Below the pieces are notes generated by a model. It did not search any database, had not been told where the DNA came from, and was given only the letters and a program-made list of their open reading frames with translations. Positions 1 through 64,000 of a stretch of 64,000 bases of DNA are shown in pieces. The position numbers and the translations under genes were made by a program. Origin of the DNA: Akkermansia muciniphila (GTDB taxonomy: Bacteria; Verrucomicrobiota; Verrucomicrobiia; Verrucomicrobiales; V1-33); the NCBI GenBank assembly GCA_945900785.1, contig CAMDJM010000002.1, positions 45,724 through 109,723 on the forward strand, read 5' to 3'. Position 1 is the first letter of the stretch, and every line of letters begins with the position of its first letter.

Positions 1-955
1 CAGGATACAGCGTGCCTTGGGCGAGGATATCCACATTGGCCGCCGCTTCCCAGAAGACGTCGAGGAAGTTATTGCCGATGATGGTGCGCTTTTTCTCGGG
101 ATCGGTCTGGCCGGCAAGGGCGTTGAGAAATTGGTCAGCGGCATCAATGGTTTCGAGGTTCACGCCGAGTTGTTGGAACTGGGCCTGGACTTCGGCGACT
201 TCATTCAAGCGGAGCAGGCCGTTATTGACGAAGATGGCGCGATGCGGCACGCCCGCTTCTTTTAACAATACGGCAAGCACGGTGCTGTCCACGCCGCCGG
301 AGACACCGCAAACGACTTCCCGCCCGTGGCATTTTTCACGGATTTGGCCGATCAGTTCCTGCTTGAAGTCCTCGATGCGGAAGGGCTTGGCATCGGTGGC
401 GAGGGACAGGAAGTTTTTCAGGATGATCGGGCCCTCATGGGAATGGCTGACTTCCGGGTGGAACTGGATGCCGAAGATTTCCGGCCCGAACTGCAGGGCG
501 ACGGGGACGCCGTGCTGGTTTTTGCCGAGAATCGCCGCTCCCGGCGGGGGCTGCTTCACGGTATCGGAATGGCTCATCCAGATTTGCGCGGAAGGGCTGA
601 GCCCGGCAAAAAGGGAGTTATCGATGCAGGGCACCAACTGCGCCGGGCCATACTCACGGGTGTTCCCCGGCGCGACGCGGCCGCCGAGTTTTTTGGACAG
701 CAACTGCATTCCGTAACAAACCCCCAGAATCGGCACTTCCAGGCTTTGCAGGTAGTCCAGATCAATATCCGGTGCGCCTTCCTCGGTCACACTGCGGGGC
801 CCGCCACTGAGAATGACCGCCGCTGGAGTGCCGGTCTGCTTCAGTTCATGCGGTTGATACAGCTTGGAAAAGAAGCCCTGCTCGCGGATGCGGCGGACGA
901 TGAGTTGCGTGTATTGCGAGCCGAAATCGATGACGGCGATGTGTTGGGAATCCAT
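1..955 (-). CDS. guaA: GMP synthase (glutamine-hydrolysing), 3' part cut by window edge
   Basis: Minus-strand translation MDSQHIAVIDFGSQYTQLIVRRIRE...GVCYGMQLL...VCGVSGGVDSTVLAVLL: GATase-I and PP-loop (SGGVDS) motifs; no stop inside window. Confidence 0.95.
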   Translation of the reverse strand, partial: MDSQHIAVIDFGSQYTQLIVRRIREQGFFSKLYQPHELKQTGTPAAVILSGGPRSVTEEGAPDIDLDYLQSLEVPILGVCYGMQLLSKKLGGRVAPGNTREYGPAQLVPCIDNSLFAGLSPSAQIWMSHSDTVKQPPPGAAILGKNQHGVPVALQFGPEIFGIQFHPEVSHSHEGPIILKNFLSLATDAKPFRIEDFKQELIGQIREKCHGREVVCGVSGGVDSTVLAVLLKEAGVPHRAIFVNNGLLRLNEVAEVQAQFQQLGVNLETIDAADQFLNALAGQTDPEKKRTIIGNNFLDVFWEAAANVDILAQGTLYP

Positions 956-1003
956 GGGAGAAAATGGGGAAATGGGAAAAGTAGAAATGGGGAAATGGGC
1001 TAC
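956..1003. repeat. Low-complexity GGGGAAATGGGAAAA repeat directly upstream of guaA start
   Basis: gagaaaatggggaaatgggaaaagtagaaatggggaaatggg read directly; same motif family at 50661-50721. Confidence 0.7.
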
Positions 1004-1025
1004 CCAAGCGTCTGGATCCCATCCA

Positions 1026-2483
1026 TTACAGACTTTGATAGTTCACCGGCTCCTCGGTGACCACGATGTCGTGGGTGTGGCTCTCGCGGAGGCCGCCGGC
1101 AGTGATGCGGACGAAGGAGGCGCGGCTGCGGAGTTCGTGGAGATTGGCCGCTCCGAGATACCCCATGCCGGAGCGGAGGCCGCCCATGAGCTGGAAGACG
1201 ACTTCGCGCAGGCGGCCTTTGAAGGGGACGCGTCCTTCCACGCCTTCGGCGACGAGTTTGCCGCTGGCGTTTTGACCATAGCGGTCGCTGCTGCCGGCGC
1301 GCATGGCTTTGAGGCTGCCCATGCCACGGTATTCCTTAAACGTCCGGCCCTGGTAGTTGACCATGCTGCCAGGGCTTTCGCTGGTGCCGGCAAGCAGGGA
1401 GCCCAACATTACCAGATCCGCCCCACCGGCGAGCGCCTTAACAATATCCCCGGAATAGCGAATGCCGCCATCCGCGATGACGGCGACGCCTTTGCCCCGG
1501 GCATAGGCGGCCACGTTTTGGATCGCGGTGAACTGCGGCACGCCGACGCCGCTGATGACGCGGGTGGTGCAAATCGAGCCGGGACCGACCCCAACCTTCA
1601 CAGCACTGACCCCGGCATCGATCAAATCCTTCGCGCCATGCTCCGTGACCACATTGCCAGCCACCACCGGCAGGTCGCCATAGGTTTGCTTGAGCTGCCG
1701 CACCACATCCATCACCCGGGAAGTGTGGCCGGTGGCCGCATCAATGAAGAGCGCATCCGTCCCGGCTTGCACCAGGGCAGCGGCGCGTTCGAAACAATCC
1801 CCACCCACGCCCACGGCGGCGGCGACGAGCAGCCGGCCGCGTTTGTCCTTGGCGGCATGGGTGAACATCTCGCGCTTTTTGATATCCTGGGTGGTGATCA
1901 TCCCTGCCAGTTTGCCGGAGGCATCCACGAGAGGGAGTTTTTCGATGCGTCGGTCGTAAAGAATGGCGCGGGCTTCCTCCAGGGACGTGTTGGCTGGCGC
2001 TACCACGAGGTGGTCGCGCGGGGTCATCACGTCGCGGACGGTGGCTTTGGTGTCCTGAATATACCAAACATCCCGGCTGGTGACCATGCCGGCTAGGTTC
2101 CCCTCATCATCCACCACGGGGAAGCCCGCCACGCCGCGCTGATCCATGATGATCATGAGATTGGCTAAAGTCAGGTCCGGACTGACGGTGAAGGGTTGGT
2201 CGATCACGGTATTTTCCGAGCGCTTCACCCGGCGCACCTGATCCGCCTGCTGGGGGATCGGCATGTTCCGGTGAATCACCCCCAGACCGCCTTCACGGGC
2301 CAAAGCGATCGCCAATTCCGCCTCCGTCACCGTATCCATCGCCGAAGACAGGATCGGCACATTTAATTCCAAGCCCGGGGCCAGTTTCGTCCTCAAATCC
2401 GCTTCCGCAGGAAGGATCTCGGTCAATTGCGGGATCAGCAGCACGTCATCGAAGCTGAGTCCAAGAGGAATGTCGTCTATCAT
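1026..2483 (-). CDS. guaB: Inosine-5'-monophosphate dehydrogenase
   Basis: [14 protein letters not shown] region, [47 protein letters not shown]. Confidence 0.97.
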
Positions 2484-2707
2484 AAAGGTAAATCGGCCCG
2501 GTTGGCGTGGCCTTATACCCTCAGCGCTGTCATTCAGCGCCGGGGCAGTGTCAAACGGAAGAAATCATGGCCAGTCCTTCCCCAGGGTCCACTCAAGGAG
2601 AATTCCCCACCAAAAACGCCCTCAAAAAATGCAGAAAATTTGGCTGTCCCGTCCTGCTTCTCCCCCTCAGGTTGCAGACCTGCTTGAAATCCCACCGAAA
2701 TCCCGTC

Positions 2708-3949
2708 ATGCGTTTTTCCTCCTCCAGCCCTGCCCTGCCCCGCGCGACCCCAGGCCTGCGGTTTATGCGATGCTGCATCGCCGTCTTGGTGATCCCATGG
2801 CAGATTGCAGTCACCGCCGCACCACCCACCGCTGAGGCCGCCGCCACCACCAAAACCAAGTCCTTCACTCACCCAGGCTTATTGAATTCAAAGGCAGAAC
2901 TGGACTTCATCAGGGAAAAAATCCAGGCTAAAGCCGAACCTTGGCAGGCCATGTTCCAACGCCTGAAGCATTCTCCTTTTGGAAATCCCGCCTGGAGCCC
3001 AAAAGCCCGCCGGGCCATTGATGCCAATAGCAAAGAAGCATCCCAGGCCAATGACGATGCCACCGCCGCCTACACCCTGGCTCTCCTTTGGTATTTTACC
3101 GGAGACGAAGCCTGCGCGAAAAAATCAGCCGGCATCCTGAACGCATGGGCGGCTACCTTGGAGACCATCACCAGCCAGGACCAACAGAAGGAACTGGTCG
3201 CGGCGTGGTGCGGATCCGTCTTTCCCCTGGCCGGGGAAATCCTGCGCTCCAGCTATCCAAAATGGACGACGCCGGAAATCCAGCAATTCTCCCGCATGCT
3301 GCAGCAGGTGTTTTTGCCGGTGCTGCAGCCCGGTAATGCCAGCTTCAATGGCAACTGGGAACTGGCCATGGTGGATGCCCTCATGGCGATCGGCGTTTTC
3401 AATGACGACAAACCCACCTTCGACCGCGCTGTGGCTCTCTGGCGCCAGCGGGTGCCGGCCTGGCTCTACCTGAAAAAAGACGGCCCCCTGCCCCGCCCCC
3501 CGATCGGAGCCCCCGGCTTGGCCAGCGAAGCGGAACTGCGGAAATACTGGTTCAACCCGCCCGGGTTTTCCGATGGTCTCTGCCAGGAAACCTGCCGGGA
3601 CTACGGCCACCACTTCCAGCAGGGCCTGGCTTCCACGATCAATAGCGCGGAAATCGCTTGGCATCAGGGACTGGACCTCTACGCCGGAGAGGAAAAGCGG
3701 CTCACGGCGGCCCTGGAATTCCATGCCGGGCTCCTGCTCGGCGAGCCCTTGCCTATCGGGAGCCTGCCGGCCGGCTATCAAGCCTCTGGCCTGCAGCCCA
3801 CCTGGGAAATTGCCTGGCACCATTTCCACGGGCGCCGCCAGCTCCCGCTCCCCCTCACGGAACGCCTGCTCCGCACCAGGGTCCGCCCCATGGATTTCTC
3901 CTCCACGATCAACATGGCCTGGGAAAGCCTGACCCACGCCGGGCCTTGA
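2708..3949 (+). CDS. Secreted alginate-lyase-domain protein
   Basis: ORF 2507..3949; likely start ATG 2708 with signal peptide; HPGLLNSKAELDFIREKI...W, NGNWELAMVDALMAIGVF pattern typical of alginate lyase family proteins. Confidence 0.7.
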   Translation: MRFSSSSPALPRATPGLRFMRCCIAVLVIPWQIAVTAAPPTAEAAATTKTKSFTHPGLLNSKAELDFIREKIQAKAEPWQAMFQRLKHSPFGNPAWSPKARRAIDANSKEASQANDDATAAYTLALLWYFTGDEACAKKSAGILNAWAATLETITSQDQQKELVAAWCGSVFPLAGEILRSSYPKWTTPEIQQFSRMLQQVFLPVLQPGNASFNGNWELAMVDALMAIGVFNDDKPTFDRAVALWRQRVPAWLYLKKDGPLPRPPIGAPGLASEAELRKYWFNPPGFSDGLCQETCRDYGHHFQQGLASTINSAEIAWHQGLDLYAGEEKRLTAALEFHAGLLLGEPLPIGSLPAGYQASGLQPTWEIAWHHFHGRRQLPLPLTERLLRTRVRPMDFSSTINMAWESLTHAGP

Positions 3950-3964
3950 GGTAGGAAGCCGCCC

Positions 3965-4597
3965 TTACGCGCGGAAATTCCCATAGCACAGTTTTTTCAG
4001 GATAGCTCGGGGACTCAGATACCAACTGGCCCAGGTGAGGGGAGAATCCCCATTCATGTCTTTGGCATCAATCTGGGCCCCGGCATCCAGCTGCATCTGA
4101 ATGGTTTTTTCCGTGCCAAACGCCGCCGCGCGGTGCAGGGGCGTCTCCGCCCGGGTCCGGATATCGCGCATGAAGGCCTGGGTTTCCACGGATGGCCTGG
4201 TTACGCAATTGGGATCCGCCCCATTGGCCAGGAGCAATTTGAGCACCTGATCATGGCGTTGCCGCCCGGCGGTGCACAGGGCGGCATGCAACAGAGTCTC
4301 TCCGGTATCAGGCTGAGGGAAGTTGACGTCCGCCCCCTGTCCGATGAGATATTCGCAGAGCTGCGGATGTCCGTGGAAAACAGCCCCATTCAGGTCGTAG
4401 TTCTCCCCCAGTGACTGCAGTGACTCCCCCTGGGTTAGCAGATATTTAATAGCACTGACATCCCCGTGGTAGGCGCACCAATGAATGAGCGGTATTCCTC
4501 CATTGCCCAGCGAAACCGCCGGATGGCCCGATACAAGGTAATCGAACACCAGATCGGTTCGGCCGGCTTCAATCTGGTCGAGTTGGCTTTTGCTCAT
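3965..4597 (-). CDS. Ankyrin-repeat protein
   Basis: GGIPLIHWCAYHGDVSAIKYLL, GETLLHAALCTAGR...VLKLLLANGADPN, ETPLHRAAAFGTEKTIQMQLDAGAQIDAKDMNGDSPLTWA. Confidence 0.9.
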   Translation of the reverse strand: MSKSQLDQIEAGRTDLVFDYLVSGHPAVSLGNGGIPLIHWCAYHGDVSAIKYLLTQGESLQSLGENYDLNGAVFHGHPQLCEYLIGQGADVNFPQPDTGETLLHAALCTAGRQRHDQVLKLLLANGADPNCVTRPSVETQAFMRDIRTRAETPLHRAAAFGTEKTIQMQLDAGAQIDAKDMNGDSPLTWASWYLSPRAILKKLCYGNFRA

Positions 4598-5350
4598 AGC
4601 GCGATGGAGGTGAAAAGGGTGCCTGCAGGCTCCCGGGAGGATTGCTGGCACGTGAAGGAGGAGAGGTCTTGCTTACCTTTTGGCATTCAAGGGAAGCACG
4701 AAGGGATGGAAGCGGGCGACGGCTCCATATCCTTTTTGCTCAAGGACGTCCAGAACGATGCTCCGGGAATCCCCTTGGCTGAAGGGAGTGGGCGGATTGT
4801 CCGGTGAGGCGGTGTGGCATGGAGCCCAGCGGGAAGCGGCCGTTCCCTTTCATTCAGATTAAATTGAATTTCAGGTGCTTCCATTGACGCCCGGGGCTGG
4901 CTGGCTACGTAAGTGGATTGTTCTTTCCCATGCAGACCGCGCCGGCTGGCGGTTCTACCCCTTTCCTGCGGTGTGCGTGACTCCTGGTCCTTTGGGCCCG
5001 CTCCGATACAAAATTATGGAGGTCTGGTCAGCCCTACCGATGCCGCGCCTCTTTATAGGATGGCAGACGTTTGGTTCGTGCGGCCACCACCTGGTTTAAC
5101 TCTTGGGAACGAGAGCCTTCGACCATAGACGCCACCGCGGGTCCGGGAGGGGAAAGAGGGCTGGGAAAATGCTTAATCATTATTGTGTTGGGGGTTTTCA
5201 GCTGGGGAACGGGTGGATTTGGGAAATGCAGGGGAGGGTGGGTAGAACAGTCCCCGGCTCCAAAATTTGCTTTCATGCAAGCTGACCCATCAGTGACGAG
5301 GTCAAAGGAGCGGCGGGAGGGAGTGCTAGAAAAATCCATGAACCCATGGC

Positions 5351-5381
5351 TTGACAACTGTAACTATTGCTTATATACAGT
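5351..5381 (+). promoter_or_regulatory. Promoter TTGACA-N17-TATACA overlapping inverted repeat ACTGTA-N13-TACAGT (candidate GntR operator)
   Basis: ttgacaactgtaactattgcttatatacagt; IR 5357-5381 lies 11 nt upstream of ATG 5393. Confidence 0.7.
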
Positions 5382-5392
5382 AAAATCATCTT

Positions 5393-5800
5393 ATGAGCGA
5401 CGACGTCCCCCGCCTCTACCTGCCTCCGATTTCCCCGGCGGCTCCCGGGGCGCTGTATGATCAGATCGTGACGGGCTTGAAACGGGAGATCAGCGAGGGC
5501 CGCTTGCTGCCGGGCAGCGCGCTGCCGTCCTTCCGGCAATTGGCGGCGGACCAGATGGTCAGTCTGATCACGGTGAAGCGGGCCTACGAGGAGTTGGAAA
5601 AGGAAGGCATCATTTACCGCCGCCAGGGGTTGGGCACTTTTGTAGCGGAGCATGGGGGGAATCTCAGCCGGGAGTCCAAGTTGGCCCATGCCCGGGAACT
5701 GATCCGCGAAGCCGCGCGGGAAGCGCAGGAAGGCGGCATCCCCCAAGCCGCATTGCCGGAGTTTTTCCAGGAAACCCTCGATCACCTCACTAAACTATGA
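5393..5800 (+). CDS. GntR-family (YtrA-like) transcriptional regulator
   Basis: LYDQIVTGLKREISEGRLLPGSALPSFRQLAADQMVSLITVKRAYEELEKEGIIYRRQGLGTFV, short C-terminus; overlaps downstream ABC ATPase. Confidence 0.93.
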   Translation: MSDDVPRLYLPPISPAAPGALYDQIVTGLKREISEGRLLPGSALPSFRQLAADQMVSLITVKRAYEELEKEGIIYRRQGLGTFVAEHGGNLSRESKLAHARELIREAAREAQEGGIPQAALPEFFQETLDHLTKL

Positions 5801-6684
5801 AAACGCCAGCTATCGAAATCCGCGGTCTGCGCAAATCGTTCCCCCGGTTCACCCTGGGTCCGCTTGATCTCACGGTTCCTGCGGGGGCCATCTATGGCTT
5901 GATCGGGCCAAATGGGTCCGGAAAATCCACCACGCTGGACCTGCTCTTCGGCATGGGGGACCAGGATGCCGGCACCCTGCGGGCCGCTGGGTTTGATCAT
6001 GAATCCCAGGAACGCGAGATGAAACAGGTGGTGACCTATGCCAGCCCTGACACCTCTTTTGCCCTTTGGGGAAAAACCGGCCAGGCCATCCGCTTTGTGA
6101 GGAATTTTTATCCGGCTTGGGATGAGGCCCTATGCCTGCGGCTGCTGGATCTGTTCCGGCTGCATCCTGACGAAAAGATCGCCGCGCTCTCCTTTGGGGC
6201 CCGCACCAAGCTCTCGCTGCTGCTGGCCCTCTGTCCCACCCCCCAGGTGCTGGTGCTGGATGAACCGACCACCGGCTTGGATCCGGAATCGAAGCAGGTT
6301 CTTTTCAGTGAGTTGCTGAAGATGGTGCAGGATGAGCAGCGCACCGTGCTGATTTCCTCCCACCAGTTGCAGGATCTGGAACGCTTTGCCGATCATATTG
6401 GGATCCTGGCCAAGGGCCGGCTGCTCTGTGAGGGACCGGCCGCCAGTCTGGTGGCGCGGCACCGCATGGTGGAGTATTCCCTGGGGGATGCACCTGCCGT
6501 GCCCGCGATGTCAGGGTTTCATCTCCGGCGGCAGGAGGCGGGCCGCTGGCTGGCCGTGGTCGATATGGAGCTGCATCCAGCCCCCACCCTGGAAGCCCGC
6601 GGCCTGAGGATCCATTCCCAAACCGAACTTTCCCTTGAGGAGGTTTTCCTGGCGGTCACTGCCCAGGGAAAGGAGGCCGCATGA
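5797..6684 (+). CDS. ABC transporter ATP-binding protein
   Basis: GLIGPNGSGKST Walker A, LSFGARTKLSLLLAL, VLVLDEPTTGLDP. Confidence 0.95.
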   Translation: MKTPAIEIRGLRKSFPRFTLGPLDLTVPAGAIYGLIGPNGSGKSTTLDLLFGMGDQDAGTLRAAGFDHESQEREMKQVVTYASPDTSFALWGKTGQAIRFVRNFYPAWDEALCLRLLDLFRLHPDEKIAALSFGARTKLSLLLALCPTPQVLVLDEPTTGLDPESKQVLFSELLKMVQDEQRTVLISSHQLQDLERFADHIGILAKGRLLCEGPAASLVARHRMVEYSLGDAPAVPAMSGFHLRRQEAGRWLAVVDMELHPAPTLEARGLRIHSQTELSLEEVFLAVTAQGKEAA

Positions 6685-8003
6685 ATCCGGTCACGCTGGA
6701 TTTCATCCGCCGCTGGAATTGGGTCTTTGTCATCCATTTCGCCGCCACCACGCTCGGCTGGATCCTGTATAAGGAAGGCGCGAAGCTGCACTTCGAGATG
6801 CTGGCCGCCGTAGCGATGTCAATGGACTTCACCCGGGGATTGGTCCGCCCCTGCCTGGGCCTGCCGATCACCCGGCCAGTGCTGGCACGGGGCCTGTGGT
6901 TTGCCGTGGCCGCGGTCAGCCCGGTGCTGACCTTGCTGAGCATGATCACCGCTACTGGGTTTTGCCTGATTTTCAGATCGAACGGCCCCTCGTGGAGTCT
7001 GATGAGCTATCACCTCACCATTTCGGTGCTCCTTTCCGGGACCATGCAGTTTCTCCTGACCAGTCTGCCCACCCGGCCAGCGGCCACGCTTTCCGGGCGC
7101 ATCCGGGACACCGTGATCGGACTGGCCTGGGGCCTGAGCCTGTCCGCGACCTTATGGATCTCCTTCATGCTGCCGGCCGGCTGGGATGGGATCCTCGCCG
7201 GTGGCAGGATCCTCCTGCTCCTGCTGGTTGGATTATCCATCGCCTCCTGGTTCACCACCCGCTCCATACTGGTGGCGCGGGCAGAAACCCGGGCGGCGGT
7301 GCCCGCAAGCTCTGCCCTGCGCACGCCTTCTGCCGCCCTTTCCGGCTCCGGCGGATGGATGCTCTGGTTTCAGTTGGAACTCGGTCTGCTGATTCCCATG
7401 TGTGGGATGATCGTCATCATCATGGGGATGATGGAAGGCATGGCTCGCCTTTCCAGTTCGGGTGTCAGTGCGGCCATCGGAGGATCCGCCAATACCTACC
7501 TGACCCTGGGATTGGTGTGCAGCATGATCACCTTTCCCCTGTTTGCGAGGGCAGTCGGGGCGGCCCGGGTTTTCCGGGCGATGCCCATCACGCTGGGCCA
7601 GCAGGCGCTGCTTTTAACGGCACGCCCTTTCATCTATTGCCTGGCGCTTTTCAGCATGTTCGGGGTGGTATCGCTGGTGATGGGCCGCTCTTCGGGGGAA
7701 TTGTGGCACGCCCTTTCCATTTTCCTGCTGGTGGGTTCGCTCATGAGTTTATCACAGGCCGGGATGGTGCGTTTTCCCCGCTTCCCGGTGGCCGTCGGCA
7801 TGGGCGTAGTGCTGGCCCCAGCCATGGTGATCGCGATGCCGGTGCTGCTGCGCCAGGAAATTCCCTTCTATCAGCTCGCCGCGCCCGGCGGAGCTTGTCT
7901 GGTGGTCTCCTGGCTGCTGCACCGGCGCTGGCTTCTCAAGTCCAGTGAATTCTACCGCAGCCAACGTTGGCTGGCCATGATTTCCAAAGGAACTAACCGG
8001 TAA
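6681..8003 (+). CDS. ABC transporter permease / multi-spanning membrane protein
   Basis: 440 aa with many hydrophobic segments; ATGA overlap with ATPase gene. Confidence 0.8.
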   Translation: MNPVTLDFIRRWNWVFVIHFAATTLGWILYKEGAKLHFEMLAAVAMSMDFTRGLVRPCLGLPITRPVLARGLWFAVAAVSPVLTLLSMITATGFCLIFRSNGPSWSLMSYHLTISVLLSGTMQFLLTSLPTRPAATLSGRIRDTVIGLAWGLSLSATLWISFMLPAGWDGILAGGRILLLLLVGLSIASWFTTRSILVARAETRAAVPASSALRTPSAALSGSGGWMLWFQLELGLLIPMCGMIVIIMGMMEGMARLSSSGVSAAIGGSANTYLTLGLVCSMITFPLFARAVGAARVFRAMPITLGQQALLLTARPFIYCLALFSMFGVVSLVMGRSSGELWHALSIFLLVGSLMSLSQAGMVRFPRFPVAVGMGVVLAPAMVIAMPVLLRQEIPFYQLAAPGGACLVVSWLLHRRWLLKSSEFYRSQRWLAMISKGTNR

Positions 8004-8053
8004 ACGGAATCTCCAGGTTCTGGTGACCGCTTCCGGCAAGCTGGAGCGGAACC

Positions 8054-8770
8054 TCAATTCCGGCTGGTGAGGGACATGAGCAAACGCAGGACATACCAGA
8101 AGAGGGTCGCCAGGCTGGAGAAAAGGCCCAAAGCGGCGGCGACATACTGGGAGGTATGATAGTGGTGGATCACGTTGGAAGTTTGATAAAGGATTATAGC
8201 CCCCACGAGCAGGAGCATCGCACCGGTAAACCAAAGGCCAAGATTAAACCCGAAAACAATGCCGACTACGATGGTCACCAAGGCCACGATGCAGCCGACT
8301 TTCAGGAATCCAGCGAGGAAGGAAAAATCCTTGCCAGTGGTGAAGGCGACCCAGGTGAGCCCGACGAAGACACCCATGGTGATCAGGCCCGCGCGCATGA
8401 TGATGCCTTCACCGCCAACACTTGAAGCGATCAGCAGCAAGGGGCACAGGATCAGCACTTCCGCCACCACGTAGAGCCCCAATCCCAGGTATTGCGTGCG
8501 GAGGCTGGTGGCAGAAAGAGCCCATTTATTCGCGATGTGGGAAACGAGCATAAAAATCCCGATCACGATCAGCCATGAAAAACGCCCGCCCATCATGAGC
8601 TGCGCCAATGCTGGTGCCAGTGGGGTGGCCATGATCATGGTTTCCAAGACGATAAAAGCTCCCAGAGCCCCGGCGACATGGAGGTAGGTCTGGCGGATGA
8701 AGGTGGTGCGGTCCACCTCGGAGGCACTGGCGGCGGAGGAATAATCCTGGTGCGGATAATAGTCGTTCAT
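8054..8770 (-). CDS. Bax inhibitor-1 / YccA family membrane protein
   Basis: ORF 8054..8830, likely start MNDYYPHQDY at 8770; FIRQTYLHVAGALGAFI, multiple TM, GLTWVAFTTGKDFSFLAGFL. Confidence 0.85.
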   Translation of the reverse strand: MNDYYPHQDYSSAASASEVDRTTFIRQTYLHVAGALGAFIVLETMIMATPLAPALAQLMMGGRFSWLIVIGIFMLVSHIANKWALSATSLRTQYLGLGLYVVAEVLILCPLLLIASSVGGEGIIMRAGLITMGVFVGLTWVAFTTGKDFSFLAGFLKVGCIVALVTIVVGIVFGFNLGLWFTGAMLLLVGAIILYQTSNVIHHYHTSQYVAAALGLFSSLATLFWYVLRLLMSLTSRN

Positions 8771-8892
8771 GATTGGTTTGGTGGTTAAATTGGGAGCAGG
8801 TGACCGCGCAACATAACGGAAGCGGACCAAGGTTCAAATTCTGGATGAATTTTTATTTATCTTTTTCACCCCGCAGGCCACCTGAAAAAACA

Positions 8893-8920
8893 AAACCCCG
8901 GCCAGGGCAGGCCGGGGTTT
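8893..8920 (-). terminator. Rho-independent terminator for the TPR gene
   Basis: Perfect 11-bp stem AAACCCCGGCC/GGCCGGGGTTT, 6-nt loop, followed on minus strand by TGTTTTTTC. Confidence 0.9.
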
Positions 8921-8977
8921 GGGGAAAACGGAGGGAAGATTACCAGACCGGGGAACCGATGGCACCCGTCCAAGGCT

Positions 8978-10369
8978 TCAATAAGAGCTTTCCACGCGGG
9001 TGGCCACGTCCTTGTAGCCGTAGTCCACTTCGTAGATTTGCTTGAAGGCGTCAAGGAATTCCTCCTTGCGGCCCATTTTCTCGAGGATGTTCCCCAAGGT
9101 GTATAGGATCTCCTTTTTCACCGCATCGAGAGTGGGGATTTCGCCCGCGGCTTCCTGAAGCTGGCGGACGCCAAGATCGAGCATGTTCTTGGCTTCGTAA
9201 CACTTGGCCAGGGCCAGCATGGCTTTGTTCCGGATCGCGGGGTTGTTCTTGGCGCGCTGGAGTTCGGGGATCGCCTCGGTGGGGTGTCCGGCATTGAAAA
9301 GGTTGATGCCTAATTCGAAGCGGAGCTGGGGATCGGTGGGGTTCCGCTCCACGCGGTCACGGGAAGTGGTGACCAGTTTTTCGATACGCACCTGCTGCAG
9401 GTCTTTCAATTGCTCACGGGCCGCCTCGGCGGAATCGGCAGTCGGGTCGGCGTCAATCGTGGCCTGGAGCTGGGCGATGGTGGACTCGTCCAGGCGGTCC
9501 TGGATTTTGTTGACTTTTGTTTCCAGGGAGGCGTCCCCATTGCTGAGCTGCAGCGCCCACTGGAAATAGGAGAGGGCACTCGCGTAGTCGTCCAGGCGCT
9601 CGTAGAGTTCACCAATCTTGCGCGAGGTGTCCACGTTATTGGGGTCAGCCTCGTATTCGGCACCCAGATAGGCCAGTTGCTCCATCATCTGCTCCTTGGT
9701 GGCACCGATGCGGTTTTGGGCCTCCAGTTGTTTGGCCTGCTCCTGGTTTTTGAGGAGCTTGCGGAAGTCGCCGCCATCGCCCCCCTCCCACTTCTGCTTG
9801 TTCATGGACTGCCGGGCATTGGCATTGGTCACCCCGCGGCGGGCTTCCCCATCGGAGTTGTCCACCTTCAGAATGTTGTTGAACACCACGATGGCCTTCT
9901 CCGGATCGTTGATATTCATGTAGTGCTCCGCCAGCTTATGCATGTTCTTGATGTTGCTCGGATGACCTTTCATGATCATCTCCAGGCCGAAGGCAGCGGT
10001 CTGCTCCATCTTCGCGGCATTGGCGGCAGTGAAGAGCATTTCATTCGCCGAAGGGTTGAAGGGGTCCGTGGCGAGGATTTCCTCAAGGTCATAGAGCACG
10101 CCGAGCGGGTCCGCAGCGGCCTTGGTTTTGAGCTTCATCACGGCGAGGGCCGAGGTATCGATGAGCTTCTTTTTGCCGGAGTGGGCCAGCGCTGCAGCGG
10201 TGCGCAGCGTCTTGCGGCCTTCCAGAAAACTGGGCACTTCCTTAATAATGGGCAGCAGCAGCTGGACGGCGTAGCTGGCATTTTGCATTTTGACCGAGGC
10301 AGCGGCTTTATCAAAAAGGCTGCGGTGGGCAGGGGACAAATCGGTGGGGGTGGTTACGGCTTCTGACAT
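8978..10369 (-). CDS. Tetratricopeptide-repeat protein
   Basis: 463 aa; repeated helical TPR-like units (EKAIVVFNNILKVDNSDGEARRGV, DDYASALSYFQWALQLSNGDASLETKV, GHPTEAIPELQRAKNNPAIRNKAMLALAKCY). Confidence 0.8.
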   Translation of the reverse strand: MSEAVTTPTDLSPAHRSLFDKAAASVKMQNASYAVQLLLPIIKEVPSFLEGRKTLRTAAALAHSGKKKLIDTSALAVMKLKTKAAADPLGVLYDLEEILATDPFNPSANEMLFTAANAAKMEQTAAFGLEMIMKGHPSNIKNMHKLAEHYMNINDPEKAIVVFNNILKVDNSDGEARRGVTNANARQSMNKQKWEGGDGGDFRKLLKNQEQAKQLEAQNRIGATKEQMMEQLAYLGAEYEADPNNVDTSRKIGELYERLDDYASALSYFQWALQLSNGDASLETKVNKIQDRLDESTIAQLQATIDADPTADSAEAAREQLKDLQQVRIEKLVTTSRDRVERNPTDPQLRFELGINLFNAGHPTEAIPELQRAKNNPAIRNKAMLALAKCYEAKNMLDLGVRQLQEAAGEIPTLDAVKKEILYTLGNILEKMGRKEEFLDAFKQIYEVDYGYKDVATRVESSY

Positions 10370-10556
10370 GGTGGGAATGGGAAATGGAATGGCACGGGTA
10401 TTTATCTAAGGCAATCGGTGTGCCGCAACAAACTTTTTTTTGTTTAAGTCGGGAACTGCTCCAGCGGCGCATTTTACCTTGCGCACCAGTCGGGTGGCTG
10501 CTTCTATCACGCAGTCCTGCACGCTGGACCTTTTTTATCCCAGTCCCCATCCATTT

Positions 10557-11198
10557 ATGACCTCCCGTTCCCTGTTCCACGCGGCTCTCGCGGCTGCTGC
10601 ATTCTCCACTGCCACCGCCCTGCCCGCCTCCGCTCAGGAGATGAAAGTCGGCATCGTGGATATGAAACGCGTCTTCCAAGAATATTTTAAGACCAAGGAC
10701 GCCGAAAAAAAGGTCAACGAGGACAAATCCAAGGCCAAAAAGGAACTGGACGAGCGCAGCGCCAAATACCGCGACCTGATCACCAAATGGAATGATATTG
10801 AAAAAGTCCTCAAGGACAAGCTGGTCAACGAGGAACTGAAAGCCCAGAAACAGAAGGAAGCCCAGGAAATCATCTCCGAAGCCCGCGCCTTGGAACGGGA
10901 CATGGAAGAATTCCGCCGCCGCCGCGAATCCCAGCTCCAGGAGCAGGTCATGCGCATGCGCAAAGGCCTCCTTGAGGACATCAAGAGCCGCGTGGAAGAA
11001 AAAGCCAAGCGCGACAACTACGACCTCGTCTTCGATAAAAGCGGCATGTCCCCCAGCGGCGTCCCCTTCCTCCTTCACAGCAAGGACGCCGTGGACTTCA
11101 GCACCGATGTCATCACCGAGCTGAATAAGAACGCTCCCCCTGAGGAGGCGACTCCCACGACGGCTGAAAAACCCGATAAGGACAAGAAGGCCAAATAA
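10557..11198 (+). CDS. OmpH/Skp family periplasmic chaperone
   Basis: Signal peptide ...ALPASAQE then MKVGIVDMKRVFQEYFKTKDAEKKV...; long coiled coil; precedes lpxD. Confidence 0.85.
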   Translation: MTSRSLFHAALAAAAFSTATALPASAQEMKVGIVDMKRVFQEYFKTKDAEKKVNEDKSKAKKELDERSAKYRDLITKWNDIEKVLKDKLVNEELKAQKQKEAQEIISEARALERDMEEFRRRRESQLQEQVMRMRKGLLEDIKSRVEEKAKRDNYDLVFDKSGMSPSGVPFLLHSKDAVDFSTDVITELNKNAPPEEATPTTAEKPDKDKKAK

Positions 11199-11275
11199 AT
11201 CCGCGTGCTTCCCCCGGAGCACCTGACCGGCAGTGGCCTCTCCGTCCCTGACCGCATTTTCGACAAGGAATCCCT

Positions 11276-12313
11276 GTGGAGCTATCTCTCACCCAACTGG
11301 CCACGCTCACCGGAGCCACGCCGGATCCCGCCCTTCGCCATGACCTCGTGCTCACCGGCTTTGCCGCCCTGAAGGAAGCCCGCCCCGGAGAACTCAGCTT
11401 CTACGGCAACGAGCGCTACCTCCCTGACCTGCGCGCCACCAAAGCCTCCGCTGTGCTGGTGCCCATGGATTTTGCCGGGGAAATCCCCGGGGTCATCCTC
11501 CTGAAAGTAGCCAACCCCTCCGCGTCGTTCGCGGAAGTCGTAAAAGCCGTCGTGCCACCTGCCCGCGTCTTTATCCCAGGAGTGCACCCCTCAGCCGTGA
11601 TCGATGCCACCGCGCAATTTGATCCAGCCACGGTCTGCATTCACGCCGGAGCCCTCATCGGCGCGGGAGTCGTGATCGGCCATGGCACCGAAATTGGAGC
11701 CGGTTGCGTCCTCGGCGATGCCGTGGAGATCGGCGAAAACTGCCTGCTCCATCCGCGGGTCACCCTCTATCATCACACCAGACTCGGCCACCGCGTGGCT
11801 CTCCACGCCGGCGTGGTCATCGGTGCCGATGGCTTCGGCTACGAATTCGTCAACGGCCGCCACCTCAAAATCGACCAGGTTGGCTACGTCCAGATCGACG
11901 ACGACGTGGAAATTGGAGCCAACACCACCATCGACCGCGCCCGGTTTGGCCGCACCTGGATTCGCGAAGGCGCGAAAATCGACAATCAGGTGCAAATTGG
12001 CCACAACGTCACCATCGGCCGACACTGCATCATCGTCGCCCAGGTCGGCATCGCCGGCAGCACCAGCGTCGGAGACTACACCGTCATCGCTGCCCAGGCC
12101 GGCATCGCCGGGCACCTCGACATCGGAGCCCAGCTCGTCATCGGAGCCCGCGCCGGCGTCACCAAATCCATCCTCAAAAAAGGCCAATACATGGGCTACC
12201 CCGCCGGCCCCGCCTCCGAAGTCCGGAAGCAATGGGTCCACATCCGCAAAATCGGCAGCATCCTCGAACGCCTCGCCGCTCTGGAAAAGACCGCTGGACC
12301 CCACGGGAAATAG
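11276..12313 (+). CDS. lpxD: UDP-3-O-acylglucosamine N-acyltransferase
   Basis: GTG start; hexapeptide repeats IGAGVVIGHGTEIGAGCVLGD, HAGVVIGADGFGYEF, IDNQVQIGHNVTIGRHCIIVAQVGIAGST. Confidence 0.95.
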   Translation: MELSLTQLATLTGATPDPALRHDLVLTGFAALKEARPGELSFYGNERYLPDLRATKASAVLVPMDFAGEIPGVILLKVANPSASFAEVVKAVVPPARVFIPGVHPSAVIDATAQFDPATVCIHAGALIGAGVVIGHGTEIGAGCVLGDAVEIGENCLLHPRVTLYHHTRLGHRVALHAGVVIGADGFGYEFVNGRHLKIDQVGYVQIDDDVEIGANTTIDRARFGRTWIREGAKIDNQVQIGHNVTIGRHCIIVAQVGIAGSTSVGDYTVIAAQAGIAGHLDIGAQLVIGARAGVTKSILKKGQYMGYPAGPASEVRKQWVHIRKIGSILERLAALEKTAGPHGK

Positions 12314-12410
12314 CCACCCAGGCGCAAAATGCCAGGCATCAGAAACGGCCTCCAGCTTCCGGCGGCTCACCCGGAACCCGTGAAATTCATCCTGAACACC
12401 GCAGTGGGAA

Positions 12411-12452
12411 ACCACAGATTACAGGCACGAAACACACGGATTACGGATTACC
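12411..12452. repeat. Degenerate short repeats (CAGATTACA / CGGATTACGGATTAC)
   Basis: accacagattacaggcacgaaacacacggattacggattacc. Confidence 0.5.
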
Positions 12453-12647
12453 AATGTTTGAAAAAAATGCTGCCTCAAGCAGCGGGCGGTAATCGCCCCG
12501 GGCATGACGCCGCTGCTGGATCCAGTTGGCAAAGGTAGGATAACTGATCCCCACCGTCCGCACGAAAGCCGCCCCCTTCAGACCGCTGTGCTCAAACTCA
12601 TCCAAAAGCGCTTCGCGCTGTTCCCGGCTGTAATGGACACGCCCCAT
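12441..12647 (-). mobile_element. Remnant IS66/IS3-type transposase accessory (helix-turn-helix) ORF
   Basis: MGRVHYSREQREALLDEFEHSGLKGAAFVRTVGISYPTFANWIQQRRH; no TnpB/TnpC partner nearby. Confidence 0.6.
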
Positions 12648-13053
12648 GGCATCGCGTTTCAGTAGCAGCAGCCATGGGCTTGAAATAAGCGGCTTCCTCC
12701 GTCTCCGTCTTTGGCCGGGCGAATAGGTAACCTGACTTCCAAAGCTTTAGATTCGACCCCTTGGCTGGCACCTGGTATCCCGCTTTGCCAACAATGAGGA
12801 CCCGTCGTAAACGGGGTTCCATCACTGCTGGGTGCGTCAGGCATGTCATTGATCCCTGCCGCCTGGTAGGGGCCCACTGGGGTCTTCATCGGAGGCAGCC
12901 GGATCCATGCCTAGTCAACCGCATTGGAGGATTCGAAGGGCATTGTCGATTGATCCGGCAGGGGAATGGGAATGGTGTCCACCGCAGCGTAAAACCGCCG
13001 GGCTGGCGCGCTGTCAGGCTGACCCGGTAACGGCCCACGCACACCATTCAACT

Positions 13054-13974
13054 CTAACGAAACGCCCCCTGCTTGGTCTGGATTTCCTCATTCAGTTTCT
13101 GAATCTGCTCCCTGGCGGCGTTGATCTGATTGGAGATCGCTTCGACTGCTGCCCCTGCAGCGTCGCGTTTCACGTTATGACTGCTGCTGTTGCCTTTGGC
13201 CAGAGCCAGTTGATGCTTGTAGGCATATTCCTGCTGAATTTTAAATTGATTGGCACGGGACCGTTCTGCCTCAATGATTTTCCGTTCCAACACTTTGATT
13301 CTAGCAACAGCATCATTGACATCTTCACGCTTCACGCTGTCCCGGTGTTCCTCCTGGGCCTGCTCGATGGTTTTAACGGGTGTTTCAGGCACTGCCACCA
13401 CCTCCTCATCCGGCTTGCCCGACAAATCGGAAGATAATTTGGGATTCCACCCCAGGGCCAAGCGCCCGAACCAGTCCGGAGGCATATTGTCCGCAGGGAT
13501 GCGTGCGATGCCTTCTGCATGCTCCAAAATAGCGATTTGTTCCTTCATTTCCTTGAAGCGGGCGCTTTTTAAGCGCTTTCCATCGTTGAGAACCAACTCC
13601 GGAATCACTTGGTCCATGGTCTTCTGCCTAACTTCTTCGATATCCTTGGCAAAGGCCGCCCGTGTTTTTGTCCAGGCATCCCTCAAGACTGTGACTTCGA
13701 TTAGAGCCTTGGCGTTTTGTTCCTCCTGCTGCTGAAGTTTGAACTCCGATTCCCTGATGAAGGTGGCCCGGGCTTGTGCCGATGCAAAGGACGCCTTGCG
13801 TTCTGTGAGGGTTTTCTGCCGGGTTTCCAATACCGATTGTTCGGAACTGAATTCATTTTTAGCTTTTAGCAGATCACTTTTGATCACTTCGCGTTCTATG
13901 GAATAGATGACAATAGCACCAAAAGTGACGATTACGACGGCCACCGTTGCCCAGGCTGTAGTGCTAATTTCCAT
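13054..13974 (-). CDS. N-terminally membrane-anchored coiled-coil protein, unknown function
   Basis: TM helix TTAWATVAVVIVTFGAIVIYSI followed by long K/E/A/Q-rich coiled coil. Confidence 0.7.
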   Translation of the reverse strand: MEISTTAWATVAVVIVTFGAIVIYSIEREVIKSDLLKAKNEFSSEQSVLETRQKTLTERKASFASAQARATFIRESEFKLQQQEEQNAKALIEVTVLRDAWTKTRAAFAKDIEEVRQKTMDQVIPELVLNDGKRLKSARFKEMKEQIAILEHAEGIARIPADNMPPDWFGRLALGWNPKLSSDLSGKPDEEVVAVPETPVKTIEQAQEEHRDSVKREDVNDAVARIKVLERKIIEAERSRANQFKIQQEYAYKHQLALAKGNSSSHNVKRDAAGAAVEAISNQINAAREQIQKLNEEIQTKQGAFR

Positions 13975-13998
13975 ACGGGGAGAAGCTGCGGACAGAGT

Positions 13999-14361
13999 TC
14001 AAGGTTTAAGATACTTTTTGGCAAATTCAGCTTGCTGTTTTGCCAACTGGCTATTGGCGGACTTCAGCCCCTCCACCAATTTTTGCAGCCGCTCCGATTC
14101 GACTTGGATTTCCTTCTCTTTAACGCTGCGGACTGCAACCGCATCCGGACCGGTGATATCGTCTTTTTCGACGTCCCGTATGTTTTGCTGCACGGCTTCA
14201 ATTTCAGCAGCGATAGGACCTGCTTCCTTACGGACCACTTCTGCTTTGGCCCGGAACTCCCTGGCCAGAGCGACCTCGTCCCTGCTACTGCAGGCGGGCA
14301 AGGCCGACGAGCATAATGCCCAAACAAGGAATACCCGGAAAGCTGACTGATGAACCATCAT
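13999..14361 (-). CDS. Small coiled-coil lipoprotein, unknown function
   Basis: Signal with lipobox ALPAC|SS, then helical EIEAVQQNIRDVEKD...LKSANSQLAKQQAEFAKKYLKP. Confidence 0.65.
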   Translation of the reverse strand: MMVHQSAFRVFLVWALCSSALPACSSRDEVALAREFRAKAEVVRKEAGPIAAEIEAVQQNIRDVEKDDITGPDAVAVRSVKEKEIQVESERLQKLVEGLKSANSQLAKQQAEFAKKYLKP

Positions 14362-14600
14362 AACGCCCGAGCGGTTATCGATTTCAGTGGCCCAGTCAAG
14401 TCAGAATCTGTGAAACTGACTGAACTTCCCGGCTCTCAATTTTATAATAACCTCACAGTGCCCCCGCTCCTTCTGCCAGGCTCCGGCCTCCCTGCGATTT
14501 CCCCACCACAACACCCGGACCCCGGCGGCTTTATCGAGGATAAAGAGGATGCATTGACAGCAGGCGGGGCCACGGGCCATCCTGAGGGCTGCTGCACCTT

Positions 14601-15521
14601 ATGCCCGGAATTCCTGAACCCTTGCCTCCTGCTCCGTCCCGGTGGTCACTGTATGGGGATGTGCCGTGGCGGCTGCTGATGGGTGGGGTGCGGGCCTGCC
14701 CTTCGTGGTTGGAAATGCCCCATATTGCGGGATGGAGTCTGCTGGTTTTTCTGCTGGCAGGATCCCAGCGCCGGGCGGTGCTGGGGAATCTTAAAGCGCT
14801 CCTGCCGGGGCATTCCCGACCGGCCCGGGTTTGGCTGGCGTGGCGCACGTTTTACCAGTTTGCCCGGGCAGCGGTGGATGGCATCCGCTTCCAACAAGGG
14901 GGCCGGGTGCTGGCCTGGGAGGTGGAAGGTCTGGAACACTTTGAGGCGGCTGCGGCCCAGGAGAGGCCGGTGATGTTGTGCACGGCCCATATGGGAAGTT
15001 ATGACAGTGCTGCCGCATTTTTTGCGGAAAAGATGGAGCGGCATTTCTTTGCGGTGCGTCTACCGGAGCGGCACCCGCAACTGCAGCGGCTGCGGGAAGA
15101 GGGACTGCGGCGCATGGAACACGGCAGCTACACGGCCTTGTATAACTCCAGCGAGAGCGTGCTCGCCGTGGAGCTGCTCCGGGCTCTGCAACGGCGGGAT
15201 TGGGTGGCCCTGCAGGCCGACCGCGCGCTAGCGGGCCTGACGGTGCTGCCCTTGCCGGACGGAGCTAAAACGTGGCTCCTGCCCAAAGGCCCCTTCGCTC
15301 TGGCAACGGCTTCGGGAGCCTGCTGCCTCCCAGCTTTTGTCAGAAGACTCGGGCACCGCCGCTACCGGGTGTCTTTTCACCCGGCCCTTTTGCCGGAGCA
15401 TGGCATCCCGCGCGCCGCAGCTGCCGAGGCACTGGCGGCCCGCTGGACGGCTTTGTTGGAAATGGTGATTATTTCCCACCCTGATCAGTGGTTGGTCTTC
15501 GAGCCCGCTTTTGCGCCATGA
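14601..15521 (+). CDS. LpxL/HtrB-like lysophospholipid/lauroyl acyltransferase
   Basis: RRAVLGNLKALLPG, VMLCTAHMGSYDSAAAFF (H-x4-D acyltransferase-like), ALQADRALAGLTVLPLPDGAKTWLLPKGPFALATASGA. Confidence 0.8.
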   Translation: MPGIPEPLPPAPSRWSLYGDVPWRLLMGGVRACPSWLEMPHIAGWSLLVFLLAGSQRRAVLGNLKALLPGHSRPARVWLAWRTFYQFARAAVDGIRFQQGGRVLAWEVEGLEHFEAAAAQERPVMLCTAHMGSYDSAAAFFAEKMERHFFAVRLPERHPQLQRLREEGLRRMEHGSYTALYNSSESVLAVELLRALQRRDWVALQADRALAGLTVLPLPDGAKTWLLPKGPFALATASGACCLPAFVRRLGHRRYRVSFHPALLPEHGIPRAAAAEALAARWTALLEMVIISHPDQWLVFEPAFAP

Positions 15522-15976
15522 CCCCACGCGCCTTGACTCCCCTGTTCCGCTGTCTGGAACGCTGCTTTCCAGCGGGGCTCCCGCAGGGCGTTTCCCCCTA
15601 CCCTGCCCCGGTCAGTGGAAACCACTCCGGGGAAGCGTGGTTTCTCGCGATAGCAACGATACTGCTCACGGGCACCTGGGCCGTGCCAGTTACCGTTGGG
15701 ATCCCGGCCCTTTGGTTGCGCCTGCCCCTGATTGCCCTGATTCTGTTCTTTCTGCCACACCTGATCATGGCCCTGATTGCCCTGGTTAGTCCCTGGTTCG
15801 CCGGGAAATATGGCAGCCGCGAAATGGCTCAGGATTGGGGTTGCCTCATTTTCATGACGTTGTATGCCGCCGCGCAGTGCCGTGGGGGTGGCTGGGTTTC
15901 CTGGGTGTGTGTATCGTGGCTTTCTTTTTCCGTGCTGAATCTTTTGCTTTGGCTGGGGCGAAAATGGCTGTCCTGA
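15518..15976 (+). CDS. Small hypothetical membrane protein, translationally coupled
   Basis: ATGA overlap with the acyltransferase stop; three hydrophobic segments. Confidence 0.6.
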   Translation: MTPRALTPLFRCLERCFPAGLPQGVSPYPAPVSGNHSGEAWFLAIATILLTGTWAVPVTVGIPALWLRLPLIALILFFLPHLIMALIALVSPWFAGKYGSREMAQDWGCLIFMTLYAAAQCRGGGWVSWVCVSWLSFSVLNLLLWLGRKWLS

Positions 15977-15986
15977 TCCCTCTGCC

Positions 15987-16742
15987 ATGCTGACCGTGCC
16001 CCGCCTCCAAACCGCTCTGGTGCTATTTCATCTGGCCGCCCTGAGCGTGGGCTGGCTGCTTGGCTGGGAGGCTGGACTGCTGGCCATGGCAGGCGTCCAC
16101 CTGCCGCTTCTGGCAATCACGCTGTGGACCGGCTCCACGCCCTTTTGCCTGGCCCTGCAGTCCTGTCCCATCCCGGGGCGCTCAATCGTGTTGACGATCG
16201 ATGATGGTCCCTGCGCGGATACTCCCGGGATGCTGGCGATCCTGGCGCAGTATCAGGCGAAGGCGGTCTTTTTCGTCATTGGGCAACGGGCGGCCTCACA
16301 TCCGGAGTGGATCCACCAAATAACCTCTGCGGGTCACGAGGTGGCCAACCACACCCTGACGCATCCAGCCGGGCAGTTTTGGGCGTGGGGACCCACTGCC
16401 CAACGATGGGAGATTTCCGAAACCAACCGGATCCTGACAGAAGCAGCAGGTCATTCCCCTGCCTGGTTCCGGGCCCCAGCGGGCTACCGCAATCCATTTA
16501 CCGGCGCCATCCTGCAGGAACTGGGGCTGCAATACCTCGGCTGGTCCCGCCGGGCCTTTGATACCCGCCGGTCAGATGTGGCGAAAATGGTCAAACGGCT
16601 GTGCCACCGACTGCAGCCCGGGGCCGTGCTGCTGATCCACCAGGGACATCCGCACAGTATAAAGCTGCTGGAGGAGTTATTGAAGACGCTGGCTGCAGAA
16701 AACTGGATCACCCACCTGCCCGCCGGCACGGATAAAAGTTGA
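15987..16742 (+). CDS. Polysaccharide deacetylase (NodB homology)
   Basis: SIVLTIDDGPCADTPGMLAIL, GHEVANHTLTHP, WFRAPAGYRNPF, LLIHQGH. Confidence 0.92.
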   Translation: MLTVPRLQTALVLFHLAALSVGWLLGWEAGLLAMAGVHLPLLAITLWTGSTPFCLALQSCPIPGRSIVLTIDDGPCADTPGMLAILAQYQAKAVFFVIGQRAASHPEWIHQITSAGHEVANHTLTHPAGQFWAWGPTAQRWEISETNRILTEAAGHSPAWFRAPAGYRNPFTGAILQELGLQYLGWSRRAFDTRRSDVAKMVKRLCHRLQPGAVLLIHQGHPHSIKLLEELLKTLAAENWITHLPAGTDKS

Positions 16743-16802
16743 CGCCGCCGCTGCTGTTTCCACACCGCCATCAGGAAAGCGCTCAAATCCACCAGGGTCC
16801 CC

Positions 16803-17621
16803 TTAAGCTTTAAGCAAAGCTACATCCTGCATCGGCGGCGTCAGGCGGGTCCGCGGCGTCAGGATTTCCGGCCCATCTGCGGTAATGAGAACCGTATGTT
16901 CGAAATGGGAACTGGGCATCCCATCGCGGGTCACGGCGGTCCAGCGGTCGGCCAACACTTCGACTTCTCCGGTGCCCATGTTCACCATTGGCTCGATAGC
17001 GATAACCATACCAGGTTCAAGGCGGGTCCTGATTTTCCCGGAATCGAAATTCGGCACCTCAGGTTTTTCATGGAGTTTCCGGCCGAGGCCATGTCCAACA
17101 AATTGCTTCACCACGGTAAACCCGAAGCGTTTGACCAGGGCTTCGACACTGCCGCAAACTTTCCGCAGCATTTCCCCGGGCTGAGCCAGAGCAATGGCCG
17201 CATGGAGGGATTCTTCCGTGGCCCGGAGCAGTTGGTGCACCTCAGGGCGGATGGCGCCGACGGGCACGCTGGTGGCGTTGTCGCCGATCCAGCCGTTTTT
17301 CACAATGCCGACATCGATTTTGACGATGTCCCCATTTTGAATAATCCGGCGGGGCCGGCCAATGCCATGCACGACTTCCTGGTTAAGGGAGATACAAATC
17401 TGGCCCGGAAAACCGCGGTAATTGAGGAAGGCGCTGCGGCAGCCGGCATCGGTCATGAACTGGGCTGCGGCGGCGTCAATTTCACCCGTGCTGATGCCAG
17501 GGCGGACCAATGAAACGGTCTTCAACAGCACGGCGGCGGCGGTATGACCCGCTTCCCTCAGTCCGTCCAGCTCGGCTCCCTTGCGCAGGGCAATTCCACT
17601 TTGAGCATTACTACGCTTCAT
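16803..17621 (-). CDS. map: Type I methionine aminopeptidase
   Basis: GAELDGLREAGHTAA, NYRGFPGQICISLNQEVVHGI, KIDVGIVKNGWIGD, FVGHGLGRKLHEKPEVPN, EPGMVIAIEPMV. Confidence 0.96.
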   Translation of the reverse strand: MKRSNAQSGIALRKGAELDGLREAGHTAAAVLLKTVSLVRPGISTGEIDAAAAQFMTDAGCRSAFLNYRGFPGQICISLNQEVVHGIGRPRRIIQNGDIVKIDVGIVKNGWIGDNATSVPVGAIRPEVHQLLRATEESLHAAIALAQPGEMLRKVCGSVEALVKRFGFTVVKQFVGHGLGRKLHEKPEVPNFDSGKIRTRLEPGMVIAIEPMVNMGTGEVEVLADRWTAVTRDGMPSSHFEHTVLITADGPEILTPRTRLTPPMQDVALLKA

Positions 17622-17630
17622 ACCTTGGGA

Positions 17631-19133
17631 TCAACCGAGTGACTTCCGGTAAATCGAGGTGCTGATAGCGATCAGAATGAGCAGACCCAGAATCACCCAG
17701 ATCCAGACCAGCTTGGAGGCTTCAGCCAATTGCCCTTCACGGGAAGTGCCGTCACCTTCATAACGGCTCTTCAGACGACCGCGTTTGAGGAATCCATCAT
17801 AGTTTTGCTGGATGAGATGGGTTTCCACCTGGCGCATGACATCCAGCAGCACTCCCACAATGATCAGGATGCTCGTGCCGCCAAAAAATTGGGCGGTGTT
17901 TGGATCCACTTTCCAGTAGTAGCTCATCATCTGAGGGACGATTGCGACCAGGCAAAGGAAGATGGCACCGGCAAAGGTGAGCTTGCTCATCGTATAGTCG
18001 AGAAAATCTGCCGTAGGCTTGCCAGGACGAATCCCGGGAATGTAGCCGCCGTTGGATTTCAGGTCCTCGGAGATCTGGGTGGGCTGGAACATCGTGGCAA
18101 CCCAGAAGTAGGCGAAAAAGAAAATCAGGATACAGTAGATGCCCCAGTGGAGCGGCCCTTGCTGGTTCATCACCTCATAGAAGCGGTTTGCCCATTCGGC
18201 GTTGGGGAAAAGCCAGTGCAGGATCAGCGCAGGGAAGGAAATGATGGCGGAAGCGAAGATGATCGGCATGACGCCGGAGTAGTTCAGCTTGATGGGAAGG
18301 TGGGTGGATTGGCCACCCATCACCTTGCGGCCAACCATGCGCTTGGCGTAGTTGACGGCAATTTTGCGGACAGCCTGGGTCAGGATAATGATGGAAGCGA
18401 TGGAAAGGAAGAACAGGATCACCAGACCCACAAAGAGAGCCGCTTTCAGGGGCTCGCCAGGTTTGATATAATTGGTGAATGTGCCCACGAGGGCATTCGG
18501 CAATGCGGAAAGGATGTTCACACAGATAATGAGTGAGGTGCCATTTCCGATTCCACGCTCCGTAATTTGTTCCCCCAACCACATGAGGAAGAGACACCCT
18601 GCCGTCATCACCGTAACAGCCATGAAGTAGAAGCTCAGGCCGGGATTGGCCACGAGTTCGAACCCACCCTTTTTCAGATAATCGTCCATCCCCTGGAGCA
18701 GCGGGTTGCTGGATGGGATAACGAGACCTTTGGCAAGGAGATAGCCTTGAATCAGGCACAGGAAAATCGTGAGATAACGGGTATATTGGGTGATCTTTTG
18801 GCGACCTCCGGTTTCCCGTGAAATTTTGCTCAGTCTGGGCACCACCGCCGTCAGCAGTTGCACCATGATGGAGGCACTGATGTATGGCATGATTCCCAGT
18901 CCAAAGATGGCGCAAGCCCCGATGGCGCCACCACTGAAGGCGTTGATCAGCGTGGCGACGGCATTGGAGGAAGCGGATCCCGCAGTATCAAGATAGCCCT
19001 GAACAACCGTAGGATCAACGCCCGGCAGGGTAATAGCGGCCCCGATCCTGACGACGGCCAACATGGCAAAAGTGAAGAGGATCCGGGAACGGAGATCCGG
19101 TATCTTGAAAATATTTCGGAAGGCGGAAATCAT
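17631..19133 (-). CDS. secY: Preprotein translocase subunit SecY
   Basis: LRSRILFTFAMLAVVRIGAAITLPGVD, GLGIMPYISASIMVQLL, GNGTSLIICVNI, PIKLNYSGVMPIIFASAII. Confidence 0.97.
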   Translation of the reverse strand: MISAFRNIFKIPDLRSRILFTFAMLAVVRIGAAITLPGVDPTVVQGYLDTAGSASSNAVATLINAFSGGAIGACAIFGLGIMPYISASIMVQLLTAVVPRLSKISRETGGRQKITQYTRYLTIFLCLIQGYLLAKGLVIPSSNPLLQGMDDYLKKGGFELVANPGLSFYFMAVTVMTAGCLFLMWLGEQITERGIGNGTSLIICVNILSALPNALVGTFTNYIKPGEPLKAALFVGLVILFFLSIASIIILTQAVRKIAVNYAKRMVGRKVMGGQSTHLPIKLNYSGVMPIIFASAIISFPALILHWLFPNAEWANRFYEVMNQQGPLHWGIYCILIFFFAYFWVATMFQPTQISEDLKSNGGYIPGIRPGKPTADFLDYTMSKLTFAGAIFLCLVAIVPQMMSYYWKVDPNTAQFFGGTSILIIVGVLLDVMRQVETHLIQQNYDGFLKRGRLKSRYEGDGTSREGQLAEASKLVWIWVILGLLILIAISTSIYRKSLG

Positions 19134-19236
19134 GAGGAGCAGGGAGCAGGGAAGAGGGGCCGGAGCGGGCGAAGCGTGGGAGCGTAAAGAAGCGGGCGCA
19201 ACAGAGGTTGCGCCCGCTCCGATAAATTTATTTCAA

Positions 19237-19692
19237 CTATTTCGCAGCGGGCGTCGTGACAGTTCCACCGGCAGCCTCGATCTTGGCTTTGGCGGAGGCA
19301 CTGATACGGTCCACATTGACAGTGAACTTCTTGGTGATTTCACCAAAGCCGAGGATTTTTACCCCATCCCAGCGTCCTTTGACGAGGTTGGCCTCGCGCA
19401 GGGTGACTTCGTTGATTTCATCTCCATCTTCGAAGACTTCCTCAAGGGTGCTGACATTCAGGCTGGCCCAGTTGTAGCAGAAGGCAGCGTTGTTGAAGCC
19501 TTTCTTGGGCAAGCGACGGTAGATTGGCATCTGGCCGCCTTCAAAACCGTGACGCACGGTTCCGCCAGCACGGGCCTTTTGGCCCTTGTGGCCCTTGCCG
19601 CTGGTTTTGCCGTGGCCGGAGCTTTCACCGCAGCCGAGGCGCTTGATGCGGTGTTTGGACCCCACATTGGGAGAGAGTGTATCGAGACGCAT
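19237..19692 (-). CDS. rplO: 50S ribosomal protein L15
   Basis: KRLGCGESSGHGKTSGKGHKGQKARAGG...FEGGQMPIYRRLPKKGF. Confidence 0.97.
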   Translation of the reverse strand: MRLDTLSPNVGSKHRIKRLGCGESSGHGKTSGKGHKGQKARAGGTVRHGFEGGQMPIYRRLPKKGFNNAAFCYNWASLNVSTLEEVFEDGDEINEVTLREANLVKGRWDGVKILGFGEITKKFTVNVDRISASAKAKIEAAGGTVTTPAAK

Positions 19693-19741
19693 AGGACAGA
19701 AATTTTAAGTGTGATCCGGCGGGGCCGGAGTGCTGGACGGA

Positions 19742-20263
19742 TTAGGCTTTTTCAGATTTAAACTTGCCGCGTGCCTTGAGCATTTGCTCGCGGGTGCGCA
19801 TCTGGGTCAGAGCGCTGAGGGTGGCCTTGACTACGTTGGCTGGGTTTTTGGAACCGAGGCTTTTCGCGAGGATGTCACGGACGCCGGCGGCTTCCACCAC
19901 GGCGCGGACGGCTCCACCCGCGATGATGCCCGTTCCCGGGCTGGCTGGCTTAAGAAGCACCCGGCCGCCACCACTTTCCCCGACCACTTCATGGGGAACG
20001 GTATTCTCCCGCAGGTTGACGGTAACCATATGTTTGCGGGAGTCTTCACTGGCTTTTTTGATGGCATCGGAGACTTCATTGGCTTTGCCAAATCCGAAAC
20101 CCACTTTGCCCTGCCGGTCGCCGGCGACGACCAAGGCGCTGAAGCTGAAGCGGCGACCGCCCTTCACTACTTTCGCGCATCGGTTGATGAACACCACTTT
20201 TTCGGTGACTTCGGCTTTGCCGCCATCGGATTGTCCGGAATTTGTAACAGTATCAGTTGCCAT
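19742..20263 (-). CDS. rpsE: 30S ribosomal protein S5
   Basis: [44 protein letters not shown]. Confidence 0.97.
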
Positions 20264-20274
20264 GCGTCAGGATT

Positions 20275-20628
20275 TTAGAATTTAAGACCACCTTCACGGG
20301 CGGCGTCGGCAAGGGCTTTGACCTTGCCATGATAGAAGTGACCGCCGCGGTCGAAGACCACGCTTTCAACGGAAATCGCCCTGGCGCGCTCGGCGATCAA
20401 CTGGCCGACCTTGAGGGCGGTTTCAGCGTTGGCTTTGGAGGCGTCGACGGCTTCGTCCATGGTGCTGGCAGAGGCGATGGTTTTGCCGCTGATGTCATCG
20501 ATCAGCTGGGCATAGACGTTTTTATTGGAGAAGTGGACAGCGAGGCGGGGGCGGGCCGCAGTGCCGGACACTTTGCGGCGAATGCGTGTGTGGACGCGGC
20601 GCCGGGCTTCTTTACGATTAACCTTCAT
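20275..20628 (-). CDS. rplR: 50S ribosomal protein L18
   Basis: RVHTRIRRKVSGTAARPRLAVHFSNKNVYAQLIDD...VVFDRGGHFYHGKVKALADAAREGGL. Confidence 0.96.
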   Translation of the reverse strand: MKVNRKEARRRVHTRIRRKVSGTAARPRLAVHFSNKNVYAQLIDDISGKTIASASTMDEAVDASKANAETALKVGQLIAERARAISVESVVFDRGGHFYHGKVKALADAAREGGLKF

Positions 20629-20667
20629 GATTTGAAATGGGTTGGGAATTGTGGTGAAACGTTCACC

Positions 20668-21204
20668 TTACTTCACTTTCTTACCTTCCTTACGGCGGAT
20701 GATCTCACCCGTGTAGCGGACTCCCTTGCCCTTGTAAGGCTCAGGCGGGTAATACGAACGGATGTCGGCAGCAAATTGGCCGACGCGCTGTTTGTCGATA
20801 CCTTCAACCTTGATCTTGGTATTATCCGTTACAGTGACGGTGAGATCAGATGGGATCGGGTGGAGGAGTGGGTGGCTGTAACCGAGGCTGAGATCGAGCT
20901 TATCGCCTTTGACCGCTGCACGGAAGCCAGTGCCATGAATCTCCAACTGGCGGATGAAGCCTTCGTTCACACCGATGATCATATTGCTGATGAGACGCTG
21001 ACTGGTGCCATGAAGCGCACGGTGGCGGCGGTCATCGCTGGCACGCTTCACGGAAAGCTCAGTGCCCTCCTGACTCAGGGTGATGCACCCTGGAAGAACG
21101 TAGCTCAATGTGCCTTTGGGACCGGAAACAGAAACGCTGCCGTCTTTGTTTTCAATCGTCACCTTGGCGGGGAGAGGGATGGATTTATTGCCAACTCGGG
21201 ACAT
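20668..21204 (-). CDS. rplF: 50S ribosomal protein L6
   Basis: MSRVGNKSIPLPAKV...GPKGTLSY...GTGFRAAVKGDKLDLSLGYSHP...PPEPYKGKGVRYTGE. Confidence 0.97.
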   Translation of the reverse strand: MSRVGNKSIPLPAKVTIENKDGSVSVSGPKGTLSYVLPGCITLSQEGTELSVKRASDDRRHRALHGTSQRLISNMIIGVNEGFIRQLEIHGTGFRAAVKGDKLDLSLGYSHPLLHPIPSDLTVTVTDNTKIKVEGIDKQRVGQFAADIRSYYPPEPYKGKGVRYTGEIIRRKEGKKVK

Positions 21205-21230
21205 AATAAGTGATAGGTGGGGAGTTGGGG

Positions 21231-21629
21231 TTACCAGACGATGGCGAGCAATTCGCCGCCGATGCGCTGTTTTTTGGCTTGGGATCCTGTCATCAGTCCT
21301 TTGGAGGTGCTGAGGATGGAAATTCCAAGGCCGTTGAGAACCCGGGGAATTTCCTCTACCGGAACATATTGGCGCATCCCAGGACTGGACATGCGCTTGA
21401 GGTCAGTCAGGACGGCACGGCCATCCGTGGTCTTGGTTTTAACGCGGATCTGGGGGTGGCCTTCAGTCGTGACGACTTCGTAGGACCAGATGTAGCCCTC
21501 TTCCTGAAGGATGCGGGCGATCTCCGCTTTGATGCGGGAGAAGGGAGCTGTGAATTCTTCCTTCCGGGCGCGGCTGGCGTTTTTCCAGCGGGTAAGGAAG
21601 TCAGAAATGGGGTCGGTAAGGACGGCCAT
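21231..21629 (-). CDS. rpsH: 30S ribosomal protein S8
   Basis: DPISDFLTRWKNASRARKEEFTAPFSRIKAEIARILQEEGYI...VLNGLGISILSTSKGLMTGSQA. Confidence 0.96.
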   Translation of the reverse strand: MAVLTDPISDFLTRWKNASRARKEEFTAPFSRIKAEIARILQEEGYIWSYEVVTTEGHPQIRVKTKTTDGRAVLTDLKRMSSPGMRQYVPVEEIPRVLNGLGISILSTSKGLMTGSQAKKQRIGGELLAIVW

Positions 21630-21660
21630 GGTAGTTTAAAAAGGTGAAAGTTGGGTTGGT

Positions 21661-22251
21661 TTAAGCGGCGGCAGCATCTCCCTGAGGAGTGGCAGCGGCC
21701 GCGGGCTTGTGGTCACGGAAGGGCATTCCGAGGGCACGCAGGAGATCGCGTCCAGCGTCGTCTGTAGTGGCGGAAGTGACGATACAAACATCAAAGCCGA
21801 GCTGGCGCTTGATCTTATCGATTTCGATTTCCGGAAAGATCGATTGGTCAGTGATGCCAAGGGTATAGTTCCCTTTACCATCAAAAGCCTTGGGGCTGAC
21901 CCCGCGGAAGTCACGAACCACCGGGAGAGCCATTTTCATCAGGCGCTCGAGGAATTCCCACATGATGCGGCCACGGAGAGTGACCTTGACACCGAGGGGT
22001 TCACCTTCGCGCAGTTTAAAATTGGAGATCGCCTTTTTGGATTTGGTGACCACGGCTTTTTGCCCGGTGATGAGTTGGACGTCGTTCATCGCATCTTCGA
22101 CGGCCTGCTTGCGGTCGGCCTGTTTCCCGACAGAGCAGTTCACCACGACTTTTTCAATCTGGGGAATCTGATGGGGATTGGTCACGCCGAGCTTTTGCTT
22201 CAGGTGCGCGACGACTTTTTCTTTATAGAAAACTTTGAGTGCTGGTTCCAT
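21661..22251 (-). CDS. rplE: 50S ribosomal protein L5
   Basis: NPHQIPQIEKVVVNCSVG...TGQKAVVTKSKKAISNFKLREGEPLGVKVTLRG...DFRGVSPKAFDGKGNYTLGI. Confidence 0.97.
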   Translation of the reverse strand: MEPALKVFYKEKVVAHLKQKLGVTNPHQIPQIEKVVVNCSVGKQADRKQAVEDAMNDVQLITGQKAVVTKSKKAISNFKLREGEPLGVKVTLRGRIMWEFLERLMKMALPVVRDFRGVSPKAFDGKGNYTLGITDQSIFPEIEIDKIKRQLGFDVCIVTSATTDDAGRDLLRALGMPFRDHKPAAAATPQGDAAAA

Positions 22252-22271
22252 AGTCCTTTTCGGTCAGGGGC

Positions 22272-22583
22272 TTATTCAGTGGCGGCCTTGGCGCGTTTTT
22301 TTGCAGGGGCTTTCGCGGCGGGTTTGGCTGCTTTTTTGGCGGCCTTCGGTTTTTCCTCGACCTTGACGGCGAGGCGGACGTTGGAAATGTGGATTGGACC
22401 TTCCTTCTCAATAATGCCACCTTCGGAGGTTTGGGTCTTTTTCACGTGCTTCTTCACCATGTGAATACCGCTGATGATCACCGTGCTCTTGGTTGGATTG
22501 ACGGCGAGGATGACACCGGTCTTGCCTTTGTGACCGCCGGAGATGACGACGACGTTGTCGTCTTTCTTAACGTGTGTTTTCAT
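22272..22583 (-). CDS. rplX: 50S ribosomal protein L24 with K/A-rich C-terminal tail
   Basis: [46 protein letters not shown]; tail [24 protein letters not shown]. Confidence 0.94.
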
Positions 22584-22589
22584 GTCTGT

Positions 22590-22955
22590 TTAGAGAACTT
22601 CCGGAGCAAGGGAAACGATTTTCATGAAATTCCGGTCGCGGAGTTCACGGGCAACTGGACCAAAAATACGGGTGCCGCGGGGGTTTTGGTCCTTGTCGAT
22701 GATGACGATGGCGTTGGTGTCAAAACGCAGGGTGGAGCCGTCATCGCGGCGGATGGGGGCGCTGGTGCGCACAACGACAGCCTTGACGACTTCGCCTTTT
22801 TTGATGGCACCGGTGGGAGTGGCTTCGCGAATGTGGGCGGTGATGATATCGCCGATACCGGCAACGCGGGTGCGTTTACCGATGACGCCGATCATCTTAG
22901 CAACACGGGCTCCCGTGTTGTCCGCCACCTGCACCTTGGATTCCATTTGGATCAT
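22590..22955 (-). CDS. rplN: 50S ribosomal protein L14
   Basis: [26 protein letters not shown]...[24 protein letters not shown]. Confidence 0.98.
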
Positions 22956-23002
22956 GGTAATTTGTGTATGGGATGTGGTTTGGCTTGTGTGGATAAGCAG
23001 GG

Positions 23003-23281
23003 TTAGTGCTTGAGAACTTCAATTAAACGCCAGCGCTTGAGCTTGCTCAGAGGGCGGCATTCCATGACGCGGACGCGGTCGCCAGTTTTGGCTTCCCCTG
23101 CATCATCTGAGGCGTATAGCTTAGTCGTCTTTTTGACGATTTTGCGGAACTTGGGATGGGGAACACGGCGGACAACACCGACGACGATGGTTTTGTCCAT
23201 TTTGTCAGAAATGACGACGCCGACACGCGTCTTACGGGTGGAGCGCTCATCTTCCTGAGGCTGGTTGGTTTCTTCGGACAT
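23003..23281 (-). CDS. rpsQ: 30S ribosomal protein S17
   Basis: [45 protein letters not shown]...[20 protein letters not shown]. Confidence 0.97.
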
Positions 23282-23319
23282 GGGAAAAGTCTGGGTATTG
23301 TCAGTTGGGATGGACCAGC

Positions 23320-23517
23320 TCAGGCGACAGGAGTGCGCTTGACCGTCAATTCGGTTTCAATGCGGGCGAGGTCCTTGCGGATCTTGGTAAGGCGGGAAGG
23401 ATTTTCCAATTGGCCGCTGCGCTGCTGAATGCGGAGACCAAAGGATTCCTGTTTGAGTTCGCGGCTTTTGGCGATTAATTCGTCAACCGAGAGGTCGCGG
23501 AGTTCACTGTTGTTCAT
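23320..23517 (-). CDS. rpmC: 50S ribosomal protein L29
   Basis: ELRDLSVDELIAKSRELKQESFGLRIQQRSGQLENPSRLTKIRKDLARIETEL. Confidence 0.95.
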   Translation of the reverse strand: MNNSELRDLSVDELIAKSRELKQESFGLRIQQRSGQLENPSRLTKIRKDLARIETELTVKRTPVA

Positions 23518-23538
23518 GGGGCGGGATCGGTTGGAGGG

Positions 23539-23958
23539 TTAAGCGGCACCAATGCGTCGGACGAAGCGGCAACGGATGCCGAGTTTCTGGGCGGCAAGGC
23601 GGAAAGACTCCCGGGCAAGGGATTCCGGCACACCGGCGGTTTCGAATAGCATATTGCCGGGACGGACCACGGCTACCCAGAACTCAGGAGCACCCTTGCC
23701 TTTACCCATACGGGTTTCAGGAGGACGGGCCGTGACTGGCTTGTGAGGAAAGATGCGGATGAAGACCTTGCCTTTACGCTTGAGATTGCGGGTGATCGCA
23801 ACACGACAGGCTTCGATCTGGGTGTTCTTGATCCATCCGCGATCCAAGGTCTGGAGACCGAATTCACCAAAGTCCACCTTGGTGCCGCGCTGGGCGTTGC
23901 CGGAACGGCTGCCCCGCATCGTCTTGCGGTGCTTTACTCTTTTGGGCTGCATTGCCAT
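23539..23958 (-). CDS. rplP: 50S ribosomal protein L16
   Basis: [18 protein letters not shown]...[14 protein letters not shown]...[34 protein letters not shown]. Confidence 0.98.
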
Positions 23959-23998
23959 AGTCTTGAAAAATAGTTAGAAGTTTGATGGAAGAGATGGC

Positions 23999-24820
23999 TT
24001 ATGCCGAGGGGGCAGCTGCTGGGGCGGCTTCTGCAGGTCGGGGACCACGGTCACCACCACCACGTTGGCCACCACCGCGTGGACCACCGCCGCTGTTCCC
24101 ACCCCGGCCACCAGGACCACCACCACCCGGACGGTCCCCGCGGGGACGTTCGCGGCGGGAATTTGGCGGAGGAGGAGGCGGAGCTTCGCCTTCAGCAAGC
24201 ACCCTGCGGTTCACCCAGCATTTGACACCGATGATACCGTAAACCGTGCGGGCCTCAGCGAAACCGTAGTCGATCGGCACACGAAGAGTTTGCAGAGGCA
24301 CTTTGCCTTCCTTATACCATTCTGCACGGGCGATGTCGGCACCTCCCAAACGGCCTGCGGCCCGGATACGAATGCCGAGAGCCCCAAATTCCATGGCCGT
24401 CTGGAGGGCGCGCTTCATGGCGCGGCGGAAAGAAATTCGGCGCTCAAGCTGGGTGGCGACGTTTTCAGCGATTAACTGGGCTTCCAATTCAGGCTGTTTG
24501 ATTTCGAAGATATCGATTTTCACCTGTTTTCCCCCGCACATCTCGCTGATGGCCGCGTTCATGACTTCGATTTCGGATCCTTTGCGGCCAATCACCAGTC
24601 CGGGACGGGCGGTGAAGAGGGTGACGCGGACACTATTCCAAGCACGTTCGATGACGATGCGGCTCAGCGCAGCGAACATCAATTTGGACTTCAGATAATG
24701 GCGGATTTTGATATCGCTGTGCAGGAAGGTAGCGAACTCTGCCTTGGGGGCATACCACTTGGAGCGCCAGTCTTTATTGACGGCGAGGCGGAAGCCGATC
24801 GGATTGATTTTCTGTCCCAT
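23999..24820 (-). CDS. rpsC: 30S ribosomal protein S3 with long P/G/R-rich C-terminal extension
   Basis: MGQKINPIGFRLAVNKDWRSKWY...IERAWNSVRVTLFTARPGLVIGRKGSEIE; tail EGEAPPPPPPNSRRERPRGDRPGGGGPGGRGG...PAEAAPAAAPSA. Confidence 0.96.
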   Translation of the reverse strand: MGQKINPIGFRLAVNKDWRSKWYAPKAEFATFLHSDIKIRHYLKSKLMFAALSRIVIERAWNSVRVTLFTARPGLVIGRKGSEIEVMNAAISEMCGGKQVKIDIFEIKQPELEAQLIAENVATQLERRISFRRAMKRALQTAMEFGALGIRIRAAGRLGGADIARAEWYKEGKVPLQTLRVPIDYGFAEARTVYGIIGVKCWVNRRVLAEGEAPPPPPPNSRRERPRGDRPGGGGPGGRGGNSGGGPRGGGQRGGGDRGPRPAEAAPAAAPSA

Positions 24821-24851
24821 AGAATCGTGTCAGTGTGAATGTTGTCCGGGC

Positions 24852-25241
24852 TTATTCAGCGGCGGCGGAATTGGAAACGTGTTTGCGGCCTTTGACCTTG
24901 GGCTCGGGTTTTTCGTCGGAAACGATAACCATGAGGTGGGCCATTGGCTTGCGGATGGCGGCGGAGGATCCCTTGGCCAACGGCATCATGCGTTTGTGAA
25001 CGGGACCATGATTGGCAACGGCGGATTTCACGATCAACGTGTCAGGGTTGAGATCGAAGTTGTGCTCGGCATTGGCCACGGCTGACTTGAGGGTCTTGGT
25101 GAACAGCACGGCAGCCTTCTTAGGGGTGAAGGTGAGCAGGCTCAGGGCTTCGCCGACGGGCATGCCGGTGATTTCGCGGGCCACATCACGCGCTTTGAGC
25201 GGGGAGATGCGGATGTATTTGGAGATGGCTTTGACGTCCAT
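24852..25241 (-). CDS. rplV: 50S ribosomal protein L22
   Basis: YIRISPLKARDVAREITGMPVGEALSLLTFTPKKAAVLFTKTLKSAVANAEHNFDLN...RMMPLAKGSSAAIRKPMAHLMVIV. Confidence 0.95.
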   Translation of the reverse strand: MDVKAISKYIRISPLKARDVAREITGMPVGEALSLLTFTPKKAAVLFTKTLKSAVANAEHNFDLNPDTLIVKSAVANHGPVHKRMMPLAKGSSAAIRKPMAHLMVIVSDEKPEPKVKGRKHVSNSAAAE

Positions 25242-25250
25242 GACTGATAG

Positions 25251-25958
25251 TTACTTTAAAGTTGAGATTGTTTCGGGTTTGGCCTGATCGCCGATCCGGA
25301 GGGTGCCAGCGGGATTGGCGGAAGTCATCAGCACGCCGGCGAACCTGCCGCGCACATCAACCACCAAACCGGTGGCGACGGTTTGCTCCGCGCGGACGAT
25401 ACGCATTGGAGTTCCAAGGCGGAGTCCACTTTCGGAGCCGGTATTGATTACTGCAAGTCCAAGATCATCTTTGAGGGAAATGACTTTGGCTGCATCAAGG
25501 GCAACGGGAGGCATGGAAGTTTCAGCCTTGCCCGCGACGATTGATTTATTGGCCGCCGATAGTTCCTGCTGCAGGCGGGTGCGGGCGGCGGCATCCGGAT
25601 GATCCCCGAGAAAGGGGATCGCGGCTTCAGAAAGAGAGACCATTCGCTCTGTGAGTTCCTTCGCCCGGCGGTCAGCCAGGCGATAGTCCGCCACTGCAGC
25701 GATGAGACGTTCCTGGAGGGGGCGCAACTCTGGTTTGAGGCCTGCAAGTCCCAGCGTTTCGGTCTGGAGCTTAAGTTGCGCATTTTCCTCCCGGAGAGAC
25801 TCTACGGCAGCGTTGGCATTAGCCAAGCTCTGGGCGAGTTTTACCGTGACTTCACCTCCGGGGGCAGTCGCCTCCTGCCCCACGGCCAACCCGAACCCGA
25901 AGACCGCACAAAGTGCGGAACCGGCGAAGGCAGGTGGAATGGAGCGCGAAGTGGTCAT
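25251..25958 (-). CDS. Exported coiled-coil protein of unknown function embedded in the S10 operon
   Basis: Signal-peptide-like N-terminus (AFAGSALCAVFGFGLAVGQE), coiled coil NANAAVESLREENAQLKLQTETL, C-terminal beta-rich GLRLGTPMRIVRAEQTVATGLVVDVRGRFAGVLM; 9-nt gap to rplV and 22-nt gap from rpsS. Confidence 0.8.
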   Translation of the reverse strand: MTTSRSIPPAFAGSALCAVFGFGLAVGQEATAPGGEVTVKLAQSLANANAAVESLREENAQLKLQTETLGLAGLKPELRPLQERLIAAVADYRLADRRAKELTERMVSLSEAAIPFLGDHPDAAARTRLQQELSAANKSIVAGKAETSMPPVALDAAKVISLKDDLGLAVINTGSESGLRLGTPMRIVRAEQTVATGLVVDVRGRFAGVLMTSANPAGTLRIGDQAKPETISTLK

Positions 25959-25980
25959 GAGGAGAATGGAGATGCGTGAA

Positions 25981-26259
25981 TTACTTGGTGACCTTGACGG
26001 TAGTCGCTCCGTGACCTTTGAAGGTGCGGGTAGGAGAGAATTCGCCGAGACGGTGCCCTACCATGTTTTCCGTGACGAAAACGCTGATGAAGTCTTTCCC
26101 GTTGTGCACGAGGAAGGTGTGGCCAACAAAATCAGGAGAGACGGTTGACGCGCGGGCCCATGTTTTGATGGGGCGCTTCTGGCCACTGTCGTTCATTTTG
26201 TCGATTTTCACCAGGAGTTTCTGGTTGATGAAAGGACCTTTTTTGAGGGATCTGCCCAT
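25981..26259 (-). CDS. rpsS: 30S ribosomal protein S19
   Basis: [23 protein letters not shown]...[54 protein letters not shown]. Confidence 0.98.
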
Positions 26260-26298
26260 GTTTTTAGACGGTTAAAGAGATTAGGGGTGGAGCGTGGC

Positions 26299-27144
26299 TT
26301 ACTTGCCCTTCTTGGCGTTGCGGCGCTGCACGATGAAGCGGTCCGTCTTGTGATATTTCTTGCGGGTCTTCTCTCCCTTGGCGTGACCCCATGGGCTGAG
26401 AAGGTGCTGGCGGCCACCACCGGATTTGGAGCGGCCTTCACCACCACCGTTGGGGTGATCGACTGGGTTCATGGTCATACCGCGGACGGTAGGACGGACT
26501 CCCATCCAGCGGGTGCGGCCGGCTTTGCCAGAGACAACGTTCATGTGTTCGCTGTTTCCAACCGTGCCGATTGTTGCATAGCATTCCTGGCGGATCTTGC
26601 GGATTTCACCGGAAGGCATTTTCATGAGGGCGTAGTCCCCCTCGCGGTTGTTCAACATGACTGACTGGCCAGCGGAGCGGGCGACGCGGCCACCTTGACC
26701 GGCTTTCAGTTCAACGTTATGCACAGCGGTGCCGAGAGGGATGGAGCGGAGAGGGAGGGCATTGCCAACTTCAGGAGCGACCTTTTCGCCAGCGATGACG
26801 GTCATTCCGGCAACGAGGTGATTGGGAGCAAGGATGTAGGCTTTGGTGCCATCTTCATATTTCAGGAGGGCAATGCGGGCGGTGCGGCCGGGATCGTATT
26901 CGATCGCTTCCACGTTGGCAGGCATGTCACGCTTAAGGCGCTTGAAGTCGATGATGCGATATTTGCGCTTATGGCCACCGCCGATGTGACGGCAGGTGAT
27001 AACACCTTGATTGTTGCGGCCACCGCTGCGCTTTTTGACGTCGAGCAGTGATTTTTCAGGCTTCTTTTTGGAAAGCGCGGAAAGATCGGGATGCTCCTTG
27101 TAGCGGTTGGTGGGAGTATAGGGTCGGAAGGTCTTGAGTGCCAT
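26299..27144 (-). CDS. rplB: 50S ribosomal protein L2
   Basis: [22 protein letters not shown]...[26 protein letters not shown]...[39 protein letters not shown]. Confidence 0.98.
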
Positions 27145-27190
27145 GAGAGTGGATCAGGTTGGCAGTGGAAAGGTGGGTGGAAAAGGGAGA

Positions 27191-27472
27191 TTAGACCAAG
27201 TCGATGGTTTCACCTTCAGCAAGGCGGACGATGGCTTTCTTCCAGTGATTGGTGCGGCCGGTCTGGGCCCCGCGGCGACGGGCTTTGCCATCGTAGTTGC
27301 AGGTGCGGACGGCAGTCACTTTTTTACCGAAGATAGTGGAGATGGCATTCTTGATCTCGAGCTTGTTGGCTTTGGGATCGACTTCGAATACGTATTCGTT
27401 GTTCAGCTCGCCGAGAATGGTGGCCTTTTCGCTGAGGCGGATGTTTTTAATGACAGTATAGACGTCTTTCAT
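27191..27472 (-). CDS. rplW: 50S ribosomal protein L23
   Basis: YTVIKNIRLSEKATILGELNNEYVFEVDPKANKLEIKNAISTIFGKKVTAVRT. Confidence 0.96.
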   Translation of the reverse strand: MKDVYTVIKNIRLSEKATILGELNNEYVFEVDPKANKLEIKNAISTIFGKKVTAVRTCNYDGKARRRGAQTGRTNHWKKAIVRLAEGETIDLV

Positions 27473-28080
27473 AAGGCGGTCCTCCGGGAGATGGTTTCGA
27501 GGGCGTCAGCAGTGACGATGATCTTGCGGTAGTTGAGGAGATGCTCGGTGTTGACCTCGTTGGCGGTCATGAGCAGGCACGCGGCATAGTTGCGGCCGGC
27601 GAGGTAGGTTTGCTCATCGAAGGCGGCAGCGATGATGAGGACTTTCGGGGAAACCACAATGGCGTTCAAGGTGGCCACGAAGGATTTGGTCTTGCCGTCG
27701 GCCACGGAAAAACCGGGCACGGTGATAACATCCTGCATTTTGATACGCTCGGAAAGAGCTTTTTTGAAGGCGATTTTTTTCGTCTTCTTGGAAACCTTCT
27801 TCGAGTAATCGCGGGGCTTTGGTCCGTGGGCGACACCACCACCGACGCGGGTGGGGGAGCGGCGCTCACCGGCACGGGCGTTACCGGTGCCTTTTTGGCG
27901 GTAGAGTTTTTTATTGGAACCACGGACTTCCCCGCGGGTCTTGGTGCAGGCGGTGCCGCTGCGGCGATTGGCCTGCATGGCCACCACGACGTCATGGACG
28001 GTCTGGGTGTAGCGGCTGTTTTCGACGACGCTGATGTTAGCGGCCTTGGCTGATTCGAGGGTGAGCACTGAAGATGCCAT
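27469..28080 (-). CDS. rplD: 50S ribosomal protein L4
   Basis: [77 protein letters not shown]. Confidence 0.97.
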
Positions 28081-28112
28081 ATTATTAGTCCTTTCCGGAG
28101 TTCAGATGGGGG

Positions 28113-28760
28113 TTATTTGGCCTCTGGAGCGGGGCGCTTTTTGGCAGGGCGAATCACGACAAGGCTATTTTTAGCCCCGGGGATACTTCCGCTGATGAAG
28201 ATGATGTTATCGTCAGGACGGCTGCCGACGATCTGGAGATTCTGGGTAGTGCGGCGGTCGCAGCCCATGTGGCCGGGCATTTTTTGGTTTTTCCAAACAC
28301 GGCCAGGGGTGAGGCGGCAACCGATGGCGCCGGTGCGGCGGTGCATCATGGAACCGTGGGTCATGCGGAGACCACCGAAGTGGTAGCGCTTGACGACGCC
28401 GGCGAAGCCTTTGCCCTTGGTTTCCCCGATAACGTCAACCCATTGACCGGTGGCGAAGTGGGTGGTGTCGAGCTTGGTGCCCAGCGCAGGAGCGCTGCCG
28501 GCTTCGACGCGGAATTCACGGGCGTGATATTTGGGAGCGGCACCTGCCTTTTTGAAGTGGCCGATCTCTGGTTTGTTGGAACGGCTTTCACGCTTGTCGA
28601 TGAAACCGACCTGAACGGCAGAGTAGCCATCGGATTCGGTATTCTTGATTTGTGTTACTTCGTTCTGACTGACGTCGACAACGGTGACGGCAACGGCTTT
28701 GCCTTTGTCGTCGTAGATGTGGGTCATGCCCAATTTTTTGCCTAAAAGTCCGAGGCTCAT
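28113..28760 (-). CDS. rplC: 50S ribosomal protein L3
   Basis: GLLGKKLGMTHIYDDKGKAVAVTVVDVSQNEVTQIK...KGFAGVVKRYHFGGLRMTHGSMMHRRTGAIG. Confidence 0.97.
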   Translation of the reverse strand: MSLGLLGKKLGMTHIYDDKGKAVAVTVVDVSQNEVTQIKNTESDGYSAVQVGFIDKRESRSNKPEIGHFKKAGAAPKYHAREFRVEAGSAPALGTKLDTTHFATGQWVDVIGETKGKGFAGVVKRYHFGGLRMTHGSMMHRRTGAIGCRLTPGRVWKNQKMPGHMGCDRRTTQNLQIVGSRPDDNIIFISGSIPGAKNSLVVIRPAKKRPAPEAK

Positions 28761-28801
28761 GATGATAATGCTCAGTAGTGACAGCGGGGAGCGTGTCGGG
28801 T

Positions 28802-29110
28802 TTAAATCTTGATGGAAATATCGACACCGGCGGGGAGATTGAGCTTCTTCAACTCATCCACGGTGCGGGCGGTAGGATCAACGATGTCCAGAAGGCGCTT
28901 GTGAGTGCGGATTTCGAACTGCTCGGCGGATTTCTTGTCAACGTGGACGGAACGGTTCACGGAGAACTTTTCGATCCGGGTCGGAAGCGGCACGGGGCCG
29001 GCGACGCGGGCTCCGGTTCGTTTGGCGGTGTCCACGATCTCCGTAACACTACGGTCGAGAGTGCGGAAGTCATAGGCCCGGAGGCGGATGCGGATGCGCT
29101 GGTTTTGCAT
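28802..29110 (-). CDS. rpsJ: 30S ribosomal protein S10
   Basis: [73 protein letters not shown]. Confidence 0.98.
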
Positions 29111-29143
29111 GGGAATGGAATTGAAAGAAAAGGTGTGTAAGGG

Positions 29144-31309
29144 TTAGACCCCACCGCGGCGGCTGCCGCCACGGGCTTCGACGACTTGTTCGACGATGTT
29201 GTTGGGAACGGCTTCGAAATGGCTGGGCTGCATGCTGTAGGACGCGCGGCCGGAGGACAGGGTGCGGATGGCGGTGGAATAACCGAACATCTCGGAGAGG
29301 GGGACTTCCGCATTCACGATGGAGGCGTTTTGACGGCTTTCCATACTGTTGATGCGTCCACGGCGACGGCTCAGGTCTCCCATGATGTCGCCCTGATATT
29401 CGTCAGGGGTGGTGCACTCCACGCCCATGATGGGTTCGAGGAGCTGGCACTTGGCTTTTTTGAAGGCGTCCTTCATGGCGAAGATCGCCGCCATTTTAAA
29501 GGCATTTTCGTTGGAATCGACATCGTGGAAGGAGCCATCCACCAGTTCAACGTGCACATCGACCACGGGGTAACCGGCGATGATGCCATTGGTGGTGGCT
29601 TCGAGAATGCCATCCATGGAAGGTTTGATGTATTCCTTCGGAATGGTGCCGCCAACAATTTTGTTCTCAGTGGTGATGCCCTTGCCCCGCTCGCTGGGAT
29701 ACATTTTCAGGACGACGTGGCCGTATTGGCCGCGACCGCCGGATTGCTTGACCAACTTGCCTTCGCCGTCGGCGGGGACGGTGGTGCATTCACGATAGGC
29801 GATCTGAGGCTTACCGGAATCGACCTCGACCTTGAATTCACGAAGCATGCGGTCCCGGATGATTTCGAGGTGCAACTCGCCCATGCCGGCGATGATGGTT
29901 TGGCCGGTTTCTTCGTCTGTGCGGACAACGAAGGTGGGATCTTCATCGGAGAGGCGCTGCAGGGCGACCGCCATTTTCTCCTGGTCGGCTTTGGTCCGGG
30001 GCTCGATGGACATCGAGATTACAGGATCCGGGAAAGTGGGGGGCTCGAGGAGCATTTCGGCGCTCTCGTCACAAAGCGTATCACCGGTGCGCAGTTCCTT
30101 CAAACCGACGATGGCAGCGATGTCTCCGGAATAGCAGGTCTCAATATCCGTGTGCTGGTTTGCCTGAATCTGAATCAGGCGGCCCACACGCTCTCTTTTG
30201 CGGGTGCGGGGGTTGTAAATTTGGTCACCCTTGGAGATTTTGCCACGATAGACGCGGAAGAAGACGAGCTTGCCGACGAATTTGTCAGACCAGAGTTTAA
30301 AGCCGAGGCTGACAAATTTTCCGTTATCGTCGGGGGAAACTTCGATCTTCTTGTCGAGATCGTCGGCGTCGTGGCCGATCTGGGGCTGGATGTCGAGTGG
30401 ATTAGGCAGGTAATCGACTACTGCGTCAAGGAGCGCTTGAACTCCCTTGTTTTTGAAGGCAGAGCCACCGGCAACGGGAACAATTTGATTGGCAATCACC
30501 GCGCGGCGCAGAGCGGATTTGACGTCCTTGACTGTGATGGGCTGTTCTTCGAGGAACATCATCCCGATTTGCTCGTCGACATCACATAGGGCAGCGGTGA
30601 GGTCATCGTAAGCGGCGTCTGCGATCAGCTTTTGATCTGGAGTGAGGCCAACGTATTCGTAGGTGGAGCCGAGTTTTTCAGCGTCCGAATACATGATGGC
30701 TTGTTTGCCAACGACGTCGATCACGCCTTTGAGTTGGTCCTCAGCACCGATGGGGATCAGAATGGGGTGGGCGTTGGCTCCGAGCTTGGAACGGAGTTCG
30801 CTGACGGCTTTGTTGAAGTCAGCACCGGTGCGGTCCATCTTATTGACGAAGGCCAGGCGCGGCACGTTGTATTTAGTGGCCTGACGCCAGACGGTTTCAG
30901 ACTGGGGCTGGACTCCGGCGACGCCGCAGTAAACCAGAATAACACCATCCAGCACCCGGAGGGAGCGTTCCACTTCGGCGGTGAAATCGACGTGGCCAGG
31001 TGTGTCAATGATGTTGACCCTCATTTCTTCGCCTTCAAACATTTTGAAGACACCGGGATTCGGGAGCTGTTTCCACTTGGTGGTGACAGCAGCGGAAGTA
31101 ATCGTAATGCCGCGTTCTTTTTCCTGCTCCATCCAGTCGGTGGTGGCAGCGCCGTCATGGACTTCACCGATGCGGTGAATCATGCCGGTGTAGAATAGGA
31201 TCCGCTCCGTCAACGTCGTCTTGCCGGCATCGATGTGCGCGGAGATCCCGATATTCCGGGTGCGCTCCAGCGGATATGCGCGGTTAGGACTGTTACGGGG
31301 ATCGGACAC
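29144..31309 (-). CDS. fusA: Elongation factor G
   Basis: GTG start; [56 protein letters not shown]. Confidence 0.98.
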
Positions 31310-31317
31310 GGGACTTG

Positions 31318-31362
31318 TTATTCAAATTGGGAAATAGGAAATAGAAAAATTGGGAAATCCAA
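31318..31362. repeat. Low-complexity GGGAAATAGGAAATAG repeat in fusA leader
   Basis: ttattcaaattgggaaataggaaatagaaaaattgggaaatccaa. Confidence 0.55.
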
Positions 31363-31366
31363 ACAA

Positions 31367-31840
31367 CTACCAGCGGAAGTGGGCGAAGGCGCGGTTGGCT
31401 TGAGCCATCTTGTGCACGTCGTCGCGTTTGCGGACGGCGTTGCCCTGGTTGGTGCTGGCGTCCTTGATTTCATTGGCCAGGGCGAGATGCATCGGGACCC
31501 CTTTGCGCTTGCGGGCAAAGTTGATCAGCCAGCGCATCGCAAGTGACTCGGAACGGTCGGGAGCGACTTCGAGAGGGACCTGATAGGTGGCACCACCCAC
31601 GCGGCGGCTCTTGACTTCCAGGCGGGGCTTGGCATTTTCGACGGCTCGGTTGAGAATCTCCAAAGGATCGATGGTCTGGGCTCCGTCATTGACCTTGTCG
31701 ATGGCGGCGTAGACAATGCGCTCAGCGGTGGAGCGGGAACCATCATACATGAGACGGTTGACCAGTTTGGCGACAACGGAGCTGTCGTAGCGGGCGTCCC
31801 GGAGGTCGGCTTTTTTGTAAACTCGCTTTCTGCGTGCCAT
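31367..31840 (-). CDS. rpsG: 30S ribosomal protein S7
   Basis: MARRKRVYKKADLRDARYDSSVVAKLVNRLMYDGSRSTAERIVYAAI...RRVGGATYQVPLEVAPDRSESLAMRWLI. Confidence 0.98.
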   Translation of the reverse strand: MARRKRVYKKADLRDARYDSSVVAKLVNRLMYDGSRSTAERIVYAAIDKVNDGAQTIDPLEILNRAVENAKPRLEVKSRRVGGATYQVPLEVAPDRSESLAMRWLINFARKRKGVPMHLALANEIKDASTNQGNAVRKRDDVHKMAQANRAFAHFRW

Positions 31841-31891
31841 AAGTTTGAGTCGGTAAATTGTAGAGTTGGAAGAGGTCGGATACGGCGGCGA

Positions 31892-32305
31892 TCAGCGCTT
31901 GCCGCCTTTCTTGACAGGAGCGGCGGGTTGGCCGGGTTTTGGACGTTTGGCACCGTATTTGGAGCGGCCTTTGCGGCGCTTATCGACGCCGAGACAGTCG
32001 AGGGAACCACGAACGATGTGGTAACGGACACCTGGCAAATCCTTCACACGACCGCCGCGGACGAGGACGATGGAGTGCTCCTGGAGGTTGTGGCCTTCAC
32101 CCCCAATATAGGCAATGACTTCGAATCCATTGGTGAGGCGGACCTTGGCGACCTTACGAAGCGCGGAGTTTGGCTTCTTGGGCGTGCGGGTCATCACTTG
32201 GAGGCAGACCCCACGGCGCTGGGGACAATCGGCCAAAGCGGGCGACTTGGACTTCTCCGTCTTGGGGCGGCGTCCTTTGGTAACAAGCTGGTTGATGGTG
32301 GGCAT
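31892..32305 (-). CDS. rpsL: 30S ribosomal protein S12
   Basis: [15 protein letters not shown]...[70 protein letters not shown]. Confidence 0.98.
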
Positions 32306-32619
32306 GGCTTCTGAAATTTGTGGTATTCCTTCTCACCAGAGGATCCACCGGGACAGCCAAACCCGGACGACAAAGCGTCCGACCAACTATTCGCAGCAAC
32401 TTTTCCGGCACTGCGTTCCGATAAATCCTATGCGGATCGCGCACCGATAAAAGTTTGCAGGGCCGAGGAAGGAGGGGCGATTATAGGAGACCTTTCCCGA
32501 TGCGCAACTGGTTTTTGTTTTTTCTTTCCTTTGAGCGGGGGAAAACCCGGGTAGCCGACGCAGTTGATGTTCAGCCTTTTGGAATGCTTGACTATCAACC
32601 CAACCGCCTGATTGGTTAA

Positions 32620-32877
32620 GTGATGAGTCCCGGCACGGCGGGCAATGATTTGCGGGAGAAGCTGCTGGCCTACACGGCAATTCCCTCCCTGCGCCATTAT
32701 CTCATCATCAACCAGGCCAAGGCGGAGGAGTTTCATTATCAACGCAGTGGTAGTGAGTGGACAGACGTAACCCTGACGGCGGCGGATGATATGATCCTGC
32801 TGCCTGAACTGGGCTTTTCCTTCACGGTTGCTGATCTCTATGCAGAAAGTGGAGTGGCTATTCCAGAGGGAGAGTGA
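32620..32877 (+). pseudogene. C-terminal fragment of a Uma2/DUF820-family nuclease-like protein
   Basis: SPGTAGNDLREKLLAYTAIPSLRHYLIINQAKAEEFHYQRSG resembles the Uma2 C-terminal half; N-terminal half absent. Confidence 0.55.
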
Positions 32878-32984
32878 CGCGTTATAACCTGATTACCAGC
32901 CGGTCCTTCCAAAAACAACAATCCCTGCGCCGCATGCAGGATCAGCGGCGCAGGGAGGTCGGGCGGGATGATTGATTGATTCGC

Positions 32985-33458
32985 TTATTTGCCGGACTTG
33001 GCTTTCTTTTCGGCTGCTTCCTTGGCTTTGTTGGCGCTGCATTGGCAGAGCCACTCGGGGCTGCTGCAGGCTTCGCAGTTGGCGGTGTTGTATTCCATGC
33101 GGGCGGTAATGGCTTTGGATTTGGCGTCGGGCTTGAATTGAACGATGAGCCACTCGCCGGGTTTGACGGATGGAACGTTGAAACCGGTAGCGGTTTTTTC
33201 GACAGCGAGTTTGACGGCTTTGCCATTGGGGCCGCCGTTGGCGGTGAGGGTCTGGTCCGCGACGGCGACGGCTTTCATGTCCTTGTCGAGCAGAGCAATG
33301 CTGAACTTGCCGTCCTTCAGGGTGACTTCGCCGTGCATGGTTTCGTTTTTGCTGAATTCAAGGATGCGGCCTCCGTTCGGGCCGAGTTCGACTTCACCGT
33401 GGGCGAGGGCAAAGCTGGTGGTGAGGGCAAGGACCAGGGCGATCAGTTTGGATTTCAT
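32985..33458 (-). CDS. Exported Cys-containing accessory protein of RND metal-efflux operon
   Basis: Signal peptide MKSKLIALVLALTTSFALAHGEVELGPNGGRI; C-terminal CEACSSPEWLCQC; immediately downstream of czcA-like gene. Confidence 0.75.
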   Translation of the reverse strand: MKSKLIALVLALTTSFALAHGEVELGPNGGRILEFSKNETMHGEVTLKDGKFSIALLDKDMKAVAVADQTLTANGGPNGKAVKLAVEKTATGFNVPSVKPGEWLIVQFKPDAKSKAITARMEYNTANCEACSSPEWLCQCSANKAKEAAEKKAKSGK

Positions 33459-33542
33459 AGTTAGTGTGTTTTCAGGTTAGAGGTGGAGGGTTGGGTTAAG
33501 CCATGCAGGCTGGGTTTTTGACGTCCAGTCCTGCATGGAAAT

Positions 33543-36500
33543 TCAGTGGGAAGCGGGGGCTTCGTTTTCGATGGCTTGCTGGGCGGCTTTTCTGCCGAAA
33601 GTGTAAAAGACCGTGGGGGTGACGCCAAGACCCAGCAGCGTGCTGGTGATGAGTCCACCCACAATGACCACAGCGACGGGGTGCAGAATTTCCTTGCCCG
33701 GCTGGTCGCCGGCGAGGACGAGGGGGAGCAGGCCGATCCCGGCGGAGATCGCAGTCATGAGCACGGGAACCAGCCGTTCCCGGGTGCCGCGGATGACCAT
33801 GGCTTTGGAGAAGTTCTCACCTTCGTGCTGCATGAGGTGGAGATAGTGGGAGATGAGCATGATGCTGTTCCGCGCGGCGACGCCAGCCACGGCGATAAAT
33901 CCTACGAGCGTGGCGATGCTGATATTGTTCAATTTCAGCCAAGTGAACACCAGTCCACCGACCAGAGCGAGGGGGATATCGAAGAGCACCTGAATCGCAA
34001 AAAAGGCCGAGCGGAAGTAACCGTAGAGCAGGAAGGCAATGACGATGAAAACCACGCTGCTGAGGACGGCAATGCGCTGGGAGGCGTCCTTCTGGGCCTG
34101 GAATTCACCTTCGTAGCTGACGAAATAACCTTCCGGCAGTTTCACTTTTTCGGCGACCTTGTTTTGCAATTCCACCACCAGGGTGCCGACGTCGCGGACG
34201 CTGGGTTTGATGGCGAGGGCAAAGCGGCGTTGGGCATTTTCACGGAAAATAACATTGGGGCCTTTGGCCTCGCGGACATCGGCGATGAGGCGCAGGGGAA
34301 TGCGCTGCACGCCGCCGTGGCCATCCGGGACTTCGATGGGAAGTTCGGCCAGCTTGTCAGGGGATTCACGCCATTCCTGGGGCAGGCGGACCGCGAGATC
34401 AATCTCCCGCTGGCCTTCGCGGAGGGCGGCGACATTTTCTCCGCCAAGGAGGGTGGCGAGGGTGGCATTAAGCTTGCCCGGGGTGATGCCGTAGGCTGCG
34501 CAGCGCTCGCGATTGGCTTCGATACGCAGTTGGGCGATGACGGATTGCTGGTCGAGTTTGCAGTCTTCAAAGCCTGGGATGGTTTTGGCGATGCCCTGAA
34601 TTTCGATGCCGAGTTGCCGGAGCTTGTCGAGGTCGGGACCGAAGATCTTCAAGGCAACGGGCGCGGAGACACCGCTCAACATGTGGCCGATGCGGTCCGC
34701 CAGCGGTCCCATGACCACGCTGAAGGTGCCGGGCACGCTCTGCACTTTTTTGCGGACATCAGCCAGGATTTCAGCGCGGCTTCGTTGTGGGACGGCGGTG
34801 GTTGGGACGGCGCGGAAATCCACGTCAAACTCCGCAGTGCTCACCGGCACGACGTGGTCGCCGCGTTCCGCCCGGCCAAGACGGCGGCCGACTTTGTGCA
34901 CCTCCGGAATGCTCAGAAGCTGCTGTTCTATCACATCAGCAATATTGTTGGTTTCCTCCAGGGAGGTGCCCGGCGCGGCGGTCATGGAGACGAGCGCGGT
35001 TTCCTCCTGGAATTTGGGCAGGAAGTCCTTGCCCATTTTTGGATAGAGCATGAAGGCACCAATCACCATCATGCCAACAATGCCCAGCATCAGAAAGGGC
35101 TGGGCGAGACCGAAGCGCAGGAGGGTGTGTTCCAGCAACCACTTCATGCTGCGCGTGATGAATCCGTCCTTGTGATGGCTGCCCGCTTTGGGCCGCAGGA
35201 GGAACGAGCACAGCACAGGAATGGTGGTGAGCGAGACGACGAACGAGGCCACCATGGAAATGATGGTAGCGATAGCGATCGGTGAGAAAAGCCGGCCTTC
35301 CACGCCGCTGAGTCCCAGCAGGGGCAGGAACACGAGAATGATGAGCAAGGTGGCGTAGAGGATGGAATTCCGCACTTCCCCGGAGGCGCGCGCGATGACT
35401 TCGAGACGGGGATGTGGCTTGGGCAGGGCGGCGTTTTCGCGCAGGCGGCGGAAGACGTTTTCCACATCGACAATGGCATCGTCCACCACCATTCCGATAG
35501 CGACTGCAAGGCCGCCAAGAGTCATGGAGTTGACGGAAATCCCGAACCATTTGAAGACCAGCATGGTGATGCCAAAGGAGAGCGGCATGGCCATGAGGGT
35601 GATGAAGGTGGTGCGGAAATTCAGGAGGAACAGGAAGATCACCAGCGTCACCATGATGGCTCCATCGCGGATGGCTTCCTTGAGGTTGCCGATGGCGTGT
35701 CCGATGAAATCACCCTGGCGGAATAACACAGTGGCCTCGACTCCGGCGGGCAGGGTTTTTTGCAGTTCCGCGAGGGCTTCTTCGATTTTGGCTGTAAGGG
35801 AGAGGGTGTCGAATCCGGGCGCTTTGGTAATACTCATGACGACACCGCGCTTGCCATTGACGCTGCCATCGCCGCGCATGGGTTCCACGCCCCACTCGAC
35901 TTTCGCGACATTCGCGATGGTAATAGGCCGGTCGCCGGTTTTTTTCACCACGGTGCCCGCGATGTCTTCCAACTGCACGGACATCGCGAGATTTCTCACC
36001 ATGATTTCCGTGGTGCTGCTGTTGATGAAGCCCCCGGTGGAATTGGAAGAAGCTTCCCTGGCCGCAGTGACCAATTCTTCAAAGGTGACATCGTGCGCGG
36101 CCATGCGATTCGGCTCCGGCTGCACCTGGATCTGTTTGATGCCGCCGCCCATGTTGAGGACTTCGGCAATGCCCGGGATGCTTTGCAGCCGGGGCCGGAT
36201 GGTCCAATCCGCCACCGTCCTGACATCCCGTGGCAGCATCTTGCCATCCCGGCTGCTTACGCCGACGAGGAGGATTTCCCCCATGAGGGAAGCGGCAGGC
36301 GTGAGGAAGGGCTCCACACCCTGCGGCAGCGAACCACGCACGCCGGCGAGGCGTTCCTGCACGAACTGCCGGGCTTGGTAAAGATCCGTGCCCCATCCGA
36401 ACTCGGCGTAAACCAGCGAAAGGGAGACGTCGGAGTTCGAGCGTAACCGGGTCAGGCCAGCAACACCCAGCAGGGAGCGCTCGATGGGCTGGGTGATGTT

Positions 36501-36689
36501 GATTTCCACCTCCTCCGGAGCCAGGCCGGGGGACTCGGTGAGGATAATGACGGTAGGTTTAGTCAGGTCTGGCAGGACTTCCACCGGCAGGGTCAGGGTG
36601 GTCTGCACGCCCAGCACCATGAGGAGCAGGGCCAGGGCGGTGACAATGGCCCGGTTGTGCAGGGAAAAATGAATCAGTTTGTTCAGCAT
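33543..36689 (-). CDS. CusA/CzcA family heavy-metal-type RND efflux permease
   Basis: Likely start MLNKLIHFSLHNRAIVTALALLLMVLG; LTKPTVIILTESPGLAPEEVE, IGMVVDDAIVDVENVFRRL, GVAARNSIMLISHY. Confidence 0.93.
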   Translation of the reverse strand: MLNKLIHFSLHNRAIVTALALLLMVLGVQTTLTLPVEVLPDLTKPTVIILTESPGLAPEEVEINITQPIERSLLGVAGLTRLRSNSDVSLSLVYAEFGWGTDLYQARQFVQERLAGVRGSLPQGVEPFLTPAASLMGEILLVGVSSRDGKMLPRDVRTVADWTIRPRLQSIPGIAEVLNMGGGIKQIQVQPEPNRMAAHDVTFEELVTAAREASSNSTGGFINSSTTEIMVRNLAMSVQLEDIAGTVVKKTGDRPITIANVAKVEWGVEPMRGDGSVNGKRGVVMSITKAPGFDTLSLTAKIEEALAELQKTLPAGVEATVLFRQGDFIGHAIGNLKEAIRDGAIMVTLVIFLFLLNFRTTFITLMAMPLSFGITMLVFKWFGISVNSMTLGGLAVAIGMVVDDAIVDVENVFRRLRENAALPKPHPRLEVIARASGEVRNSILYATLLIILVFLPLLGLSGVEGRLFSPIAIATIISMVASFVVSLTTIPVLCSFLLRPKAGSHHKDGFITRSMKWLLEHTLLRFGLAQPFLMLGIVGMMVIGAFMLYPKMGKDFLPKFQEETALVSMTAAPGTSLEETNNIADVIEQQLLSIPEVHKVGRRLGRAERGDHVVPVSTAEFDVDFRAVPTTAVPQRSRAEILADVRKKVQSVPGTFSVVMGPLADRIGHMLSGVSAPVALKIFGPDLDKLRQLGIEIQGIAKTIPGFEDCKLDQQSVIAQLRIEANRERCAAYGITPGKLNATLATLLGGENVAALREGQREIDLAVRLPQEWRESPDKLAELPIEVPDGHGGVQRIPLRLIADVREAKGPNVIFRENAQRRFALAIKPSVRDVGTLVVELQNKVAEKVKLPEGYFVSYEGEFQAQKDASQRIAVLSSVVFIVIAFLLYGYFRSAFFAIQVLFDIPLALVGGLVFTWLKLNNISIATLVGFIAVAGVAARNSIMLISHYLHLMQHEGENFSKAMVIRGTRERLVPVLMTAISAGIGLLPLVLAGDQPGKEILHPVAVVIVGGLITSTLLGLGVTPTVFYTFGRKAAQQAIENEAPASH

Positions 36690-36690
36690 G

Positions 36691-37860
36691 TTAGCGCACT
36701 CCGGGGTTCGGGGTTTCCAGGGCGGGCTCATCCGCCTTTGGCTTGCGCCGCATGGCTGTGACCAGCAGCACGAGCAACAGGCCATTCGTGATCAGGGAAA
36801 AAATCGTCAGGGAGGAATTTTCCCCGCCGTGGTCATGTCCATCGCCGGCTCCAGCGGCGGCGCGTTTGGCTTTTTGATCTGGGGTGACTTCGCTGCCGTC
36901 TTCGTTGTGTTCATGGCCGTGGGCGGCATCCAGCGCGGCTTTAAGCGAGACGCTGCCTTTTCCGGCAAAACCGAGCGAGTAGGCGCCGATGGTGACGACT
37001 TCATCGCCCGCCAGCAGGCCGCTGGTGATCTCCACACTCTGATCATTCATGGCCCCGACCTGCACCGGGATCCTGACAAAGGTGTGCTTCAGCGACTCAT
37101 CGTAGTGGCGGCGGTAAACGACGCGGCTGGTGACATCGCCTTGGAGGGCAATGCGGGGGATGCTCATCACGCCCTCACGTTTTCCCAGCACGATGGAGAA
37201 CTCGGCCCTCATGCCCGGACGCAGCAGGTGCTCAGGATTCGGGACATGGAAAGCCGCTTCCAGAGTGCCGCTGGCGCTATCCGCATGGGTGCCGAGGTGG
37301 ACCATGGTGCTTTCAAAAACCTTGTCTCCCGCCGCATGGGCGCGGATGTGAGCAGTCTGGCCGGCTTTGAGTTTTCCGGCGAGATGTTCCGGCACGGCGG
37401 CGGCGGCTTCCACGGTGTCGAGATCCAAAATCTCGATCAGGCTGGTATCAGGCGTCACGGGTTGCCCGACTGCGACGTTGACCTGGGAAATCAGACCGCT
37501 GATCGGCGCGGTGATTTTGATGACAGGCGGGGGATCGCCAGGCTGGCGGCTCTCGATCCAGAGTAGTTCGTCGCCTTGGTGGGTCTCCACGTGGGGCCGC
37601 GCGAGGAGGGAATGGACGCGGCCGGGAATGCGGGTGCTGACGATGGCGGAATTTCCTGGCAGGACTTCGATGCGCCCCAGGGCAAAGGCGGTTTCCTCGA
37701 AGTCGATTTCCTCCACTTCGACGGTTTCGATCTTGAGGTTTTTCTCGCCGGTTTCATCGAGAATCACGGTGTTGGCAGCTTCTTCCGGCGTGACGGCAGC
37801 CTGCAATCCTGACGGAACGACAGAAAGCAAAAGGGAAAGGAGTAAGAGGTGTTTTTTCAT
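36691..37860 (-). CDS. RND efflux periplasmic adaptor (CzcB/HlyD family)
   Basis: MKKHLLLLSLLLSVVPSGLQA signal; IPGRVHSLLARPHVETHQGDELLWIESRQ, ITAPISGLISQVNVAVGQPV; His-rich C-terminus. Confidence 0.9.
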   Translation of the reverse strand: MKKHLLLLSLLLSVVPSGLQAAVTPEEAANTVILDETGEKNLKIETVEVEEIDFEETAFALGRIEVLPGNSAIVSTRIPGRVHSLLARPHVETHQGDELLWIESRQPGDPPPVIKITAPISGLISQVNVAVGQPVTPDTSLIEILDLDTVEAAAAVPEHLAGKLKAGQTAHIRAHAAGDKVFESTMVHLGTHADSASGTLEAAFHVPNPEHLLRPGMRAEFSIVLGKREGVMSIPRIALQGDVTSRVVYRRHYDESLKHTFVRIPVQVGAMNDQSVEITSGLLAGDEVVTIGAYSLGFAGKGSVSLKAALDAAHGHEHNEDGSEVTPDQKAKRAAAGAGDGHDHGGENSSLTIFSLITNGLLLVLLVTAMRRKPKADEPALETPNPGVR

Positions 37861-37890
37861 GGGTGGCATGGAGTCCTGGCAAGATAAATT

Positions 37891-39108
37891 TTAGCGTCCC
37901 ATCGCTGCCTGATAGCGGATGCGGGCGAGGTGAAAAGCGCGGAGGGCGTCGAGATTGGCCTGCTCGATGGCGAGGCGATTCCCGCGGGAGCGGAGGACAT
38001 CCGCGAGGAGGATTCCGGGCTGGGATTGTTGATAGAAGGCGGCGATTTTTTCTTCCAGACTGCGCGCTTTGGGCAGGAGGACGGTGGCCGTTTCGTCGAG
38101 GATGCGGCGGGCGGCTTTCATTTCCCCAAGGGCGGCCATGGCTTCGGCGCGCACATTGGCTGCCAGAGCTTCGGCTTCTTTTTCGGCCCGTGCGGTGGCG
38201 GCCTGGGCTTCCTGAATTTTGCCTTCGTTTTTATTCCAAAAGGGGAGCGGCAGGGAGAATTTCAGACCTATGATGCCGTCTGTTTGCAGGCCATCCGGCG
38301 CATCTTCCGCGCGGTCCACTTCGGCGTTGAGGCCCACGCCGGCGTCGGCCCATTGGTTGACTTTGGCCAAGGCAATCCCCTGCCGCGCGGCGTCGATTCT
38401 GGCCTGTGCAGCGAGATAATCGGCGCGGGCACCGAGATTGGGACTGGCGGTGGATGGCAGTGATGCATCAGGCAGGCTGCCCGTGAATTCCACGGTATCC
38501 GAAACCGGCACTCCCAACAGGGGGCGGGCCTCACCGGTGAGGGTGGCACGCTCGGATTCCAGAGTTAGGAGATCCAGGGAGAGCTGCGAGGCTTCGAGTT
38601 CAAACTGGGTGGCCTCCAGCCCCGAGCCTTCGGCGGAGGCGGCGATCTTCACGGCGGTGGCCGCCAATTCCCGGCTGTTGGCGATTTGCTTTTCCTTCAA
38701 CGCCCGGCTGGCTTCCAGGCTGAGGATTTTCACCACCACGCTGCGCAGCGCGGAGCCCAGCTTGACCTCCGCAGCCATGACTTCTGCCTCTGCCGTGGCG
38801 ACTTCGGCCTGCGAGAGGGCTTTCTCCAGGCGCAAGCGGTTCGTGAGAGGGAAATGCTGCACAAAGCCGACGCCGAAGGAGAACTCGCGCCCCCGGACAT
38901 TGGGGCGCAGCTCGGATTCCAGCTCAGGATTGGAAAGCCGGCCGGAGCCCAGTAAACGGGCACGGGCTTCCTCAATACTGAAGCGGGCTGCAGCCAGGTC
39001 AGGATTGTGCGCTATGGCGTAGGTGACGGCGGAATCGATGGTGAAGCGCGCGGCCATGCTGGTGGCAGCGGTGGCGAAAAAGGCTAGAATTAATAGTGAC
39101 CGGAACAT
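37891..39108 (-). CDS. TolC/CzcC family outer membrane factor
   Basis: Signal MFRSLLILAFFATAATSMA; NPDLAAARFSIEEARARLLGSGRLSNPELESELRPN; duplicated coiled-coil layout; adjacent to adaptor/permease. Confidence 0.88.
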   Translation of the reverse strand: MFRSLLILAFFATAATSMAARFTIDSAVTYAIAHNPDLAAARFSIEEARARLLGSGRLSNPELESELRPNVRGREFSFGVGFVQHFPLTNRLRLEKALSQAEVATAEAEVMAAEVKLGSALRSVVVKILSLEASRALKEKQIANSRELAATAVKIAASAEGSGLEATQFELEASQLSLDLLTLESERATLTGEARPLLGVPVSDTVEFTGSLPDASLPSTASPNLGARADYLAAQARIDAARQGIALAKVNQWADAGVGLNAEVDRAEDAPDGLQTDGIIGLKFSLPLPFWNKNEGKIQEAQAATARAEKEAEALAANVRAEAMAALGEMKAARRILDETATVLLPKARSLEEKIAAFYQQSQPGILLADVLRSRGNRLAIEQANLDALRAFHLARIRYQAAMGR

Positions 39109-39278
39109 GGAAAGTATATTGATTGATATTGGCACTGCTACTGCGGGTGCCTTAATGATGCTCGTGAGGCATTGGACCTGCAGCAACCCGTCTTGTTTTA
39201 GTCCCGCATTGAGGCGGCAGCGGCGTGCTGATGGCACGGCAGGGTGGTGGGGGGCAGGATTCTCCGGAATATTGGAAA

Positions 39279-39292
39279 CCGCCTAAAGGCGG
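39279..39292. repeat. REP-like palindrome CCGCCTAAAGGCGG (followed by AACTCCAACC)
   Basis: ttggaaaccgcctaaaggcggaactccaacc. Confidence 0.45.
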
Positions 39293-39373
39293 AACTCCAA
39301 CCTGACCGGGACCGGATCCCATGTCCCAACATAAGAAGAAGTGCAAAGGAAGCGGAAATCTCCTGGAGGTCTT

Positions 39374-39856
39374 TCAAATCAACATCACGATCGTCTGAGC
39401 CACCATCTGCGGCATTGGCGGACTGCCATACTCAGGAGGCTCCGGACTGATTTTTCCCGGTAAACAGACGGTGAGCACCGCAAAATCCGGCAATTGCAGG
39501 GCCGGAGGCAAATCAAAAAAGATGGGCACAGGCGGGTGCAACACTGGAGGCAAGCCAGTGATGAGCAATGGCTCACGAATTTCCTTGTGCGGGTGCTGCG
39601 GCTGATCTTCAGGAGCTTGATCCGTGGGCGAAGTCCCGGCTTCCGCCGACCCGCAACAAACCAATAATGCAGCCTTTTTTTCAACCAGCCCGGATGAGTC
39701 ATGTTCAGGATGACATTCCTCAGCCACACAAGTGGACTCCGCCGATTTTGCCCCCGTGCATTCGCAAAAAAATCCAGCCTGAATTCCAAAAATCTGCATC
39801 AGGGCCATGGCGAAAACCGCCAGGGTCATGATGGACTTTTTGAATTTGGCAGACAT
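39374..39856 (-). CDS. Exported Cys/His-rich protein at head of metal-efflux operon
   Basis: MSAKFKKSIMTLAVFAMALMQIFGIQAGFFCECTGAKSAESTCVAEECHPEHDSSG...LLVCCGSAE. Confidence 0.65.
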   Translation of the reverse strand: MSAKFKKSIMTLAVFAMALMQIFGIQAGFFCECTGAKSAESTCVAEECHPEHDSSGLVEKKAALLVCCGSAEAGTSPTDQAPEDQPQHPHKEIREPLLITGLPPVLHPPVPIFFDLPPALQLPDFAVLTVCLPGKISPEPPEYGSPPMPQMVAQTIVMLI

Positions 39857-39880
39857 GATGAAGGCTGTTTGGGGAAGTTT

Positions 39881-39918
39881 GGACTTTCCCGGAAAGCGGA
39901 GTCCACGGAGGACTCCGC
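39881..39918. repeat. Overlapping alternative hairpins in leader of the 39374-39856 gene
   Basis: GGACTTTCCCGGAAAGCGGAGTCCACGGAGGACTCCGC; GCGGAGTCC/GGACTCCGC 9-bp perfect stem, plus competing GGACT/AGTCC pairing. Confidence 0.5.
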
Positions 39919-39961
39919 CTAGGATTGAGACGCCCGGGACGACGCATCTATCGAATATTTT

Positions 39962-39988
39962 TTCGAAATTGCAAATATTTGCTTCGAA
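39962..39988. promoter_or_regulatory. Candidate operator TTCGAAATTGCAAATATTTGCTTCGAA
   Basis: 12-bp perfect palindrome GCAAATATTTGC flanked by two TTCGAA palindromes, upstream of the metal-efflux operon. Confidence 0.5.
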
Positions 39989-40499
39989 ATGACGGGAACC
40001 GACCCTGCCGGGCAATCGGGTGGGGCGGCACCTCATCACCAAGCAGGCCAAAACTGGAGCTTTTGCGGTGAACTGCGTAGGGTGAAGACCCCATGGTGCA
40101 GAAGGACCTTTTCAACTATCCGTTGCAGACGAGCACTTGGCCCGCCTGACTTGGAGAGGGTTTTTCCAACCCAAGTCCAGCATGAGTGGACGCCAGCAAG
40201 GATGCAACTTCCAACTTACAACAACTTTTATGAATGAAACCTTTGACTTTGATAGTGACCTTGCTGGTCCCGATGATGCAGTAATGGAATCAGCCGCCCT
40301 GTCCTCTGCCCCACTTGGACCTCCAATCCCAACCATGGTGTGGAATGATCCGGCAGGCAGTGCCGGCTTGCGCGCAGCGGTGCCACCGGATACCGATCCT
40401 GAAAATATTACGGAGCAATTGGTGGATGCCGGTAATGAGCAAGCCGGAAGCGAACAACGGCAGGCCGCTCAGGAAGTTTTTGCAAAACCCTGAACCAGT

Positions 40500-40806
40500 T
40501 TTCCTCAGGTGGCTTGCTTCGACACTTCATTTCACCATACCCTGCCCCGCGTGGCGGCAATATTGCCATTGCCGCGCCGGTTCGAAGCCACCGGTCTCAA
40601 ATCCGGTCTGCCTGGGGTATCGGAGTCCAGCTCTGACGTGCGTGACCTGCTGGCCATGGGAGCCACAGATGTCAGGGCCGCAGAAGCGGTCGCACTGTTC
40701 TGCTTTCAGGCAACCAAATGGATCGGGGCCTTTGCCGCAGCTCTGAGTGGTTTGAATACACTGGTATTCGCCGGGGGCATCGGAGAAAATCCTGACAAAT
40801 ACCTTG
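40500..40806 (+). pseudogene. ackA: Acetate kinase fossil with internal deletion of the catalytic core
   Basis: VACFDTSFHHTLPRVAAILPLPRRFEATG fused to SGLPGVSESSSDVRDLLAMGATDVRAAEAVALFCFQATKWIGAFAAALSGLNTLVFAGGIGENPDKYLDN. Confidence 0.8.
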
Positions 40807-40872
40807 ATAATCACAGCACGTCGCCGTTCCAGGAGCAGGACGGCGACACTGCCCTGCCCTTCTCTGCTCTGC

Positions 40873-42129
40873 TCAGGATGCCAGACCACCGAGAAACCGG
40901 ATTTCGGAAAGCGCGGTCAGTCCATCGCGCACCTTGTTAACGGCATCTGCCAACAGAAATCGGGTGCCGGTGGCTTTGGCATGGGAGGCCAGGGTCGCTG
41001 CATCAGCACCATGCAGAATGAGCTTGCTGGCATCTGCATCCAGCCTCCAGGTTTCAAAAATACCGACCCTCCCATCAAATCCGGTGCCGGCACATGTGTC
41101 GCAGCCCTTACCATACCATAGCATGGCGTGAGCCTCCAGAGCATTCTCGCTGAACCAGCGGCGCTCCTCATCCGTTAGAGGAGCGCGGGTGCGGCATTGG
41201 GCACAAAGGCGGCGCACCAGGCGCTGTGCCAGGCAAAGTCCCAGCGCCGCGCTGATCTCCCAGTCCTTCACCCCGTTGTTCCGGAGGGCCGTGACTGCCC
41301 CCACCGCATCCCGGGCATGAATCGTGGAAAGCACCGTGAGGCCGGTGCCCGCAGCCGTAATGGCAACATGGGCGCTTTCCGGGTCCCTGATCTCTCCTAC
41401 CAGCAGGTAGTCAGGATCAAGCCTCAACATGGCGCGGATGGCTTCCGGGAAATTAAGGCCCCGCTTCGCATTTACCTGGATCTGGGTGATGCCATCAAGA
41501 TTGCATTCCACTGGATCCTCCACCGTGACGATGCTGCAGGGCAGCGACTGCAACTCCCGAAGCATCGAATAAAGCGTGGATGTTTTCCCGGAACCGACCG
41601 GACCACAAACCAACAACATGCCCTGCCTGCCATCCAACCAGTGACGAAGGCGGGATTGGTCCATTTCCGCCATGCCCAAGCCGTCAAGCTGCAGCACCGG
41701 CCGCTTGGTGTTGAGCAGCCGCATCCCCACCATTTCCCCATCCGGAGTAGGAGCGACGGTGGTGCGGAACTCCATCAAAATTCCCCCTGTTTCCATGGTC
41801 CCATGCCCATGCTCCGGCCTTGCCAGCGCGGTGGCATCTATTCCGCATAAGGTTTTGAAAAAGGCGACCATCCGGTGGCCGGAAAAATTGGGCACCACTG
41901 CCACATCATGCAGCACCCCATCCACCCGCAGCCGGATCCGGGTTTCCAGTGTCCCCGGCTCAAGATGAATATCGGACGCCTTCCATTGCACCGCATCAGC
42001 TACCAAGGCCATGGCCCAGTCTTCGGTGTGGGATTCGTCAGGGGAGCGGGGCATCGCGACCAGAGCTTGATGAAAGCGGGGAGCGAGGCGGGATTCCACA
42101 TTTCTCGGATTGGCGGGAGAGCTGGACAT
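40873..42129 (-). CDS. GspE/PilB-family secretion / type IV pilus ATPase
   Basis: SDIHLEP, LLVCGPVGSGKTSTLYSML, VTVEDPVECNLDGITQIQVN, DPDYLLVGEIRDPESAHVAITAAGTGLTVLSTIHA, CAQC...CDTC zinc motif. Confidence 0.95.
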   Translation of the reverse strand: MSSSPANPRNVESRLAPRFHQALVAMPRSPDESHTEDWAMALVADAVQWKASDIHLEPGTLETRIRLRVDGVLHDVAVVPNFSGHRMVAFFKTLCGIDATALARPEHGHGTMETGGILMEFRTTVAPTPDGEMVGMRLLNTKRPVLQLDGLGMAEMDQSRLRHWLDGRQGMLLVCGPVGSGKTSTLYSMLRELQSLPCSIVTVEDPVECNLDGITQIQVNAKRGLNFPEAIRAMLRLDPDYLLVGEIRDPESAHVAITAAGTGLTVLSTIHARDAVGAVTALRNNGVKDWEISAALGLCLAQRLVRRLCAQCRTRAPLTDEERRWFSENALEAHAMLWYGKGCDTCAGTGFDGRVGIFETWRLDADASKLILHGADAATLASHAKATGTRFLLADAVNKVRDGLTALSEIRFLGGLAS

Positions 42130-42219
42130 TTTGAAGGGAACGTTTCAGTTTAAAAATAAGTCACCCGGTCGCTGGGCTTCCCTGCGGCGGAGGGAGGAGC
42201 GGCACTGGGCGGCAAGGCT

Positions 42220-43554
42220 GTGTCCCGGATAATCCGTTTTTGGCACCCCGATGACTATGGGGTGTATCCCCACCGTTCGCGCAAAGCAAGAACTCCCCTC
42301 AGAGGTAAGGCCAGCCCCCGGCCAAGCTGGATACCAGCCACCTCACCCAACAAACCGAAAACAGCCGCGCCACGGTTGGCCCTTTGCCAGAACTTCGGGA
42401 TTCCATCTGCACAGCATGTTGACAGAAGCGGTGGAGCCTGGAGCGGTCTTGCAGTGCACCCGGGGCGCGCCGCCCGGACAACTTGGAACTCAAAGCAAAC
42501 CGGTGCCGACCGTCTCACTCTCGGAGGTGCCCTCGCTGCAAATATTCACGGCCGTGGTCTTCGCCTGCCGCCCATCGTCGGTGACGTCGAAGCCTTCACC
42601 CTGATTGGTCCCAACGGTCTTTCGCACCTATGTTCCCGCACCGAAAACGCCGACCTCTTCCGTCTCGCCATCGGCGGCTACGGATTGTTTGGGATCATCG
42701 CCGATGTAACGCTCCGTCTCATGCCGCGCGTGCCCGTGCAACGCAGCGTTGAGATATTGACCCTTGAAGAACTCGTGAGCGTGCCTGAATTGCGCGACAC
42801 CACCGTATGGCTCTTCGGCGACTTTCAATTCTCCATCGACGAAAATTCGCCTGACTTCCTGCAGCGCGGTGTATTCTCAGCCTATTGTCGCTGCGACGAA
42901 CCGCCCATAGAATTTGCTGCACAGCACCAATTGCGTAAGTCCGACTGGGAAGAACTTATGTGGCTTGCCCACACTGATCGCGCGAAGGCGTGGGATGTTT
43001 ACTCCCGTTTCTACCGGTCCACGCACGGGCAGCGCTATTGGAGCGATACCCATCAGCTCAGCGTTTACCTGGACCAATATCACACCGCGCCCGACCACCG
43101 TCTCGTTTCACAGTGTCCGTGCAGCGAAATGATATCCGAGCTCTATGTTCCCCGTGACGTCCTCCGCGAGTTTATGAGCCGCGCCAGCGACTTGCTTCGC
43201 TCTGGCGAAACGCCCGTCATCTACGGCACCATCCGGCTCATTGAGCGCGACACCGAAACCCTGCTCGCCTGGGCGCGCGAGCCGTGGGCCTGCATCATCT
43301 TCAACCTCCATTGCGAACACTCACCCGTTGGTTTGGCGTGTGCGGCCTCCGCCTTCCGTGCCCTTATCGGGATTGCCCTGTCTTTAGGAGGTAGTTTTTA
43401 CCTCACCTACCATCGCTGGGCCAGCCGTAGCCAAGTCGAAGCCGCTCACCCAAACTTCCGAAAGTTTCTCGCCGAAAAAAAAGCCCGGGATCCTGCCGGG
43501 ATCTTCAGCAGCGACTGGTATCTCCATCACAGAGATCTTTTCGCCGAGCAGTAA
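42220..43554 (+). pseudogene. FAD-linked oxidase, N-terminal FAD-binding segment missing or scrambled
   Basis: Recognisable homology begins at DRLTLGGALAANIHGRGLRLPPIVGDVEAFTLIGPNG...DLFRLAIGGYGLFGIIADVTLRLMP; upstream ~100 aa look non-homologous. Confidence 0.55.
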
Positions 43555-43821
43555 AACACCACGAGGCTGCTATATTTTATGTATTCCTTTGCAGCGCGGA
43601 ATTTATTGCTGGCTTGGCTCGTTGATTGAGCAAACGAATCACCCAAAAGGCGCACCAGTCCAGGTTGGGTAATAGACCGTTCGCCCCAAGCCTCCACGCG
43701 CCCCATGTCGCTTCCTGCGGACCCAACCCTGAGCCATGGTGCCTCCAAGGGGTCTGGAAGGTTCCGTTTACAAAGCCGCCAGCGTAGACGAAAGATGGCG
43801 ATCTCTATTTTACTGCCCTGC

Positions 43822-44619
43822 ATGCCGGAACTTGCTGAAGTCGCTTACTACACCACCCGCTGGGCTGCGGGGGTGGGACAGGAGGTGCTGCGGATGCATA
43901 CCGGGCCCAAGGCGCGGCCGTTCCGGCAGACGGCGGCGGGGGCTTTCCGGGCGCTGGTGGGGACGATCTACAGCGGGGCGCGCACCCATGGGAAAAACAT
44001 GTTGTTTGAATTTGCGCCGCAGCTCTGGTTGACGGGGCATCTGGGGATGACGGGGGAATTGCTGGCGGGGCCCCCGGAGCATGAACCCACGGCCCACGAT
44101 CATCTGGTGCTATACACCCGGGAGAGTGCCCTGATTTTCCGGGATTTCCGGATGTTTGGCGTGCTGCGGCTGGAGGAGTGGGCAGGGGGGCCGCCGCCGG
44201 ATTGGCTGGCGCTGCCGCCACAGATTCAGGACGCCGGCTTTACGACGGCCCGGGTGGCGGAGGCGCTGCAACGCCATGCCCGGAGTCCCTTGAAGGCGCT
44301 GCTGCTGGATCAGCACTGGTTCCCGGGGATCGGAAACTGGATGGCGGATGAGGTCTGCTATCAACTCCGGCTGAATCCGGCAGTGCCGGCCGGCACGGTG
44401 GAGGCGGCGGCCCTGCGGCGGGTGCTGCGGGCGGTTTGCCGGAAAAGCATGGAAACGATCGGGCGCGACTGGTCGGATCCGCCGCGTTCCTGGCTGATGC
44501 CGCACCGGTGGAAGGCGGGCGGGGTTTGCCCGGCAAAATCCTGCGGCACAGCGCTGATGAGGGAAACCCTGCGCGGGCGCACGGCTTGCTGGTGTCCGCT
44601 GTGCCAGCCGGTGGCTTGA
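43822..44619 (+). CDS. mutM: Formamidopyrimidine-DNA glycosylase family (Fpg/Nei)
   Basis: MPELAEVAYYTTRW, LTGHLGMTGELL, LLLDQHWFPGIGNWMADEVCY, terminal zinc finger C-x4-C...C-x2-C. Confidence 0.88.
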   Translation: MPELAEVAYYTTRWAAGVGQEVLRMHTGPKARPFRQTAAGAFRALVGTIYSGARTHGKNMLFEFAPQLWLTGHLGMTGELLAGPPEHEPTAHDHLVLYTRESALIFRDFRMFGVLRLEEWAGGPPPDWLALPPQIQDAGFTTARVAEALQRHARSPLKALLLDQHWFPGIGNWMADEVCYQLRLNPAVPAGTVEAAALRRVLRAVCRKSMETIGRDWSDPPRSWLMPHRWKAGGVCPAKSCGTALMRETLRGRTACWCPLCQPVA

Positions 44620-44677
44620 GGCTGGGGAAAATAGCGGATCGGACGGATCGGTGGCGTGCTGCGCGGGGGGATATCAG

Positions 44678-46108
44678 CTACCGGGCAACGGCGGGGAAGC
44701 TCAGGGTGTAGACGACCATGTCGTTTTCGAGGCTGGCGCTGGCGGTGCCGTGCATGGATTCCATGATGCGGCGGACGAGGGCGAGGCCGATACCGGCATT
44801 GCCCCGGTGTCCGCTGGCGTTGGGGTCGCCCCGCCAGAAGGGGGCGAAGGTGCTTTCCAAATGTTCGGCGGTCAGGCCGGGGTTGGTGTTGGCCACGATG
44901 ATGGTGACGTTCTGCTGCTCAGCACCGCTGAGTCCGGCGGTGATGAGGATTTGGCCGCCTTCCGGGCTGTAGGAGACGGCGTTGTCAAAAAGATTGCGCA
45001 GCACGATCTCGATCAGGGCAACGGGCAGGAGGAGGTCGGTGGGGGGCCCCGTGACTTGCCATGTGACCTTGAGGCGGCGCTCGGTGGCACGGTCGAATAC
45101 GGAACGCCAGGCCTTGCGCAGGAGCTTGGGCAGCGCGGTGGCTTCCTGCGAAAACTCGGTCATTTGATGCCCGCTTTCCAGCCTCGCGAGGAGGAGGAGG
45201 TGATCCACCACCCGCTGCATGCCGCTTTGGGATTCCAGGATGCCATCCAGGGTGGACTCGTATTCGTCCACGCTACGGGTGCGGCTGAGGGCGACCTCGA
45301 CCTGGCTGCGGATAGCAGCGAGGGGATTGCGCAGTTCGTGGGCGGCATTGGAGGTGAACATCCGCTCGTGCTCGATGGCAGCACCTACACGGTCCATCAG
45401 GGCATTCAGGCGGCTGACCATGGGCTGGATCTCGCTCGGAGCCCCGGGCAGGGCAAAGCGGGCCGCGCTATCCACCAGGGGCATGGCCTCGATCTGGCCA
45501 GCGAGGGTGGCGACCGGACGGACGCCCCGGCGAATGATCCACCGGGCCGCGAGCATGAGGGCCAGAGTGGTAGTGACGGCGGTTTTGATGAGGAACCATT
45601 TCACGTCGCTGAGGGCCTGGACGAGCGTGGCGGTGCGCCGGGCGGCGGCCACCAGCACGGGAACGGCGTCCCCGTCGCCTTCCTGCGCCGGGTAAACGCG
45701 GCGTGAGACCTGGCGGACGGGGAGGTGGCCAAAGAGAGTCAAGTCATTGAACACGAAGCCGTCCCCCTCCACTGGCACCCGGACCAGATCGGAACCCTGC
45801 AGGCCTGGGGAGCGGAAGATGAAGCGCCCCTGGGGCAGGAACCAGAACTGCACGTAGTCCGGATTGGCGGGGTCGCTGACGCGCTCCCACTCCGCCATGC
45901 CCATTTTCCATTTGGGCTGGCCATCACGCAAAAAGAGCGTGGTTTCGTAAAACCGCAGCTTTTCCTCAAGGCCATGGTCAAATTCCTCCCGCAGGTGGGT
46001 ATCGATGACGCGATAGACGACCACTCCGCCCAGGGCGAGCGTCAGGGTTAGACTGGCAAGGATGCCCAGCAGCAGCCGACCCTGCAGGGACTTCGGTTTC
46101 AGACGCAT
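44678..46108 (-). CDS. Sensor histidine kinase
   Basis: Two TM segments; FTSNAAHELRNPLAAIRSQVEVALSR H-box, LRNLFDNAVSYSPEGGQI N-box, GNAGIGLALVRRIMESMHG G-box. Confidence 0.95.
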   Translation of the reverse strand: MRLKPKSLQGRLLLGILASLTLTLALGGVVVYRVIDTHLREEFDHGLEEKLRFYETTLFLRDGQPKWKMGMAEWERVSDPANPDYVQFWFLPQGRFIFRSPGLQGSDLVRVPVEGDGFVFNDLTLFGHLPVRQVSRRVYPAQEGDGDAVPVLVAAARRTATLVQALSDVKWFLIKTAVTTTLALMLAARWIIRRGVRPVATLAGQIEAMPLVDSAARFALPGAPSEIQPMVSRLNALMDRVGAAIEHERMFTSNAAHELRNPLAAIRSQVEVALSRTRSVDEYESTLDGILESQSGMQRVVDHLLLLARLESGHQMTEFSQEATALPKLLRKAWRSVFDRATERRLKVTWQVTGPPTDLLLPVALIEIVLRNLFDNAVSYSPEGGQILITAGLSGAEQQNVTIIVANTNPGLTAEHLESTFAPFWRGDPNASGHRGNAGIGLALVRRIMESMHGTASASLENDMVVYTLSFPAVAR

Positions 46109-46122
46109 GGTGGCCCGCAGGA

Positions 46123-46800
46123 TCAGGCCGCCCGTTCTTCCAAAATGTATCCCATGCCGCGGCGGGTATGGATCAGTTTCGGCTTGTCGTCGCGTTCAAT
46201 TTTCCGGCGAAGGTAGGCGATGAAGACGTCCACTACGTTCGATTCCGGGTCCTGATTGAAATCGTAGAGCTGTTCCCAGATTTCCGCGCGGCTGACCACC
46301 TCGCCGGTGCGCATGGCGAGGAGTTCGATCAGGGAGTATTCCCGTGCGGTCAAATCCAGAGGCACTCCACCGCGGGAGGCGGATTTGCGGTTGGTATCGA
46401 TCTCCAGATCGCCCACCCGGATCAGGGGGTCCTTTACGTTATGGGTGCGGCGCAGCAGGGCGCGGACCCGGGCCATCAGTTCATCCAGGGAAAAAGGCTT
46501 CACCAAATAGTCATCGGCACCGGCGTCGAGGCCGCTCACGCGGTCGCCCACGGCATCCCGCGCAGTGATGATCAGAACACTCGTATCGGAATTATTCGCC
46601 CGCATTTTCTGAAGCAGCTCCACGCCATCCAGGTTCGGCAACATGAGATCCAGGATGGCGAGGGCGTATTTATTTTCCGTAGCGAGCCAGAGGCCCTCGG
46701 AGCCATCTCCGGTTTCATCCACGGCACAGCCACTTTCCCGCAGGCGTTGTCCGATGGACTTGCGCAGTGGTTCATTATCTTCTACGACGAGCACTTTCAT
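46123..46800 (-). CDS. OmpR/PhoB-family response regulator
   Basis: MKVLVVEDNEPLRKSIGQRL, LDLMLPNLDG, ADDYLVKPFSLDELMARVRALLRR, winged-helix RRKIERDDKPKLIHTRRGMGYIL. Confidence 0.97.
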   Translation of the reverse strand: MKVLVVEDNEPLRKSIGQRLRESGCAVDETGDGSEGLWLATENKYALAILDLMLPNLDGVELLQKMRANNSDTSVLIITARDAVGDRVSGLDAGADDYLVKPFSLDELMARVRALLRRTHNVKDPLIRVGDLEIDTNRKSASRGGVPLDLTAREYSLIELLAMRTGEVVSRAEIWEQLYDFNQDPESNVVDVFIAYLRRKIERDDKPKLIHTRRGMGYILEERAA

Positions 46801-47137
46801 ATTTTTGAGGGGGGGTGGGAAATTCCAAGAGGGGCTGGAGGAAAATTCCCGGTTTAATAATCTATCCGATTTTTTTCGCGGCGCAAATAGTTCCCGGATT
46901 CGTGGCCACCGAAACCGGATATTTCCCAGTTACCAAGCGTCGGCTGGTCAGTAATTGCTGGATTAATATCGTATCGTTCATTAAAATCCAACTAATGACG
47001 GGCTTAACTTTAGAAAAACATCGGGCAATCCCTGATTCAGCAGACTGGGCTGGGATTTTCCTCGCTCTGCATCACATTCCGATTTAATGTGAAATGTTGC
47101 ATCTTCTGCTTTTGTCCCACTTTTCCAGCTTTCTGCC

Positions 47138-49120
47138 ATGATCCGCCTAAGCCTTTCCCTCTTCCTGCGCGCCGCCTGCCTCGGCACCGTGGTGTGTTCC
47201 CTCACCGCTCCCGCCATGGCCCAACTGGCAAAAAAGGAGGGAAGCCCCGCCAATGATCCCGCCTGGGTGAAGAAAACCGCCATGGAAATCGACAAGCGGC
47301 TCGGCGCCGGCTTCGCCAAGGCCGCCGTGAAGGCCCAGCCGGCTGCCGAAGACTCCCGCTGGATGCGCCGCTTGTTTCTCGACGCCATCGGGCGCATCCC
47401 CACCTATGAGGAAGCAAAAACCTTCCTCGAAGACACCGCCCCGGAGAAACGCCAGAAATTGGTCGACCAACTGCTCGCCTCAGAAGGCTACGTGGGTCAC
47501 ATGTATAACTACTTCTGCGATCTCCTGCGCGCCACCAGCTCCCTCGGCACGGATGGCACCCGCAGCGGGGTGCCCTACCTGCGTTGGATCCGCGAAAGCG
47601 TGGCCACCAACAAGCCCTACGACAAATTCACCTACGAACTCCTCACCACGTCCGGTGGTGGCTGGGAAGAGGGCAAAGGAGCGGTGGGCTACTTCGAGCG
47701 CGACCGCGGCATGCCGCTCGATAACATGGCGAATACCACCCGCATCTTCCTTGGCACCCACATCGAGTGCGCCCAGTGCCACGACCACCCCTACGACAAG
47801 TGGAAGCAGCTCGATTTCTACGAAATGTCCGCCTTTACCCACGGCCTCCAGACCGGCAGCCGCGATGAACTGGCTAAATACGCCAATGAAAAATACAATG
47901 GCAAGAACGCTGAAGAAGACAACACCCGCCGTGATCTCTACCGTTGGCTCAATGACAATATTTATGACTTCGGAGTGAACGGAAATGGCAAAGGCTCCAT
48001 CGTCCTGCCCATGGATTTCAAAGGCAAGGGCGGCAAACCCGAAGAAGTGGTGAAAGCCCGCTCCGTCTTCCCCGGTGCCTCCAGCGGCCGCCGCGAAGGC
48101 GACGACGCCCGCGGGAAATTCGCCAAGTGGGTCACCGAGCCCTCCAATCCCCGCTTCACCATGCTTATCACCAACCGCATGTGGAAAAAGGTCATGGGCA
48201 TCGGCCTTTTCGAGCCGGTCGACAAATACACCGAGCCCAGCAAGGACAATCCCACCGGCACCGTGGTGAGCAATCCTGACGTCCTCGCCTTCCTGCAGAC
48301 GGTCATGAAGGACCTTAATTACGACCTGAAAGCCTTCCAGAAAGTGCTCTATAACACCCGCGGCTACGCCCTCGGCACCAATCCCACGGCGGTCGACCCC
48401 CGCCAGCCTTACGCCTTCAATGGCCGCGCTGTCCGCCGCATGTCCGCCGAGCAGGTCTGGGATTCCATGGCCACCCTCGTCGTTCCTGATCTCGACCACC
48501 GCCGGGGCAACGCTCTCGACCCCACGGCCACGGTTTATGGCAAAAACCTCGGTCAAAACGCCTACGAAATTTACAACGAACTCGCCGGCAAAGACATCAA
48601 GGCCATGAATACGTGGGTCGACCGCGTTTCCAAGGAAATGGGCAAAGGCAAAAAGGACGAATCCATGATGATGAGCCCCTCCATGATGGCCGGAGGCGAT
48701 GCCAAAACCCCAGCTGCCGATCCTGCCAAATGGGCCGGCTATAACAAGCAACTGCTGCGGGCCAGTGAACTCCGTTCCCCTACCCCGCCGGACCACTTCC
48801 TGCGGAAATTCGGCCAATCCAGCCGCGAAGTCATCGAAGGGGCCTCCACGGATTCCGATGTCACCCAGGTGCTTTCCCTGATCAATGGCCACGTCGAGAA
48901 AAACATCGTCGGTGACTCCAAGGCCGTCGTTTACAAGGCCATCGACGCGGCCACCAGCCCGCAGGACAAAGTCAAAGCCGCCTTCCTCACCATCCTCAGC
49001 CGCCCTCCCACCCCGGCGGAGTTGGACCTCATGCTTCCCGAAGCCCAGAAAGGCCGCGATGGGATCAAGAACATCATCTACGCCCTCCTCAACTCCAACG
49101 AATTCATCTTCATCCTTTAG
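47138..49120 (+). CDS. DUF1549/DUF1553 (PSD1-type) domain protein
   Basis: LFLDAIGRIPTYEEAKTFL...MANTTRIFLGTHIECAQCHDHPYDKWKQLDFYEMSAFTHG. Confidence 0.9.
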   Translation: MIRLSLSLFLRAACLGTVVCSLTAPAMAQLAKKEGSPANDPAWVKKTAMEIDKRLGAGFAKAAVKAQPAAEDSRWMRRLFLDAIGRIPTYEEAKTFLEDTAPEKRQKLVDQLLASEGYVGHMYNYFCDLLRATSSLGTDGTRSGVPYLRWIRESVATNKPYDKFTYELLTTSGGGWEEGKGAVGYFERDRGMPLDNMANTTRIFLGTHIECAQCHDHPYDKWKQLDFYEMSAFTHGLQTGSRDELAKYANEKYNGKNAEEDNTRRDLYRWLNDNIYDFGVNGNGKGSIVLPMDFKGKGGKPEEVVKARSVFPGASSGRREGDDARGKFAKWVTEPSNPRFTMLITNRMWKKVMGIGLFEPVDKYTEPSKDNPTGTVVSNPDVLAFLQTVMKDLNYDLKAFQKVLYNTRGYALGTNPTAVDPRQPYAFNGRAVRRMSAEQVWDSMATLVVPDLDHRRGNALDPTATVYGKNLGQNAYEIYNELAGKDIKAMNTWVDRVSKEMGKGKKDESMMMSPSMMAGGDAKTPAADPAKWAGYNKQLLRASELRSPTPPDHFLRKFGQSSREVIEGASTDSDVTQVLSLINGHVEKNIVGDSKAVVYKAIDAATSPQDKVKAAFLTILSRPPTPAELDLMLPEAQKGRDGIKNIIYALLNSNEFIFIL

Positions 49121-49207
49121 GTAGGCGCGAAGGTTCAGGGTTTAGAAAATGCACTCTGATACCAACGACCTTAACCCTGAAACCTGAAACCTTTTACTTC
49201 CCCCTTT

Positions 49208-50503
49208 ATGAATTTCCACAGCGCCGACGAATTCACCCGCCGCGAACTCATGATCAAAATGGCGAAATCCGCCTTTGGTCTCTCCCTCGCGCCCATGCTC
49301 GGCAATAGCATCGCCACTGCCGCTGACTTCGCCCCCGGCCGCGCCCGCGCCGCCAAAAGCGTTATCTTCCTCATGATGGAAGGCGGCATGAGCCACCTCG
49401 ACACCTGGGACGTCAAACCCGGTAACGACAAAGTCATGGGCGATACCAAGGTCATCGACACCAGCGTGGACGGCATCAAGCTCTCCGAAAACCTGCCCAA
49501 GAGCGCGAAGCAAATGCAGCACATGGTTCTCATGAATGGCATGAGCACCACCCAGGGCGCGCACGAGCAGGGCCGCTACCTCATGGAGCGCAGCTATACC
49601 ATGCGAGGCACCATCGTCCATCCCGCTCTCGGCTCATGGGTCATGCGCCTCGCCGGAAAACGGAACACCAACATCCCCGGCTTCGTCTCCATCAGTGGCG
49701 ATCCCAACCTCGTTAACGGCGGCTTCATGGGGGCCAAATTCGCCGGCGTGCCCATCGGTGATCCCAACTCCGGTCTCCAGGATAGTTTGAAACCCGGCTC
49801 CATCTCCGAAGAAGACTTCACCAAGCGCCTCAAGCTCGCGGACTCCCTCAACAAACAATTCCATACCGTCGTCAATAGCCCCGCCATCCGCGACCACGAA
49901 GGCCTCTACACCGACGCCCTCCGCATCATGCGTTGCGAAGACCTGAAAGCCTTTGACCTGACCAAAGAGCCCACTGAAGTCAAGGACGCCTACGGCCCCA
50001 GCCGCTTTGCCCAAGGCTGTCTCCTCGCCCGCCGCCTCGTCGAGCACGGCGTGCGCTTCATCCAGGTTTCCCATGGCGGCTGGGACACCCACTACGACAA
50101 CTTTACCATCGTCCCCGCGCGGAGCAAGGACCTCGACGACGGCCTCAGTGCCCTCCTCGCCGACCTCAACCGCCGCGGCATGCTGGAGGAAACCCTCGTC
50201 GTCGTCGCCACCGAATTCGGGCGCACCCCGGAAATTGTCAGCGAGCACAAAGACGGCCGCGACCACTATCCCAAGGCCTTCTCCTGCGTCCTGGCCGGTG
50301 GCGGAATCAAAGGCGGCCAGACTTATGGGAAAACCGACCCCAACGGCTCCAAGGTCATTGAAAACCTCACCAGCCCCCAGGACCTCAACGCCACCATCGC
50401 CCACGCCCTCGGCCTCTCCACGGACCAAGTCATCATCTCCCCCAGCGGCCGCCCCTTCACCGTCGCGGACAAAGGCAAACCCGTCACCACCCTCTTCGCC
50501 TAA
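49208..50503 (+). CDS. DUF1501 domain protein
   Basis: FTRRELMIKMAKSAFGLSLAPML; AKSVIFLMMEGGMSHLDTWDVKPG; ARRLVEHGVRFIQVSHGGWDTHYDN; VVATEFGRTPEI. Confidence 0.92.
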   Translation: MNFHSADEFTRRELMIKMAKSAFGLSLAPMLGNSIATAADFAPGRARAAKSVIFLMMEGGMSHLDTWDVKPGNDKVMGDTKVIDTSVDGIKLSENLPKSAKQMQHMVLMNGMSTTQGAHEQGRYLMERSYTMRGTIVHPALGSWVMRLAGKRNTNIPGFVSISGDPNLVNGGFMGAKFAGVPIGDPNSGLQDSLKPGSISEEDFTKRLKLADSLNKQFHTVVNSPAIRDHEGLYTDALRIMRCEDLKAFDLTKEPTEVKDAYGPSRFAQGCLLARRLVEHGVRFIQVSHGGWDTHYDNFTIVPARSKDLDDGLSALLADLNRRGMLEETLVVVATEFGRTPEIVSEHKDGRDHYPKAFSCVLAGGGIKGGQTYGKTDPNGSKVIENLTSPQDLNATIAHALGLSTDQVIISPSGRPFTVADKGKPVTTLFA

Positions 50504-50527
50504 AAGGGAGCACGGGGCTCCGGCCCG
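50504..50527. repeat. Hairpin repeat copy 1 AAGGGAGCACGGGGCTCCGGCCCG
   Basis: Immediately after DUF1501 stop; 23/24 identical to copy at 51671-51694. Confidence 0.8.
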
Positions 50528-50552
50528 TGTGTATTTAACCCAATCCCCCTCC

Positions 50553-50586
50553 AAACGGCGTGTGGCCCCAACCACCCGCCGTTTTT
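50553..50586 (+). terminator. Rho-independent terminator
   Basis: AAACGGCG-tGTGG-cccCAA-CCACc-CGCCGTTTTT: 8-bp outer stem, 4-bp inner stem, T-run. Confidence 0.85.
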
Positions 50587-50660
50587 CATACCATTTTCCC
50601 CACTATAACATCCAACGGCCAACGGCCAAAATTCGACGTTCAGCGTTCAACGTTCAACAC

Positions 50661-50721
50661 TTCCCATTTCCCCATTTTCCCATTTCCCCATTTTCCCATT
50701 TCCCCATTTTCCCATTTCCAC
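50661..50721. repeat. CCCATTTCCCCATTTT tandem repeat immediately upstream of start codon
   Basis: ttcccatttccccattttcccatttccccattttcccatttccccattttcccatttccacc; preceded by (CCAACGG)2 and (GTTCARC)3 mini-repeats. Confidence 0.9.
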
Positions 50722-50722
50722 C

Positions 50723-51667
50723 ATGAAGCTGCCCACCCGCCACTTCCCCGCCGTTCTCCTGCTCGCCGCCGTCCTCCCCGCCCAAGCCGCCGTCAATTTC
50801 CGCACCCAGCTCTGGCCCATCTTCGCCAAAAACTGTGTGGATTGCCACCGCGCTCCCTACAAGGACCCTGCCGGGAAAGTCATCGAGCCCAAAGGCCGGC
50901 TCCGGCTCGATGGCGCGGGCCACATCATGAAAGGTGGCTCTGATGGCGACGCCGTGACCGCTGGCGATCCTGACAAAAGCTCCATCTACGCCCGCATCCT
51001 CCTCCCGCCGGACCACGAGGACGTCATGCCCCCCAAGGGGAAAGGCAAGCTCCTCTCCTTCGATGAAAGCGAACTGATCAAACAATGGATCATCGAAGGC
51101 GCCAACTTCGGCGACTGGGTCGGAGCTGCCGATGGCACCGGAGCCGTCGCCGTCAAAAAAGTCACCAAAGCCGTCGACCCCCTGGCCGCCGGAGCCGGCC
51201 CTGCCCCCGCCGCTGCCCAGGACGCCATCCGCAAGCTCGGTGCCCTCGTCACCCCGATCATGACCGATAGCCCCCTCCTGCGCGTCGAATGGATCTCCGG
51301 GGCCAGCGCCGTCAGCGACAAAGAAGTCGCCCAGCTCACCAGCATCGGCGGCAATATCGCGGAACTCGACCTCAGCGACACCAAAATCACCGACGAAGCC
51401 CTCGCCACCATCGGAAAATACCCCCGCCTCAATTGGCTCAACCTTGCCAACACCGCAGTCACCGACGCCGGCATCGCCCACCTCAAAGGCCTTACCCACC
51501 TCAGTTGGCTGAACCTCCACAGCACCAACGTCAGCGACTCCTCCCTCGCCATCCTCACCCCCCTGCGCAAACTCCGCCAGGTCTACCTCTGGAAAACCCG
51601 CGTCACCCCCGGCGAAGCCACCAAATTCGCCAAAACCATCCCGGACCTGAAAGTCACCCTGGATTAG
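50723..51667 (+). CDS. PSCyt1-type cytochrome c domain protein with C-terminal leucine-rich-repeat-like region
   Basis: FAKNCVDCHRAPYKDPAGKVIEPKGRLRLD...VMPPKGKGKLLSFDESELIKQWI; NIAELDLSDTKITDEALATIGKYPRLNWLNLANTAVTDAGIAHLKGLTHLSWLNLHSTNVSD. Confidence 0.88.
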   Translation: MKLPTRHFPAVLLLAAVLPAQAAVNFRTQLWPIFAKNCVDCHRAPYKDPAGKVIEPKGRLRLDGAGHIMKGGSDGDAVTAGDPDKSSIYARILLPPDHEDVMPPKGKGKLLSFDESELIKQWIIEGANFGDWVGAADGTGAVAVKKVTKAVDPLAAGAGPAPAAAQDAIRKLGALVTPIMTDSPLLRVEWISGASAVSDKEVAQLTSIGGNIAELDLSDTKITDEALATIGKYPRLNWLNLANTAVTDAGIAHLKGLTHLSWLNLHSTNVSDSSLAILTPLRKLRQVYLWKTRVTPGEATKFAKTIPDLKVTLD

Positions 51668-51670
51668 CCT

Positions 51671-51694
51671 AAGGGAGCCCGGGGCTCCGGCCCG
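51671..51694. repeat. Hairpin repeat copy 2 AAGGGAGCCCGGGGCTCCGGCCCG
   Basis: 4 nt after stop codon; see 50504-50527. Confidence 0.8.
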
Positions 51695-51839
51695 GCTGTC
51701 TCCAAAAAAGAACCCCCGCCCCCCGCGCCCTTTCCACCCCCGCCGAAAAGCCAAAAACCATTCGCCATCCGCCCATGCCGCCCTCGCCCTCCAAGCAAGC
51801 TCGGCGCGGGTCACCCGAATCAGAACTCCGCCGGGCATC

Positions 51840-51874
51840 CTTGAAAATCTGGATGTCACATCCGAATTTTCAAG
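51840..51874. promoter_or_regulatory. 35-bp palindrome CTTGAAAATCTGGATGT-C-ACATCCGAATTTTCAAG
   Basis: 15 of 17 bp paired around a central C. Confidence 0.75.
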
Positions 51875-51903
51875 ATACTTGACTCAACCAGAGCGCGTTT
51901 TCA

Positions 51904-51940
51904 CCTTGAATATTCGGATGTGATATTCGAATATTCAAGG
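51904..51940. promoter_or_regulatory. 37-bp palindrome CCTTGAATATTCG-N11-CGAATATTCAAGG abutting ATG 51941
   Basis: 13-bp perfect arms; shares CTTGAAWATTCGGATGT core with 51840-51874. Confidence 0.8.
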
Positions 51941-52580
51941 ATGAATCCCCCCCTTGTTGCCCGGGCTACTCTGCAAAACCGGCCCATGCAGGCTCTGGCC
52001 GGGAATCCGGTGACCGTGATGGTTGGGCCCCGGCAGTGTGGGAAATCGACCTTGGCCCGAACCACGATCCTTGGGGTCCAATGACAAATCCCTGCGTCAC
52101 TACTTGGATCTCCTCACGGGAGCCCAGGTCATCCGGCAGTTGCAGCCGTGGCACGAGAATCTGGGAAAACGCCAGGTAAAATCACCTAAAGTTTACCTTC
52201 GGGATAGCGGCCTGCTGCACTCGCTGCTGGATGTGGCGGGTTGGGATCCCTTGCTGGGCCATCCGAAATTGGGAGCGTCCTGGGAAAGCTTCGCCCTGGA
52301 ACAAATTCTACAGACCACACCCACCCGTCAGGCTTGGTTCTGGAGCACTCACAGCGGAGCGGAGTTGGATCTGCTGCTCTTCCTGAACGGGAAACGCATC
52401 GCCATTGAATTCAAAGCCGGTGCCTCACCCGTGATGACCAAATCCCTGCATGTCGCGCGGGCGGATCTCAAGCTGGACCACGCCTTCATCGTCCACCCCG
52501 GCGAACACCGCTATCCCGTAGCCCCGGGGGTGGACGCGATTCCCCTGCCGGAAATCCTGACGTTGCTCCCGGCCTTGTAG
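51941..52580 (+). pseudogene. AAA ATPase / DUF4143 fossil: N-terminal P-loop stub plus C-terminal DUF4143 domain in a different frame
   Basis: ATG 51941: MNPPLVARATLQNRPMQALAGNPVTVMVGPRQCGKSTLARTTILGVQ* ; then frame of ORF 52023..52580 ...KSPKVYLRDSGLLHSLLDV...LGASWESFALEQIL...AWFWSTHSGAELDLLLFLNGKRIAIEFKAG. Confidence 0.82.
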
Positions 52581-52811
52581 CCCCCGCAGGCCGGGTCAAG
52601 CAAGATCTCCGCCAGCGCCGTCATCCGCCCCAATTTGCGAAATCACACTCCAAGCCTCTGAAACTGAACGAAGACTGCTTCCACCCCGTGTATGGATCTT
52701 CCATGATGGCACGTAGTGGTGGCTGATTCCTCCTACCGGTGCTGGTTTTCCTGGCGCTGAAGTGGGGGGCTGCTTTGCTTTGCTGTTTTCCATCCACAAC
52801 ACCATATCAAC

Positions 52812-54392
52812 ATGAAAACCAACCGATCTGTCCCCTTTTCCCCGGTGCTGCTGGCTGCCGGAATCCTGACCAGTCTGCCGGCGGCGGCGGAGGTGCGCTT
52901 GCCGGGGCTATTTACGGATAACATGATGCTGCAGCGGGATCAGCCGGTGAGGGTGTGGGGCTGGGCGGAGGCAGATGAGGCGGTGAGTGCCACCCTGGCC
53001 GGAAAAACCAGCTCGGCCAAGGCGGACCGGAAGGGGCTTTGGTCCCTGGAACTGCCAGCGGTGGCGACCGGGGAGAATTTGGAGCTGACAGTGACGGGAC
53101 GGAATACGGTGACGCTGAAAAACATCATCATGGGCGATCTCTGGGTTTGCTCCGGCCAATCCAATATGGAGATGGAACTGGGCGGGTGCGTGGGGTTCCA
53201 GGAGGATCAGAAAGCGGCGAATCTGCCAAAAATCCGCCGGATCAAATTCAACCACACGCAGTCCGGCCAACCGGAAATGGTGCCGCCGGTGGCGACGCCG
53301 TGGCAGGTGTGCACGCCTGAGACGGTGGTGCATTTTTCAGCGGTGGGTTTTTACTTTGCACGGGAGATCGTGCAAAAAACCGGCGTGCCTATCGGAATCG
53401 TGGATAACAATTGGGGCGGCACCGCGATTGAGCCCTGGGTGCCCATGGAGGGGCTGGGTCAGGTGGCGGAGTTGAAGCCACAATTTGCTGCCAAGCAGGA
53501 GGCGATCAAAAACTACCGGGCGGCCCTGCCGGCTTCCCTGAGCACCGTTGAGGCATGGATTACGCAGACGCGCAAGGATCTCGCCGAGGGGACGCAGACC
53601 GGTCCGCCCCCGGCTTTTCCTGCCCAGCCGGATGGCGGGTGGAGCAGCATGTATAACGCCATGATCCATCCGGTGGTGAAATCCCATATCAAGGGTGCGC
53701 TGTGGTATCAGGGGGAATCCAATGGAGGCGAGGGAGAAAGTTATTACGACAAGATGCGCGCGCTGATCGGCGGCTGGCGGCAGCAGTGGGGTCAGGGGGA
53801 TTTTCCCTTCTATTTTGTCCAACTGGCCAATTTTCAGGCGGTTTCCGAAGATCCTGCCGGTGGCAATGGCTGGGCAAAACTGCGCGACGCCCAGACTAAA
53901 TCCCTATCGATTCCCAATACCGGGATGGCGGTGATCACGGATACCGTGCCGCTGGCAGAGCGGGATGATATCCATCCCCGGAACAAATACGACGTGGGCC
54001 TGCGTCTTTCGCGCTGGGCGCTGGCACGTGATTATGGGATGACGGACATGGAAGCGTCAGGACCCCTGTTCCAGAGCCAGAAGATCGAAGGCGGCCGGAT
54101 TCAGCTATCCTTCAGCCACAGCGGCAAGGGCCTGATGGTGGGGAAAAAAGAGGGCAGATCTCCTGCGGCGGAAAATGCCGGGGCGAAGCTCAAGGGTTTT
54201 GCCATCGCGGGGGCTGACCGGAAATGGGCCTGGGCTGAGGCGGTGATCGAGGGCAATACGGTGGCGGTGTCCTCCCCGGCGGTGAAGGAACCGGTGGCAG
54301 TGCGTTATGCCTGGCAGATGAATCCTGATGGCTCGAATCTCTACAACCGGGATGGATTGCCCGCCTCCCCCTTCCGCACGGACGGCTGGTGA
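52812..54392 (+). CDS. Sialate O-acetylesterase family protein
   Basis: RLPGLFTDNMMLQRDQPVRVWGWA, GDLWVCSGQSNMEMEL, IGIVDNNWGGTAIEPW, ALWYQGESNGGEGESYYDKMRALIGGWRQQWGQGDFPFYFVQLANF. Confidence 0.95.
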   Translation: MKTNRSVPFSPVLLAAGILTSLPAAAEVRLPGLFTDNMMLQRDQPVRVWGWAEADEAVSATLAGKTSSAKADRKGLWSLELPAVATGENLELTVTGRNTVTLKNIIMGDLWVCSGQSNMEMELGGCVGFQEDQKAANLPKIRRIKFNHTQSGQPEMVPPVATPWQVCTPETVVHFSAVGFYFAREIVQKTGVPIGIVDNNWGGTAIEPWVPMEGLGQVAELKPQFAAKQEAIKNYRAALPASLSTVEAWITQTRKDLAEGTQTGPPPAFPAQPDGGWSSMYNAMIHPVVKSHIKGALWYQGESNGGEGESYYDKMRALIGGWRQQWGQGDFPFYFVQLANFQAVSEDPAGGNGWAKLRDAQTKSLSIPNTGMAVITDTVPLAERDDIHPRNKYDVGLRLSRWALARDYGMTDMEASGPLFQSQKIEGGRIQLSFSHSGKGLMVGKKEGRSPAAENAGAKLKGFAIAGADRKWAWAEAVIEGNTVAVSSPAVKEPVAVRYAWQMNPDGSNLYNRDGLPASPFRTDGW

Positions 54393-54435
54393 GGTAAAGC
54401 CAGTTCCACCCCACCCGCGCTCCATCTTCTGAACC

Positions 54436-55662
54436 ATGACTTTCCCCCGCCGCCCTTCCTTCACCGCCGCCCTGCTCCTCACCTGTGCTCTGCAGTTTCC
54501 GCTGAAACACCCTCTGCACGCCGAAACCGCCGAGCCGGCCATCACCCCGGACGTAATTTACGGTCGCAAGGCCGGCATGGCTCTGACTTACGATGTGATC
54601 AAACCCGCCCAGCCCAACGGCGCGGCGGTGCTCTTCATGGTCAGCGGCGGCTGGATCTCCACCTGGGCGGATCCGGCACCGCTGGTGGTCAAGGCCATGG
54701 CCGCCAAGGACGCAAATGCCTTTGGCATGTTGTTGGATCATGGATTCACCCTCCTGCTCGTCCGCCATGGCAGCAGCCCTTACTTCCGGGTGCCGGATGC
54801 CGTGGAGGATGTCCGCCGGGCGGTGCGCCATGTGCGGCTGAATGCTAAATCCATGGGCATCGATCCGGAGCGCCTCGGCGTCTTCGGCGGCAGCGCGGGC
54901 GGGCATCTTTCCCTCATGCTCGGCACGGCCAGCGATGCCGGGAACCCCGCCGCCAGCGATGCCTTGGAAAAAACCAGTGACCGCGTCGCCGCCGTGGTCG
55001 CCTATTTCCCGCCCACCGAACTCTCCAATTACATCGGCGACAAACGGTTCCCCGCCTTGGATTTCCCGGCGGACAAATCGGACGCCGTCTCCCCCATCCG
55101 TCAGGTCACCGCAGACGATGCCCCCACCCTTCTCGTCCATGGCGGAAAGGACACCCTGGTCCCGATCAGTCATAGCCAGAACATGCTCGCGGCCTTCCAG
55201 AAAGCAGGCGTGCCGGTGAACTTGATTACCTTCCCAGAAGCGCAGCACGGCTTCGCCGGGGCCGATGAAAAAACCGCCAGCACCGCCCTGCTGGCTTGGT
55301 TTGAAAAATATCTGAAACCGGCCGCGCCGGTGGCTGAAGCGCCGCCGGTGGGCATCTGGGAAGCCAAGGCCACCCTGCCGGATGGCAGCCTCCGGCCCTC
55401 CGTGCTCACGGTAAGCGAAAAAGAGGGTCACCTCAGCGCACTCGCCGCCGGCGAGCTGGGCGAGCGGAAATTCGACCGCATCACCTGGGAAAAAGGCCAC
55501 CTTTTCATGGAACTGGACATGGAGCAGGACGGCCGCAGCGGCATTATCCGGGTCGAAGCTTCCAACACCGCCGCCGATCAATTGGCCGGCAAATGGTCCT
55601 TCATCAATGACGACGACAAGTCTGTCGCCAGCGGCGCATGGGAAGCCACGAAGCAGCCCTGA
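54436..55662 (+). CDS. Secreted alpha/beta hydrolase (esterase/lipase family)
   Basis: Signal peptide; IDPERLGVFGGSAGGHLSLMLGTASD (GxSxG), DDAPTLLVHGGKDTLVPISHSQNM, EAQHGF. Confidence 0.88.
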   Translation: MTFPRRPSFTAALLLTCALQFPLKHPLHAETAEPAITPDVIYGRKAGMALTYDVIKPAQPNGAAVLFMVSGGWISTWADPAPLVVKAMAAKDANAFGMLLDHGFTLLLVRHGSSPYFRVPDAVEDVRRAVRHVRLNAKSMGIDPERLGVFGGSAGGHLSLMLGTASDAGNPAASDALEKTSDRVAAVVAYFPPTELSNYIGDKRFPALDFPADKSDAVSPIRQVTADDAPTLLVHGGKDTLVPISHSQNMLAAFQKAGVPVNLITFPEAQHGFAGADEKTASTALLAWFEKYLKPAAPVAEAPPVGIWEAKATLPDGSLRPSVLTVSEKEGHLSALAAGELGERKFDRITWEKGHLFMELDMEQDGRSGIIRVEASNTAADQLAGKWSFINDDDKSVASGAWEATKQP

Positions 55663-55766
55663 AGTCGGGCTGCCTCGCCACGCCCAGCGCCGGCTCGCTG
55701 ACCTCATCGCCGGCCTGGAGTCCCGGACCAGGGCCGCCCGCCCCGCCCAGCTGGCTTACTCCGGGT

Positions 55767-58280
55767 TCAAAATCCAGCTGCATTCTCCCATGCCCAGACG
55801 CCGCCTAGGGTTGGTTTCTGAGTTTTGTGGTCCCAGACGATCGGATGCCAGCCAAACTGACCCGCCTTGGTGATGATTAAGGCCCGGCCATATTGGGGGT
55901 GTTCAGCGAGGACTTTGTCGTGTTGCTTTTCCTGCTCCCAGCGGTCTTTGGGGTCGGCCAGTAATATGCCATTTTCCTTGGAGCGGCCATGCACTTTGAT
56001 CACAAAGTCAGGGTAAAACCGGGCACCGGTGGGGAGGATCAGGTTGACGCTGTAGGGTTTCATCCGCTCGTTACGGTGCCACCAGTCGATGACACTCGCC
56101 GGGGCTTTGTCCAGGTCCTCCGCGAAGGCTTTTTCCCACAGGTTCATGCCGGGAGGATAAATTCCGTAAATGTTCCTCGGGGACTGGGTTACAGTGGATT
56201 CGAATTCGAAGGCTTCCGGCAAATCCGCCGCAAAAGCCACGGTGGCATGTTGGCCGATGGCTTTTTTCTGGGCTTCCTTGAGCAGGCCAGGACGTGCGAC
56301 CAGCATGCTGTTCAAGAGTTGCGACACCTGGGCTGGTGCCGTCAATTGAGTGAGCCCCTTGGATTCCAAAACTTGTTTCAGGCGGGCCAGTAATAGTGCC
56401 CGCAGGTCCTTCGGATGGAACAGGGTATTGGCGCACAGCACGTCAAAAGCCCGGCGGGCCACCTCCGCCACTGACAGATCGGCCTTGGTAAACTTCAGCA
56501 TCAACTGGCCAGTGAAAACTTCCAAAGTCCGTTGCGTGACTTGGACGGAGGAAACCATTCCAGTTATGAGAGTTTCACTTTCCACAAAAAAGTGCTTGGC
56601 ACAATCCTCATCCAGCGTCTCCACCTCCTCCGGGATAGTCATCATCTGAAAGCGCCGGGGCACTCCGGGTTTCAGGGCATAGCGGTGTTTGTTTCCAGGC
56701 TTCAGCATTCCCTCTTTCCCCACGCCGGTGATGGCTTCGATTAAACCGGGAGGAGGGCCAGGGTTCTCTGGTGGCATGGGTTCCGGCGGCAATGTCCCGC
56801 CATCCAAGTCCAGTTCTCCGGGTTCCCAGTGATCAGGGCGGCCACTTCCGGCACCGCTTGGAGAATTCCCGGCGCTCTCTTTTCCAGCGGGCGGTCCCCC
56901 GCCGGTTGGTCCCCAGGAAGTAATGGGGAAAAGCTGGGTTTCCCCGCCTTTGCCCAGCAGTTGCAGGCCATTCACCCCACCGACACACATCACGGCCACG
57001 GTGGGGGACGTCTTGTCCATTTCCGTCTTCATGGCGTTCATCCGCACGCCTGCGGCTTGCAGACCGGATTGGCCATCCGGGTTGGCCAGCAGCACATAGC
57101 CATAGTTCAGCGCCTCCGGCACGGTTTTGCTTTGGAGCCGGCGGTGCACCCGCAGGATCCGGCCCAGCAATTGCACGCCGAAGTCCTCATCCTTCGCTGC
57201 CCGCGTGCTCACCAAGGTAAATGCCCGGGGCGCATCGAATCCCAGCGCCACCGCCATTTTGAAAATCAGCACTTCCACCTTTTCGTTATTGGCCAGGCCC
57301 ATCAGGCCAGCGTCCGGCTCTTCCGCCGTGTGGGTGGCGATGGCTTCCTCCCGGTAGCCACACTGAAGCAATTTCTCCTTCGCCCGCGCGACACTATCTT
57401 TCTTTTTTGAGTCCACCTGCACCATCAGGAGCGGAGTCAGGGAAATACCGGCTTCCTTCAGCTTTTCCTTCAAATCCGCCTGGATGCCCGCCGCGCAACG
57501 CAGGCAGGTCATTTCCAGATCCACCAGACCTTCGCTCGCTGGATCGGGAACAAAGCTGATGCACTTCACCCCGGCTTTGACCAGCCCGGCATCCACCGCA
57601 TCCGTCCGGCTCACTGCGATGCGGTGCACCTTCGCAATGCCACAGGCTTCCTTCCATTTGGTGATGTCCTTGTCATCCGGGGTGGCCGTGATCAGCACGG
57701 TGTATTCCGGGGCCAGCACCTCCTTGTAGAAGGCGGTGGCCTGGCTCTGCCCCTGGAAGCTGTGGTGGGCTTCATCCACCACGATACCGATCCGCAGCCC
57801 CATCTTCCGCAACCCAGCCACCAGAGTATCCGTCCCCGGGGCTTGCTCGCTGTCCTGCCGGGCTTTCCGTTGCTCTTTGGACTTTACCGCAACGGTCTGC
57901 CAGGTCGTCACAAAGACATCGCCCGCCCGGCTGCCGGAAATCTGCCGATCCTGCGCCAGGTCCCGCACATTCAGTCCTGCGCATTGTTCCTTCAAAAATG
58001 AAACCGTCTGCCCGGTGACTCCCCTGAAAGGCGCAAACCAAAACCACACCACCGGTTCCTTTTGGGAAAAAGCCTCCAGGAGATGCGCTGCAATCAGCGT
58101 CTTGCCGCTCCCGGTGGGTGCCTCCAGGAGCAGGCAACCCTGATGCGAGGAAACCGCCTGCCGTTCCGCCGCTCCGGCTCCGGCCGCCAGGGCATCATAT
58201 TGCTGGCGGGCATAGTCCATGTGGTAGCGGCCATTGGCCACTGCTTGTTCCTGATAGCGTTTCAGCGTCTTGATCTTCAT
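55767..58280 (-). CDS. DEAD/DEAH helicase-nuclease, type III restriction (Res)-like
   Basis: LLLEAPTGSGKTLIAAHLLE Walker A, VDEAHHSFQG, LITATPDD, C-terminal YPDFVIKVHGRSKENGILLADPKD (PD-(D/E)xK-like). Confidence 0.85.
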   Translation of the reverse strand: MKIKTLKRYQEQAVANGRYHMDYARQQYDALAAGAGAAERQAVSSHQGCLLLEAPTGSGKTLIAAHLLEAFSQKEPVVWFWFAPFRGVTGQTVSFLKEQCAGLNVRDLAQDRQISGSRAGDVFVTTWQTVAVKSKEQRKARQDSEQAPGTDTLVAGLRKMGLRIGIVVDEAHHSFQGQSQATAFYKEVLAPEYTVLITATPDDKDITKWKEACGIAKVHRIAVSRTDAVDAGLVKAGVKCISFVPDPASEGLVDLEMTCLRCAAGIQADLKEKLKEAGISLTPLLMVQVDSKKKDSVARAKEKLLQCGYREEAIATHTAEEPDAGLMGLANNEKVEVLIFKMAVALGFDAPRAFTLVSTRAAKDEDFGVQLLGRILRVHRRLQSKTVPEALNYGYVLLANPDGQSGLQAAGVRMNAMKTEMDKTSPTVAVMCVGGVNGLQLLGKGGETQLFPITSWGPTGGGPPAGKESAGNSPSGAGSGRPDHWEPGELDLDGGTLPPEPMPPENPGPPPGLIEAITGVGKEGMLKPGNKHRYALKPGVPRRFQMMTIPEEVETLDEDCAKHFFVESETLITGMVSSVQVTQRTLEVFTGQLMLKFTKADLSVAEVARRAFDVLCANTLFHPKDLRALLLARLKQVLESKGLTQLTAPAQVSQLLNSMLVARPGLLKEAQKKAIGQHATVAFAADLPEAFEFESTVTQSPRNIYGIYPPGMNLWEKAFAEDLDKAPASVIDWWHRNERMKPYSVNLILPTGARFYPDFVIKVHGRSKENGILLADPKDRWEQEKQHDKVLAEHPQYGRALIITKAGQFGWHPIVWDHKTQKPTLGGVWAWENAAGF

Positions 58281-58294
58281 GGCTGGGGGACAGT

Positions 58295-59299
58295 TTAAAA
58301 AAGTTTCGCCTCAGGGTGGAAATGACAGGGGGGGAACCCGTGCGGCAGTTCCGTGATGATCACATCCACCGGCACCAGGATCCCGTTTTCCCCCACGATG
58401 ACATTGGCCGGATGCACATCCCACACCCCAAACCGGCCGATGCGCCAGGAGGTGGAATCTTCATAACCGATTCCCTTCCACTTCATTTGCACCAGGCCCA
58501 GGGCCTTCATCCCCTCTTGGATCTCCTCCATCGTGGCCCGGCGGCCACGCACATGAGGTTGTGAGGTCACGATGCGCCAGCCGCCCTTGCCTTCCCGCCA
58601 CAGGCCGAGCAGTTGGATGTCGTCCTGAAAAAGTTCGTTTTGCCGCGTCAATCGTTCAAGATATTCCTGCGGTAACGCATTCAGCAACAACGGCCTGCCG
58701 TCCTCCCAATACACGGTGTAGCCAGCCAGGCCCGGCTTGGTATATTTGATCCAGCGTTCCGTTTCCGCCTGGTAAACCACATCATGTTCCCGGCCACCTG
58801 CGGCGTTGGGGCCGGGCGACTCCACGATCATCCTCTGGGCATCGCACCAACGGCGGAGTTGGCTCCATTGGCGCTCCGGCTCTTCCCAATCATCTTCATC
58901 GGCGTCCCCATCAAAAGTGCCATCTGGGTATAGGCCTCCGCTGAGGTAGTTCTGTGCCCCGGCAAGCGTGCCTCCCGCAGGGCCTGTTTCTGTTGGTCCG
59001 TCATAGCGTGCACTTTGTCCTGAAATCATCTCCTCCGCAAGCTCCTCCTCGTCGAATATCACATCCTCCCCGATGTCTTCCTCCGGCATCCCGCTCAGGT
59101 CCAGTAGCTCCATCTCCACCGGCCCCAGCTGCATCTCTGCCTGGCTCCGCGCCCGGCTGAGGATACTGCAATGCCGCGAGCCCCAGGCCAGCTTCTCCTG
59201 GTTCAGCAGGGACGCCTCGAACGGCAGGTCCGGGCTGTTCCACAGCATCCCGTCCCACAGGAGGCGCTTTCCCTGCGCGTTCGTGAAGACAATGTCCAT
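58295..59299 (-). CDS. Putative polyvalent-type protein-kinase-like protein between mod and res
   Basis: HDVVYQAETERWIKYTKPGLAGYTV...YLERLTRQNELFQDDIQLLGL...GWRIVTSQPHVRGRRATMEEIQEGMKALG...FGVWDVHPANVIVGENGILVPVDVI; catalytic-loop-like DVHPAN and VD. Confidence 0.6.
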   Translation of the reverse strand: MDIVFTNAQGKRLLWDGMLWNSPDLPFEASLLNQEKLAWGSRHCSILSRARSQAEMQLGPVEMELLDLSGMPEEDIGEDVIFDEEELAEEMISGQSARYDGPTETGPAGGTLAGAQNYLSGGLYPDGTFDGDADEDDWEEPERQWSQLRRWCDAQRMIVESPGPNAAGGREHDVVYQAETERWIKYTKPGLAGYTVYWEDGRPLLLNALPQEYLERLTRQNELFQDDIQLLGLWREGKGGWRIVTSQPHVRGRRATMEEIQEGMKALGLVQMKWKGIGYEDSTSWRIGRFGVWDVHPANVIVGENGILVPVDVIITELPHGFPPCHFHPEAKLF

Positions 59300-59303
59300 C
59301 CTG

Positions 59304-60950
59304 TCAGGCCCGCCCCCTTCCCAGGCCGAATTTCAGCGCCAGGCTCTGCGGGATGGTTTCCACCTGGATGTGTTCCGCCCCGGCGAGCCGCTCCGCCATC
59401 AGCCCAGGCTGCCAGGTGTAAACGATCACCCCGGCCAGCCCCTTCGCCCGCTTGAGGATCTCCCGGGCGCTCGCTGCTTTCACCTGCGGCACATAACATA
59501 GCGCCCCCTCCGCATCCTGCGCCCAGTGCAGTGCCGCCGGAGCGTAAGCCATCAGGCCCTCCCGGTGCATCAATTGCAGCGCGGTCCACACCTGGCTGTG
59601 CTCGATCTCCATCAAGTCCCCCTCCGGGATCCGCCGGCACCGCAGATAGGCAAAGTCTCCGCCCAATCCAGGCTTTTCCCCATACCCCGCGATCACCCGC
59701 CGCACCCGTTCCGCGCAGACGTCCCGGCACAAGTTCTTCTCCGGTTCCTCCTCCGTCGCCTCGGTGCTGGAGACGAGGATAAACCGTCGCCTCCCTCCAT
59801 CCGCCGCATTCGCCTTCAACACCGCATGGCCCGTCGTCCCGCTCCCAGCGAAGAAGTCCAGCACGATGTCGTCAGGGCCGCAGCCGATTTGCAGAATGCG
59901 CTCCAGCAACCGGACCGGCTTGGGGGTATCAAAGGCGGTCTGGGTCCCGAAAATTTCCCGGATTTCCTTACGGGATTCGTCCGTGTGGCCAACTTCCTCG
60001 TGAGGCCACCATGTCCATGGAACAAGGCCCTCCACCTCTGATAGATAACGAATAATGCTCGGCTGAGCACTCCCATCTTTTCCCCAATAAATCCGTCCTT
60101 GCTCTTTTAGCTTCAGAAACTCTGGCTCGATAGTAGACCAACAGCGCCCTTCGGGTGGTTTGTGTTTTTTGCCACTCGGGGTGGTCACCTCATACATTTG
60201 GTTCGGCCTGAATCCTTGTGCTGTCATCGGAATCCCACGCCATCGGCCTAGTGCGTCGTTATTCGGATTCTTATAAACAGCAGCTTGATCAAAAGAGAGC
60301 GGAATTTTGCCGCTCCTTCTCTGAAACACCTCAGGCTTCGGCGAATACACCAAAACATATTCGTGGGCATCGCCTATAACGCCCCGTTTTTCCCTGGAAT
60401 AGCGCTTCTGCCAGATGCAGTTGGCCACAAAAGCCGCCTCCCCGAAAACCTGCTTCATCAGCAGGGTGAGCGCGGCCATTTCGTTATCGTCGATGTGGAC
60501 AAAAATCACCCCATCCTCCGCCAGCAATTCCTTGGCGAGGGTGAGTCGTTGGTGCATGAACTCACACCAGCGGGAGTGCCGCCACGCATCGTCCTTGTCC
60601 ACGTAGCGGTCGTTATAGACGAAGTCGCGGTTCCCTGTGTTGTAGGGCGGGTCGATGCAGATGCACTTCACCCGCCCGGCATAGGCCATGCGGAGGAAGC
60701 GCAGGGCATCGAAGTTATCCCCCTCAATGATCAGATTCCGCCACACTGCATCCGCGCCCTCCGCCCCGGCAGTGGGGGCCGTCGATAGCGCTGCATCCAA
60801 ATCCAGCGCCACAAAATCCCCATTCAGCGCTTTTTCCCGCTCCACCTCGTTCGTCTCCCAAACCAGCCCGAACCGCGTCGCATCCCGCCGGTCCCGCGCC
60901 TCCAGTAGGCGCACCAGTTCTTCGCGGGAGTAATCATCATAGCGAGGCAT
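59304..60950 (-). CDS. Site-specific DNA methyltransferase, type III Mod-like (beta class)
   Basis: CICIDPPYNTGNRDFVYND, VIFVHIDDNEMAALTLLMKQVFGEAAFVA, IVLDFFAGSGTTGHAVLKAN; likely start MPRYDDYSREELVRLLEARDRRDATRFGLVWE. Confidence 0.93.
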   Translation of the reverse strand: MPRYDDYSREELVRLLEARDRRDATRFGLVWETNEVEREKALNGDFVALDLDAALSTAPTAGAEGADAVWRNLIIEGDNFDALRFLRMAYAGRVKCICIDPPYNTGNRDFVYNDRYVDKDDAWRHSRWCEFMHQRLTLAKELLAEDGVIFVHIDDNEMAALTLLMKQVFGEAAFVANCIWQKRYSREKRGVIGDAHEYVLVYSPKPEVFQRRSGKIPLSFDQAAVYKNPNNDALGRWRGIPMTAQGFRPNQMYEVTTPSGKKHKPPEGRCWSTIEPEFLKLKEQGRIYWGKDGSAQPSIIRYLSEVEGLVPWTWWPHEEVGHTDESRKEIREIFGTQTAFDTPKPVRLLERILQIGCGPDDIVLDFFAGSGTTGHAVLKANAADGGRRRFILVSSTEATEEEPEKNLCRDVCAERVRRVIAGYGEKPGLGGDFAYLRCRRIPEGDLMEIEHSQVWTALQLMHREGLMAYAPAALHWAQDAEGALCYVPQVKAASAREILKRAKGLAGVIVYTWQPGLMAERLAGAEHIQVETIPQSLALKFGLGRGRA

Positions 60951-61126
60951 GGGAGCAGGAGGGGATGGGGTCAGAGGGTATCCGGAACGTTTCTGACCCT
61001 TCGCACGTTTCCAAAGCGTCAGACAACTGCTTTTCGTGACTCTCACCCAACGCGGAAGCGTGGCATGGCCATGTAATGTTCATGCGCTCATCCCTCATCC
61101 AACAACTCTCAGCTTCCTTTCAGGGA

Positions 61127-61396
61127 TTACGGGCTGACCTCCGCGCGGAAGTAGCGGCGGGTGGGGGTGTTGGTGGGGAGACGGAAGGCGGCGGTGGTGC
61201 CGTTGCCACTGAAAGTGAGGCCGGTGGGAGCCCAGCTTCCGGGGGCCAGGGTGTCGCTGCGGTGGAGGGTGTAGGTTCTTCCCGTGATGATGGCGAAGGT
61301 GATGAGGATGTCCCCGCCGTCTCTGGTGGCCAAGGGACGGGAGCCTGGGGGACCTGCGCGTGCCGCACCATGGACTGCGATTGAGGCCGAAATCAA
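61127..61396 (-). pseudogene. C-terminal fragment of a large secreted/surface protein
   Basis: DILITFAIITGRTYTLHRSDTLAPGSWAPTGLTFSGNGTTAAFRLPTNTPTRRYFRAEVSP resembles C-terminal modules of large verrucomicrobial exported proteins; no body of gene upstream. Confidence 0.45.
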
Positions 61397-61538
61397 AACC
61401 GGCCGCCTCGCCCTCCTGAATCTACAGGCTCCGCCGCTCTACAGCCGTGCCGGAATCATGCATCTGCGGGGCCGCACCCTCTTACCCGCGGCACGAATGT
61501 TCATGGCAGAAGCCACGAAACCGGTGCTGAAAGGCTAA
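61380..61538 (+). pseudogene. C-terminal fragment of a LysR-type regulator
   Basis: AIEAEIKTGRLALLNLQAPPLYSRAGIMHLRGRTLLPAARMFMAEATKP resembles the end of LysR substrate domains; no HTH upstream. Confidence 0.5.
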
Positions 61539-61791
61539 GGTTTTTTCTGAATGGGACGGGGAATTCTCCAAGCTTCATCCGGAGCGCATCAGGCCAAGTC
61601 CCGGGCCTTCCACCCTTCACGCGGAGCGCTGCCCAGTCTTTCTGGAACGCTCCCGATCCTGTCCAGAACCCTCATGGAGGTGCTTTGGGTCAGTTGTGGT
61701 GGCTGAATCCCCAAGTGCGGGTGTCCCAAAAAGTGAGACGTTTGCTTGCTGGCAGCATCGGTATCCGTCTGTATTTTCCAAAAGCCGTTGG

Positions 61792-62352
61792 TCAGGGATT
61801 CATCAGATGCTGGGGCAGTGCGGTGAGGACGCCGACGAGAAAGCAGATGATCGAGATGCGCAGGATGCGGATTTTCCGGGCGAGGATCCGGGCGGTGTGG
61901 AAATTCAGGAGGTTGTATTCCTCATCAAGGAAACCGCGGGATGCGGTGGTGCCGAAGCGGTCGCGGTATTCCGCAGGGGTGGCACAGGCGGCGATATCTC
62001 CCCAGAACACACTGCCGGTGCCGCTGCGGGCGGGAAGGCGCGGCAGGACGACTAACGTTCCCAGCACCAGACTGATCCCGAGGCAGATAGCCGAGGATAC
62101 ATAGAGGGTGCGGGCGCTCCATGCGTCAGGGAATTTCATCAATAAAAACGAGGCGGAGGCCACGCTGCCAGCGATAAAAATCGAGGCCTTGGTGTCCGTC
62201 ACCTGGATGTAATAGTTCAGCACATCATTCACGCCCTTGGCCATGCTGGTGAGGGAGCCATCGGAATCCGGCGGCAGGGTGCGTGGCGGCGGAGTCACGC
62301 CCGTGGAGACCGGTGGCCTTCGCAGAACGCTGGGGATGAAATAGCGGATCAT
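61792..62352 (-). CDS. PycTM/DUF5706-like membrane protein (Pycsar effector-like)
   Basis: LNYYIQVTDTKASIFIAGSVASASFLL, P..RSGTGSVFWGDIAACATPAEYRDRF, NLLNFHTARILARKIRILRISIICFLVGVL; three TM segments. Confidence 0.6.
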   Translation of the reverse strand: MIRYFIPSVLRRPPVSTGVTPPPRTLPPDSDGSLTSMAKGVNDVLNYYIQVTDTKASIFIAGSVASASFLLMKFPDAWSARTLYVSSAICLGISLVLGTLVVLPRLPARSGTGSVFWGDIAACATPAEYRDRFGTTASRGFLDEEYNLLNFHTARILARKIRILRISIICFLVGVLTALPQHLMNP

Positions 62353-62383
62353 GACGGTAGAATGGTGGCGGTGCCCTGCGGAA

Positions 62384-63349
62384 TCAAGGCGCGCTGCCGG
62401 AGGCTCCGGGCTTCATTTCCAGAGCGGAAAGGCAGCGCTGGATTTCCGTATGCGCCCGCAAACCGGTGAGCCAGGCCGCAGGCAGGGGCGCAGCGTGGGG
62501 CAGAGCCCCGTAGACCATGCCCATGATGAGGCCGCGCGCCGCATTGTCACCTCCGGCGGCGGCATTGGCCGACAAAGCGGCGGCGGCATCCTCAGGGTGA
62601 CGCAGCAGGAGATGACACAGGGTGGGGAAGGCCTGGGCGGCACCACAGGCCAGTCCATGCGCCAGGGCAGCAGCGGAATCGCTGGCGGCTGAGGCCTGTG
62701 TAGCCTGGGCAGCGGCGAACCAAGCGGCAGGAAGGGCCTGCCAATGGTCTAACGCGGCCGTTTCCCGCAGGGCCTCCGCGATGGCCGACCCCGACTGCAC
62801 GGCCAAGGTGACGCGGGCAAAGAATTCGGCGGTTTCGATGACAGCGGGATCGCTGTGGGTAAAGGCGGTCTGGGCTCTGGCGGCGGTGAACAAGGCCTCC
62901 GGCGTCTCCCAAGACAGCAGGAACAGAGGAGCGATGCGGGCCGCTCCGGCAATGTCATGCGACAGCGAGGCCGCCTGGTCCGGGGGCAGGCCCTGCCGGA
63001 GATTTGCCAGAGCAGCGCGGGTGGCTCCATCGCGATAACTGATGGTCCCGGGATCTTCCCAAAAAGCACGCCATGCGGCCGCGAAAGCTCCGGCATCAAA
63101 GCGGCCCAGCCCGGCGATGGAACGCAGCAGGACCATGGTCTGGTCCCCATAGTGGGTGAAGTCCCCGGCTTGCTTGCCAGGGTGATAGCTGCTCAACGGC
63201 GCAGCATACTCCCTGCGGGGACCGGGCAGGGCGGCGATTTCCTCCTGGTCGTAAATCCAGTGGGGTCCGAGCGCGAGGGCATCGCCGATGAGGGAGGTGA
63301 GAAGAATGGGGGAGGAGGATAGCATGATCAGGAAAGGAGAGAGAGTCAC
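62384..63349 (-). CDS. ADP-ribosylglycohydrolase family protein
   Basis: SLIGDALALGPHWIYD, DFTHYGDQTMVLLRS, FTHSDPAVIETAEFFARVTLAV, AGGDNAARGLIMGMVYGA. Confidence 0.88.
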   Translation of the reverse strand: MTLSPFLIMLSSSPILLTSLIGDALALGPHWIYDQEEIAALPGPRREYAAPLSSYHPGKQAGDFTHYGDQTMVLLRSIAGLGRFDAGAFAAAWRAFWEDPGTISYRDGATRAALANLRQGLPPDQAASLSHDIAGAARIAPLFLLSWETPEALFTAARAQTAFTHSDPAVIETAEFFARVTLAVQSGSAIAEALRETAALDHWQALPAAWFAAAQATQASAASDSAAALAHGLACGAAQAFPTLCHLLLRHPEDAAAALSANAAAGGDNAARGLIMGMVYGALPHAAPLPAAWLTGLRAHTEIQRCLSALEMKPGASGSAP

Positions 63350-63482
63350 GATGAGCCGGGAAATCGGCTAATACAAGGTGGAGCCGCGGCTTCCCGGGCG
63401 GCAGCCGGCAGGTGCTGACGGTAAATGACAAAAGATTCCAGGGTGCTCCGGATGAAATGAGAGGATAGCCGGCAGCGGCAGC

Positions 63483-63540
63483 AAGGTCCGTCCCGGCCTT
63501 GAACGCGGCCCGGGCTTTGCTCAAGGCCGGGACGGGCCTT
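63483..63540. repeat. Long near-perfect inverted repeat (20-nt arms, 18-nt loop)
   Basis: AAGGTCCGTCCCGGCCTTGA ... TCAAGGCCGGGACGGGCCTT; one mismatch (T/G). Confidence 0.85.
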
Positions 63541-63620
63541 GCTACGGGGGCTGGCTGGTAGGCATTTTTCCGGAAATTTCCGTGTCGCGGCCCGTGCCGG
63601 ACTGGTTTATCAGGCGGGCT

Positions 63621-64000
63621 ATGACTGAATTGGAAACGACCATTTTTGGAAGGCTGCAACAAAGCGCGATCATCGCGGTCCTGATTCTGGACCGGGTGGA
63701 GGATGCGGTGCCACTGGCCGAGGCTCTGCTCGAAGGCGGGGTGAATGCGATGGAACTGACCCTGCGCACGCCCGCGGCCATTGGAGCCCTGAAGGAAATC
63801 AAGGCGAAGGTGCCGCAGATGCTGGCCGGCATCGGGACGATCCTGACAACGGATCAGGTGAAGGAAGTGGTGGATGCCGGGGCGGCTTTTGGGGTGGCTC
63901 CGGGCATGAATCCCCGGGTGGTGGAAGCCGCGCTGGCGGCAGGCCTGCCTTTTGCGCCGGGGATTTGCACCCCTTCAGATATTGAGCGGGCGTTGGAATT
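63621..64000 (+). CDS. eda: KDPG/KHG aldolase, 3' end cut by window edge
   Basis: IIAVLILDRVEDAVPLAEALLEGGVNAMELTLRTPAAIGALKEIKAKVPQMLAGIGTILTTDQVKEVVDAGAAFGVAPGMNPRVVEAALAAGLPFAPGICTPSDIE. Confidence 0.93.
   Translation, partial: MTELETTIFGRLQQSAIIAVLILDRVEDAVPLAEALLEGGVNAMELTLRTPAAIGALKEIKAKVPQMLAGIGTILTTDQVKEVVDAGAAFGVAPGMNPRVVEAALAAGLPFAPGICTPSDIERALE

Follow-up and report, generated by a model that had tools for sequence, protein, structure and literature searches.

A gene for a probably exported protein lies between rpsS and rplV in the S10 operon, in a 64,000-nt stretch of DNA (the window), and homologues stand upstream of rplV across much of the phylum Verrucomicrobiota. The most economical reading, and by analogy the most likely one, is that the product is an exported envelope scaffold. 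The full account, in which a secreted scaffold of an undescribed family has been inherited vertically upstream of rplV and would be supplied in step with growth, has in our judgement about an even chance of being correct. The ORF itself, its conservation, the selection acting on it and its synteny are established below, and its domain make-up comes from prediction.

Position and predicted expression of the ORF in the S10 operon

The rpsS–rplV junction lies in the S10 cluster, the most conserved group of ribosomal genes, and few bacterial gene neighbourhoods are as stable. The ORF found there starts with ATG and is on the same strand as its two neighbours (Table 1), separated by 22 nt from rpsS and by 9 nt from rplV. 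All neighbours in the surrounding S10/spc run, also on the minus strand, follow the canonical order. The sequence-only reading had described an exported-type coiled-coil gene embedded between the two ribosomal genes, which is confirmed by the coordinates, the gap lengths and homologues in relatives; its view of the product as a protein of no recognised kind, with a coiled coil and predicted to be exported, is also supported.

Table 1. Coordinates of the ORF, its predicted domains, its neighbours and related loci
Feature	Coordinates	Strand	Description or basis
ORF, exported coiled-coil/single beta-barrel protein (export predicted)	25251..25958	-	235 aa
N-terminal signal-peptide-like segment, residues 1-29	25872..25958	-	sequence; hydrophobicity heuristic
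Helical/coiled-coil region, residues 35-146	25521..25856	-	AlphaFold2 helices
C-terminal six-stranded beta-barrel, residues 157-229, conserved core	25272..25490	-	AlphaFold2, conservation, short homologues
rpsS (S19), upstream neighbour	25981..26259	-	92 aa
rplV (L22), downstream neighbour, conserved partner of ORF	24852..25241	-	129 aa
Paralogues	L140:1452-3236, L141:1324-3243, L144:2917-3693; own genome G000:C19:50267-51844 (L299)		
Split-operon loci	L126, L137, L138, L181-L204; S19 loci L150-L178		

A consensus scan of positions 23500-29200 detected no sense-strand terminator-like site, and the sole sense-strand promoter-like match was well upstream (27144-27115). Together with the small gaps, the lack of such sites near the ORF suggests that it is co-transcribed with the S10 operon. 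Codon adaptation of the ORF (0.48) was below that of all 19 nearby translation genes, namely 18 ribosomal proteins and EF-G (0.56-0.76), and within the range of the other genes of the window (0.43-0.80). This indicates that output of the ORF is probably below that of the ribosomal genes and that a tight stoichiometric coupling is unlikely.

Three other features of the window were recorded. The rpsC gene carries a long low-complexity C-terminal extension rich in Pro, Gly and Arg (23999-24200, minus strand). Between an 837-aa helicase-like ORF and a 580-aa DNA-methylase-like ORF lies a third, of 334 aa, and the group (55767-61046, minus strand) resembles a type III restriction-modification system. 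ORFs resembling an RND efflux pump, an adaptor and an outer-membrane channel stand in a row (33543-39237, minus strand), in what looks like an efflux operon.

Conservation, selection and inheritance

At the level of the order, a homologue was found in 56 of 57 relatives' genomes, covering 22 of 22 genera. It occupied the same slot between rpsS and rplV in 47 of the 50 relatives' loci that were read, mostly with small gaps; in the other three the contig starts near the ORF (L005), rpsS is not in the fetched upstream stretch (L009) or the contig ends (L014). The homologue of one genome of family f4 (G051), for example, lies at L016:1492-2277 on the minus strand. The gap between the ORF and rplV ranged among homologues from 0 to 97 nt (median 20). 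When named genomes were scanned with the Akkermansiaceae form of the protein, 80 loci were obtained, belonging to Akkermansia muciniphila, Akkermansia spp., Luteolibacter, a record labelled Prosthecobacter and other Verrucomicrobia, a set that shares species with the 57 relatives. The insertion was present in all 79 loci carrying both flanking genes, and the sequence piece of the 80th ends before rplV. Inspection of the rpsS–rplV intergenic content of relatives, as proposed in the sequence-only reading, thus returned intact ORFs in the same slot rather than an insertion unique to this assembly with disrupted counterparts in relatives.

Values of dN/dS for the ORF were 0.05-0.23 in ten pairs, which points to purifying selection. 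These values, together with the relatives' homologues and the intact ORFs in the slot, rule out an assembly artefact or a spurious ORF. The ORF is real, old and not peculiar to the source assembly. The protein evolves fast, with 64% identity to its nearest relative compared with 97% for S19. In a mirror-tree comparison of 109 loci, its distances correlated with those of S19, L22, S3 and L2 (Spearman 0.63; maximum of 999 permutations, 0.14). Divergence of the ORF therefore keeps pace with that of ribosomal proteins, as it should under vertical inheritance.

Distribution across the phylum and linkage to rplV

Profile A1 gave matches in 168 of 237 genomes of the class and in 123 of 243 genomes of the phylum, part of them outside the operon. 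On reading of the loci, many further families of the class proved to have full-length insertions, and families f13, f17, f44 and f47 to have short forms of 108-130 aa; insertions in other classes of the phylum measured about 130-320 aa. Genomes read from families f11, f12, f16, f20, f22, f24, f27, f28, f30, f38, f62, f68 and f69, and part of those from f17 and f19, had no insertion, and in families of this kind the spacer between rpsS and rplV was mostly 1-150 nt. The occurrence of several lineages without the gene at rplV indicates that it is not universally needed there.

For an even draw across the phylum, 88 genomes were searched with the broad profile A3 and for rplV, which was found in 86. 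In 47 of these 86 genomes, which span 17 of 27 families, rplV was preceded on its own strand by a profile match at a distance of 12-136 nt. The draw was even over the genomes of the set rather than over independent lineages, and the profile had been derived in part from the lineages searched.

Many genomes from other classes of the phylum have an S10 operon split precisely at the rpsS–rplV junction, and the homologue mostly heads the rplV half. Among 30 chosen genomes of the phylum, 17 had no rplV in the 1.5 kb after rpsS, and in an 18th the piece ends at a contig end. A search for rplV in 24 split-operon or related genomes mostly found, directly upstream of it, an ORF of the helix-plus-barrel type whose N-terminus is hydrophobic. 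An alignment of the proteins heading rplV in split operons gave a match of 218 columns to the family profile (hhalign 99.4%, E 8e-22). The conserved linkage is to rplV rather than to rpsS and extends across the phylum. The insertion upstream of rplV probably took place early in Verrucomicrobiota, before the classes diverged.

Exceptions to the linkage were found in some f61 genomes, where the homologue lies away from rplV, in two of them beside ftsH on the opposite strand (L296, L298). Family f12 matches away from rplV (L294, L295) were considered as moved orthologues and rejected, as they look like the paralogue group instead.

The position might be no more than a trace of history, left by one insertion before rplV of which excision is rarely neutral, with the product an ordinary envelope protein of a function unrelated to ribosome synthesis. 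Paralogues of the same layout at unrelated places (Table 1), the low codon adaptation of the ORF and the homologues placed elsewhere, such as those beside ftsH, would all be consistent with this. However, the gene mostly stays with rplV where the operon breaks, which chance alone would not favour, and its adjacency to rplV is kept in 17 of the 27 families. We regard this alternative as serious though somewhat unlikely.

Predicted domain structure of the protein

The ORF product has a hydrophobic segment at its N-terminus, and cleavage-like Ala/Gly sites come after it. By a hydrophobicity heuristic, 186 of 189 homologues have a 12-aa window of mean hydropathy >1.4 within their first 65 aa, and in 183 of the 189 the N-terminal segment is the most hydrophobic of the whole protein. 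The AlphaFold2 model (pLDDT 83.7) has helices at residues 35-72, 76-117 and 123-146 and six strands within residues 158-228, the strands of this barrel having a pLDDT of about 97. Conservation is 0.56 in the barrel and 0.27 in the C-terminal tail, the least conserved region. The short homologues comprise a predicted signal peptide and the barrel only, and are homologous to the long form (hhalign 98%, E 1.7e-13). Since some families keep just these two parts, the barrel appears to be the core of the protein and the helical stalk optional.

A Foldseek search of the PDB with the full-length model returned first the FlgT-containing LPHT ring 8z5n and FlgT 3w1e (E 4e-4), then F1-/V-ATPase barrels, with MreC 2j5u at 2.5e-3. 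For the short form, a model built from a separate alignment of that form had its strands in the same order and matched MreC 7eft, FlgT (3w1e at 3.6e-3) and ATPase barrels. These matches between modelled and known folds point to a widespread small barrel, by which function is not fixed. Searches of Pfam and NCBIfam assigned no family to the ORF or its homologues and gave coiled-coil noise; two sub-family MreC models matched one member each (E 1e-4 and 3e-3). Sequence search of the PDB also gave mostly coiled-coil noise.

The sequence-only reading had noted an MreC-like layout with a beta-rich C-terminus. Structure prediction agrees with this at the level of fold, with a coiled coil followed by an MreC-type barrel in the predicted models and 2j5u and 7eft among the matches; the likeness does not extend to identity with MreC, as there is no family match and one barrel only.

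Proposed function and alternatives

According to the scaffold reading, the gene would have been inserted into the S10 operon just before rplV, early in the history of Verrucomicrobiota, and descended vertically since. We infer that the product is exported to the periplasm by a Sec-type signal, that its helical stalk forms a dimer or oligomer and that its single FlgT/MreC-type barrel binds to a cell-wall or outer-membrane partner. By analogy with MreC, the protein may then be an envelope scaffold working like half of MreC, and its place in the operon could keep supply in step with growth. Some coupling is favoured by the retention of the gene next to rplV in split operons as well. The tie of an envelope protein to ribosome synthesis put forward in the sequence-only reading is kept as a hypothesis. 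The stronger proposal, that of a dedicated phylum-wide device in which a half-MreC-like secreted protein, retained beside rplV in the S10 operon from a time before the classes separated, matches envelope-scaffold supply to ribosome synthesis, seems rather doubtful.

Two other readings were weighed. The product of rplV lines the ribosomal exit tunnel, and a constant neighbour of this gene might encode a membrane-tethered ribosome or translocon factor, with an uncleaved N-terminal anchor by which ribosomes or the Sec machinery would be linked to the membrane. Such a role is very unlikely: the N-terminus is more anchor-like than a cleaved signal in L119, L123 and L124, but most N-termini look cleavable by the heuristic used, the conserved barrel would sit on the outer side, and ribosomal proteins are far better conserved than the ORF protein. 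A secretion monitor, in which arrest in the exported ORF would regulate the downstream rplV much as SecM acts ahead of secA, would fit the signal sequence and the tight position upstream of rplV. It is highly improbable, as the tail, where an arrest motif would lie, is the least conserved region and a folded, conserved barrel is not expected in an arrest leader.

A search of the literature found no description of an rpsS/rplV insertion in Verrucomicrobia and no experiment on the ORF protein, and the gene seems to be undescribed so far. A study of PVC signature proteins concerns a different protein (CT421.2) and makes no mention of S19 or L22 (PMC3444138). In Verrucomicrobium spinosum, a transposon study reported 100 essential proteins of unknown function, and saturated transposon data and targeted mutagenesis exist for this species (PMC12283558). 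Among conserved Verrucomicrobiota proteins of unknown function, the ORF product is an obvious target, and it is testable in V. spinosum. As a non-ribosomal, probably exported protein encoded between rpsS and rplV across much of the phylum, it is a candidate link between growth and the envelope. Its family is also usable as a marker of Verrucomicrobiota, a phylum that includes the gut bacterium Akkermansia muciniphila.

Comparison with known systems

The gene order around the ORF is that of the canonical S10 operon (rpsJ-rplC-rplD-rplW-rplB-rpsS-rplV-rpsC-rplP), from which it differs by one additional gene at the rpsS–rplV junction, whose product is non-ribosomal and probably exported. With SecM it shares the arrangement of a predicted-exported ORF directly upstream of the gene that it would regulate; however, its family has no conserved C-terminal arrest motif, and an arrest-peptide leader was rejected on the low conservation of the tail.

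MreC (PF04085), a periplasmic cell-shape scaffold, is similar in having an N-terminal membrane or export segment, a coiled coil and small six-stranded barrels. In E. coli MreC, the coiled coil is followed by two such barrels, and the protein is a dimer that assembles into filament-like arrays in crystals (PMC8804602), whereas the predicted model of the ORF has one. PF04085 gave no match to the ORF at E up to 10 and was not one of the 25 families listed for 26 homologues at E up to 1, and alignment of the ORF family with the relatives' own MreC gave 43% probability (hhalign). The chance that the ORF is the organism's MreC is close to nil despite the shared signal, helix and barrel layout and the MreC structures among the fold matches, since these results and the single barrel argue against it and the true MreC of the source genome lies elsewhere (G000:C128, PF04085 match at E 1.3e-29). 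Three Akkermansia-type genomes included in the PF04085 search had no match to that family and kept the ORF.

FlgT, a flagellar H-ring protein with the C-terminal domain PF16538, supplies the top-ranking structures among the PDB fold matches, the likeness being to the fold of that domain. Membership of this family was rejected: PF16538 gave weak sub-threshold matches in 12 of 26 members (best E 0.0089, below the curated cut-off) and none in the genomes of 27 relatives. The ORF corresponds to only one FlgT domain, with modelled helices in place of the N-terminal and middle domains, and has no flagellar context.

Stalk-plus-barrel paralogues, often in tandem pairs, occur at unrelated loci and are covered by no Pfam family. 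Those of Verrucomicrobiota, including one in the source genome (Table 1), combine a helical stalk with a homologous barrel (hhalign 97.7% over about 100 columns), and differ from the ORF in their loci, their longer stalks and their anchor-like N-terminal segment.
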